37,880 nt of DNA, from IMG/VR virus record IMGVR_UViG_3300028536_000025, positions 1 through 37,880 of that record; one strand, 5' to 3'. The stretch is from a virus. A model generated the notes under the pieces. The model saw only the letters and a program-made list of their open reading frames with translations, was not told where the DNA came from and did not search any database. Positions 1 through 37,880 of this stretch are shown here, piece by piece. The translations under genes and the position numbers were made by a program. Each line of letters starts with the position of its first letter. The stretch's first letter is position 1.

Positions 1-216
1 CGGCTGTGCAGCACGCACAATCGCCCTTCCGGAATGCCCCAAGCCACCGCCCCTGCGGGCAGCGCTCAAGATCCCGGCACCCGATCCACTGCTCTTCCAG
101 AAGTGCCTAGCGGAAGCCCTGGCCTTGACCTCAGCGCAGAGTTTGACGCCATCCTGTCAAGCGCTGAGCGATTGGCGGTCCTCTACGCTGACCAGCAAGG
201 GAGACTAGCCCAATGA
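1..216 (+). CDS. Probable Rz-like i-spanin, C-terminal part (5' end outside window)
   Basis: The reading frame is open to the left edge, so only the last 71 residues are seen. The visible part is low-complexity Ala/Pro/Gly/Ser followed by a predicted helix ending AERLAVLYADQQGRLAQ, like the C-terminal helices of phage Rz inner-membrane spanins. A second open frame (+1) over the same bases encodes a Pro-rich, Rz1-like sequence, and nested frames are the classic Rz/Rz1 arrangement; this overlap is the main support. The stop overlaps the next ATG (ATGA at 213). An Rz role would be disruption of the outer membrane at lysis. The transmembrane N-terminus is not in the window, so this is inference. 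Alternative: an unrelated hypothetical protein. Confidence 0.4.
   Translation, partial: RLCSTHNRPSGMPQATAPAGSAQDPGTRSTALPEVPSGSPGLDLSAEFDAILSSAERLAVLYADQQGRLAQ
2..208 (+). CDS. Probable Rz1-like o-spanin lipoprotein nested in the Rz-like frame (5' partial)
   Basis: This +1 frame is open from the edge to TAG at 206-208. It begins Gly-Cys-Ala-Ala, which could be the end of a lipobox with the lipidated Cys, then has the Pro-rich stretch LPECPKPPPLR and IPAPDP, then a helical tail with two more Cys. Phage Rz1 outer-membrane lipoproteins are short, begin with a lipidated Cys and are Pro-rich in the mature part, and they commonly lie in the +1 frame of Rz. The start and most of the signal peptide lie outside the window. 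The call rests on composition and nesting only. Confidence 0.4.
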   Translation, partial: GCAARTIALPECPKPPPLRAALKIPAPDPLLFQKCLAEALALTSAQSLTPSCQALSDWRSSTLTSKGD

Positions 217-890
217 AATTCCTCCATGCTTCAGTGCTCGTGCTAATTACCTTCCTCATGCTGCTGCTCTTCACGGGCCTTTCCTACTCGCAAGCCTACA
301 CGGCAGGTCCCGTGCCGACCTGTCTGCCCACCGCGCAGAACACCCATGTGATGACGTGGATGGATGGACCTGCGGTGATCTTGCAATGGTGTCCCGGTCC
401 AAATAACACGATTGATACTTGGACGGCGGCTTGGTCGCCCTTGAATGAGACCTGTGTCACGGCTGCCGCCTCACCCACGCCCTTAGCCACGCATCAGGCG
501 CTGTGGCGCTGCTTGGCTCCACCGCCCGCGGCCGGGATCGAGACCACGCTCTTGACGAGCCGCTTCGTGCCACGCTTCCTCATCACCCGCGGCCAGCAGC
601 CCGTCGTGCAAATCTCCGCTACCGGTGTCGTCTCGCCGCTTTTGATTGGTGGGGTGGCCCAGACGGTGAGCGGCAATGAGAAACCTGAGAACACCTGCGT
701 CGGACCGGGCCTTCGCACAGGTGTGATCGGCGCCACGCAAGTGCTCTATACGGCCGCCGGCCGCTATTCGGATCAGCACCAGTGGTTACCCGGCTCGACG
801 GTGCTCGCCTCGGAGGGGATCACGCTGCCGGCCGCTGGCTTAGTCTGGTGTTACCTCACCTATCCGCCGGCCTCTGGATGGAGCCGTTAA
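213..890 (+). CDS. Secreted or membrane-anchored protein of unknown function
   Basis: 225 residues. The N-terminus is a clear Sec-type signal: MKFLH followed by a hydrophobic core (VLVLITFLMLLLF) and a likely cleavage site after SYSQA. The mature part has about seven Cys, which fits disulphides in the periplasm, many Pro/Thr/Gly and several short beta-type stretches; no family is recognised. The ATG overlaps the stop of the spanin-like frame (ATGA), and the 3' end overlaps the next gene by 13 bp, so it is translationally coupled on both sides. It could be a late secreted accessory protein of the lysis/tail region; function unknown. Confidence 0.7.
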   Translation: MKFLHASVLVLITFLMLLLFTGLSYSQAYTAGPVPTCLPTAQNTHVMTWMDGPAVILQWCPGPNNTIDTWTAAWSPLNETCVTAAASPTPLATHQALWRCLAPPPAAGIETTLLTSRFVPRFLITRGQQPVVQISATGVVSPLLIGGVAQTVSGNEKPENTCVGPGLRTGVIGATQVLYTAAGRYSDQHQWLPGSTVLASEGITLPAAGLVWCYLTYPPASGWSR

Positions 891-1084
891 GTCTCAAAGA
901 GGCACGCCTCGAGTGGGAACGGGGCTATTGGACGCGGTTGCTCAAGGTATGTGATGGCCGCGTGCGGTGTGTAGCGCTCATCGCCCACGTACGCAAGAGT
1001 TGGGTGTATGTACGATTGCGCGCGAGCGGCATACCTTATAAGGTCAAGCGCTACGGCCATCGCGGCCAATGGGGATCTTTATGA
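878..1084 (+). CDS. Small Fis-type helix-turn-helix DNA-binding protein
   Basis: 68 residues. The segment from LKEARLEWERGYWTRLL through the Cys-Asp-Gly turn to SGIP follows the pattern of the Fis-type HTH (C-terminal domain of Fis and NtrC-class activators): an acidic/aromatic first helix, a G-x-V turn, an Ala-containing second helix, and a recognition helix with Arg-Lys-Ser and Tyr. A basic tail (VKRYGHRG) follows. Some usual consensus residues, such as Asn after the turn Gly, are replaced. The start at 878 is preferred over upstream alternatives because it removes a non-homologous extension and gives a short overlap with the secreted protein gene. The stop overlaps the next ATG (ATGA at 1081). 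Likely a DNA-binding regulator; its targets are unknown. Confidence 0.55.
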   Translation: MEPLSLKEARLEWERGYWTRLLKVCDGRVRCVALIAHVRKSWVYVRLRASGIPYKVKRYGHRGQWGSL

Positions 1085-2385
1085 CGACAGTCACTGGCAC
1101 CTTACTCATCAATGGCGTCTCGGTGCCGTTCACGGGAAGCATTCCCACGCCGCCAGCTGGCATCGCTGGACCTGCCGGGCCGCCGGGGCCGATGGGTCCG
1201 CCGGGCCCCGCCGGCTCAAGCGTACCCGTGACGCCGCCCCCGGTGGTCGTGCCCCCCACACCACCCGCTGGCACCACGGTCAATACCTTCACCAACTTCC
1301 CCGGCATTGTGACCGGCGGCAGCGCCTTAACCGTCGTCGATGCCACGCAGAACTGGAAATTCAATCAGTGGAAGGACGCCACCTTAGGCGTGTACTTGGG
1401 CGCGGGGGCTGGAAATGCCTGGGCCTCGTCCATCGTCGCCTCCAATACCGCCACCACGATTACCCTGGTGAGCGCACTGCCCGGCCCGGTCGCGGCTAAG
1501 AATCGCTATGTCATGGGCACTTACTGGCCGATCGGTAACCCCTACGCCTTCACTCGCTATGGCAATTATGCCGTGACGTTTGATGACTGGGGCCCGCAGC
1601 CCGGCACCTTGACGCTCACCAGTGCGGGCAAAGATGCTTGGTCGGTGGCCTTATCCGGTCAAGGCTCCAATGATGTCGGCAACAACATCGGCTCCTACCC
1701 GTCGGTGAGCCGTGGTTACAATGCGGTCGATGCCTCCTTACAGGGCACGCATGTGACCGATGTCGGCATGGGCGTACAAGTGTCCGCCTTGACCAAGTGC
1801 GATGTCACGACCGCCTTTAAAACGCCCACAACGCTCGGTGGCAGCCGCTGGGATTTATTGGAAGATGTGTACTTCCATACGAGCGCAACCCCTGCGGGCA
1901 CCTCTGCGTGGCCGCCGCAGGTAGATTTACAGGTGTTCTTGGCGTTGATGGATAACACGGATGCGTATTTTGCGGTCTCGGTGGCCATGAAGCATCCGTC
2001 CTACAAGACCTTCAACGGCGTGCGCTACATGATTACGGTCGATGATCCGGGCGGGGCGGGCTTCCATCAGCCATCGGGTCACATCGTGCAAGTGTTTGTG
2101 CCGCCTTTTGGCACCCCGACCGGCGGCTCGCAGCTCTGGGGGCAGGGCAGCGCGACCGTACCGTTAGCGCTCCTCATTGCATGGCTCTCCAAGCCCAATC
2201 CCACCGATGATGCGGGGGCCATCATCAAGAATGCGCTGGGGCAGACGGTCAACTACGCCTGTATTGATCCCTCGTGGTATTTGACAGCGGTCAATGCGGG
2301 ACCTGAAATTGCATGGCTCAATAATCCCGCCTCGAACGGCTTTACCTGCACGGGGTTTAATGTCTCGATGCAGAATGAGGCTTAA
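1081..2385 (+). CDS. Collagen-like structural protein with a possible GH12-like beta-sandwich
   Basis: 434 residues from the ATG at 1081, which has GGGGA 5 bases upstream and overlaps the preceding stop. Domains: a beta N-terminus (1-20); six Gly-X-Y triplets (about residues 27-45, GPAGPPGPMGPPGP) followed by a Pro/Val linker; a beta-module with NTATTITLV, frequent in phage structural proteins (about 75-140); then a C-terminal beta-sandwich (about 150-434). The C-terminal part has landmarks in the order of glycoside hydrolase family 12: YPSVSRGYN, a WDLLEDVYF strand, DLQVFLAL, and near the end AGPEIAW followed by a TGFNVSM strand. The Glu of GPE is present, but the family's first catalytic Glu (EVMIW strand) appears as Asp. 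Likely a tail or capsid appendage; the GH12 relation is my reading of motifs only. Confidence 0.5.
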   Translation: MTTVTGTLLINGVSVPFTGSIPTPPAGIAGPAGPPGPMGPPGPAGSSVPVTPPPVVVPPTPPAGTTVNTFTNFPGIVTGGSALTVVDATQNWKFNQWKDATLGVYLGAGAGNAWASSIVASNTATTITLVSALPGPVAAKNRYVMGTYWPIGNPYAFTRYGNYAVTFDDWGPQPGTLTLTSAGKDAWSVALSGQGSNDVGNNIGSYPSVSRGYNAVDASLQGTHVTDVGMGVQVSALTKCDVTTAFKTPTTLGGSRWDLLEDVYFHTSATPAGTSAWPPQVDLQVFLALMDNTDAYFAVSVAMKHPSYKTFNGVRYMITVDDPGGAGFHQPSGHIVQVFVPPFGTPTGGSQLWGQGSATVPLALLIAWLSKPNPTDDAGAIIKNALGQTVNYACIDPSWYLTAVNAGPEIAWLNNPASNGFTCTGFNVSMQNEA

Positions 2386-2390
2386 AGGTC

Positions 2391-2471
2391 TCACCACTGC
2401 GAGTCCCACCATTCCTCCTCGGTGAGCGGCTTGCCGATGAACCATGCGCTGGCACGTTGAAGGTATTTCAT
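2391..2471 (-). CDS. 26-residue micro-protein, last gene of the leftward operon
   Basis: A 27-codon frame beginning MKYLQRASAW and ending EEEWWDSQW. Its ATG overlaps the stop of the DUF551-like gene (ATGA at 2468-2471), the same coupling used through this operon, and an AGGAG Shine-Dalgarno lies 7-8 bases upstream inside that gene. It ends 5 bp from the convergent stop of the collagen-like gene. No family recognised; the peptide has a basic/aromatic start and an acidic Trp-rich end. The signals are good but the length is small. Confidence 0.5.
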   Translation of the reverse strand: MKYLQRASAWFIGKPLTEEEWWDSQW

Positions 2472-2809
2472 TTATCGTCTCCTATAGCATTATCGACTGG
2501 CGATTCTGGCAAAGGCATCCAATGAGTAGGCTGCGGAATTTCTGGTCTATCTCGATGCTCGGCGTTTGCGACGTCGTGCCATTTTCCCTTAAAGAGCCAG
2601 CCGACAAAAACACGTTCGCCATTCCATAGAATGCTCTTCTTGTCGTATTCTTCTGGTCCGGCTCTATAGGCGGTGATTGGTTGCCATTTTTGTACGATGG
2701 CATCGTAGTCAGAGGCGAGGATAAGTTCTTCGCCAAATTCAGGCGCATCAATACCGAACGTCCCGGTATCTGGCCATTTCGCATACTGCCATGTGAATCG
2801 CTTAACCAT
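2468..2809 (-). CDS. DUF551-type phage protein with a KRY-type N-terminal module
   Basis: 113 residues from the ATG at 2809. The C-terminus has WMPLPESP after PTHW, the hallmark of DUF551, a small domain found at the end of many phage early proteins; its function is unknown. The N-terminus (MVKRF ... ELILASDYDAIVQKW) is related to that of the gene at 6171-7073 (MIKRY ... EIVLASDYDAKVVAL), which supports this ATG over a GTG 27 bases upstream. It overlaps the previous gene by 8 bp and the following micro-gene by 4 bp. Confidence 0.75.
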   Translation of the reverse strand: MVKRFTWQYAKWPDTGTFGIDAPEFGEELILASDYDAIVQKWQPITAYRAGPEEYDKKSILWNGERVFVGWLFKGKWHDVANAEHRDRPEIPQPTHWMPLPESPVDNAIGDDK

Positions 2810-3008
2810 GCTTTTCTGAGGCACATGAACTACCACTTCTCGTTATCACTCTTTGCCACAAGATATCCCCACAGTCGATACAGCTTGTGAAGTCGTACAG
2901 ATTATCCGTGACGCCATCGGTACATTGACCGGACATCGTAAAGTTGTGCAGGCATCGGCCGTTCTCATCGGTCTTCGCGGCCGGAACGGTAACGTACGTT
3001 ACGCTCAA
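2802..3008 (-). CDS. Small Cys/His protein (probable zinc binder), TTG start
   Basis: 68 residues if started at TTG 3008, which overlaps the stop of the upstream gene (TTGA) and has GGTGAAG just upstream. The body contains CLHNF, a Cys nine residues later, then CIDCGD, a CxH...C...CxxC pattern like the zinc knuckles of small phage early proteins. The frame remains open upstream, but there it runs over the neighbouring gene in another phase. Start codon and function are inferred; the Cys/His pattern and coupling are seen directly. Confidence 0.5.
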   Translation of the reverse strand: MSVTYVTVPAAKTDENGRCLHNFTMSGQCTDGVTDNLYDFTSCIDCGDILWQRVITRSGSSCASEKHG

Positions 3009-3265
3009 GGCTTCACCGGGGCATCGGTCGTCACATACGGATGCACATACGGATGCACATAAGGATCTGGATCGCCGCTGGCTATCTGCAGTGTTCCGTG
3101 ACTGATGTCTCTGGCAAAGAGTGTCCAGCCCTCTTGCTCGGCTTGGATTCTTGGTGTACCGGTGCCATGAAGTAACCAGTGCCACGCTTCGCCAGCATGA
3201 AAAGCGCCGTACAGTTCGCCAGTTTTGACGTTCACCAAGAAATACTGAAGCTCTTGAAAACTCAT
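3005..3265 (-). CDS. Hypothetical early protein with PYVH repeats at its C-terminus
   Basis: 86 residues. The N-terminal two thirds are a compact mixed fold (FLVNVKTGELYGAF, then aromatic HAGEAWHWLLHG); the end has a tandem PYVH-PYVH-PYV stretch encoded by a 12-bp DNA repeat. The ATG has GGAG 7-8 bases upstream and overlaps the previous stop (ATGA). No family recognised. Confidence 0.7.
   Translation of the reverse strand: MSFQELQYFLVNVKTGELYGAFHAGEAWHWLLHGTGTPRIQAEQEGWTLFARDISHGTLQIASGDPDPYVHPYVHPYVTTDAPVKP
3032..3061. repeat. 12-bp tandem repeat, 2.5 copies
   Basis: The unit CACATACGGATG occurs twice in full and a third time in part. It keeps the reading frame and encodes the PYVH repeats of the overlapping leftward gene, so copy number can change without a frameshift. 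Confidence 0.85.
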
Positions 3266-3510
3266 GTTTTTTGCTCCGATGCGGCATCAACAGGTGTCAG
3301 TTCTTTTGCCCCCATTCCCCCAAGCGCGGCAATATGGTCGAAATCGTCTGCTTCCATGATCACATAAGAAACCTTTGTTCTCGGAACCGTCACCCGCCAC
3401 GCCTGCCCAGGCTTCAGCGGCTTTATCTCCACCAACAGGCGTGGCGGCACGGGCCCCATCTCGATCGCGACCCAATGCCTCAACAAAAAGTCCAGGGCGC
3501 GCCGGATCAT
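3262..3510 (-). CDS. Hypothetical early protein
   Basis: 82 residues, coupled to both neighbours by 4-bp overlaps. It has a short helical N-terminus (RRALDFLLRHWVAIEMG), a beta-rich middle (LLVEIKPLKPGQAWRVTVP) and a flexible end. No family or catalytic motif is recognised. Confidence 0.7.
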   Translation of the reverse strand: MIRRALDFLLRHWVAIEMGPVPPRLLVEIKPLKPGQAWRVTVPRTKVSYVIMEADDFDHIAALGGMGAKELTPVDAASEQKT

Positions 3511-3779
3511 TCCGCACCTCCGCTGCGCGCTGAGCCAGCAAGTATCGGCGCAATCGCAGCGTTAGCCGCGTCTTCCGGCCGCTGCTGGATAGGTGCTAAT
3601 GTCGCCCGCACTTCGGCCCAGCCACACGTACAGCGCACATTAGGACGGCTCCAAAGAGGACACGCCGCTATGTGCTTGCCGTATTTCCAGAGTTGCGTCT
3701 TGAGGTTGTCTATCTCACGCTCATGCGGAAAAACGTGCTGACCGGGCTGCGATTTATCCACCATGCTCACATCCTCCAT
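3507..3779 (-). CDS. Small Cys/His early protein
   Basis: 90 residues. A short helix (EREIDNLKTQLWKYG) precedes the pattern HIAACPLW ... CTCGW (H-x3-C-x8-C-x-C), a probable zinc site of a type common in phage early genes. The start could be 3779 or an in-frame ATG 15 bases later. The N-terminal part overlaps the previous gene by 26 bp. Function unknown. Confidence 0.7.
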   Translation of the reverse strand: MEDVSMVDKSQPGQHVFPHEREIDNLKTQLWKYGKHIAACPLWSRPNVRCTCGWAEVRATLAPIQQRPEDAANAAIAPILAGSARSGGAE

Positions 3780-4092
3780 CGACAGGTGTTACTTCCGGGA
3801 AGCGATGTTTGTTCAATTCGTCCTCGCGTTCCCGTGCAGCCTCATCGACTCGCGCCGACATCAATTCGTAGCCCTTCTCCCGGTAGTCCAGCGCAATGTC
3901 CTGGCCCTGCAACAGCACGGAGCGCAGGAACGCCCATAGATGGTCTTGCTCCCATTTCCGCGCGGCTTCCAATGCCTCTGAGCGTGTGACCACTTCGGCA
4001 AATTCTTTATACCGGACATAGTCCCCCTGCGGATTCTCGCCAACTTCCGATGGCACTTGTCCGGTGTCTTTCCAGTATCGTTTAACGCTCAT
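3754..4092 (-). CDS. Hypothetical early protein with a KRY-type N-terminus
   Basis: 112 residues beginning MSVKRYW, followed by GDYVRYKEF and then an alpha-helical body rich in Glu/Arg (EAARKWEQDHLWAFL, DEAAREREDEL). The start resembles those of the genes at 2468-2809 and 6171-7073, suggesting a shared N-terminal module. It overlaps its neighbours by 11 and 26 bp. No enzymatic motif seen. Confidence 0.72.
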   Translation of the reverse strand: MSVKRYWKDTGQVPSEVGENPQGDYVRYKEFAEVVTRSEALEAARKWEQDHLWAFLRSVLLQGQDIALDYREKGYELMSARVDEAAREREDELNKHRFPEVTPVDGGCEHGG

Positions 4093-4444
4093 GCTCGGCT
4101 CCTGTGTCGGACTGTGGCGCTTCGTAGTGGTGCAGCCATTTCTTCACCGATTCCAGTTTCTCTTCGGCGTACTTGTGCACCACCGGTTTATGGATGTCGT
4201 GCTGGCAAAGCATGATCATGGCGGCCCGCACGTCGCCCATTTCCTTTGCCAGTGCGCCACGGTTCGTGATCCTGTGCTTACGCGACACAGTTGGATCAAA
4301 CGACTGGTACCCATGCCGCAGCACTTTACATGCGGCCTGAATGGCCTCGCCACATTCCTCAATGAACAGCGCCAAGCGCTCCGCTTCGGCATCGGACAGA
4401 TTGTTGAAATGAATCGTCTCGCCAAATATGTTCTTGCCCATCAC
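4082..4444 (-). CDS. MazG-like all-alpha nucleotide pyrophosphohydrolase
   Basis: 120 residues. IEECGEAIQAACKVLRHG carries the E-E-x-x-E metal-binding helix (E29, E30, E33) and KEMGDV supplies the E-x-x-D helix (E68, D71), the signature of MazG/dUTPase-type all-alpha NTP pyrophosphohydrolases. The family hydrolyses NTPs or dNTPs to NMP and pyrophosphate; phage members may clear non-canonical nucleotides or lower (p)ppGpp signalling. The substrate here cannot be read. It is coupled by 4 bp to the gene upstream and by 11 bp to the one downstream. Confidence 0.75.
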   Translation of the reverse strand: MMGKNIFGETIHFNNLSDAEAERLALFIEECGEAIQAACKVLRHGYQSFDPTVSRKHRITNRGALAKEMGDVRAAMIMLCQHDIHKPVVHKYAEEKLESVKKWLHHYEAPQSDTGAEHER

Positions 4445-4650
4445 TTCACCTCTGTTTCAGCAGTAAATTCCTCGGCTGGAATCCATTGATAGACAAATTG
4501 TCCAGGTGGATCGACCCACCAATGTTTCATCATCCCTTTTGATACGCAGCGTAAGTGGTAAGGCGGCATGCCAGCCTTCATGAGTTGTTCCTCAACATAC
4601 CCCATCGGGCAGAGGTAGGCGTCTCGAAACGGTATGCGGACCTCAATCAC
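4441..4650 (-). CDS. Hypothetical early protein
   Basis: 69 residues, rich in aromatic residues and Met (MKHWWVDPPGQFVYQWIP). The 4-bp overlaps with the methyltransferase gene upstream and the MazG-like gene downstream indicate tight co-translation. No family recognised. Confidence 0.7.
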   Translation of the reverse strand: MIEVRIPFRDAYLCPMGYVEEQLMKAGMPPYHLRCVSKGMMKHWWVDPPGQFVYQWIPAEEFTAETEVK

Positions 4651-5342
4651 TTACCACCTTCTGGATTAGGTTGTGTCATGAGGCGCCATGCTGCTGCCGC
4701 CACGACTGGAATCTGTCCGTCGCCAGTGGCTTCAAGTCGCTCCATCCGATCGGCCACCCCATCAGGTGCTCGTGAATCGTCGGGGAGATATAACCAAACA
4801 CCACGGTGAAATTCTGGCATGCCGGCCATTTCTGCATTGATGGCGCCAGATAATTCGCTTTCGTCGTCGGCGTATGCACGAAGCCAATATCTTTGCCGCA
4901 GATGGTCACCGCCCAAGTCTTTCGCGCTAAGGGGAATGATTTTGGTTTTGTAACCCATGACGTGGAGGTCCTCCGCTGCGCACTCGATCGCAAGGGACGA
5001 AGGGTTCTCGGCAAATACGTACCTGGGAGCTGCCTCTGCCACGATGCGCCGCATTTCCGGCCATAGATCGTCCGCCGTAGAGCGGCCTCGAGTCGCGGTT
5101 GAATAGGCTTGGCAGGGAAACCCGCCAGATACCACGTCAATACGTCCTCGCCACGCTGTGCCGTCGAAGGTTCTAACGTCATCCCAAATTGGGAAGGCCG
5201 GAAGTGAGCGATCGTTCTGACGGGCGCAGAGGACCGATCGTCGGTACTCGTTGAACTCGACGGCACAGACAGTTCGCCATCCAAGCAAATTGCTTGCGAG
5301 TAATCCGCCACCAGCGCCTGCGAATAGTGCCAGCTCATTCAT
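4647..5342 (-). CDS. DNA (cytosine-5) methyltransferase, short phage form
   Basis: 231 residues. Motifs in order: I, LFAGAGGG (residues 6-13, AdoMet site); IV, GGFPCQAYS with catalytic Cys77; VI, AENPSS (112-114, usually ENV, here ENP); VIII, LRQRYWL (148-154); and a motif X-like GDGQIPVV (207-214). It should transfer a methyl group from AdoMet to C5 of cytosine. The target-recognition region between VIII and X is only about 45-50 residues, much shorter than in typical bacterial enzymes, and no restriction enzyme is nearby. It is therefore an orphan enzyme, probably protecting phage DNA from host nucleases or altering transcription. The ATG at 5342 lies 17 bp after the previous stop. Confidence 0.88.
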   Translation of the reverse strand: MNELALFAGAGGGLLASNLLGWRTVCAVEFNEYRRSVLCARQNDRSLPAFPIWDDVRTFDGTAWRGRIDVVSGGFPCQAYSTATRGRSTADDLWPEMRRIVAEAAPRYVFAENPSSLAIECAAEDLHVMGYKTKIIPLSAKDLGGDHLRQRYWLRAYADDESELSGAINAEMAGMPEFHRGVWLYLPDDSRAPDGVADRMERLEATGDGQIPVVAAAAWRLMTQPNPEGGK

Positions 5343-5359
5343 GAGCCTTTAGCCATTCT

Positions 5360-5872
5360 TCAATCGTGCGCGCGAGCGGCATGGCACTCACTCGAAGAAG
5401 CCATCATCGGCTTGATGTGCTTGTTCAGATAGCCGCGGCACATGCGCATGCGCTCCCTGTCGTAGGTTTGGTACGGATGGCACGCGCCGGCGATATCGAC
5501 GGTCTTGCGCTTCTTTGGAAATTCAAACTCTAGCGCGCCTCCGGGTTCCGCATTTCGCACATCGAGCGGTACGCCTTTGTGGCAATAGAACGCACCGGCT
5601 CCATATGCAAGCGAGAGTTGCAGTTCGTTCCAACGTTCCGGGTCCATGCGTTCGGCCGACTTGCCGCGGAACGCGCAGTTATCGCACGGAAGGTGAAAAG
5701 ACATCATCTCGCCGTCAATCGTGAAATGCTCGCCGACTGGAATACGTTCCCAGAGCTTGAGGCATTTCGTGCAAAAGTCGTACATCTGCGCCAAGCCGGT
5801 GCCGCAAGCGATGCAATGGGATCGGCAGTTCGGGCACCGGATCTGATCAGCGTACTTCGGCGTATAGCTCAA
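5360..5872 (-). CDS. Cys-rich zinc-binding phage protein
   Basis: 170 residues. An N-terminal ribbon (CPNC-x3-C-x2-C, then FCTKC) is followed by a second Cys/His block, PCDNCAFRGKSAER ... WNEL ... FYCHKG, resembling a conserved domain of phage early proteins. The C-terminus is basic with Cys and His. Zinc binding is likely; whether it binds DNA, RNA or protein is unknown. It lies 17 bp upstream of the methyltransferase. Confidence 0.72.
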   Translation of the reverse strand: MSYTPKYADQIRCPNCRSHCIACGTGLAQMYDFCTKCLKLWERIPVGEHFTIDGEMMSFHLPCDNCAFRGKSAERMDPERWNELQLSLAYGAGAFYCHKGVPLDVRNAEPGGALEFEFPKKRKTVDIAGACHPYQTYDRERMRMCRGYLNKHIKPMMASSSECHAARAHD

Positions 5873-5899
5873 GGCTTGGCTCCCTGGTCAGACTGTAAG

Positions 5900-6187
5900 T
5901 TAGTACAGGTTTTCACTGTAAAGCGTCCCCACGCCGCACGATAACTCGCGGCGAATTTGGTCCTGCGATTTCGCGATATCCCATGCCTGCTCACGGTCGT
6001 AAAACGTGCCGTGCTGATCGATGAAGCCTTGCCTGGCACCAGCGAGTCTCTTTTCCCCTTGCATGCTCACGAGCACCAGGCGCATGGTCATGTCGAAATG
6101 GCGCGCACTGGGGATGATCAGACCGTCAACCAGTTGGATGGCGGCGCAGACGATGCGAGGCGGTGACAGTTCACTCACTTTTGACAC
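5900..6187 (-). CDS. Conserved phage early protein
   Basis: 95 residues. RIVCAAIQLVDGLIIPSARHFD followed later by QGFIDQHGTFYDREQAW and a C-terminal TLYSENLY match a recurring small phage protein that I recognise only as conserved hypothetical. It overlaps the coiled-coil gene upstream by 17 bp. Confidence 0.75.
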   Translation of the reverse strand: MSKVSELSPPRIVCAAIQLVDGLIIPSARHFDMTMRLVLVSMQGEKRLAGARQGFIDQHGTFYDREQAWDIAKSQDQIRRELSCGVGTLYSENLY

Positions 6188-7073
6188 CTGACGTTTCCGC
6201 AGAGAACGCGTGGTCGAGCAGCGCTAGATACCGCAGATGCGGCTGCTCTTGCTCGTAGCCGACAAAGCTAGCTCGCGGCATTACATCCCGCAGCGCCGCC
6301 TCTAATTTGCGGATGTGCTCAATTGCTTCGGTAAGCCAGAGGCTATGTACATTGGCGTTCGCGGCATTAGCGATGTCGCGGAGATACATAAGCCGATTAG
6401 TTGTCATTTTGTTTTCCAAAGAAGAACGCCTGCCGATCCTCTCCACCTGCCCGCCTGAGCGCGCAATCGGCGTGGAGGACGGATCAGCAGGACTTAAACT
6501 CGTTTCCAGCGCTGATGCAGATTTGCTACTAACTGATGTCAATTTAGTAGTTGGCGTTTCCGGGGTTGTTAGCGCGGTGTCCACCAGATCGACCACGGCC
6601 GCGTAGGCTCGCGTCCAAATTTCGCGGCTCATACCGTCTGACATGTCACCGTCCCCGATCCAACGCCGGGCCTCCCGCAGTGCCGCCTTGAGAGCATCAC
6701 GCTCGGCCTGCCACTCCCGCCAGCGTTGCTGGAATAGTTCGTTGTCGGCAGTCAGTTCGGCCTCCAGTGCCTTCACGCGCTCATCCGCCACGCCCAGCAC
6801 GCGCAGTAGGTCGGCTTTGTCGGCCCGCATCTCCAGACTCGACCCTTTCGCTTCGCACATGGCTAGGTCAGAGCGAACGCCTGCCAGCTCGGCAGCGGTT
6901 GCCTCAGCCTCCTCAGCGCGAACAGCCTGGTCTGCTACGGCCTGTGTGAGAGCCACGACTTTGGCATCGTAGTCGGAAGCCAACACAATCTCGACGTTGC
7001 GCAGGTCCAGATCGTCAGGAGCGTCTTTACCGACGATTAGCCATCGATTCGAGACCTTGTACCGCTTAATCAT
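6171..7073 (-). CDS. Coiled-coil early protein, possible fusion of two phage genes
   Basis: 300 residues from the ATG at 7073, which lies 8 bases after AGGAGG; an ATG two codons upstream is too close to that site. Residues 1-40 form the KRY-type module (MIKRYKV ... VLASDYDA). Residues 40-135 are a long Ala/Glu/Arg coiled coil. Residues 165-220 are low-complexity Ser/Thr/Pro. Residue 223 is a Met beginning MTTNRLMYLRDIANAANAN, after which comes a separate helical domain that looks like an independent small protein. The frame is continuous, so it is either a true fusion or a gene with an internal start at 6407. Function unknown. Confidence 0.7.
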   Translation of the reverse strand: MIKRYKVSNRWLIVGKDAPDDLDLRNVEIVLASDYDAKVVALTQAVADQAVRAEEAEATAAELAGVRSDLAMCEAKGSSLEMRADKADLLRVLGVADERVKALEAELTADNELFQQRWREWQAERDALKAALREARRWIGDGDMSDGMSREIWTRAYAAVVDLVDTALTTPETPTTKLTSVSSKSASALETSLSPADPSSTPIARSGGQVERIGRRSSLENKMTTNRLMYLRDIANAANANVHSLWLTEAIEHIRKLEAALRDVMPRASFVGYEQEQPHLRYLALLDHAFSAETSGVKSE

Positions 7074-7075
7074 GC

Positions 7076-7189
7076 TCATACCCTCCTCATGCCGCCGCAG
7101 ATTGCACACCGCCAACAGTACGCAATGCCATGATTCCTCACCGGCACCCCGCAGCACTGGCACACGGGCGGGGAGACGAAGATGTTCAT
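7076..7189 (-). CDS. 37-residue zinc-finger micro-protein
   Basis: MNIFVSPPVCQCCG is followed by YCWRCAICGG, giving a C-x-C-C ... C-x2-C-x2-C arrangement typical of tiny zinc-ribbon proteins. The ATG overlaps the previous stop (ATGA at 7186) with GGTGA upstream, and the end carries the AGGAGG site for the next gene. It is short but well supported by coupling and Cys spacing. Confidence 0.6.
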   Translation of the reverse strand: MNIFVSPPVCQCCGVPVRNHGIAYCWRCAICGGMRRV

Positions 7190-7575
7190 GTGGCGTCACC
7201 GTTTTTTTGCGGAGGTGTCACTTTCAGGTGGCCATCCATAATTGCTTTATCGATGGCATCTACCGAGTAGTTCTCGAGGCGAGCTGATGGCTTGCAGCCG
7301 CGCACATCCAGCCCATCCGCGTAAACCTTCGTTGCCGGAGAAGCAATTGTGATCTTCCCATCGGGAGCCATGGCTAGAACGCGGCCATCTGCTTTCTTTT
7401 GGAATAGCGTTCCAACCGGATATGGGCCGAATACGTTGCCCATTCCCAGCGCGAATGTTGTAGCCGCCTGCCATAGAGGCCACATGCGCTCCAAGCAGTC
7501 GTTGCAGGTACAGTTATTTTCGAGCCGGTAGAATGCGACCCTAAAAGCGTTGCCTTCATCGGTTTCAGGAATCAT
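7186..7575 (-). CDS. Hypothetical early protein with a CxCxxC motif
   Basis: 129 residues. CTCNDCLERMWPLW is near the N-terminus, a beta-rich stretch (GRVLAMAPDGKITIAS) lies in the middle and an acidic helix near the end. It overlaps its neighbours by 11 and 4 bp. No family recognised; the Cys cluster may bind zinc. Confidence 0.7.
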   Translation of the reverse strand: MIPETDEGNAFRVAFYRLENNCTCNDCLERMWPLWQAATTFALGMGNVFGPYPVGTLFQKKADGRVLAMAPDGKITIASPATKVYADGLDVRGCKPSARLENYSVDAIDKAIMDGHLKVTPPQKNGDAT

Positions 7576-7729
7576 TTGTATTTTTCTTCTGCTTTGTTCG
7601 CAAGCCGGCTTTAAATGCCTGGAACATCAGCCACGCGGTGCTTTCTTCGTCTTTCAGCGCGTAATCCAGGTTTCCGACATTGATCGGCTGTCGCTCAACC
7701 CACGCACGGAATTGCTGTTCGCGCGTCAC
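7565..7729 (-). CDS. 54-residue early protein, GTG start
   Basis: The GTG at 7729 overlaps the stop of the upstream membrane-protein gene (GTGA). The product reads TREQQFRAWVERQPIN, then LDYALKDEESTAWLMFQAFKAG, a helical sequence typical of small phage early proteins. The longer open frame upstream lies over the coding sequence of the neighbour in another phase, so the coupled GTG is preferred. Confidence 0.62.
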   Translation of the reverse strand: MTREQQFRAWVERQPINVGNLDYALKDEESTAWLMFQAFKAGLRTKQKKNTNDS

Positions 7730-7902
7730 GGCTTCACTGCTCTTTGCCGAGATGATGCACGCTGGCCAGCCATATCTATGAGCAGCAAGATGATGCAAAC
7801 CGTCATTGCTTCCTCTAGCGAAAAATGCCAAGCGCGCTGAAAAATCCAGACGTTGAATATGCATATTGCCGTGAGAAAAATCCTGGTAGTAGTGGCGTTC
7901 AT
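7726..7902 (-). CDS. Small membrane protein
   Basis: 58 residues with two hydrophobic stretches, IFLTAICIFNVWIF (about 8-21) and EAMTVCIILLLIDMA (about 31-45), and a basic C-terminus (SSRQRAVKP). The ATG overlaps the previous stop (ATGA at 7899). Probably an inner-membrane protein of early infection; role unknown. The Shine-Dalgarno is weak (AGAGAAA). Confidence 0.6.
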   Translation of the reverse strand: MNATTTRIFLTAICIFNVWIFQRAWHFSLEEAMTVCIILLLIDMAGQRASSRQRAVKP

Positions 7903-8105
7903 TTGGCTGTTTCTCTTTGCGCAGTGGAGCGTATGTGCTTCGTGTGATCCATCAGGCCCAGGCATAACTTGCACGTCACATCCTCGTCTCGGTCGGCGAT
8001 GTTCATGCCGTCGCTCGTGTTGACGTGCCGGCGACACTGGGTCGTGGTAATTGTCACGTGCGTCCGGTAGATAACGTGCGATTTGTGCAGCACCTTACGC
8101 CCCAT
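7899..8105 (-). CDS. Small Cys/His early protein
   Basis: 68 residues from the ATG at 8105, with AGGGAG about 7 bases upstream. A basic start (MGRKVLHKSHV) leads to CRRHVN and then VTCKLCLGLMDHTKH, a Cys/His set that can form one zinc site. An upstream extension in the same frame overlaps the neighbour gene and is not homologous-looking. Coupled by 4 bp to the membrane protein gene downstream. Confidence 0.65.
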   Translation of the reverse strand: MGRKVLHKSHVIYRTHVTITTTQCRRHVNTSDGMNIADRDEDVTCKLCLGLMDHTKHIRSTAQRETAK

Positions 8106-8280
8106 GGTCGGCTCCCTTGATGACAGTAAAGTTTTCCATTGAAATCTCCTCGACCGTATTGGCGAGTTCAATAATGATTTGTGCGGCTGCCGCGGCTTGC
8201 TCCGCAGGTTCCATGTGCGCAGTCTCGTGTCCGTACATCTCCACGACGAGACGCACTGCTTCATCTACGCGAGCGTTCAT
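8095..8280 (-). CDS. Small helical early protein
   Basis: 61 residues, mostly one or two helices (VDEAVRLVVEMYG, then PAEQAAAAAQIIIELANTVEEI). Coupled to both neighbours, by 4 bp upstream and 11 bp downstream. No family recognised. Confidence 0.68.
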   Translation of the reverse strand: MNARVDEAVRLVVEMYGHETAHMEPAEQAAAAAQIIIELANTVEEISMENFTVIKGADHGA

Positions 8281-8483
8281 GTGACACCTGGCTTTGCAGA
8301 TTGTGAGCGATGTGCTTCCGGTTCGTGTTTTCCGACAAGGCCAACCGCCTCATCGCACTCGTCGCAAATATGTTTGCGGCACCCGAAGCAGTAATTGTCA
8401 GTGGGCACGGTGCATCGACAAAGGTAGCAATACGTCGGCCTTTTGGTCCTGGTTGGCGGCTCAGTCATTTGCGATTGCATCAT
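8277..8483 (-). CDS. Treble-clef/zinc-ribbon early protein
   Basis: 68 residues. CYLCRC ... YCFGCRKHICDECD contains seven Cys and a His in about 25 residues, spaced C-x2-C-x-C-x9-C-x2-C-x4-C-x2-C, compatible with a two-zinc RING- or DnaJ-like knuckle. AGGTGA overlaps a GTG at 8489; the ATGs at 8483 or 8480 are alternatives, and I chose 8483. A protein- or nucleic-acid-binding role is likely; the partner is unknown. Confidence 0.68.
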   Translation of the reverse strand: MMQSQMTEPPTRTKRPTYCYLCRCTVPTDNYCFGCRKHICDECDEAVGLVGKHEPEAHRSQSAKPGVT

Positions 8484-8511
8484 GCTCACCTGATTTTCCC
8501 AAAGAAGCCGC

Positions 8512-8937
8512 TCACGCCTTACTCAATTGCTGCAGCACTTCCTGGCGCAACATCTCGCTATCAATCCCACCCGCGAGCTCACACAGCGCCTTGAGCGCGC
8601 GCTCGTAGAAAGCATCAAAGCCAGCTTGATCGAGGCTCGCAAAGCTAATCGAGCCCAATACCTTGACCACTTCGCCGGACTCTCGCACCACCACATCGGT
8701 GGTAAGCCCTAATTTTATCTTCAATTGCGTGAGCAAATCCTCCACCGTCGCCCAGTCCCCGGCCGCCGCCCAGACGATACCGAGCAATGCGAAGAACTTT
8801 TTGTGATGCGCTAAGTTTCGCGGCTGCACGATCTCAGCCTTGACCACGCGCCCCAGCTTGATCTTGCGCAAGGCCGCTTTGGCCGCATCATCGTGCGCGA
8901 CCAAGCCGGTGAGCGTGCGGGTAAGGTACAGGTCCAT
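8512..8937 (-). CDS. DUF1367 family phage recombination-module protein
   Basis: 141 residues. QPRNLAHHKKFFALLGIVW, GSISFASLDQAGFDAFYERA and the C-terminal GIDSEMLRQEV match DUF1367, a family usually found beside phage recombination genes. It follows the exonuclease gene with 2 bp between stop and start. The molecular role is not established; DNA metabolism is inferred from the company it keeps. Confidence 0.82.
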   Translation of the reverse strand: MDLYLTRTLTGLVAHDDAAKAALRKIKLGRVVKAEIVQPRNLAHHKKFFALLGIVWAAAGDWATVEDLLTQLKIKLGLTTDVVVRESGEVVKVLGSISFASLDQAGFDAFYERALKALCELAGGIDSEMLRQEVLQQLSKA

Positions 8938-8939
8938 GA

Positions 8940-9587
8940 TTAGGCAGCCACCTGATCTTTGAGGATGGTGAGTGCGGCGACTTCGGCCTCGACTTCGGCT
9001 AAGAACTTCATGGCTTCGGTTGCGTAGCCGGCCATATCCAAGTCTTTAGCGTAGACGCGCACTTTGAATAATTGCAGCGGCTTCGGCAGTCGATCATCGA
9101 AACTTGCAAAGTCACACCATTCGGCCCCGGTGACCCATAGATTATGTTGCACTTGCGGCAGATGATTAGCGGGGATGCCACCGCTCTTGAAATAACCAAT
9201 GTGGGTGGTGGATTTCGGTACTTTCAATTCAATGATGCCGGCGAAGCTCGATACATCACCATCGAGCGAGCAGCCGATCATGTGCTCATCCGCGCAGATG
9301 AATCCGGTACGGCGCACCATTTCGCCCGTCGCTGCCTCGTAGGCGGAGAACGCGGTAGCCTCCAGATCTATTCCACGTTGCATATCAGCATTCACGAAGC
9401 CATTCTCTTGCGGAGCGCCGGTAAGCCGTTCGACGGCAAGCTGTAGACGGTAATCGCGTCTCGCCGCCGCCTCTCCAGTCTTGATCTTGGCGAGCATGTC
9501 AGCCGCGCGCGATCCTGTGAGACGGCCCGCGCGGGCGAGGAACCAGGCGGTGGAGCGCTGCTCATACTCGACGATGTGAAATTTCAT
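8940..9587 (-). CDS. YqaJ-type 5'-3' exonuclease (lambda Exo family)
   Basis: 215 residues from the ATG at 9587, which overlaps the stop of the ERF gene. PD-(D/E)XK landmarks: GRLTGSRAADML (N-terminal helix), RGIDLEATAF with E76, GCSLDGD with D109 (usually SPDG), IIELKVPK with E120 and K122, and QVQHNLWVTG. The family degrades one strand of duplex DNA to give 3' overhangs for an annealing partner. The coupled ERF gene just upstream is that partner, so the pair should catalyse phage recombination or concatemer formation. Confidence 0.88.
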   Translation of the reverse strand: MKFHIVEYEQRSTAWFLARAGRLTGSRAADMLAKIKTGEAAARRDYRLQLAVERLTGAPQENGFVNADMQRGIDLEATAFSAYEAATGEMVRRTGFICADEHMIGCSLDGDVSSFAGIIELKVPKSTTHIGYFKSGGIPANHLPQVQHNLWVTGAEWCDFASFDDRLPKPLQLFKVRVYAKDLDMAGYATEAMKFLAEVEAEVAALTILKDQVAA

Positions 9588-10270
9588 GTCAGCACCTTCA
9601 TGGCGGCGGCTTTGAGCGCATCCCAGCGCACCACATGGGCAGTGGTAATGAGCGTACGGGTCTCTTCGCTGATATCCGCTTTCCACACGCGCCGCAGCTC
9701 CTTTTCGCCGAGCTTGGCCGCATCGCTCAACGCCACCCAGCAGTCTTCCGGAATTTCTTTAGCGGCTACCTCGTGCGTTTCGGCATCCGCATCCGGGTTG
9801 CCCTCGGTCGGAATGCAGAAGACCTGCATGCAGGCGTACTTGAAAGCCGCCGACATCGCTTTGTTGGTGGCCTTATCGCCTGAATCCATAGCCTCCCCCG
9901 AAACCGCGACCGTGTGCTTGCTGCCATCCTCCGCAGCCACGAGATCAAACTCGACGTCGAGCGCCACATAGAACAGTACGCCGCCGCTCTTGGTCGCCCG
10001 CTCGGTAACCTCCAGCTTGGTGACGCGAGGTAGCACACAGAGGCCAGCGCCTGCCAGGAGGCCGCTCATTGCGTTATAGACATCATCGATGCCGCGGAAC
10101 TTAAAGCCCTGCTGCTCGTTCTTGCGATCCTTGCTGATGCCGATCCGGCCAATGTCGGTCATGACCTTGGAGATGGCAGCATAGACCTTGGGTGTCCTAT
10201 AGACAGGGATAGGCGATGGATCAGGCCACGGCTCCGCGTTTGATTGATTAGATTGTAATCTTGTGTTCAT
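9584..10270 (-). CDS. erf: ERF-family single-strand annealing protein
   Basis: 228 residues. The ERF core runs from about residue 28 to 155: VMTDIGRIGISKDRKN, YKFRG-like FKFRGIDDVYNAMS, and the diagnostic GEAMDSGDKATNKAMSAAFK. P22 Erf and relatives form rings that anneal complementary single strands, replacing RecA in circularisation and recombination. The C-terminal 70 residues are more variable and may bind partners. Its ATG overlaps the previous stop and it is coupled to the exonuclease. Confidence 0.9.
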   Translation of the reverse strand: MNTRLQSNQSNAEPWPDPSPIPVYRTPKVYAAISKVMTDIGRIGISKDRKNEQQGFKFRGIDDVYNAMSGLLAGAGLCVLPRVTKLEVTERATKSGGVLFYVALDVEFDLVAAEDGSKHTVAVSGEAMDSGDKATNKAMSAAFKYACMQVFCIPTEGNPDADAETHEVAAKEIPEDCWVALSDAAKLGEKELRRVWKADISEETRTLITTAHVVRWDALKAAAMKVLT

Positions 10271-10548
10271 ACCGCCTCTCCCTGCAACGTGAGCGACAGC
10301 AATTCCTGCTTACGCGCGTTCAATTCGACAAGCGCTTTGCCGGCCGCCGCATTGACCTTGGCAATTTGCTCATCGATCGCGGCGACCTGTTCTGGCACGA
10401 GGTCTGCGGTATTGCGCATCAGGAACTCGACCTCGACGAATTCGGAGAGGCGTATTTTGTTATCGTGAAACCGCGCATCATCTTCCGCAATGACGGTTGT
10501 GATGCCGCGCATAGCCTGGCTGGTATATTCGAATAAAGCGATTCTCAT
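10267..10548 (-). CDS. Helical early protein before erf
   Basis: 93 residues from the ATG at 10548, with AGGAG 7 bases upstream. The N-terminus is compact (MRIALFEYTSQAMRG); the rest is helical with heptad-like Ala/Val/Leu spacing (VAAIDEQIAKVNAAAGKAL). It is coupled to erf by 4 bp, so it may act in the same process. No family recognised. Confidence 0.7.
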   Translation of the reverse strand: MRIALFEYTSQAMRGITTVIAEDDARFHDNKIRLSEFVEVEFLMRNTADLVPEQVAAIDEQIAKVNAAAGKALVELNARKQELLSLTLQGEAV

Positions 10549-10558
10549 GGGGATTCTC

Positions 10559-10690
10559 CTATTCCGCCTGGGGCCGGTGAAACATCGAAGTCGGGATCTC
10601 TTGCGCCCGCTTCTCCTCAAGCAATTCCTTGATGCGCTCGACCATGCGCGCAAACTGGGCATTGTCACGAGCGGTCACGGATATCTCCAC
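10559..10690 (-). CDS. 43-residue early protein, GTG start
   Basis: Starts at GTG 10690 within the end of the membrane micro-gene, in another frame. The product is mainly one helix, FARMVERIKELLEEKRAQE. Its stop TAG is joined to the AGGAG of the next gene. The in-frame extension upstream lies over neighbour coding sequence, so the GTG is preferred. Confidence 0.5.
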   Translation of the reverse strand: MEISVTARDNAQFARMVERIKELLEEKRAQEIPTSMFHRPQAE

Positions 10691-10826
10691 CGACTTTGAA
10701 CATCGGGTTGATCTTAAAGGCGCGCTGATCGCGTCGACGAGTCCGGTAGACATCGAGGCACACGCCAAAGATGCCAAGCACGATGAAGGCTAACCCGAAC
10801 CAAATGAAGCCCGCAGCCCAGCTCAT
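10665..10826 (-). CDS. 53-residue single-span membrane protein
   Basis: The ATG at 10826 overlaps the previous stop (ATGA), with AAGG about 8 bases upstream. Residues 3-24 form one hydrophobic segment (WAAGFIWFGLAFIVLGIFGV), followed by a strongly basic cytoplasmic tail (VYRTRRRDQRAFK). Likely an inner-membrane early protein. It overlaps the following GTG gene by 26 bp. Confidence 0.6.
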   Translation of the reverse strand: MSWAAGFIWFGLAFIVLGIFGVCLDVYRTRRRDQRAFKINPMFKVGGDIRDRS

Positions 10827-10984
10827 GCGAGTGCCTTCGAAGTCGCGACGAGCAAGTCGATCAGATCATCGCGCCGCTCATCGGCTAATTGTTCGCGCAG
10901 ATCCTGCGCCTCGTACTCGCGATCGCTGTACTCATCGGCTGCTGCAGTGCGTTCCTCTTGCCCCAAGTCTTGATAGCGGCTCAT
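10823..10984 (-). CDS. 53-residue charged helical early protein
   Basis: The ATG at 10984 and the stop at 10823 are both part of 4-bp overlaps (ATGA) with the neighbours, which is the main support. The sequence is highly charged and helical (DREYEAQDLREQLADERRDDL) with a hydrophobic end. No family recognised. Confidence 0.6.
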   Translation of the reverse strand: MSRYQDLGQEERTAAADEYSDREYEAQDLREQLADERRDDLIDLLVATSKALA

Positions 10985-11178
10985 GCGGCCACCTTCACCT
11001 GGGCAGCTATTTGCAGGGCAATCTCAGCGGCAGTCGCGCACGCTAGCGCCAGTTCGTATTCATTCAGGTGTGCTTCACTGTGATTGCCGCGAGCGGCGAA
11101 CAGTTTACGTGCGAGTATTTCGCCCACTTGACGCGCGTGGTGGCTAAGGGCTTCCTTATTGGAATCGAGTATAGACAT
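10981..11178 (-). CDS. First gene of the leftward operon, small helical protein
   Basis: 65 residues: MSILDSNKEALSHHARQV, then an Ala-rich helix (ALACATAAEIALQIAAQ). The Shine-Dalgarno GGAG lies 7 bases before the ATG and forms one arm of the dyad at 11186-11207. It is first after the divergent control region. Function unknown. Confidence 0.68.
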   Translation of the reverse strand: MSILDSNKEALSHHARQVGEILARKLFAARGNHSEAHLNEYELALACATAAEIALQIAAQVKVAA

Positions 11179-11185
11179 TGGCGGT

Positions 11186-11207
11186 CTCCATCAGTGGTTC
11201 GATGGAG
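11186..11207. promoter_or_regulatory. 7-bp dyad CTCCATC-N8-GATGGAG in the divergent control region
   Basis: Perfect inverted repeat with an 8-base centre. Read leftward, one arm contains the GGAG Shine-Dalgarno of the first operon gene, and the other arm overlaps the start point expected for the candidate leftward promoter. It can be an operator for a regulator, or a hairpin hiding the ribosome site if transcription starts further upstream. Confidence 0.5.
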
Positions 11208-11209
11208 CT

Positions 11210-11238
11210 AGACTAATCGATGTAAGCGCACAAAGCAA
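11210..11238 (-). promoter_or_regulatory. Candidate leftward sigma70 promoter for the early operon
   Basis: Read leftward: -35 TTGCTT, 17-base spacer, -10 TAGTCT. Each hexamer is a partial match to the consensus. It is placed correctly for the 28-gene leftward operon, and no other promoter pair in this gap looks better. Confidence 0.4.
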
Positions 11239-11276
11239 TGGTAGCGGACAAAATAATTCCGTGATACTGTCGACGT

Positions 11277-11480
11277 ATGGAACCCATAGAATTGTTGCGA
11301 CTACGCATGAAAGGCCGCTCCTTACGATCGCTTGCGAGGGAAATCCCCTGCTCGGCGCCTTACTTGAGCGATATCTTGAACGGCAATCGAGCGGCCGGCC
11401 CCAAAATTCTCGACTATCTTGGAATACAGCGGGTCGATATGCCCGTTGTATACAAGAAAGCCAACGGCAAGCGCAAATGA
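11277..11480 (+). CDS. Small XRE/Cro-like HTH regulator
   Basis: 67 residues. SLRSLAREIPCSAPYLSDILNGNR fits the XRE (Cro/CI) helix-turn-helix: first helix, turn, recognition helix with SAPYLSDILN, and the characteristic NG-R. A basic tail (KKANGKRK) follows. It is divergent from the leftward operon with a 98-bp gap, the typical place for a switch protein. No Shine-Dalgarno precedes the ATG, and a -10-like GATACT ends only 9 bases upstream, so the mRNA may be leaderless. It could repress the leftward promoter; that is inference. Confidence 0.7.
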   Translation: MEPIELLRLRMKGRSLRSLAREIPCSAPYLSDILNGNRAAGPKILDYLGIQRVDMPVVYKKANGKRK

Positions 11481-11662
11481 CCGGCAAGCGCCACACCTGG
11501 CGCCTGATGGCGATGGACAGCCACGTGACGCGCTACGGCTGTGCCTGCGGGGTCATGAAGGCAGTACGGATAGGACGGGAGCGGGTGACGACGAGTTACC
11601 GGCTAGCCGATGGCAGCGTGCAGGAGCGGGCGCCGGTGTGTGAGATGGAGCGAGATAAATAA
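11477..11662 (+). CDS. Small early protein with CxC motif
   Basis: 61 residues, ATG overlapping the regulator's stop (ATGA). A basic N-terminus (MTGKRHTWRLM), then RYGCACGV, a beta-type middle (TTSYRLADGS) and a final Cys. The three Cys could bind zinc. Its stop TAA overlaps the ATG of the J-domain gene (TAATG). The in-frame sequence upstream lies over the regulator gene and is not coding. Confidence 0.68.
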   Translation: MTGKRHTWRLMAMDSHVTRYGCACGVMKAVRIGRERVTTSYRLADGSVQERAPVCEMERDK

Positions 11663-12228
11663 TGGCAATCGAAGCATATCCTCTGACTTGGCCGCCGGGC
11701 AAAGCCAAACAATACGGCCGCGAGAGCGCTCGATTCAAAACGACGCTGGGTAAGGCAATTCAGAACGTGCAGCGTGAAGTGGATTTGTTGTGGGGGCGGG
11801 ATCTCGTCATTTCCAGCAACTTACCGCTGCGCAAAGACGGCGTACCGATGGCGCGATCTGGCTATATTGGTGAGGTAGGCGTAGCCGTCTATTTCATCCT
11901 AAAGAAAAAGCCGATGTGCTTCGCATGTGACCGATGGGATAAGGTTGAGGATAATATGCAGGCGGTCGCCAAAACCATCGAAGCCTTGCGTGGTATAGAG
12001 CGCTGGGGCAGCGGTCAGATGGTCGAGCAGGCATTCACAGGGTTTGCGGCTCTGCCCGCTCCTGAGCAGCCTTGGCAGGTTCTAGGATTAGACAGTCACG
12101 CGACGAAAGATCAAGTCCGGGAAGCCTATCGACGGCTCGCAAGCGATAACCATCCTGACAGAGGTGGGGACGAGCAGCGGATGATGCGCATCAATGCTGC
12201 GCGCGATACGTTACTCGCTGGAGAATAA
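11662..12228 (+). CDS. Phage J-domain (DnaJ-like) protein
   Basis: 188 residues. Residues 1-135 are a phage-specific domain (YPLTWPPGKAK ... VGVAVYF ... KPMCFACDRW ... IEALRGIERWG). Residues 137-186 are a J domain: WQVLGLD, QVREAYRRLA, HPD at 164-166, RGGDEQ, and a final helix. The intact HPD motif indicates that it can stimulate the ATPase of a DnaK-type chaperone. The N-terminal domain probably selects the client. It follows the CxC gene in one transcript and ends before the hairpin at 12241. Confidence 0.88.
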   Translation: MAIEAYPLTWPPGKAKQYGRESARFKTTLGKAIQNVQREVDLLWGRDLVISSNLPLRKDGVPMARSGYIGEVGVAVYFILKKKPMCFACDRWDKVEDNMQAVAKTIEALRGIERWGSGQMVEQAFTGFAALPAPEQPWQVLGLDSHATKDQVREAYRRLASDNHPDRGGDEQRMMRINAARDTLLAGE

Positions 12229-12240
12229 AACCCAAATGAA

Positions 12241-12278
12241 AAGGGCTCCGATTCAGAGGCCGAGCTGACGGAGCCCTT
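12241..12278. other. 10-bp inverted repeat, probable RNA hairpin
   Basis: AAGGGCTCCG and CGGAGCCCTT are perfect complements separated by 18 bases, 12 bp after the J-domain stop. There is no T-run on the right side, so a classic intrinsic terminator for the rightward transcript is not supported. It may protect an mRNA 3' end or be processed. The rest of the gap up to 12382 shows no gene. Confidence 0.55.
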
Positions 12279-12382
12279 GGAGTGAGAGCCATTGCGGCAT
12301 AGTGTCGGGTAACTCTCGCAGGTGAGGATAGCGTGACAAGAATCGTGCCAAAAGTCAAAGGTGGCGCGAAAGAGGTTAGGAA

Positions 12383-12433
12383 ATGGCTGACATTTACCCT
12401 GAAGAATGGCCTACAGTGGCCTTTAGGAAGTGA
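12383..12433 (+). CDS. Possible 16-residue leader peptide
   Basis: ATG GCT GAC ATT begins a 17-codon frame ending TGA 2 bases before the ATG of the next gene. Its first codons copy those of that gene (ATG GCT GAT ATT). It may be a leader peptide or a relic of a duplicated start region. An AGG lies close upstream; support is weak. Confidence 0.25.
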   Translation: MADIYPEEWPTVAFRK

Positions 12434-12435
12434 CC

Positions 12436-12687
12436 ATGGCTGATATTTTCAGAAATATTGCTGCAAGTCGATATGCACGGGTTCACGCTGGATACGTGCT
12501 ACTTGGCGAGACGCGCTATCCGATTACCATCCAGGAGGCGCAAGAACTCCGGGATTGGCTTACTCAAGCGCTGCCGTGTCTGCACGACGGCAGGAAAACT
12601 GGTTTCGGTGATACGTCAGGCCGAATGCGAGAGACCTGCGACAAATGCGGAGCTGTCACTATAGACGTTCCTGGCAGTGGAACATGA
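12436..12687 (+). CDS. Small Cys-containing protein
   Basis: 83 residues from the ATG at 12436, with AGGA about 7 bases upstream. GYVLLGETRYPITIQEAQELRDWL forms a strand-strand-helix unit; the C-terminus carries CLHDG and then CDKCGAVTI, a CxH ... CxxC zinc pattern. No family recognised. It stands between two hairpins, probably in the same transcript as the J-domain gene. Confidence 0.65.
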   Translation: MADIFRNIAASRYARVHAGYVLLGETRYPITIQEAQELRDWLTQALPCLHDGRKTGFGDTSGRMRETCDKCGAVTIDVPGSGT

Positions 12688-12779
12688 GGCCTATTCAGGA
12701 GTTGCGTCAATGGGAGAATGGATATGAAATTCTTTCCAAAAAAGTCTTGTAAGTGAATTCCCACAGGACTAATGTGAAA

Positions 12780-12807
12780 ACGCCCCCTGATTTGCGTCAG
12801 GAGGCGT
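12780..12807 (-). terminator. Intrinsic terminator of the leftward orphan gene
   Basis: Read leftward: ACGCCTCCTGA, a 6-base loop, TCAGGGGGCGT, then TTTT. The 11-bp stem has one mismatch. It starts 5 bases after the stop of the leftward 58-codon gene. The T-run is on the left side only, so it acts mainly on leftward transcription. Confidence 0.65.
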
Positions 12808-12812
12808 CGATT

Positions 12813-12989
12813 TCAGTTGTCACGAGCAACCGAGAAATCAGGCAGGACGGCCCAACGCCATTCTGCCTCAGTCTCACCTCCAAAAGCAACCAGAAGTCCG
12901 TCAGTGCCACGAAAGACGCGGGGCTTAGCCGTACCGCCGCACAGCTGCCACGAGGCTACACGGCCAGAGGACGCAATCAGGTTGACCAC
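12813..12989 (-). CDS. Orphan leftward 58-residue protein with its own terminator
   Basis: GTG start at 12989, with GGGGAGG about 5 bases upstream and an in-frame stop just before it, so the start is well defined. The product (MVNLIASSGRVASWQL, then GTDGLLVAFGGETEAEWRW) is a compact mixed-composition protein with four Trp or Phe pairs. It lies opposite to the genes on both sides and ends directly at a terminator, like a moron or a control gene. No family recognised and no strong promoter seen upstream (13000-13110). The other strand is also open here, but its composition is poor. Confidence 0.5.
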   Translation of the reverse strand: MVNLIASSGRVASWQLCGGTAKPRVFRGTDGLLVAFGGETEAEWRWAVLPDFSVARDN

Positions 12990-13111
12990 TCCTGCCTCCC
13001 CTTAAAGGGACTTAATGAGTACCACCCCGGTAGGATCCGGATGGGAAAGTGGGCTCTTCATGCCCGTTATCAACGTATCAATAAACGCGGTCCCGTAGGG
13101 AAATCTTCTCC

Positions 13112-13528
13112 TTGAAAGCCGCCCTCAAACTCAAGGTTCTAATCCCGACCGAGGATGATGAGGCACAGTGCCTGATGCAATGGGCCCTGACACAGCGCTG
13201 GCAGCACTTTCACCTGAGCCGCCTGCTCATCATGATCCCGAATGGCGCTTACTTAGGTGGAGATAGCCGCCAACGCGCCATTACCATGTGCAAGCTCAAA
13301 CGCACAGGCTTCAGGAACGGCGTATTCGATTACCTGCTACCCATCCCACGGCCCCCCTATCCGGGACTGTTCTTGGAGCTCAAGCGTCGCCGTGGCTGGG
13401 TGGTGAGCGAGGAGCAAGTTGCCTTCAAGCTCGATATGGATGCGCTTGGCTGGGCGACCGTCATTTGCAAGGGCTGGGAAGAGGCCAAAGCGGCGATCAC
13501 GCATTACCTACACGGAGCACCACAATGA
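13112..13528 (+). CDS. VRR-NUC domain nuclease
   Basis: 138 residues from TTG 13112; the only in-frame alternative in the upstream open stretch is not a start codon. Motifs of the VRR-NUC branch of PD-(D/E)XK nucleases: E16 in the first helix, IPNGAYLGG, GVFDYLLP with D73, LFLELKRRRG with E89 and K91, SEEQ with Q102, and a final helix. Members resemble Holliday-junction or flap-type nucleases. Phage VRR-NUC genes commonly lie between early functions and packaging, as here; a role in DNA processing before packaging is likely. Its stop overlaps the next ATG. Confidence 0.85.
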   Translation: MKAALKLKVLIPTEDDEAQCLMQWALTQRWQHFHLSRLLIMIPNGAYLGGDSRQRAITMCKLKRTGFRNGVFDYLLPIPRPPYPGLFLELKRRRGWVVSEEQVAFKLDMDALGWATVICKGWEEAKAAITHYLHGAPQ

Positions 13529-13668
13529 CCACGCACGAGCGCCTCTACATCCCGCCTCCCCGTCCCCCGCGTCTTGGACTTGACAGACCCCAGTATCGCT
13601 GGCAGGCGATCGGCTGGCTGTGTGCGGCCTGTGCGGGGGTGTCGGGGCTGGTGTGGTGGGCGTTGTGA
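13525..13668 (+). CDS. 47-residue single-span membrane protein
   Basis: The ATG overlaps the nuclease stop (ATGA). The N-terminus is Pro/Arg-rich (YIPPPRPPRLGLDR), followed by one hydrophobic span (AIGWLCAACAGVSGLVWWAL) running to the stop. It could be a small inner-membrane factor; function unknown. Confidence 0.55.
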   Translation: MTTHERLYIPPPRPPRLGLDRPQYRWQAIGWLCAACAGVSGLVWWAL

Positions 13669-13683
13669 GCCCGCAGATACGCA

Positions 13684-13711
13684 TTGACGCGCTACCCCGC
13701 GCGCGTATGAT
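13684..13711 (+). promoter_or_regulatory. Strong sigma70-type promoter for the late rightward operon
   Basis: -35 TTGACG (5 of 6), 16-base spacer, -10 TATGAT (5 of 6), in the 78-bp gap before the 13747 gene. This is the best promoter match noticed in the window. It precedes the small-gene, packaging and structural block, so it probably drives that transcript through the host polymerase. Confidence 0.65.
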
Positions 13712-13746
13712 GGAAATTCCTCACCCTTTTTCGGAGATCCATCCCC

Positions 13747-13923
13747 ATGCCCGGTAAAGCTGAAAATCGCGAATCGATGCAGAAAGGCGAATCGCGTCAT
13801 GGCCGCGAAGCCGAATCCATCAAATCGGAAGAGAAAGTCGGCAGCTCCGGCTCCCATGGCATTCGCTTCCCGCTCGTCAATCATCCGGATAAGTCCGTGG
13901 TGCGCGGCACGCTGAAGGAGTAA
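13747..13923 (+). CDS. 58-residue hydrophilic protein
   Basis: First gene after the late-type promoter; GGAG lies about 10 bases upstream of the ATG. Charged and flexible (AENRESMQKGESRHGREAE), then a short ordered end (GIRFPLVNHPDKSVVRG). No family recognised. Its stop is followed after 5 bp by the next ATG. Confidence 0.62.
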   Translation: MPGKAENRESMQKGESRHGREAESIKSEEKVGSSGSHGIRFPLVNHPDKSVVRGTLKE

Positions 13924-13928
13924 GGCAG

Positions 13929-14129
13929 ATGGCCAAAGGGGATGACAGAGCCGTCGTAGGCGCCTCAGGCCGGCCGCTCATCGGCATGGTGCTCACCAGT
14001 GGGGCCAAAACCATTGCGAAGGTCTTGGGCTGCTACGATGCGCCGAGCGGCTCGAAACAGGATACCCAAGGCATGAAGTTCGATGTCGATGGGATGAAGG
14101 ATCTAGCCCGCGTCAAGATGGCCGATTAA
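13929..14129 (+). CDS. Small hypothetical protein
   Basis: 66 residues: basic-acidic start (MAKGDDRAVVG), a beta-type stretch (PLIGMVLTSGAKTIAKVLG), and a charged end. The stop TAA overlaps the next ATG (TAATG at 14127-14131). No family recognised. Confidence 0.62.
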   Translation: MAKGDDRAVVGASGRPLIGMVLTSGAKTIAKVLGCYDAPSGSKQDTQGMKFDVDGMKDLARVKMAD

Positions 14130-14269
14130 TGCCAGCTGCGCCCGCGACTGAATCCTTGGGCGCCTTTCTGCAGCGCTATTCGCGTTCATCTCCCTCCCGT
14201 AAACGCTTCCCTTCCAAAGGAGAGCGCTCAGCATCCACATCCCCGAAGAGCGCGAAAGCGAAGCCATGA
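14129..14269 (+). CDS. 46-residue basic protein
   Basis: Rich in Ser/Arg/Lys/Pro (FLQRYSRSSPSRKRFPSKGE, ending KSAKAKP), with a net positive charge that suggests nucleic-acid contact. The ATG overlaps the previous stop (TAATG) and the stop overlaps the next ATG (ATGA). The coupling is the main support. Confidence 0.5.
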   Translation: MPAAPATESLGAFLQRYSRSSPSRKRFPSKGERSASTSPKSAKAKP

Positions 14270-14661
14270 GTGCGGTCCGCAGCACCCGGTTAGGCAATGA
14301 ATGCTTCGATAGCGTCCCCGCCTCCTCCCATATCCGCCCATTGCGCGATCAAATCCTGCTCGAGCCGATCGCCTGGCCATTCAGTGACATCATCCAGGTG
14401 GTCTATACCGGCCGTCCTTTACGTGGGATCGTGCGTGCGGTGGGGCCCGGCCATTACCGCAAGCTTTATGACGGGCGCAAAGGCCAGCGCACAAAAAGCT
14501 GGGATAGCCGCTATTTCACGCCCTGTGAAGTGAAGGTGGGCGATGTGGTTCAACTGGGTGGCCTCGATATTCAAGGCTATCTCTTTCAGACCGTGCGCTG
14601 GGGTGACAAGGAAATGGTCATTTGCCGGGAGAACGATATAACCGGGATCGAGCAATCATGA
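14266..14661 (+). CDS. GroES-like (Cpn10 fold) phage protein
   Basis: 131 residues. After a short leader, IRPLRDQILLEPI, the glycine-flanked RGIVRAVGPGHY, CEVKVGDVVQLGG and the closing MVICRENDITGI reproduce the strand order of GroES. The mobile-loop region (about 40-55) is short and the segment between the two halves is longer than in host GroES. Phage co-chaperonins can replace GroES in folding the coat protein with GroEL, and the P22 coat is a known GroEL client. That role here is inference. Confidence 0.8.
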   Translation: MSAVRSTRLGNECFDSVPASSHIRPLRDQILLEPIAWPFSDIIQVVYTGRPLRGIVRAVGPGHYRKLYDGRKGQRTKSWDSRYFTPCEVKVGDVVQLGGLDIQGYLFQTVRWGDKEMVICRENDITGIEQS

Positions 14662-14837
14662 GCGAGCATGCGGATTACCTTACTAAGCACTATGTGCGAA
14701 TAAGCAATACCAGCGCGGCCCTCAGGTGGGTTCCCTGCGGACCCGATTGCACGCATGAGCGGCAGCCTGATGTGGAAGGCGGCGAATTGACGGCAGTTCT
14801 TCTCACCGGCGATCATGTCGAATGGGTTGGCGAATGA
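14658..14837 (+). CDS. Small hypothetical protein
   Basis: 59 residues from ATG 14658, overlapping the GroES-like stop. CGPDCTHE in the middle gives a small Cys/His cluster; the end is a beta-hairpin type (ELTAVLLTGDHVEWV). It is coupled by 4 bp to the next gene. No family recognised. Confidence 0.62.
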   Translation: MSEHADYLTKHYVRISNTSAALRWVPCGPDCTHERQPDVEGGELTAVLLTGDHVEWVGE

Positions 14838-15103
14838 GCGAACAGACTGCATCCGCTCACGATTTCTCAACCAGTCCTGCCGCCATGGAAAAGCTCAACT
14901 ACGGCGTGTCCTGCGCAGGGGTTGATTTCGGTATGCTGAATGCGCGTAACCAATTGATTTCAAAAGTGGTTGGGCCGCTCATCGATAAGATCATGATCCC
15001 CCTTAAGCAGGACCGTGCTTTACGTGGCGGCACCGGAGTCGAGCAGCGCTATACGATCAATGTCATCGTGACAGCCGAGCGGGATTTGGAGACGGTGCAA
15101 TAA
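14834..15103 (+). CDS. Hypothetical protein
   Basis: 89 residues from ATG 14834 (ATGA overlap). AAMEKLNYGVSCAGVDFG and a helical ISKVVGPLIDKIMIP are followed by a strand pair (QRYTINVIVTAERDLE). The stop TAA overlaps the next ATG. It lies in the block that precedes the terminase; function unknown. Confidence 0.66.
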   Translation: MSEQTASAHDFSTSPAAMEKLNYGVSCAGVDFGMLNARNQLISKVVGPLIDKIMIPLKQDRALRGGTGVEQRYTINVIVTAERDLETVQ

Positions 15104-15426
15104 TGGCAGATGTCAGCGATGGATGTCTCATGCATGTCTGCCTCAAAGTTGAGGCCGAGACAGTGCGAGCTGCCAATCCCGAAAAACAGTACAAACTTTT
15201 GGCAAAAGTGGTTAAAACTCATAACGAAAACGTTATGATGCAGGAGATGCAAGAAAGCGCTCGCGTCGATGCGGCGGAAAAACAGATCTATGACTTAGCA
15301 AAGATAGGGCTACGAGCGCTTCTGTCGATGAAGCTTCCAGATCTAAACGAGCCAAACTTGGAATTACGCATATTGCTCTGCAACAAAGAAGCAGATCGGT
15401 CAAATAACACCGAATCAGCACCGTGA
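15103..15426 (+). CDS. Hypothetical helical protein
   Basis: 107 residues, mostly helical (EKQYKLLAKVVKTHNENV, QESARVDAAEKQIYDLAKIG) with three Cys. Coupled to both neighbours by short overlaps; the following GTG of the TerS gene overlaps its stop (GTGA). No family recognised. Confidence 0.66.
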   Translation: MADVSDGCLMHVCLKVEAETVRAANPEKQYKLLAKVVKTHNENVMMQEMQESARVDAAEKQIYDLAKIGLRALLSMKLPDLNEPNLELRILLCNKEADRSNNTESAP

Positions 15427-15776
15427 GTAGCAATCTCGCTTTTCTCAAACCTCCCTGGCAGCCTGGACAATCTGGGAATCCAGCGGGACGCCCCAAAGGA
15501 AGCAGGCATAAGCTTGAAGAGCGTTTTCTAGCTGATTTACTTGTGGATTGGAATGACAATGGTGCAGAAGCTCTCGCCGCTGCTCGAGAGAAAGACCCCA
15601 CTGGCTATGTCAAAGTCGTGGCCTCTTTGATGCCGAAGCAGGTAGAGCAGGATAGCGCCTTGGAGGGCATAGACCGTGATGAACTCAGGCTTGCCATCGC
15701 TGCTCTCCAATCCTTCCTTGCTCCTGGAGACGCTCCAAGCGCTGGATGCGCAGATCACGAGCCAATCGAAGCTTGA
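15423..15776 (+). CDS. Probable small terminase subunit (DUF5681-type)
   Basis: 117 residues, GTG start. The N-terminal WQPGQSGNPAGRPKGSRHK is the DUF5681 signature, common in proteins encoded just before phage TerL, and is followed by a helical region (EERFLADLLVDW ... VASLMPKQ). The small subunit recognises the packaging site and regulates TerL. Its gene overlaps TerL by 101 bp. The family assignment is firm; the TerS role comes from position. Confidence 0.72.
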   Translation: MSSNLAFLKPPWQPGQSGNPAGRPKGSRHKLEERFLADLLVDWNDNGAEALAAAREKDPTGYVKVVASLMPKQVEQDSALEGIDRDELRLAIAALQSFLAPGDAPSAGCADHEPIEA

Positions 15777-17121
15777 GGACTATCGGCCATATCCTAAGCA
15801 ATTAACCTTTCACGCCTCCGGCCGTGACTACCGAGAACGGCTCTTGATGGCAGGTAATCAGCTCGGCAAGACGCTTGCCGCGGGGATGGAATATGCAATG
15901 CACGCTACAGGTCGCTATCCGACCGGATGGCCAGGCCGGCGCTACGATCGAGCGATTGTGGGCTGGGCTGCTGGCATTACAGGGGAATCTACCCGGGATA
16001 ACGTACAACGTATTTTACTTGGACGACCCGGCAGCTATGGCACGGGATCAATACCAAAAGAGGCAATCGTTGATCTCACCTCCGCCCGCGGTCAGCCCGA
16101 TCTGCAAGACTCCATCAAAGTCAGGCACGAATCGGGACAAGTAAGTCACATCGCGCTCAAGTCCTACGAGAAAGGCCGTGAGAAGTGGCAGGGTGAAACG
16201 CTCGATATGGTGTGGTTCGATGAGGAGCCGCCGCTTGATATCTACTTGGAAGGATTGACCCGCACCAACTCTACCGTAGGACCGGTCTTTGTGACCTTTA
16301 CGCCCTTGCTCGGCATGTCGGACGTCGTTAAGCGGTTCTTGATCGATAAGGTGCCGGGGACGTCGGTTACCCAGATGACCATCGAGGATGTGGGGCATTA
16401 TACAGCGGAACAGCGCGCCGCCATTATTGCGAGCTACCCGGAGTATGAACGCGATGCGAGAACGAAGGGTATACCTCAGCTGGGATCGGGCCGAGTATTT
16501 CCCATTGCGGAGGATGAGCTGCGATGTGAACCCTTTGCGATCCCCGCTCACTGGCCGCAGATCGGCGGCCTCGACTTCGGCTGGGACCATCCTTCGGCGG
16601 CAGTCCGACTGGCTTGGGATCGCGACGTCGACACCCTCTACGTCATCGCCTGTCATCGACAACGCCAGCAAACCCCGGCGATGTTCTCCGCCTCAATAAG
16701 GCCATGGGCGCTATGGTTGCCCTGGTCCTGGCCTCATGATGGGTTGGCGCACGATAAGGGATCTGGTGAGCAGCTTGCCAAGCAATACAAAGAGCAAGGG
16801 CTTAACATGCTCGCGCTCCGAGCCACGTTCGAGGATGGGAGCAATGGAGTCGAAGCAGGCATTGCACAGATGTTCGATCGCATGCAGACTGGCCGCTTCA
16901 AGGTTTTCAGCAACTTAAACGATTGGTGGGAAGAGTTCCGTATGTATCATCGCAAGGAAGGGCTGATCGTCAAGCAAAGTGATGATCTGATGGCGGCCAC
17001 TCGCTATGCGATGATGATGCGCCGGTTCGCCTGTGTTCAATATCAGACTGTTGTTCCCCGCGAAACCTCAGGCCAGAGCGGCCGATCGCGACATGACGGC
17101 TTAGGGTGGATGGGGTCGTGA
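15676..17121 (+). CDS. terL: Large terminase subunit (packaging ATPase/nuclease)
   Basis: 481 residues. ATPase: Walker A AGNQLGKT (59-66), Walker B MVWFDEE (178-184) with the catalytic Glu, and the coupling motif FTPLLGM (209-214). Nuclease (RNase H-like): GGLDFGWDHP with D300, DGLAHDKGSG near 354-364, and DDLMAATRYAM with D436/D437. It pumps DNA into the prohead and cuts the concatemer. GTG 15676 has GGAGGG at an 8-base spacing, so I prefer it to the ATG 3 bases later; an internal start is possible because the first 35 residues lie in the TerS overlap. Confidence 0.93.
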   Translation: MMNSGLPSLLSNPSLLLETLQALDAQITSQSKLEDYRPYPKQLTFHASGRDYRERLLMAGNQLGKTLAAGMEYAMHATGRYPTGWPGRRYDRAIVGWAAGITGESTRDNVQRILLGRPGSYGTGSIPKEAIVDLTSARGQPDLQDSIKVRHESGQVSHIALKSYEKGREKWQGETLDMVWFDEEPPLDIYLEGLTRTNSTVGPVFVTFTPLLGMSDVVKRFLIDKVPGTSVTQMTIEDVGHYTAEQRAAIIASYPEYERDARTKGIPQLGSGRVFPIAEDELRCEPFAIPAHWPQIGGLDFGWDHPSAAVRLAWDRDVDTLYVIACHRQRQQTPAMFSASIRPWALWLPWSWPHDGLAHDKGSGEQLAKQYKEQGLNMLALRATFEDGSNGVEAGIAQMFDRMQTGRFKVFSNLNDWWEEFRMYHRKEGLIVKQSDDLMAATRYAMMMRRFACVQYQTVVPRETSGQSGRSRHDGLGWMGS

Positions 17122-17123
17122 AT

Positions 17124-17180
17124 AAATATGCTGCATAAACTGGTCGATGGCTTCTCGATTGCCCGCTTCCATGCATATTT
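17124..17180. repeat. 8-bp inverted repeat in the TerL-portal gap
   Basis: AAATATGC and GCATATTT flank a 41-base centre in the 77-bp gap. The AT-rich arms stand out from the surrounding GC-rich DNA. It may be a promoter element or a protein site; no convincing -35/-10 pair was found. Confidence 0.3.
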
Positions 17181-17198
17181 AAGCGCATAATCGCCAAA

Positions 17199-19355
17199 AT
17201 GCCGCAAACTCCTCGCGATACGTTAGAAGATGCCGAAACCGACGAGCAAATCTTTCTTGAATGCGCTGACCGATTGAGATTAGCCGAAGAAGTCGAAAGC
17301 CCGAATCGCGCCAATGCCATTGCTGATTTAGAGTTCGCCGATGGCCAGCAATGGCCAGACGATATCTACAACGCCCGCGCGCGCAATCAAGTGGCTCTGA
17401 CCATCAACCACACCGCGACCCTGGTGCGCCGCGTAGTCAACAACATGCGTCAGCAGCGCCCCCGGATCAAAGTGCATCCGGTGGGCGATGGGGTGCAGTT
17501 GGATGACGCGCGGGTCGCCAATGGCTTGATTCGCCACGTCGAGACGCTCTCCAAAGCCTCCGTGGCCTATGACACGGGCGGCGAGTCGGCGGTGCGTATC
17601 GGCTGGGGCTACTGGCGCATTGTCGGGCGTTATCCCGATGAGCGCAGTGCCACGCAAGAACTCTATATCGATACCGTGCGCAACACCTTCACCGGTTACA
17701 TTGACCCCGCAGCACAACTCCCCGATGGCTCGGACATGGACTGGTTCATCTTCTCCACCAAGATGAAGAAAACCGAGTTCAAGCGCAAACATCCGGGTGT
17801 GGAACTGAACGAATGGATTGCCATGGGCGCGGGGGATAATCAGAGCCAGTGGGAGAGCAAGGAGGAGATCCGGCTTGCGGAGTATTACCGGATCAAAAAG
17901 ATGGCCGATACGCTCTACACCATGTCAGATGGCCGCATGTTGATGAAATCCGAGTATACGGCCGCCAAGGACGCCTTCGATCTGGCAGGCATCACGATTG
18001 CTCTCGACCAGAAAGGCAAGCCGAAGAGCCGCCCCACCGAACGTCGGCAGATCCAATGGTTTCTCATCAACGGCACGAAAGTCGTCGATCAGCGGGACCT
18101 CCCCGGCACCTATATTCCCGTGGTGCGGGTCGAAGGCAATGTGCTCGATCTGAATGGTCAGGTGAGGCGCAAAGGCATGATTCGGGATGTGAAAGACCCC
18201 GCCCGCATGGTCAATTACTGGGAGAGTGCCAAGACCGCCAAGCTCGCGCTGTCCTCCAAAGCGCCCTGGGTGATGGCGGAGGGGCAATCGGACGGTCATC
18301 CAGAATGGGACGATGCGAATCAGAAGCCGTACTCAAGCCTAAAGTACAAACTCATCCTAGGTCTCGATGGTAATCCGTTGCCAGGCGTCCCGCCGCCGCA
18401 GCGCATGCAAGCGGTGGAAGTGGAGGCGGGCTTCGCCGAAGCCATGCAAAGCGCGATGCAGCACTTGACCGCGGTCGCCGGTATGCCGCATGAGCCGCAG
18501 CAAGATACCCCGGGAGCGGTGGTCTCCGGCGTGGCGCTGCGCCGTCGACAAGCGATCAGCGATATCAGTCATTTCCAATATTACGATAACCAGACCATGG
18601 CGATCGCGCAGACCGGGCGGATTTTGCTCGACCTCTTCCCACACTACTACAGCGAAGAGCGCATGCAACGCATCATTGGGGAGGATGGGGTACCCGAAAT
18701 GGTCAGCCTCAATCAGCCCAAGGTGAGCGACCGCGGCATCACAGAGATCAAAAACAACATGACGGTGGGCCGTTATGACGTGGTCATGGATACAGGCCCC
18801 GGCTATGACACTAAGCGCCAAGAGGGCGCCGAAACCATGACGGATCTCTTACGGATCGGGCCCATTGCCGAGATTGTCGCTAAAAGCGGTGCTGACTTGC
18901 TGTTCCGCTCGATTGATGCGCCCTACATGGATCAGCTCGCCGACCGGGTCATGCCGCAAAACCCAGAAGGTATGGAGAAGGTCATGAAGGACCTTCCCGA
19001 ACAAGCGCAGAACATCATCAAATCGATGCAGGCAAAGAGTCAGCAGCAAGACCAATTGATTCAGCACTTGCAACTCGAGATCAAGTACAAGACCGGCATC
19101 GAGACCGGTTGGCAGCAGACGGAGCTTCGAAAGACCGAAATGCAGACTCACGTCAAAGCGCACGATACCGAGATGCGGGATCACACCGCCGAGCGGGATA
19201 CGCAGGTCAAAGCCCATACCCAGTTGCTGGTGGCCGAGGTTGGCGCAGCCGGGCAGTTGCTCAACACGAATACCGAAGCGGCGCACGATCGGCGTGCGGC
19301 GAAAGAGATGATTGACGCCGCCCGAACGGCGGAAAAAACCAATGGAGCAGCGTAA
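17199..19355 (+). CDS. Portal protein, P22 gp1 type
   Basis: 718 residues, close to P22 gp1. Features of the family: RANAIADLEFADGQQWPDDI, VALTINHTATLVRRVVNNMRQQRP near the start, YRIKK in the stem region, an FQYYDNQTMAIAQ helix in the second half, and a long charged C-terminal helix (ELRKTEMQTHVKAHDTEM) that corresponds to the barrel. It forms the dodecameric DNA port and binds TerL and then the gp4-like connector. Upstream of the ATG no good Shine-Dalgarno is visible. Confidence 0.9.
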   Translation: MPQTPRDTLEDAETDEQIFLECADRLRLAEEVESPNRANAIADLEFADGQQWPDDIYNARARNQVALTINHTATLVRRVVNNMRQQRPRIKVHPVGDGVQLDDARVANGLIRHVETLSKASVAYDTGGESAVRIGWGYWRIVGRYPDERSATQELYIDTVRNTFTGYIDPAAQLPDGSDMDWFIFSTKMKKTEFKRKHPGVELNEWIAMGAGDNQSQWESKEEIRLAEYYRIKKMADTLYTMSDGRMLMKSEYTAAKDAFDLAGITIALDQKGKPKSRPTERRQIQWFLINGTKVVDQRDLPGTYIPVVRVEGNVLDLNGQVRRKGMIRDVKDPARMVNYWESAKTAKLALSSKAPWVMAEGQSDGHPEWDDANQKPYSSLKYKLILGLDGNPLPGVPPPQRMQAVEVEAGFAEAMQSAMQHLTAVAGMPHEPQQDTPGAVVSGVALRRRQAISDISHFQYYDNQTMAIAQTGRILLDLFPHYYSEERMQRIIGEDGVPEMVSLNQPKVSDRGITEIKNNMTVGRYDVVMDTGPGYDTKRQEGAETMTDLLRIGPIAEIVAKSGADLLFRSIDAPYMDQLADRVMPQNPEGMEKVMKDLPEQAQNIIKSMQAKSQQQDQLIQHLQLEIKYKTGIETGWQQTELRKTEMQTHVKAHDTEMRDHTAERDTQVKAHTQLLVAEVGAAGQLLNTNTEAAHDRRAAKEMIDAARTAEKTNGAA

Positions 19356-20396
19356 ATGGCGAAAGTAGTCACCTCAGAAGGCTTAACCGACTTCGTGCAA
19401 ACCGGCAAAGCAACTGAAATCATTGCCGATCCACGCCGCAAAGCCCCAGGTCCCGCTCCCGCGCTTGAGATCGTCAAAACGCCTGGCACGACGGAATTAT
19501 CTTCTCCGGGCGCTGAGCAGCCGGCCAAAGAGCCCGCAGTTGAAGCTAAAGAGCCTCCCAAAGCTGAAGAGACTGGCCTTGAATCGGAAGATCAGGATTT
19601 GCCGACGCGGGCGAAGAATCGCATTGGCAAGAAACACTACGAGATGATGACCGCGAAGACCGACGCGGCGGCGGCTCGGGCGGAGGCAGAGGAATCCGAG
19701 CGCTTTGCCGAAAATTTATTCAATGAGCGCGAACAGTGGCGCTTAAAGGCTGAAGCGTTGCAACGCCGCTCCGAGGAACTGGAGACCAAAACGAAGCCGC
19801 CGGTGGAGGAGGCTAAAGAGCCGGATCCGCAAGATGCCAAGTACCGCGATGCGAAAGGGGAATTCGATTGGTTGCAGTTCTCGCGGGATAATGCGGCCTT
19901 CGCAGCGAAGAAAGCGGTCGATGACGATCGCCGCGCGCAGGCGGAGGGGCAGGCCAGAGCGCGCAAGGAGGAAAGTGACCGACTATTCAAGGAGCGCATG
20001 GAGAAGGCGCAGGGTAAATATGCGGATTGGAAGCAGATCGTCGAGAAAAGCCCGATCATGTTGCAAAACGAGTGCTTGCAATTCATTGCTCGCTCAGAGT
20101 ATGGTACGGACATCGCCTACTTTCTGGCCAAAAACCCGGAAGTAGCGGAAAAAATACGAGTTCTTGATCCCTTCGTGGCGATTGCAGAGCTTGGAATTCT
20201 CTCAGATCAATTTAGAAAGCCTGCGAACAAACCCTCTCCCGAGGCAGCGGCGTCTAAAACGGTCGAACGTCCAGGGGCTCCGGCTCCCATTACGCCCATT
20301 TCGACGAACGGTACTGGCGCGATCAATATCGATCCCGCCAAGATGTCGTACAAAGAATTACGGGCGTATGAGCGTGAGAGGGCACGTCGCCATTAA
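19356..20396 (+). CDS. Scaffolding protein, P22 gp8-like position
   Basis: 346 residues starting one base after the portal stop. Highly charged, mostly helical and coiled-coil (AAAARAEAEESERFAENL, EESDRLFKERMEKAQGKY), with a Pro/Glu-rich N-terminus and a basic C-terminus (YKELRAYERERARRH), as expected of a scaffold whose basic C-terminal helix docks on the coat. Its position between portal and coat fits. Sequence identity with P22 gp8 was not assessed. Confidence 0.85.
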   Translation: MAKVVTSEGLTDFVQTGKATEIIADPRRKAPGPAPALEIVKTPGTTELSSPGAEQPAKEPAVEAKEPPKAEETGLESEDQDLPTRAKNRIGKKHYEMMTAKTDAAAARAEAEESERFAENLFNEREQWRLKAEALQRRSEELETKTKPPVEEAKEPDPQDAKYRDAKGEFDWLQFSRDNAAFAAKKAVDDDRRAQAEGQARARKEESDRLFKERMEKAQGKYADWKQIVEKSPIMLQNECLQFIARSEYGTDIAYFLAKNPEVAEKIRVLDPFVAIAELGILSDQFRKPANKPSPEAAASKTVERPGAPAPITPISTNGTGAINIDPAKMSYKELRAYERERARRH

Positions 20397-20448
20397 CGCT
20401 TGAGGGCATCGGCGCTCCTTTAGTTTAACCACTTGAGGAGTTCTTACC

Positions 20449-21825
20449 GTGGCGCAAACGCTGCTGACGATGTCTTACATCACCAATGAAGCGTTGGTGG
20501 TTCTCGAAAATGAATTGGTGATCGCGAATCGCGTTGAGCGCCAATATTCCAATGAGTTTGCGCAGACCGGTGCCAAAATCGGCGCGACCTGCAATATTCG
20601 CAAACCCCCGCGCTATAAGGGCACCTACGGTCCGCCGCTGAACGTGGAGGATACCCAGGAATCGAGCATTCCAGTGTCCTTGAACTACCAGTTCCATGTG
20701 GACGTGCAATTCACGACCCAGGATCTGGCGCTCTCCATGGACATGTTCAAAAAGCGCGTGTTGAAGCCGCAGATTGCCACGGTCGCCAATCGCATCGATT
20801 CAGACACCGCACAGTATGCCTATTTGAATACGGCGGGCACTTTGGGCACGTTCGGCACCAGTCCGAATTCCTTGAAGCTCTTCACCGACGCGCGCGCTGT
20901 GTTGGCTGCCGAGGCGTGTCCGCGAGAGGGTGAGAAGAACGCGGTCCTTGATCCGATTTCCATGTCCTCCATGGTCGCCACGGTTCAAGGGTTATTCAAC
21001 CCCCAGGCACGCATCAGCGAATTTCTCGATACCGGCATGATTGCCCGGGAATTCGGTGGTCTTGATTGGTGGGAAGATCAAAACATTCCGGTCTTCACGA
21101 CCGGTGCCGGCGGCAATGGCGCGGCAAACTCTGCCGTGCTCACGACTCCGGTCGCAGGGACCGCCTTTCTGACCTCCGGCTGGGCTCAGTCTGGCACTGT
21201 CTCGACGCAAGGCTGGCAGAACTCCACCGCTGTGATTAACGTCGGCGATATCATTCAATTCGCCAACGTCTATCCGGTCAACCCGCAGAACCGTCTGCAG
21301 TATGGCAAGACGCTGCGGCAGTTCGTGGTGCTACCACCGGGTGGCTTTGTGGTACCGCCGAATGGCGCGGCCCCTCCGGGCTTGACCTTCGGTGCCGCAG
21401 CCCTCGCCGCGGGTACCTTTAATCCGATCACCGGCCAGTACACCTCGAGCGGCACTGGCACGCTCACCTTGACGATTGGCGATTGTTGCATCTCGGGCGG
21501 TCAGTTCCAGAACGTCACGGCGGCCCCCGCCTCCGGCGCGATCATCACGTTGAATGGCTCGACCACCCCGGCGGCGAATGGTGGATTGGTCAGTCCTCAA
21601 AATTTAGTGTTCCACAAGTACGCGTATGCCTTGGCTTTTGCGGACTTGCCGCTTCCGCGCGGTGTGGAGTTCGCGGCCCGCGCTTATGACGATGAAGATG
21701 TGGGGATGAGCATTCGCGTCGTGAGTCAATATACGATCAACAATGATTCAGAGCCCACTCGCGCCGACGTTCTGTATGGGCCCGCGAGCCTATACCGGAC
21801 CTTGGGTATTCGGGTCGCTGGTTAA
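20449..21825 (+). CDS. Major capsid protein, P22 coat type
   Basis: 458 residues, GTG start with GAGGAG at good spacing. N-terminus MAQTLLTMSYITNEALVVLEN, the strand KIGATCNIRKPPRY and the FGGLDWWEDQNIPVFTTG segment match P22-type coat proteins (HK97 fold with an extra insertion domain). The telokin-like insertion domain of this family (about 230-380) is present and Gly/Thr-rich. The C-terminus reads DEDVGMSIRVVSQYTINND. Confidence 0.93.
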   Translation: MAQTLLTMSYITNEALVVLENELVIANRVERQYSNEFAQTGAKIGATCNIRKPPRYKGTYGPPLNVEDTQESSIPVSLNYQFHVDVQFTTQDLALSMDMFKKRVLKPQIATVANRIDSDTAQYAYLNTAGTLGTFGTSPNSLKLFTDARAVLAAEACPREGEKNAVLDPISMSSMVATVQGLFNPQARISEFLDTGMIAREFGGLDWWEDQNIPVFTTGAGGNGAANSAVLTTPVAGTAFLTSGWAQSGTVSTQGWQNSTAVINVGDIIQFANVYPVNPQNRLQYGKTLRQFVVLPPGGFVVPPNGAAPPGLTFGAAALAAGTFNPITGQYTSSGTGTLTLTIGDCCISGGQFQNVTAAPASGAIITLNGSTTPAANGGLVSPQNLVFHKYAYALAFADLPLPRGVEFAARAYDDEDVGMSIRVVSQYTINNDSEPTRADVLYGPASLYRTLGIRVAG

Positions 21826-21841
21826 TCAGGAGTAATGAGCA

Positions 21842-22315
21842 ATGCCTTCAGTTAATCCAGGTCCGGCCAGTGCGTCGAATCCAAATACGATTTTGGAGTT
21901 GGCGCCCGTCAATACCCAGGCAAATTCCACCCCGATGGGGACGAATGCGCTGCGCTTGCTGGCCGCTTTTCGAGGGGTTTCCCTCAATAGTACCGGCGAT
22001 GCGGGGTTCATCCCCATGATCAATGCCGCCTCATGGGCTGCCACCACGATTGTCGTGGCTAATGGCCTTGTGAGCGGCGTCTCAGCGACAGTTGCTGCGG
22101 CCAGTGTCGGTATTTTCACTGGCGCGGCGAGCACGGGGACGACCGTCAGAACCCAAGGCGTCTTGACGGGACAGACCTCGACCACGGTGGCTACTGCCGC
22201 GGCGGCTGCATCGGCGGCGGTGGCTTCTCCCGCTCAGGGTCTGTATCTGAACGTCGGTACCGCCTTGGCGAATGCCACGGTGGATATTTTCGTTTACGGC
22301 TATGACTTGTCGTAA
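21842..22315 (+). CDS. Capsid-associated protein with MPS-V/I-NPGPASA N-terminus
   Basis: 157 residues, AGGAG 10 bases upstream. It begins MPSVNPGPASASNPNT, a peptide repeated almost exactly at the start of the SGNH gene at 23906. The rest is Ala/Thr/Ser-rich with a hydrophobic, trimer-like or beta-structured middle (TTIVVANGLVSGVSATVAA) and a beta C-terminus (NATVDIFVYGYDLS). Being next to the coat gene, it is a likely decoration or head-fibre protein; it has no recognised family. Confidence 0.7.
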   Translation: MPSVNPGPASASNPNTILELAPVNTQANSTPMGTNALRLLAAFRGVSLNSTGDAGFIPMINAASWAATTIVVANGLVSGVSATVAAASVGIFTGAASTGTTVRTQGVLTGQTSTTVATAAAAASAAVASPAQGLYLNVGTALANATVDIFVYGYDLS

Positions 22316-22324
22316 GGAATTGCC

Positions 22325-22657
22325 ATGCCATTAGGCCCTCAAATCGTCACGTACGGGAATATCCAAAGTGCCTTCATTCTGGTGGTGACTTTGACGCCCG
22401 CCGCGACCGGTGCAACTACCACGTTGGAGCAGACATTCACCGTTCCTGGTCTGCAGCCCGGTGATGTGGTGAGCGTATCGCCACAATTTGCGATTACCAC
22501 CTTGGTCACTATTGAGAATGCGCGGGTGAGCGCCGCCAATACGCTGGCGCTTGCCTTAAACAATAGCACGGCTGGTTCTCTCACCTTCCCTTCTGGGTCC
22601 TTCGCGATTGAGGTCAACCGGCCGCTTGCCGGCATGATAATGACAGGCATCCAGTGA
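22325..22657 (+). CDS. Small beta-rich capsid-region protein
   Basis: 110 residues, all beta by pattern (QSAFILVVTLTP, TTTLEQTFTVPGLQPGDVVSV, ANTLALALNNST). This resembles single-domain Ig- or jelly-roll-like phage structural proteins found after coat genes. It is a plausible decoration or connector-associated protein; no specific family recognised. Confidence 0.66.
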   Translation: MPLGPQIVTYGNIQSAFILVVTLTPAATGATTTLEQTFTVPGLQPGDVVSVSPQFAITTLVTIENARVSAANTLALALNNSTAGSLTFPSGSFAIEVNRPLAGMIMTGIQ

Positions 22658-22660
22658 TTC

Positions 22661-23899
22661 ATGGCAATTACCAAGAATTCGACCCAATGGTTCGGTCTCT
22701 CGACTGATACCAAGCCGACCGCTGCCCTTACGGGGCAGTTGGGCTCCCCTCTGACGGGGGATTCGTTTCGCGAGACGGATACGGGCAAAAGCTATCTGTG
22801 GATTGGTAGCGTCTGGGTAGGCGCTTCGGCCTCGTTCACCGATGGCTATGGCACGGTCTTAAACTTTGTGCCGACCTTAAGCGGCGGTCAAGTGCCCGTG
22901 ACGCCGGCACCGGACGTTATTTTTCAGGATAACTTCAACGGCACTGTCATTGATGTGGTGAACCGCTGGCAAGCCCCGGTGCTCGCGGCCGGCGGGACGA
23001 TGACGCAGGCGGGTGGCAGTCTTGTGACCACTTTAGGAACTACCGCATCGGCGGCCTCCTCCATCACCTCGATTGAGAACTTTGAACCATCGATCAACAA
23101 TTTGACGTTGGGCGGTCTCATGACGATCGATGCCGCATCAGTTGCGGCCAAGGTGACGAACACCAGTCGGTGTGTGGGGTATTACACGAAGCCCGGCAGT
23201 TTTACGGCCGCGACCCCGGTGCAAGACGGCTATGTATGGGAATACGACATCACGGGCACCTTGGGTGCCAGTATCTATAGCGGTGGGGTCCGAATTTTCA
23301 ATCAGGCGGTGAACTTCAATTCGCTCTTAGGCAATGTGCTGCCCCTATTCGTCGCCTATCAAGGTTTGAACGCGCAGTTCTATTACGGCGATTTTACCAA
23401 GCCGCTCATCACCGTGCCGTTCTTACAGGCGAGCACGTTGAATCTGCCTTTTGGTTTTCACTCGATCAATCACACGGCGGGCCCCGCCAGTGCGCCGACC
23501 TGGAATATGGCGGATTGTGCCATCATCGATTCCTCTGGCGTGCAGCAGACGCTGTGGAACGGCCAGACCTACTCACGCACCCGCTCGCCCACCAAGTTCG
23601 TCAATTTGAATGCGGTATCGATTGCGGCAGAAGCCACGATCTGGACACCCACCTCCGGCCGGCGCTTTCGCCTGATGGGCTACGTACTCGAGTCAGGCAC
23701 TATCGGCGGTAACGTGCTGCTCAAAGACAATACCGCCGGCTCTACCATCATGGTAGTGCCCTTCGGCGCGGCCAATGGCGTCATTGTTGCCCCGCCCATG
23801 GGCAATGGGATCTTGAGTGCTGCGGTCAATAACGTGCTCACAGCCACCGGCACGGCGACTCAGACCTTAAGTGGCTACGTCTTTGGAACTGAAGAATGA
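22661..23899 (+). CDS. Capsid-region structural protein with lectin-like middle domain
   Basis: 412 residues. N-terminal module with DSFRETDTGKSYLWIGSVWVG, a form used in phage head proteins; middle (about 85-300) a concanavalin-like pattern (FQDNFNGTVIDVVNRW, WEYDITGTLGASIYSG); C-terminal module (about 310-412) with EATIWTPTSGRRFRLMG ... NNVLTATGTATQTLSGYVFG, recurrent in phage virion proteins. Probably a head appendage or tail component. The gene follows the 22325 gene by 3 bp. Confidence 0.7.
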   Translation: MAITKNSTQWFGLSTDTKPTAALTGQLGSPLTGDSFRETDTGKSYLWIGSVWVGASASFTDGYGTVLNFVPTLSGGQVPVTPAPDVIFQDNFNGTVIDVVNRWQAPVLAAGGTMTQAGGSLVTTLGTTASAASSITSIENFEPSINNLTLGGLMTIDAASVAAKVTNTSRCVGYYTKPGSFTAATPVQDGYVWEYDITGTLGASIYSGGVRIFNQAVNFNSLLGNVLPLFVAYQGLNAQFYYGDFTKPLITVPFLQASTLNLPFGFHSINHTAGPASAPTWNMADCAIIDSSGVQQTLWNGQTYSRTRSPTKFVNLNAVSIAAEATIWTPTSGRRFRLMGYVLESGTIGGNVLLKDNTAGSTIMVVPFGAANGVIVAPPMGNGILSAAVNNVLTATGTATQTLSGYVFGTEE

Positions 23900-23905
23900 T
23901 CCGCC

Positions 23906-25978
23906 ATGCCGTCCATTAATCCAGGTCCGGCGAGTGCGGGGAATCCGAATACTCAAATAGCGTTAGCGGCCACCGGCATTTCCAATGCGCCTTATACTTA
24001 TGCCTCTCTACCGGTAGCCTCCAGTATTCAAGTCGGCACGCAGGTCTTCACCACCGATCAAGGGATGGTCTATACCAATGGCGTGAGTTGGATTGTTCTG
24101 GCACCTGCTACGTATAATTCGGTTCCCGCTAAATATAATATTCAAAGACCACCGGCAGTTACCGATAATGCAACGCTCGGATTCACAACGAATTCTGTAT
24201 GGCAATATGCCGGCACCATTTACACGACATCTGCCTACTGTGCAAGTGACTCTGCTGCCTGGACGGCCCTGAATTTAAGTCCCATCGGCACGCCTGCCGA
24301 CGTCATGGGCACGACCCTGACCAAGTTCGCGGGCGGCACCTGCGCGATGCTCAAGGGCTATACGGGCGCGGCGGTTGATGTCGCGATCACGGCGGGCGGC
24401 GTCTATCAAATCTACACCGTCAATATTCTCGCCACGGGCGAGCTCGACAATGTGTCGATGGGCGCTGTCATGGCCACTGCCGATGCCGCCACGAACGCCA
24501 AGGTGCTGAAGGTCTACGATCAGAGCGGCAACAGCAATCATGCGACCTTGGCCAATGCGGCCGGCATTGCGGTCTCTGCGGCGAGTGCCACTGTCACGAC
24601 GGGGACCACGCTCACCATCAATAGCGGCCAGACGGGCACGATTGCCGCGGGGCAGACGGTTTATGGGAGCGGTATCCCGCCGGGGATTACGGTTGCCTCC
24701 GGGGCCGGGCCTTACACGCTATCCGGTGCCGGGGCGCCTGCGAATCCGGCCGCGATTGCCGTTTATTTTGGCATTACCTCTCCACCCTACATCGACTGGG
24801 ACCCGGTGCTCGGCCGCTATGCCATCTACTCGCCCAATGAACAGACCAACGGCGGCACGACCAATAAGCGTGCGCTGCAATTGCCGCAGGCGGCCACGTT
24901 CACGAATGCGAACAATGTGGGCGTCTATGCGGTTGGCGTCGGCACCAACAGCAGCGATATCTCGCAACCCTGTCTCTGTGCGATCGGAGATTCTTCGGTA
25001 GGCTCAGGCTTCTATCAGGCCATTTTCGGCGGCACGGGCGGCGCGCAGAATTTGAATGGCCAGCTCATCGTCACGCAGAACGGCACCGCGCATACGCTTC
25101 CCGTGGCTATTAAGAATCAACCTTGTGTACTCATTGCGAGCAGTGCCGCCACACCGCTCATGACTCTCAATGTGAACGAGGATCAGGGCACCAACAATGC
25201 CGCGATCACGAGTCAAGCGGTCGCGGGTGGCTGGATCTTCTCCTACGGCGGCTCGGCGATTATCCCCTACGGCATGATGAAGTTCGTGGGGCTCGCGATG
25301 TTCAACGCAGCCCCTACGGCAGCACAGTCCCAAGCGATGCGCTACGGGGCCTACTGCCGCTTCAATATCTTCCCGCAGGTGATTAATCAGATCGCGCTGG
25401 TGGGTGATAGCCGACTGGCGAATTTCAACGTGACGCCCGGCTTCGGCGTGAGCAACATTCTGCCGCGCTATGTGGGGCGGAACTGGGATCTCATTAATCT
25501 CTCGACCCATAGTCAGATGGTGCTGACGCAGATCGGCGATGGCCTAGTGCCGACTGTGACAGGTCTCGCCAAGTCGCTGCAGACCTTCAAGAAGCCCGGC
25601 TTGAACTATGCCGTCATCTTGGGCTCTGTCAATGATTTCTCTCAAGTTTCGGCCAGCGTCGCGCAGGCATTCTCTTATTTGCAGACGCTCTGTGCGCAGA
25701 TCGTGGCGGCGGGTTGGGTGCCTATTCTGATTGCGGAACTGACAACGACGTCGGTTACGGGTAATGCCAATACACAATTACCTCTGTTGAATGCTGCGAT
25801 TGTTGCAGCTGGATCCGCCGCTTTCAGTGGTGCGCAGATCGTAAACCTCTACGGCTATGTGCCGGTCGTGACGCCAGGCAATGCCAATTACTATTACACC
25901 GGATTGCATCCGACACCCGCGGTGCATCAGATTATCGCATCTGCCGTCGCCGTCACCATTACGACTCCCTATCCATGA
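23906..25978 (+). CDS. SGNH hydrolase-like virion protein with LamG-like and inserted beta domains
   Basis: 690 residues. Residues 1-20: the MPSINPGPASAGNPNT anchor peptide. About 145-480: a LamG/arabinofuranosidase-like domain with VYDQSGNSNHAT and YIDWDPVLGRY, interrupted at about 222-290 by a small beta-domain containing IPPGITVAS. About 493-690: an SGNH hydrolase with GDS (S502, block I), GSVND (N576, block III) and GLHPT (H668, block V). The Asp three residues before the catalytic His is replaced by Thr665. SGNH domains of phage particles usually deacetylate host surface glycans. Its stop overlaps the connector ATG. Activity may be reduced or depend on another acid. Confidence 0.8.
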   Translation: MPSINPGPASAGNPNTQIALAATGISNAPYTYASLPVASSIQVGTQVFTTDQGMVYTNGVSWIVLAPATYNSVPAKYNIQRPPAVTDNATLGFTTNSVWQYAGTIYTTSAYCASDSAAWTALNLSPIGTPADVMGTTLTKFAGGTCAMLKGYTGAAVDVAITAGGVYQIYTVNILATGELDNVSMGAVMATADAATNAKVLKVYDQSGNSNHATLANAAGIAVSAASATVTTGTTLTINSGQTGTIAAGQTVYGSGIPPGITVASGAGPYTLSGAGAPANPAAIAVYFGITSPPYIDWDPVLGRYAIYSPNEQTNGGTTNKRALQLPQAATFTNANNVGVYAVGVGTNSSDISQPCLCAIGDSSVGSGFYQAIFGGTGGAQNLNGQLIVTQNGTAHTLPVAIKNQPCVLIASSAATPLMTLNVNEDQGTNNAAITSQAVAGGWIFSYGGSAIIPYGMMKFVGLAMFNAAPTAAQSQAMRYGAYCRFNIFPQVINQIALVGDSRLANFNVTPGFGVSNILPRYVGRNWDLINLSTHSQMVLTQIGDGLVPTVTGLAKSLQTFKKPGLNYAVILGSVNDFSQVSASVAQAFSYLQTLCAQIVAAGWVPILIAELTTTSVTGNANTQLPLLNAAIVAAGSAAFSGAQIVNLYGYVPVVTPGNANYYYTGLHPTPAVHQIIASAVAVTITTPYP

Positions 25979-27180
25979 GCGCTGTGACATCCACAGCGAA
26001 TGATCTCATTACGGGCGCCTTGCGCAATATTGGGGCCCAAGAGGCCGGGGAACCGATCAATGCCAATGATGCAGGGGATGCGCTTCAAGTCCTAAATGAC
26101 TTAATCGACAGCCTCTCGACCGATAAACTGTTCATCTATAGCGCGATCGAGAACATCGTCGCCTGGACGCCGGGGAAATACAAATACACCGTGGGTAATC
26201 CGGTCGGCGGTACCTTCTCAGGCTATACCACGACGGGTTCCCCTATCATCACGGGGCTTACAACGGCCCCCACCGTCACTTTTGGCGTCAATGCCAATGG
26301 CGTGACGGTGGGTGGCACCTTAACCGATCTATTGGCGGTGATCCCGGCCGGCGCGACAATCGTCTCCTACAATGCAGGCGTCGTCAGCGGGATGACCTTT
26401 ACCGCGCCCCCGGTCGGCTCTTCGGGAACATTGACCTCAACCTGGGGCGGTGCGACTGGATTATACCTATTCACCTTTAGCGATGGAGAGACGCGCTCGG
26501 GTACGTTGACCAGCGGCTCTGCGGCGATTACCTGGTCCCCTGCCTTGGTTGGCACGCCGACTGCGGCCGGCAATCAAGTCAATACCACGACGCTGACCAT
26601 GTCGTCGAATGCACTAGCGACCTTGACCGCGGCCGATTTGATTACCTATACGACCCCGGGGGATTTTGCGATTGCACGTCCTTTACGGATCCGCCCAGGG
26701 TTCACGCGCATTACTTCAAGCGGCAACAGCGGGCTTGATTATTGGTGGGATGTCACCTCGATTGATGACTACAATGAGGAAGGCTATAAGGGTGTTCCGG
26801 GTCCGTGGCCGTTACTCGTCTCATATCAAACAACGTATCCCTTGGGCACCCTATTCGTCTATCCGAATCCTCAGCAAGCCGGCGAAGTGCATCTATGGAC
26901 GGATGTGGTGCTCACGCAATTCTTAACCCTCACGCAAACCATCAGTTTGCCGCAAGGCTATTCCCGGGCGCTCAAAAAGCTGCTCGCGGTCGAATTGGCG
27001 CCAGAGTATGGCAAGACTCCCGGGATTGAACTCATGCGACAAGTCAAGGAAGCCAGGGATTTCATTAAGGCCATGAATGAGACACCGGTGAAGAAACTTC
27101 GCTACGATCGCGCTTTAGTTAGGGCGAATGGGAAAGACGCCGGATTTATTATGCACGGCGGCTTCGGCAGTAATTATTGA
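25975..27180 (+). CDS. gp4-like tail accessory/connector protein with inserted beta-domains
   Basis: 401 residues, whereas P22 gp4 is about 166. Residues 1-75 and 227-385 match the connector family: LITGALRNIGAQEAGEPINAN, DALQVLNDLIDSLSTDKL, KYKYTVGNP at 70, then GDFAIARPLRI, a Trp-rich middle and a C-terminal helix (LKKLLAVELAPEYG). Between YTVGNPVG and TTPGDFAIA about 150 residues of beta-rich sequence are inserted, including IPAGATIVS at 123-131. It binds the portal after packaging and closes the head. The insertion may point outward from the neck. Confidence 0.8.
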   Translation: MSAVTSTANDLITGALRNIGAQEAGEPINANDAGDALQVLNDLIDSLSTDKLFIYSAIENIVAWTPGKYKYTVGNPVGGTFSGYTTTGSPIITGLTTAPTVTFGVNANGVTVGGTLTDLLAVIPAGATIVSYNAGVVSGMTFTAPPVGSSGTLTSTWGGATGLYLFTFSDGETRSGTLTSGSAAITWSPALVGTPTAAGNQVNTTTLTMSSNALATLTAADLITYTTPGDFAIARPLRIRPGFTRITSSGNSGLDYWWDVTSIDDYNEEGYKGVPGPWPLLVSYQTTYPLGTLFVYPNPQQAGEVHLWTDVVLTQFLTLTQTISLPQGYSRALKKLLAVELAPEYGKTPGIELMRQVKEARDFIKAMNETPVKKLRYDRALVRANGKDAGFIMHGGFGSNY

Positions 27181-28937
27181 TGCCACAGATCGCCGCCGAT
27201 CCTGGCATTTGCGGACCGAGCTATCAGGCGCCAATGCTCTTGCAGGACGCTGAAAACGCCATCAATTGGTATGTGGAAATAGCCGAGATCGATGGCGCAA
27301 AAGAGCCGGTCGCGCTCTTAGGGTCGCCTGGTCTGCAATCGGTATTCTTCACTCAGATAGGTCCCGTGCGCGGCGCTTGGGTGCTACCCGGCGGCACTCA
27401 GGCACTCTTTGTGACCGGCCAGACGCTCTATGTCGCAACCATGACGGTGCCGGCGACACAAAACGCCATCGCGCAATTCGCAATTACCTCACCCGGTACT
27501 CTATTGACCAATTCTGGCCCTGTCGTGATGCGCGATAATGGGGTGGTAAGCCAAGGCAAAGGTGGCTACGTTTTTATTGTGGACGGTCTTTATTGGTACT
27601 TCTATCGGATTGCAGGCGCCGGAACTGCCACCTTTACAGGGGGGCTCACGCCCGGCTCGCCGACGATCACCTTGCCTGGAGTTTTGCCCGCCGGACTCAT
27701 CATCAGTCCCAATCCGAGTAGTTTTTTAACCGATACAGGCGCACTCATTCCTTTTGGCACGACGATTGCGAGCATTAACTACGCAGCGCCTTCAATTACG
27801 ATGACTGCGGCGGCGATTGGCACCAATGCTTCTGCCACTATCACCTTGAATGTGGCAGCTTTTGGCCAGATCACCGATCCTGGGGTGGTGCCGGCTGATC
27901 GATTGGCATTCATCGAGGGATGGATCATTGCCAATCAGACCGGCACACGAACTTTCATTACGAATGGGCCCACGCCATATACCAATACCTTTCCTGGTAG
28001 TTTTTTTGCGCTAAAGGATTCATCGACCGACAACCTCATCACGATTTTCGAGAATGATCGCGAGCTGTGGCTAATAGGGGAGCGCACCAGTGAGGTCTGG
28101 TTTAGTGCAGGAGGAGCTAATTTTAACTTTGCTCGAGTGCCTGGCGTGGGTCCGCAGATTGGTTGTTCTGCCGTGCATTCAATCACTCGCATGGGCCAAT
28201 CCTTGGTCTGGCTTGAAAAGAATGAGCAAGGCGAGAATATAGTGATTGCAACCAACCAATATAGTTGGGAACGTATATCTACGCATGCAATTGAACATGC
28301 GATTGCTTCTTACCCTCTAGTGTCCGATGCGATTGGCTATGCATACGAGGAAGAAGGGCATATGTTCTATGTGCTCACCTTCCCAACGGCCGATCAAACT
28401 TGGGTATTCGATGGCACGGCGTCCAAAAATCTAGGCAAGATGTGCTGGCATCAGCGCTTGAGTTACGATCCTGTTGCGGGCGTTTATCATCGGCACCCTG
28501 GCAATTGCTATGTAGATTTTCAGAACTTGCGATTGATTGGGGATTATCAAAACGGCTTTGTCAGCCGAATGTCGCGCAGCATCTATACCGAGAACGGGAA
28601 TCCATTGCGTGCCCAGCGGCGCTCAAAACATGTGTGGGCCGCAAAAACACGAAATCGTGTCTTTCAGTCGAGCTTGCAGATCGAATTTACCCCTGGGGTT
28701 GGCCTTCAGTTTGGACAAGGGCAGAACCCTCAAGCGATGGTCCGTTGGTCAAATGATGGAGGATTTACCTGGTCCAATGAAAATTGGCGTACTATAGGGG
28801 CAGCAGGCGCGACGAAGAACCGCATGAAGATCAATCGATTGGGCAGAGCCCGCGATCGGGTCTATGAGGTGAATTTCTCCGATCCCACGCCACGCGACAT
28901 CATAGGAGCCACCCTATTCGGCGAAACCGAGGACTAG
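27180..28937 (+). CDS. gp10-like packaged-DNA stabilisation (hub) protein with inserted beta-domain
   Basis: 585 residues from the ATG at 27180 (TGATG overlap); a TTG three bases upstream is an alternative. Family landmarks: ENAINWYVEIAE near the start, DGLYWYFYRI, FENDRELWLIGERTSEVWF, and GPQIGCSAVHSI; P22 gp10 has about 470 residues. A beta insertion at about 148-226 carries IPFGTTIAS. It assembles on the gp4-like ring and carries the tail needle and spikes. The insertion site lies after DGLYWYFYRI, inside what should be the N-terminal beta-propeller part. Confidence 0.82.
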   Translation: MPQIAADPGICGPSYQAPMLLQDAENAINWYVEIAEIDGAKEPVALLGSPGLQSVFFTQIGPVRGAWVLPGGTQALFVTGQTLYVATMTVPATQNAIAQFAITSPGTLLTNSGPVVMRDNGVVSQGKGGYVFIVDGLYWYFYRIAGAGTATFTGGLTPGSPTITLPGVLPAGLIISPNPSSFLTDTGALIPFGTTIASINYAAPSITMTAAAIGTNASATITLNVAAFGQITDPGVVPADRLAFIEGWIIANQTGTRTFITNGPTPYTNTFPGSFFALKDSSTDNLITIFENDRELWLIGERTSEVWFSAGGANFNFARVPGVGPQIGCSAVHSITRMGQSLVWLEKNEQGENIVIATNQYSWERISTHAIEHAIASYPLVSDAIGYAYEEEGHMFYVLTFPTADQTWVFDGTASKNLGKMCWHQRLSYDPVAGVYHRHPGNCYVDFQNLRLIGDYQNGFVSRMSRSIYTENGNPLRAQRRSKHVWAAKTRNRVFQSSLQIEFTPGVGLQFGQGQNPQAMVRWSNDGGFTWSNENWRTIGAAGATKNRMKINRLGRARDRVYEVNFSDPTPRDIIGATLFGETED

Positions 28938-29267
28938 ATGTCGTATCAAACCTGCCCTTCTTATGAGCAGCCTCTTACCAAGAGCGGCCAAACGCAATCG
29001 GTGTGGTACCGGTTCTTTCAAGGAATCTATAACGGCGTCGCTCCTTCTTCTGAATCCAGTGTGACTCTAGGCGCATCGCCTTTCACCTTCGAATTCCCCT
29101 CGCGGGGATTCATCCTCATTCGCGGCGGTACGGTTTCTAGCATTCAGTTCATCCGTGCGCAAACGACTTTGACCGGCCTGACCTCTGGGATCTTCCCTGG
29201 CAGTCAGGGGGATCAATTGACGGTGACTTATTCTGGGTTACCAACCATGCTCTTTGTGCCGCAATGA
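28938..29267 (+). CDS. Small structural protein of the tail module
   Basis: 109 residues starting right after the hub stop. SVWYRFFQGIYNGVAPSSES, SPFTFEFPSRGFILIRGGT and VSSIQFIR form a pattern I know only as a conserved phage tail-region protein. Beta-rich, no enzymatic motif. Coupled by 4 bp to the cupin gene. Confidence 0.7.
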   Translation: MSYQTCPSYEQPLTKSGQTQSVWYRFFQGIYNGVAPSSESSVTLGASPFTFEFPSRGFILIRGGTVSSIQFIRAQTTLTGLTSGIFPGSQGDQLTVTYSGLPTMLFVPQ

Positions 29268-29605
29268 GCTGTGGAGTCACACAATTTTTACAGGATAATC
29301 CGATTGTCGGCACCGATAACGTGCTCGAGGACATCTCCATCAACTACGTGGGGGGTGGGGTTGGCGTCAAGCAAGTGTTGCTGAAAGAAGGCGTGCAGGT
29401 CGTGCAGCACAAGCATCGGTATGCACATCTATCGGTACTCATCTACGGTCGCGTACTCGTGATGACGGATGACTGGAGTAAGGAACTCGAAGGTCCCACG
29501 AGTCTCGTGATCGAAGCCCACATGAATCATATGGTAATCGCTTATACCGATGCATTGTGGCTGTGCGTCCACAATACCGAAGAGATTGAGAGTCTCGTTG
29601 CTTAA
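29264..29605 (+). CDS. Cupin-like protein
   Basis: 113 residues. QHKHRYAHLSVLIYGRVLV provides three His (49, 51, 55), followed by a beta strand and, near the end, HMNHMVIAY with two more His, in the order of the two cupin motifs; an acidic metal ligand typical of motif 1 is not clear. It probably has a double-stranded beta-helix that binds a metal. The overlap with the neighbour upstream and adjacency with a 2OG oxygenase gene downstream suggest joint use. Substrate unknown. Confidence 0.65.
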   Translation: MSCGVTQFLQDNPIVGTDNVLEDISINYVGGGVGVKQVLLKEGVQVVQHKHRYAHLSVLIYGRVLVMTDDWSKELEGPTSLVIEAHMNHMVIAYTDALWLCVHNTEEIESLVA

Positions 29606-29606
29606 A

Positions 29607-30137
29607 ATGGTGCGCCAAGGCTATGCGGATACCTTCGGGTTGCTGATGGAATTGGCGAATCCTGCGCTGTGGGATACGTTGCCGATGCGTACTCAAGGGG
29701 GATCGCCGCACCGCGAACTCTCCGACATTTGGGTGCGCTACAACCCGATTGAGCGATTCGATGGGGATATTGAGAAATTCAATGCCCAGCATGTCGCTGA
29801 ATGGTATCCGGTGGTGCGCGCGATCCCGACTGCAAAAGCATTGAGCGAGCGCATTGCGGAGGATTTCGACAGTGAGCTAGGGGGGGTGCTCGTGACCAAA
29901 ATACCAGCCGGCAAGACCTGTTATCCGCATGTCGATCATGGCTGGCACGCGCACCATTATGAGAAGCTGGCTCTCCAGGTCAAAGGCCACCCAGCTCAGC
30001 GATTCCATGTTGAAGATGATGAATTGACTACCGTCGATGGTGATTTATTCACATTCGATAATTCCAAAGTGCATTGGGTCACGAATGAAAGCTCAGAAGA
30101 TCGTATTACGATGATCGTTTGTGTGAGGCATCACTAA
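29607..30137 (+). CDS. 2-oxoglutarate/Fe(II) oxygenase, Asp/Asn beta-hydroxylase-like
   Basis: 176 residues from ATG 29607, one base after the cupin stop. CYPHVDHGWHAHHYEKLALQV holds the HxD pair (H108, D110), GDLFTFDNSKVHWVTN supplies the distal His156, and SEDRITMIV the Arg166 that binds the 2OG carboxylate. This matches aspartyl/asparaginyl beta-hydroxylases (PF05118 type). Those enzymes hydroxylate Asp/Asn side chains of proteins. A virion or host substrate cannot be named. An alternative upstream start would overlap the cupin gene. Confidence 0.75.
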   Translation: MVRQGYADTFGLLMELANPALWDTLPMRTQGGSPHRELSDIWVRYNPIERFDGDIEKFNAQHVAEWYPVVRAIPTAKALSERIAEDFDSELGGVLVTKIPAGKTCYPHVDHGWHAHHYEKLALQVKGHPAQRFHVEDDELTTVDGDLFTFDNSKVHWVTNESSEDRITMIVCVRHH

Positions 30138-31432
30138 TGCCATGGGGCTTCGCAGCGGCGGCCGTAGGAACCATCGCAGGGTCTGTGATTAGTTCGAATG
30201 GCGCACAGTCGGCTGCCGATACGCAGGCACAATCGGCCGCGAATGCGCAGGCTATCTCGCAGCAGCAATATCAGAACACGGTAGCGCAAGAGCAGCCATA
30301 TTTGCAATCGGGCTATGGGGCGCAATCGCAGCTCAATTATCTGATGGGCATCGGAGTTCCGGGGCAAGTCGGATCAAATCAAGGCCAAGGACTGACAAAT
30401 CAAAGTGGTGGTCAGCCTGGTTATGACCCATCGAGCGGTTATACCATCGGTGCGAATGGCACGATTGGACGTCTAATCCCTGGTGGGGGACTCCAACAGG
30501 GAAGCGCCCCAATACAGCAGGGCGCACAATCTCCTCTATCTGCGGCATTATCCTCGCCGGGCTTGCGCAATTCTACCAATTATATTGGTCCACATTCAGG
30601 AATGACCCCTGGTGGAATGGCCAATACACAACCGATTGCCAGCGTCACTCAAGGCCAGTCAGGATCCTCGCCAAGCAATTCTCAGGGAATAAGTAATTTT
30701 CCATCGACCGCCATTTCTAGTCCAGCGGGGGGTTATGGATCACTGCTTTCGCCATTCACGGCCGATACGTTCAAGCAATACTCACCCGCCTATCAATTCC
30801 AATTGCAGCAGGGCCAACAAGGCGTATTGAATGCGGATAGCTCAGGCCAAGGCGCACTCTCCGGAGCCGCGCAGAAAGACTTGATAAATTATAACCAGGG
30901 GCTGGCCAATACCTCATTCAATAATGCCTTTAATCAATATCAGACACAGCAGGGCAATATCTATAGTCGTCTCTCAGGCATTGCTAATCAGGGTCAGAAC
31001 GCGGCGAGCAATACCGGGGCGCAAGGCACGGCACTCGCGGGACAGGCCGCGCAGTCGGCGACCAATGTGGGCTCTGCTCTGGCGGCAGGACAAGTGGGCG
31101 CCGCTAATGCCTGGAGTGGGGCGGCCAGCAGTTTGGGTGGTCTATATGCAGCATATGGCGGTGGGGGGTCACAAGCGCCAGCATTAACATCGAGCCAGTA
31201 TAGTGGCGGCTATGGAGCCACCGGTGGCACCGATTTCATTTCCTCGGACCGCCGCTTAAAGAAGAATATCCGCCGTATCGGCAGTACCGAAGGTGGTCAG
31301 CCTTGGTATGAATTTGAGTACATCGATAAACCTGGATTGCATACGGGCGTCATGGCCGATGAGTCGCCTCCTTCTGCGGTGACTTATGACGCTGATGGTT
31401 ATGCGATGGTCGATTACTCGAGGATCCGCTAG
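30137..31432 (+). CDS. Probable internal/ejection protein with short S74-like C-terminus
   Basis: 431 residues; the ATG overlaps the oxygenase stop (TAATG). The N-terminus is Ala/Gly-rich and hydrophobic (WGFAAAAVGTIAGSVI), followed by a Gln/Ala/Ser-rich helical body, as in podovirus DNA-ejection proteins. The C-terminal 62 residues begin SDRRLKKNIRRIG and contain WYEFEYID and GVMADE, the start and core of peptidase-S74-type intramolecular chaperone domains (auto-cleavage at the Ser of SDRRLK), but much shorter than a full S74 domain. Ejection role by position; cleavage is a possibility only. Confidence 0.7.
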   Translation: MPWGFAAAAVGTIAGSVISSNGAQSAADTQAQSAANAQAISQQQYQNTVAQEQPYLQSGYGAQSQLNYLMGIGVPGQVGSNQGQGLTNQSGGQPGYDPSSGYTIGANGTIGRLIPGGGLQQGSAPIQQGAQSPLSAALSSPGLRNSTNYIGPHSGMTPGGMANTQPIASVTQGQSGSSPSNSQGISNFPSTAISSPAGGYGSLLSPFTADTFKQYSPAYQFQLQQGQQGVLNADSSGQGALSGAAQKDLINYNQGLANTSFNNAFNQYQTQQGNIYSRLSGIANQGQNAASNTGAQGTALAGQAAQSATNVGSALAAGQVGAANAWSGAASSLGGLYAAYGGGGSQAPALTSSQYSGGYGATGGTDFISSDRRLKKNIRRIGSTEGGQPWYEFEYIDKPGLHTGVMADESPPSAVTYDADGYAMVDYSRIR

Positions 31433-32889
31433 TGCCAGAAATGACCCCAATGGGCAATCAGGTCATCCCGCCGGATCCGCAGAAGGGGATTGGCTTGATG
31501 TCCTCTATTTTGGGCGTGCAGCAGCAGCGCCAGAATTTACAGACCGGCCAGATCCAACAAGCCACAGCACAGGCGGAATCGACGCAAAAACAACAGCAAA
31601 GCAATGAATTGCAAGCTGCTCAAACGCTTGCCAAGAATGGCACGCAAAGTGGTGCGTATACGAACCCGGATGGATCTTTTAATCGTCAGAGAATGGCAGA
31701 TGATATTTCCAAGGTTGCGCCGACTTATGGGCAGTCAATTTCCAATCAGTTGCTTTCCGGAGCGAATGAGGTTGTCAATAATAAACGCGCCTTGCAGGGG
31801 CTTAACCAGGATCAGCAGACGCAATTTTCGGGTGTATTGACGTCTCTTGCGACCAAAAAAGATTTGACCAATACCGATATCATTGATGCCTTCTCGGACG
31901 CCGCCGATATCAATCCATCACCGGAATTTCGCCGCATGTTGATGAGCGGCCTGACGCATATCCCAGCAAACGCATCCTCTCAACAGTTGCAGCAACTGAT
32001 TCAGCAGGTATCGTCCATGACGAGCGGCCAGCAGCAGCAGACGCCTTCAAGCATCGATACCGGTGCTGCCGTTCAGCCTGGCACGACGAATCGTTATAGC
32101 GGCGGATTTACTCCCGCAGGGGCGTCGATTGCTAAACAGTTGGGCCCGAGCATTACGCAAACTCCTGGCGGCCAACTGGCGCGAGTGGGCGGCAATGGTT
32201 CAACGTTGACGCCGTTGCAGACTGCACAAGGAGATCCTGGGGCGTCGCCGCCTGATTTAAATCAGACCACTGCACAAGTGGAAACAGGTCGCGGCTTGGC
32301 TAGAGGTGTTACCGATCGGGTATCTCAGGCGCTGGGACAAGCTAATAATACGATCCAAGCACAGGATGCTCTCAATCGCGCGAGGGCCATTTTAGAATCA
32401 CCCGAATCCCCGAATACCGGAGCCGCTTTTGAGAATACCAAAAATCTGAAAAACGTAATGTCGAGTCTAGGTATCGATACTCAAGGCGCGGACAATATGA
32501 ATAGCCTGGCTAAGAATTTGGCGCGTTTCGAGGGTGCCCGTGCGAGTGCTGCGGGCTTGGGTGGTACCGATGCCGCACGAGAACTTGCGCATAATGGTAG
32601 TCCCAACACGACCGTGGATAACAAAGCTCTTTTGGGCATTGTGCGTCAATCTCTCGCGGCTGAAAAAGTACTTGCTGGATATGCCAAGATCCAATCGCAG
32701 AGCACTGATCCGCAGGCGCTCATTAAAAATGAGAGTGCGTTCCGCAATATTCAGCATCCGATCGAGACGATTGAATACACCATGAGTCGCAATAAGGGTG
32801 AAGCGGAGCAGTATCTAAAAGAGCATGGCTTGACGCATGCGGATATTGCGAAATCAGCGGCGCAACTGAAGCAGTTCGGTATCCTGTAA
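31432..32889 (+). CDS. Probable internal virion/ejection protein
   Basis: 485 residues, GTG start overlapping the previous stop. Gln/Ala/Ser-rich and helical (QQQRQNLQTGQIQQATAQAE), with a flexible middle and a charged helical C-terminus. No enzymatic motif. The size, composition and position between two other such proteins match the P22 gp20/gp7/gp16 ejection set. Its stop overlaps the next ATG (TAATG). Confidence 0.68.
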   Translation: MPEMTPMGNQVIPPDPQKGIGLMSSILGVQQQRQNLQTGQIQQATAQAESTQKQQQSNELQAAQTLAKNGTQSGAYTNPDGSFNRQRMADDISKVAPTYGQSISNQLLSGANEVVNNKRALQGLNQDQQTQFSGVLTSLATKKDLTNTDIIDAFSDAADINPSPEFRRMLMSGLTHIPANASSQQLQQLIQQVSSMTSGQQQQTPSSIDTGAAVQPGTTNRYSGGFTPAGASIAKQLGPSITQTPGGQLARVGGNGSTLTPLQTAQGDPGASPPDLNQTTAQVETGRGLARGVTDRVSQALGQANNTIQAQDALNRARAILESPESPNTGAAFENTKNLKNVMSSLGIDTQGADNMNSLAKNLARFEGARASAAGLGGTDAARELAHNGSPNTTVDNKALLGIVRQSLAAEKVLAGYAKIQSQSTDPQALIKNESAFRNIQHPIETIEYTMSRNKGEAEQYLKEHGLTHADIAKSAAQLKQFGIL

Positions 32890-34508
32890 TGGCCGACTTC
32901 GATCCACTCGCCTATTCTGAAAGCCAGACACAGCCGGCTTCTGTGGCGTTCGATCCAGTCGCTTACTCCGATGCAGTAGTGAAAGACCCGGCCCGTAGAT
33001 CTCCGGAAGCGATGGCGCCAGAAGAAAATGAGCCATCTCTGATGGATCGATATACAGGATTCCAGGAGGCTCAATTAGCCGGCGCAACCGGTGGCGTTGG
33101 ATCATTGGCAGGGGGTCTATCATATCTCGGCGCCTTGGGCACGGGACAGGGCACTGACGCCGCTGAGGCCATACGCCGCAAGGTATCCGATGCATTGACC
33201 TATTCGCCGCGGACGGAACAGGGAAAAAAACAGGCGGCGGCGATGGGCGAAGCATCCAGTTATTTGGGCCAAAAGGGCGGCGAAATCGCGGGCGAGAAGG
33301 TTGCCGATGTAACTGGTAGTCCTGCATTGGGGGCGGCAGCGAATGTCGCTATGAATATTCCGCAGTATTTGATGGGTTTCAAGGGCGGTAAAGCGGCTTT
33401 GGGTGAAGCGCCTGAAGCACCTCCGCGCGTGCCCACTGAACAAGAAGTCACGCTCAAGAAAGCTCAAGATTTGGGTTATACGGTTCCACCTGCAACCACC
33501 AATCCCAGTTTGGTTAATCGCGGGATCGAGGGAGTTGCCGGGAAAGCCTCGGTTGCCCAGGCTGCTTCGATCAAGAATCAGAGCGTCACCAATGGGCTTG
33601 TGCGCCAGGAGTTGGGCTTGCCGGAAGGGGCGGAACTCTCCCATGAAACGATGGATCGGTATCGCACCCAGCAGTCGGGTGCCTATGAGGCGGTCAAAAC
33701 GGTCCACGATATCAAATTTGGACCGGAGTATGTCAAGGAATTGAATGCGCTCACGAAGACTTCGGACAAGATCACCACTGATTTACCGAATTACAAGAGC
33801 ACGGGCGCTGAAAAGGTGCAGGGTTTGGTGGATTCGCTGAAACCCCCGAATGGCACCATGACTGGAGAGACCGCAGTGGAGCTTTCCAAAAGCTTGCGTT
33901 CTGAGGCATCTGCCTACGATAACTCGGCCAATCGCACTGGGGATCCGCATGACCGGGCGCTCTCTCGAGCCTATCGAGGATCTGCCGCCGCAGTAGAGAA
34001 CGCGATTCAATCTCACTTAGAATCGATCGGCAAACCAGAATTGGCGGAAAATTGGGATATCGCTCGCCGCAATATCGCTAAAAGCTATAGCGTGCAAAGC
34101 GCATTGGATGGCGCGGGTAATGTGGATGCCGGAAAACTTGGCAAGCAACTCATCAAGGGCAAACCCCTTTCGGGGAATCTTGAAGCTGCAGCCGATTTCG
34201 CGAATGCGTTTCCCAAGGCTTCAAAGGTGGGTGCTGGCAAAGAAAGTATGCCGGGGATGTCTCCTTTGGATATTGCCGCCGGCACGGGAGCTGCGCTCGG
34301 AATTGGCTCCATATCCCATGCGGCAGTCCCCTCGATTCTAGGTGGAATCGCTTACCCTGCAGCAAGGATGGGGGCAAGGGCTTTTGCAACCAGTAAGATT
34401 GGCCAGAGGTTGGCAAGTCCAATGGGACCTGCCTCACCGGGATCTATTGCCAGACCGCTCAGCAGAGCAGCGCTCGCTGGGCTGCCTGATGATCAGGCAA
34501 ACCCTTAG
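32889..34508 (+). CDS. Probable ejection protein with amphipathic/hydrophobic ends
   Basis: 539 residues. N-terminus with a repeated F-DP-(L/V)-A-Y-S motif (FDPLAYSES, FDPVAYSDA), then Gly/Ala-rich segments with membrane-active pattern (AGATGGVGSLAGGLSYLG), a helical middle, and a Gly/Ala-rich hydrophobic part near 440-490 (IAAGTGAALGIGSISHAAVPSILGG). This suits a protein that passes into the host envelope with the DNA. It ends in a 4-bp overlap with the convergent membrane-peptide gene. Confidence 0.68.
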   Translation: MADFDPLAYSESQTQPASVAFDPVAYSDAVVKDPARRSPEAMAPEENEPSLMDRYTGFQEAQLAGATGGVGSLAGGLSYLGALGTGQGTDAAEAIRRKVSDALTYSPRTEQGKKQAAAMGEASSYLGQKGGEIAGEKVADVTGSPALGAAANVAMNIPQYLMGFKGGKAALGEAPEAPPRVPTEQEVTLKKAQDLGYTVPPATTNPSLVNRGIEGVAGKASVAQAASIKNQSVTNGLVRQELGLPEGAELSHETMDRYRTQQSGAYEAVKTVHDIKFGPEYVKELNALTKTSDKITTDLPNYKSTGAEKVQGLVDSLKPPNGTMTGETAVELSKSLRSEASAYDNSANRTGDPHDRALSRAYRGSAAAVENAIQSHLESIGKPELAENWDIARRNIAKSYSVQSALDGAGNVDAGKLGKQLIKGKPLSGNLEAAADFANAFPKASKVGAGKESMPGMSPLDIAAGTGAALGIGSISHAAVPSILGGIAYPAARMGARAFATSKIGQRLASPMGPASPGSIARPLSRAALAGLPDDQANP

Positions 34509-34648
34509 GGCTCAAGCATATAAGCCCATGTTTTACTTAAGACCCATATGACGCCAAACGATATCAGAGTGATTGCCATGGAGCCGGCGAACCCTGCGCC
34601 TAAAAAGAGCAGCAGGAAGAAAATAGTAGTCGAAGCCCATATTGTCAT
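34505..34648 (-). CDS. 47-residue two-helix membrane peptide (holin candidate)
   Basis: ATG 34648 with AGGAG 10 bases upstream. Two hydrophobic segments, TIFFLLLFLGAGFAGSM and ITLISFGVIWVLSKTW, separated by a tiny polar break, and a short acidic end. The size and two-span topology suit a small holin or antiholin, but no endolysin is next to it. Read from the strand opposite to all late genes around it, with the lipoprotein gene 10 bp upstream. Confidence 0.55.
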   Translation of the reverse strand: MTIWASTTIFFLLLFLGAGFAGSMAITLISFGVIWVLSKTWAYMLEP

Positions 34649-34658
34649 GTTGCTTCTC

Positions 34659-34859
34659 CTATTGGCACATCGCTGGATTCGCGCAGTTCACCGGCTGAAT
34701 CGTAGCCGATCCGTGCGGCGAGATGCGGTTATCATGCTGGGTGCTCGCGGCGATCGAGCCTGCGATAAAGGCGACTGCGAAAGACGTGGCGTAGGGGTGC
34801 TCTTGAATGGTGGCGCAACCGCTCATGGATATGAGCGCGAGCAGAGTAATGGTTTTCAT
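34659..34859 (-). CDS. Small lipoprotein
   Basis: 66 residues from ATG 34859, GAGGA upstream at good spacing. MKTITLLALISMSGC is a type II signal with the lipobox MSGC, and the mature part has a further hydrophobic stretch (ATSFAVAFIAGSIAAS) and two more Cys near the end. It is exported to the outer or inner membrane. Together with the next gene it forms a two-gene leftward unit; roles in lysis or superinfection exclusion are possible. Confidence 0.65.
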   Translation of the reverse strand: MKTITLLALISMSGCATIQEHPYATSFAVAFIAGSIAASTQHDNRISPHGSATIQPVNCANPAMCQ

Positions 34860-34942
34860 GTGATTCCTCGAGTTCCGGTAATGTCCCGTGAGCGGCATCA
34901 TGCGTCATGTCATGGATCATTGACTAGTGCTGGTTCACAGAA

Positions 34943-36145
34943 ATGACCGCCGCCTCACTTCTGCAACCCTTATGTTTTCGGGAATTTGACAATAATGGTG
35001 TGCCGCTAGCCTTTGGCACCGTGCAAAGCTATCAAGCGGGTACTGTGACGCCAGTCGCGACCTATTCAGACCCCGGCGCGGTCACGCCCAATTTAAATCC
35101 GTTGACGCTCAACAATCGTGGTGAGGCACAAATCTATGTGACTCCGAACGTCAACTACAAATTTGTGGTGAACGATCGGGCAGGGAATCAGATTCGCGTC
35201 ACGGACAACGTGCAGCAATCGCAATTGCTCACGCTCTATGCGGGTGTCGATTCTGGATCAACCAATGCGTATATAGTGAGTTTTGCAGCCAATTTCTCAG
35301 CCTATGCCGATGGGATAGTTCTGTATTTTATTCCATCCCATTCCAATACCGGCCCATCAACGATCAATGTGAACGGGTTGGGCGTCATCAGCCTCATCAA
35401 TCAAAGCGGCACCCCGCTTTCCGCCAATGAGCTACTTGCCAATCAAGTGGCCACCATCATGTACAAAGGTGGTTCCTTCTTGCTCATTCAAGGATCGCAG
35501 CAAGGAATTGTCTCTTACGGCGGCGCAGATACGGGGGCAGTCAATGCTTACGTGGTTGCGCTAACGAATCAGTATTTTGGCTATGTCACTGGGAATGTAT
35601 TATTTTTTATTCCCACCAATACAAACACCGGCCCCAGCACGATCAATGTCAAAGGCTTGGGAGCGCAGAGTATTTTGCTTCAAGGCAGCGGTGCATTGAG
35701 TGGGGGCGAGATGATAGGCGGCCTGCTGTATGAGCTTATCTATACGGGCAGCTATTTCGTTTTGATTAATCCCAGCCCGTTATCGGGATCATTTGTAGTC
35801 ACTGCCGATGGAATGACTACTTCCCCCACAATGACGATTTATTATGCCTTAGGACCTGGTCCTGTCGTTACATTGAGCTGGGGTGGAGTGTCAGGCACAT
35901 CGAATGCGACGAGTTTTGGTCTAGTCGGATTTGCGAACGGCCTACAAGGCGCTACACATACAATCCAATCGCCGTTGTTGGCAGCTACGGATAACAGTGT
36001 TTCGAACGCTGCCTGCTATTGGACGATACCCAATCAAATTGGTGGAAGTCGAGTCATTCTCACGCAGAACACGGCCACAGGTCTGTGGACGGCTGCAGGA
36101 ACAAAATCATTATCGGCTGGTAGTTTCAGCTATCGTTTGTCATGA
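34943..36145 (+). CDS. Tailspike/fibre-type protein with internal duplication
   Basis: 400 residues. Residues 10-92 are a phage tailspike N-terminal anchor (FREFDNNGVPLAFGTVQSYQ, YSDPGAVTPNLNPLTLNNRGE, YKFVVNDRAGN). Two copies of an 85-residue beta module follow (about 99-183 and 192-277): NAYIVSFA / NAYVVALT, FIPSHSNTGPSTINV / FIPTNTNTGPSTINV, IMYKGGSFLLI / LIYTGSYFVLI. The C-terminal 120 residues are beta-rich. It has no catalytic motif; it probably binds the host surface or is a structural fibre. The stop overlaps the next ATG. Confidence 0.78.
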   Translation: MTAASLLQPLCFREFDNNGVPLAFGTVQSYQAGTVTPVATYSDPGAVTPNLNPLTLNNRGEAQIYVTPNVNYKFVVNDRAGNQIRVTDNVQQSQLLTLYAGVDSGSTNAYIVSFAANFSAYADGIVLYFIPSHSNTGPSTINVNGLGVISLINQSGTPLSANELLANQVATIMYKGGSFLLIQGSQQGIVSYGGADTGAVNAYVVALTNQYFGYVTGNVLFFIPTNTNTGPSTINVKGLGAQSILLQGSGALSGGEMIGGLLYELIYTGSYFVLINPSPLSGSFVVTADGMTTSPTMTIYYALGPGPVVTLSWGGVSGTSNATSFGLVGFANGLQGATHTIQSPLLAATDNSVSNAACYWTIPNQIGGSRVILTQNTATGLWTAAGTKSLSAGSFSYRLS

Positions 36146-37880
36146 CCGCCATTCTCGCACCCCCACTTGTGTTCAAGGGCTTTGATGCCAATGGCGCGCC
36201 GCTCGCCTTCGGCCTTCTAGCAAGTTATATCGCAGGCACCTCGACACCGCAGGCAACTTACGTTGATTCGACTCAGACGGCACCGAATTTAAATCCGGTG
36301 CCGCTCAACAATCGCGGAGAATGTGCGTTATGGCTCGATCCGACTAAAACTTATAAATTCGTTCTGGTCGATCAAGCGGGCAATCAGATTGGCGTGACAG
36401 ATCAGGTTCAAGGATCGCTCACCGCCGCTGCATTGACGGTGCTGTTACCTTCGCTATTGGTACCAATCTTAACGCAAGGCTATATCGGCGCGATTCTCTA
36501 CCCGCAGACCGCGGCGGAAATCGCGGCAGCAGTCATGCCGGTGAATTTTTCGATTGCCTCTCACCTGGCTATCGGGTACGTGCTACCGGAGCGCTATGGT
36601 GGAGCGGGAGATAACTTAACATTAAACGATACCGCTCATAGCAATGCGTTGAAAGTGGCCAATGCGATTGGTGATGGCACTGTTGTCTATGGCGAGAGTA
36701 GCGCCGGAATTTGGAAATTTAACGCTCCCATCACGATTGGTGCGACGGGGCAAGGCCGCCGTGTTGTCGGCGTTGGACGCCCGGAGTTTTCATTCAATGC
36801 GGCGATTGCAAATACACTCGATCTTGTGAACATCAGCGCGAACTTAAGTTCTCTCTATCAGGATCAGCCGCAATTTGACAACATCCAAGTAACCTGCAAT
36901 AGCGGTGGTCGGGACGGGGTTGTTCTTACCGCAGGCAACCGACCGCTCATCCGTAACGTTCGGATCGATTTCGCTGGTCGCGATGCCTATGTTGAATCAA
37001 CAACGGCGCCTAATTGGATTGAGAAGGCCGATGTCGATGTACTCGTGCGCTTTGCCGGCCGACATGGGATCAGGCAGGAGATTCTAGGAGCGGCATCGAG
37101 CAACCCTTTTATCAACGAAGGTAATTATTTCTTTGAATTGCGCGGCTGCTCTGCAATTACTGCGGGTGGCTGCGCGCTGCGCCTCACGGGCGCTGCGGGC
37201 CTAGGGGCTGCCGCCAAGATTGCGGATAATAGCTACCGGACGGTGTTCGATGCGATCTACAACACAAGCAGCCCCATTCCGGCCACCAGTTGCGTAATCC
37301 TCGATACGGTAACCATACAAAATCCCACCTTCACTGTGCCTGCCTGGGAGAACACGGGGACGGGAGGAAATCCCGGCGCAGGGCCTTTGATTAAGGTCAA
37401 TAGTGGTGTGTGGAGCGGCATCAATATTTATGGGGCCAACTGGAATTCATTCTGGGGTGATGGCACTTTAGATGCTGCGATCACGGGCGTGAATCGTCTC
37501 GATTTCTCATTTCCTGCTAAAAATCAATTTGTCGGTACGATGACAATCAAGGGTTCAATTGATAATCAAAATGTGCTTGCTCTTTCCGGTCAGACGACGG
37601 CAAGCACTCAAGCAGATGCCACTATCCTGCGTACAGGAGCGGCGAGTGCAGCGATAGGACAGAACGCAAATTTGCAGGCCGGCAACTCGACCAGCAATAC
37701 ATTTTTCATGATTCAGGAATTCAATGGCGCCATTCAGTTGTGGACCTTTGCGAGCGGTGCGTGGGGAGAGCGCGCGAGAATTCTCCCCACAGGAGGCATT
37801 CAATTATTCGGTCTATCGGGCGTCTTTGGGGTTACGGGTGTCCCGGCTGGGGGCCTCGGCGCAAACGGAGACTCTGCATT
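36142..37880 (+). CDS. Tailspike with shared anchor and beta-helix, cut at the right edge
   Basis: Open from ATG 36142 to the window end (579 codons seen). The N-terminal 85 residues copy the anchor of the preceding protein (FKGFDANGAPLAFGLLASYI, TAPNLNPVPLNNRGEC, YKFVLVDQAGNQIGVTDQV). Then a long repetitive beta region (NISANLSSLYQDQPQFDNI, NRPLIRNVRIDFAGRDAY, LRGCSAITAGGCALRLTG) typical of right-handed beta-helix spikes that cleave or bind surface polysaccharide. The active residues cannot be assigned. The frame is open at 37880; the end lies outside. Confidence 0.82.
   Translation, partial: MTAILAPPLVFKGFDANGAPLAFGLLASYIAGTSTPQATYVDSTQTAPNLNPVPLNNRGECALWLDPTKTYKFVLVDQAGNQIGVTDQVQGSLTAAALTVLLPSLLVPILTQGYIGAILYPQTAAEIAAAVMPVNFSIASHLAIGYVLPERYGGAGDNLTLNDTAHSNALKVANAIGDGTVVYGESSAGIWKFNAPITIGATGQGRRVVGVGRPEFSFNAAIANTLDLVNISANLSSLYQDQPQFDNIQVTCNSGGRDGVVLTAGNRPLIRNVRIDFAGRDAYVESTTAPNWIEKADVDVLVRFAGRHGIRQEILGAASSNPFINEGNYFFELRGCSAITAGGCALRLTGAAGLGAAAKIADNSYRTVFDAIYNTSSPIPATSCVILDTVTIQNPTFTVPAWENTGTGGNPGAGPLIKVNSGVWSGINIYGANWNSFWGDGTLDAAITGVNRLDFSFPAKNQFVGTMTIKGSIDNQNVLALSGQTTASTQADATILRTGAASAAIGQNANLQAGNSTSNTFFMIQEFNGAIQLWTFASGAWGERARILPTGGIQLFGLSGVFGVTGVPAGGLGANGDSA

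Follow-up and report, generated by a model that had tools for sequence, protein, structure and literature searches.

A small beta domain shared by three adjacent virion genes of a P22-like podovirus, with a second domain nested in the connector copy

Beta domains that recur promiscuously on virions are, as a kind, already known. Ig-like domains, which are mostly terminal additions, are said to have been described on phage virion proteins by Fraser and co-workers in 2006. Ig-like and shuffled domains (PMC10684548) as well as carbohydrate-binding modules (PMC6669499) have been reported on virions, and RIFT-related barrels are reused in tail and neck proteins (PMC10684548). For the 936 phages, attachment of neck-borne binding modules to host cells has been demonstrated (PMC6669499). 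The decoration protein of the Arthrobacter phage Bridgette (8eci), which is dimeric (PMC13033339), is a stand-alone capsid protein.

The module described here, referred to as M1, is like the Bridgette protein in sequence and in fold, the core GIPAGTTI being common to both, but it is internal to three larger proteins. It shares with the Ig-like domains the property of being a small beta domain scattered over unrelated virion proteins; however, no Ig or BIG model of Pfam matches it, its top fold matches are six-stranded barrels, and its copies are internal inserts in loops, unlike the mostly terminal Ig-like domains. The modules of the 936 phages are likewise accessory to neck and tail, but they belong to different families, in Gram-positive siphophages, and their binding to host cells was tested, whereas M1 and its companion M2 are at most putative binding modules. 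Two of the proteins hosting the inserts, the connector and the hub, belong to the families of P22 gp4 and gp10. M1 and M2 are both missing from these P22 proteins, and gp4 is moreover without the middle portion that the longer connectors possess.

The window (the whole IMG/VR record, 37,880 bases) belongs to a P22-like podovirus, whose coat protein matches PF11651 of Pfam. Three consecutive genes on its plus strand host the inserts. The ORF at positions 23,906–25,978 encodes an SGNH/GDSL hydrolase-like protein of 690 aa with an N-terminal LamG-like region, whose match to PF13472 of Pfam (E 3.9e-7, 31.2 bits) falls just short of the cut-off of 32.9 bits. It is followed (25,975–27,180) by a gp4-like head-to-tail connector of the adaptor Ad3 family (401 aa), matching phrog_12985 (E 1.7e-33) and phrog_637 (E 3.1e-4); a profile of the insert-free connector family finds P22 gp4 with an E of 3.4e-7. 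The third gene (27,177–28,937, TTG start) encodes a gp10-like hub, or head closure protein Hc3, of 586 aa, whose match to phrog_578 (E 6.7e-86) runs from residue 24 to 579 and includes the part outside the insert. A sequence-only reading of the window had noticed in each of these adjacent genes an additional stretch, rich in beta structure and containing an IPxGxT core, and both the profiles given below and a motif scan confirm it: when all the window ORFs were scanned, the motif I[PTQ]xGxT[IV] was found exclusively in the SGNH, connector, and hub ORFs.

In the SGNH protein the segment lies within the LamG-like part; in the connector it occupies the loop that follows YTVG, and in the hub the hairpin that precedes QITDPG. 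In order to keep circularity out, neither the window nor any of its relatives contributed to the M1 profile: viral and bacterial contigs were scanned for the DNA pattern of GIPAGTTI, and the profile was iterated on these scanned contigs only, which are unrelated to the window, yielding 469 copies from 190 ORFs over 70 columns, with the consensus TFTGTTTSGSTTVTLVASTTGLAVGMTVTGTGIPAGTTITSITSGTTITLSAAATATGTGTTLTF. This external profile matches the hub at residues 152–225 (iE 4.9e-7) and the SGNH protein at residues 226–287 (iE 1.3e-4); none of the window proteins scores above 10 bits once shuffled. The hub insert, assigned by the external profile, by its absence in relatives, and by an AlphaFold model, occupies residues 150–226 (positions 27,624–27,854, plus strand). 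The SGNH insert (24,569–24,778, plus strand; residues about 222–291) represents a subtype, GTIAxGQT, other than that of the connector and hub copies, and it is found at iE 6e-8 by a subtype profile made of hub and connector repeats of another lineage; subtypes A and B alone align in hhalign at 5%, their link having come via intermediates from the pattern scan. The window connector insert alone gives no significant match to the external profile (iE 1.9). The orthologous connector inserts do match it (2.7e-13 in PBR31, a cultured Xanthomonas phage, 1.7e-10 in L004, and 4.1e-7 in L002), so that the window connector copy was assigned to M1 through orthology.

Direct pairwise alignment of the connector and hub inserts gives a score of 88; shuffled sequences average 47 ± 7.8, and 0 of 2000 shuffles attain the observed value. 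The SGNH insert remains at background level against either of them. The lineage profiles of connector inserts and of hub inserts align with a probability of 97%. A tblastn search of phage sequences, with the inserts of the hub and of the SGNH protein as queries, returned no match, the inserts probably being masked as low complexity. These profile comparisons show a shared homology of the M1 inserts in the three genes; the proposal that the same small beta domain is present in all of them, to be checked by searching each insert alone, thus holds directly for the hub and SGNH copies, and via its orthologues for the connector copy.

The connector insert is more complex than the roughly 85 residues (76–160) at first attributed to it: it totals about 150 residues (about 79–229), with M1 split by a second domain. 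The first half of M1 (26,209–26,367, plus strand; residues 79–131), aligned with the L002, L004, and PBR31 connectors, ends with IPAGATIVS and is then broken by about 70 residues with an FSDGE core; according to the same three connectors, M1 resumes at TTLTMSSNALATL, and its second half (26,581–26,652, plus strand; residues 203–226, NTTTLTMSSNALATLTAADLITYT) aligns with the end of their uninterrupted M1. The nested domain, M2 or the "SDGE" domain, covers residues 139–198 (26,389–26,568, plus strand) and is recognised with an iE of 3.5e-20 by a profile from five loci, built only on non-connector copies located by the DNA pattern of the FSDGE core. The M2 core pattern also occurs in other virion-like ORFs, and in tandem in L298 and L306. 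The same arrangement of M2 in M1 is found in four further connectors (L299, L301, L303, and L304), while the connector M1 is uninterrupted in L002, L005, and PBR31; M2 is absent from the connectors of L002, L004–L007, and PBR31. Since among close relatives M2 is present in the window, L003, and L303 and absent in L002 and L005, several gains or losses at one site would be needed on the connector tree. This connector tree was relied on, together with the tree of insert-free columns described below, the hub row of L304 in the 25-taxon tree being the wrong gene (an SGNH-like reading frame there).

Concerning the fold, AlphaFold, supplied with 78 module sequences, gave for the hub M1 a model with a pLDDT of 85.6 and six strands, the first and the last of which are long; the whole connector reached a pLDDT of 44 only. 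The best match in a sequence-profile search of the PDB is the Bridgette decoration protein (8eci chain 1, E 9.3e-8), which is also the top structure match (VIA Z 8.8, rmsd 6.2, 84 residues aligned), a likeness limited to about 60–84 residues. All other structure matches have a Z below 8. They include ribosomal L3, the F1-ATPase N-terminal barrel, and Uba1, which are RIFT-related; these weaker matches, also small beta barrels (Z 5.5–7.4), are at most suggestive and may reflect nothing more than a widespread arrangement. The Ig sandwich is not among the fold matches listed, although this listing alone does not exclude an Ig fold, and no Ig or BIG family of Pfam matches any of ten module sequences at E ≤ 1. 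Foldseek against the PDB alone gave no match below E 0.001; the predicted viral structures matching M1 include tail collar proteins and, weakly, a head-to-tail adaptor and a P22 gp10 homologue (E 0.02 and 0.08). M1 is probably a small autonomous six-stranded beta domain.

M1 is not confined to neck genes. The ORFs bearing it match tail fibre, collar, tail tip J, sheath, nozzle, cement, and minor capsid families, which supports its promiscuity across virion proteins. Pfam holds no model for M1 or M2, no NCBIfam model covers the modules in the three window proteins, and searches of an open-access library found no paper describing the M1 module. Within the limits of the libraries searched, the M1 family appears to be new; so do its recurrent insertion at the hairpins of connector and hub and the lodging of one promiscuous domain inside a second one. 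A row of three M1-bearing genes is uncommon: of 103 M1-bearing viral loci only seven have two M1-bearing ORFs in the stretch examined and none has three.

The history of the inserts was read on a tree computed from insert-free columns, in which PBR31 joins the window clade and L052/L053 join the L009 clade, both with support of 100/100. Connector M1 is present in both clades and in both outgroups (PBR31; L052/L053), whereas the hubs carry M1 in the window and L009 clades but lack it in PBR31, L052, and L053. Because both outgroups have connector M1 and no hub M1, it is likely that the connector acquired M1 first and that the hub followed on two separate occasions, each time at an identical hairpin; this takes two steps and one gain with two losses takes three, a difference that is not decisive. 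The number of hub copies in this single loop ranges from none (PBR31, L052, L053, and the outgroups) through one (window clade) and two (L009) to about four (L014 and L016). When more than 400 modules were compared, the hub copies of the L009 lineage proved nearest to the connector copies of that same lineage (scores about 175–205, against medians of 59–69 versus all modules), which points to a spread of M1 within the genome. A corresponding signal in the window lineage is weak: the L005 hub copy has its own connector copy as top match by a trivial margin (129 versus 125), and the window hub copy by an equally trivial one (109 versus 108). The SGNH copy scores 45 and 37 against the connector and hub copies, with a median of 65, i.e., no closer than background; it was probably acquired separately, and its different subtype argues against a single spread event. 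The idea of a module spreading through neck genes is thus supported in part: it fits the L009 lineage, its signal in the window lineage is weak, and it probably does not extend to the SGNH copy. As to base composition, the GC content of the inserts is somewhat above that of their flanks (SGNH 65% versus 56–57%; connector 61–62% versus 52–53%); since the content of Gly, Ala, and Thr alone could raise it, it was not counted as evidence.

The reading preferred here, with a probability of about 0.68, is that M1 is a beta domain with which phages decorate their virion proteins, inserting it into hairpin loops that point outwards, and that in the window connector a second promiscuous domain, M2, landed inside it. 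The inserts are presumably exposed on the surface, since one hairpin tolerates up to about 290 extra residues. The solved gp4 and gp10 homologues have 12 and 6 chains, respectively, so that, with the P22 stoichiometry of 12 connectors and 6 hubs, the neck would display 12 M1+M2 and 6 M1. Most likely, the modules would serve to contact the envelope of the host, or its polysaccharide, in a weak and multivalent manner, an adhesion role that the 936 phages make plausible by analogy; alternatively, the modules might stabilise the particle.

It is possible, though on balance doubtful, that the inserts are tolerated filler, that is, recombination hitch-hikers that fold alone in harmless loops and have no function of their own. 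The presence or absence of M2 among close relatives, a copy number varying from 0 to about 4, and the fast divergence of the module sequences within a conserved host protein are what such filler would look like; however, the fold core GxxVxGxGIPAGTTI is retained over great divergence, M1 is retained in the connectors of two separate lineages, and the module is used repeatedly in fibres, collars, and decoration proteins.

A structural docking role, in which the inserts would give tailspikes, the SGNH protein, or further accessory proteins a larger neck surface to attach to, appears unlikely. P22 tailspikes are located at the gp4/gp10 region, the SGNH gene adjoins the neck genes and itself carries M1, and the Bridgette decoration protein is dimeric (PMC13033339), all of which would fit; nevertheless, the SGNH copy resembles the connector and hub copies no better than background, and L003–L007 keep M1 in the neck although the stretches examined yielded no homologue of the SGNH protein. 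A narrower version, suggested by the dimeric Bridgette relative, is that M1 is a homotypic docking module, whose connector, hub, and SGNH copies pair and recruit the enzyme of a neighbouring gene to the neck. This is a long shot; if it were true, one domain spreading through adjacent genes would build a new virion part.

In all three genes the segments are insertions, acquired rather than ancestral, as homologues without them show. Connectors of the same family without the insert have 232–254 aa, and hubs without it mostly 457–491 aa; in the alignment, hub M1 is absent from PBR31, P26218, VvAW1, DSL-LC05, and MW202674. For the SGNH protein, no relatives were found among the viral contigs searched, and the full-length homologue without the insert is BCZ75921 of Acetobacter phage phiAX1 (594 aa, same layout), whose LamG-like part passes from YDQSG almost directly to PKIGVVTVNGFPAISF. 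Relatives lacking the insert, called for in the case of the connector and the hub, therefore exist for the SGNH protein as well, and sequence of the host family is indeed present before and after each segment, as had been claimed. The accompanying claim that the connector and the hub are longer than P22 gp4 and gp10 stands when they are compared with insert-free family members; the 166 aa of P22 gp4 are not the right comparison for the connector, since this protein matches just the N- and C-terminal helical parts of the connector family. That the long forms are ancestral and that the relatives lost the segments is very improbable: M1 occurs in all the connector relatives of two lineages, and one gain followed by losses is conceivable inside that clade, but connectors and hubs without the insert form a clade of their own (P26218, VvAW1, DSL-LC05, PAE2, and others), and the solved gp10-like hubs of Pam1 and 9vyg have just 442–446 aa. 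Lastly, the already disfavoured notion that the segments are convergent low-complexity Thr/Ser/Gly beta sequences, and not homologous domains, can draw on their biased composition and on the background pairwise scores of the SGNH copy against the neck copies, but it is scarcely tenable in view of profile matches far above shuffled controls, lineage profiles aligning at 97%, and a confident six-stranded model.

As far as tested, M1 and M2 lack Pfam and NCBIfam entries and are thus missed by annotation in tail fibres, collars, sheaths, and cement proteins, and in bacterial genomes. Core neck proteins, although they have to seal the DNA channel, accept insertions at the same hairpins again and again, nested domains included. 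Such hairpins would mark natural display sites on the podovirus neck, and the locus offers an example in which the movement of domains within a phage gene and from one gene to another can be followed.

The largest hub enlargement observed is that of the loci L014 (4691-7000) and L016 (5152-7461), whose 769-aa hubs each harbor, within a single hairpin, about four tandem copies of M1, the small beta domain inserted in the SGNH protein, connector and hub of the window. From 9 to 12 M1 copies per ORF are present in very long ORFs from bacterial genomes (L188, L190, L211, L240 and L220), many of which come from Verrucomicrobia and Opitutae records. Tandem copies also occur for M2, the "SDGE" domain nested inside the connector M1: the 673-aa ORFs of L298 (3302-5320) and L306 (1328-3346) contain two copies each, and the former has no match in Pfam.

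At the C-terminus of the window SGNH protein (25892-25927, YYTGLHPTPAVH), a Thr occupies the block V acid position, three residues ahead of the His, whereas the M1-free homologue of Acetobacter phage phiAX1 has DSIH; the predicted enzyme may be weakened or may rely on a different acid.

Upstream of the connector, a 110-aa ORF (22325-22657) showed marginal similarity to M1 (E 0.3) and weakly matched a lipase-family C-terminal region (phrog_6102, E 0.003); L003-L007 also have small ORFs of this kind ahead of their connectors. Downstream of the hub, a DNA-ejection-like protein (phrog_598, 30119-31432) has at its C-terminal end a chaperone-like segment of the Peptidase_S74 type (PF13884, E 1.2e-4), and a similarly annotated gene lies downstream of the hub in PAE2, a relative with insert-free connector and hub.

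In several relatives, accessory genes (SGNH-like, endonuclease and others) separate connector from hub (L304, 8290-9090; L002, 2597-5998; L291, 2070-2558; L293, 1845-3884), so that the boundary between the two appears to be a gene-gain hot spot.
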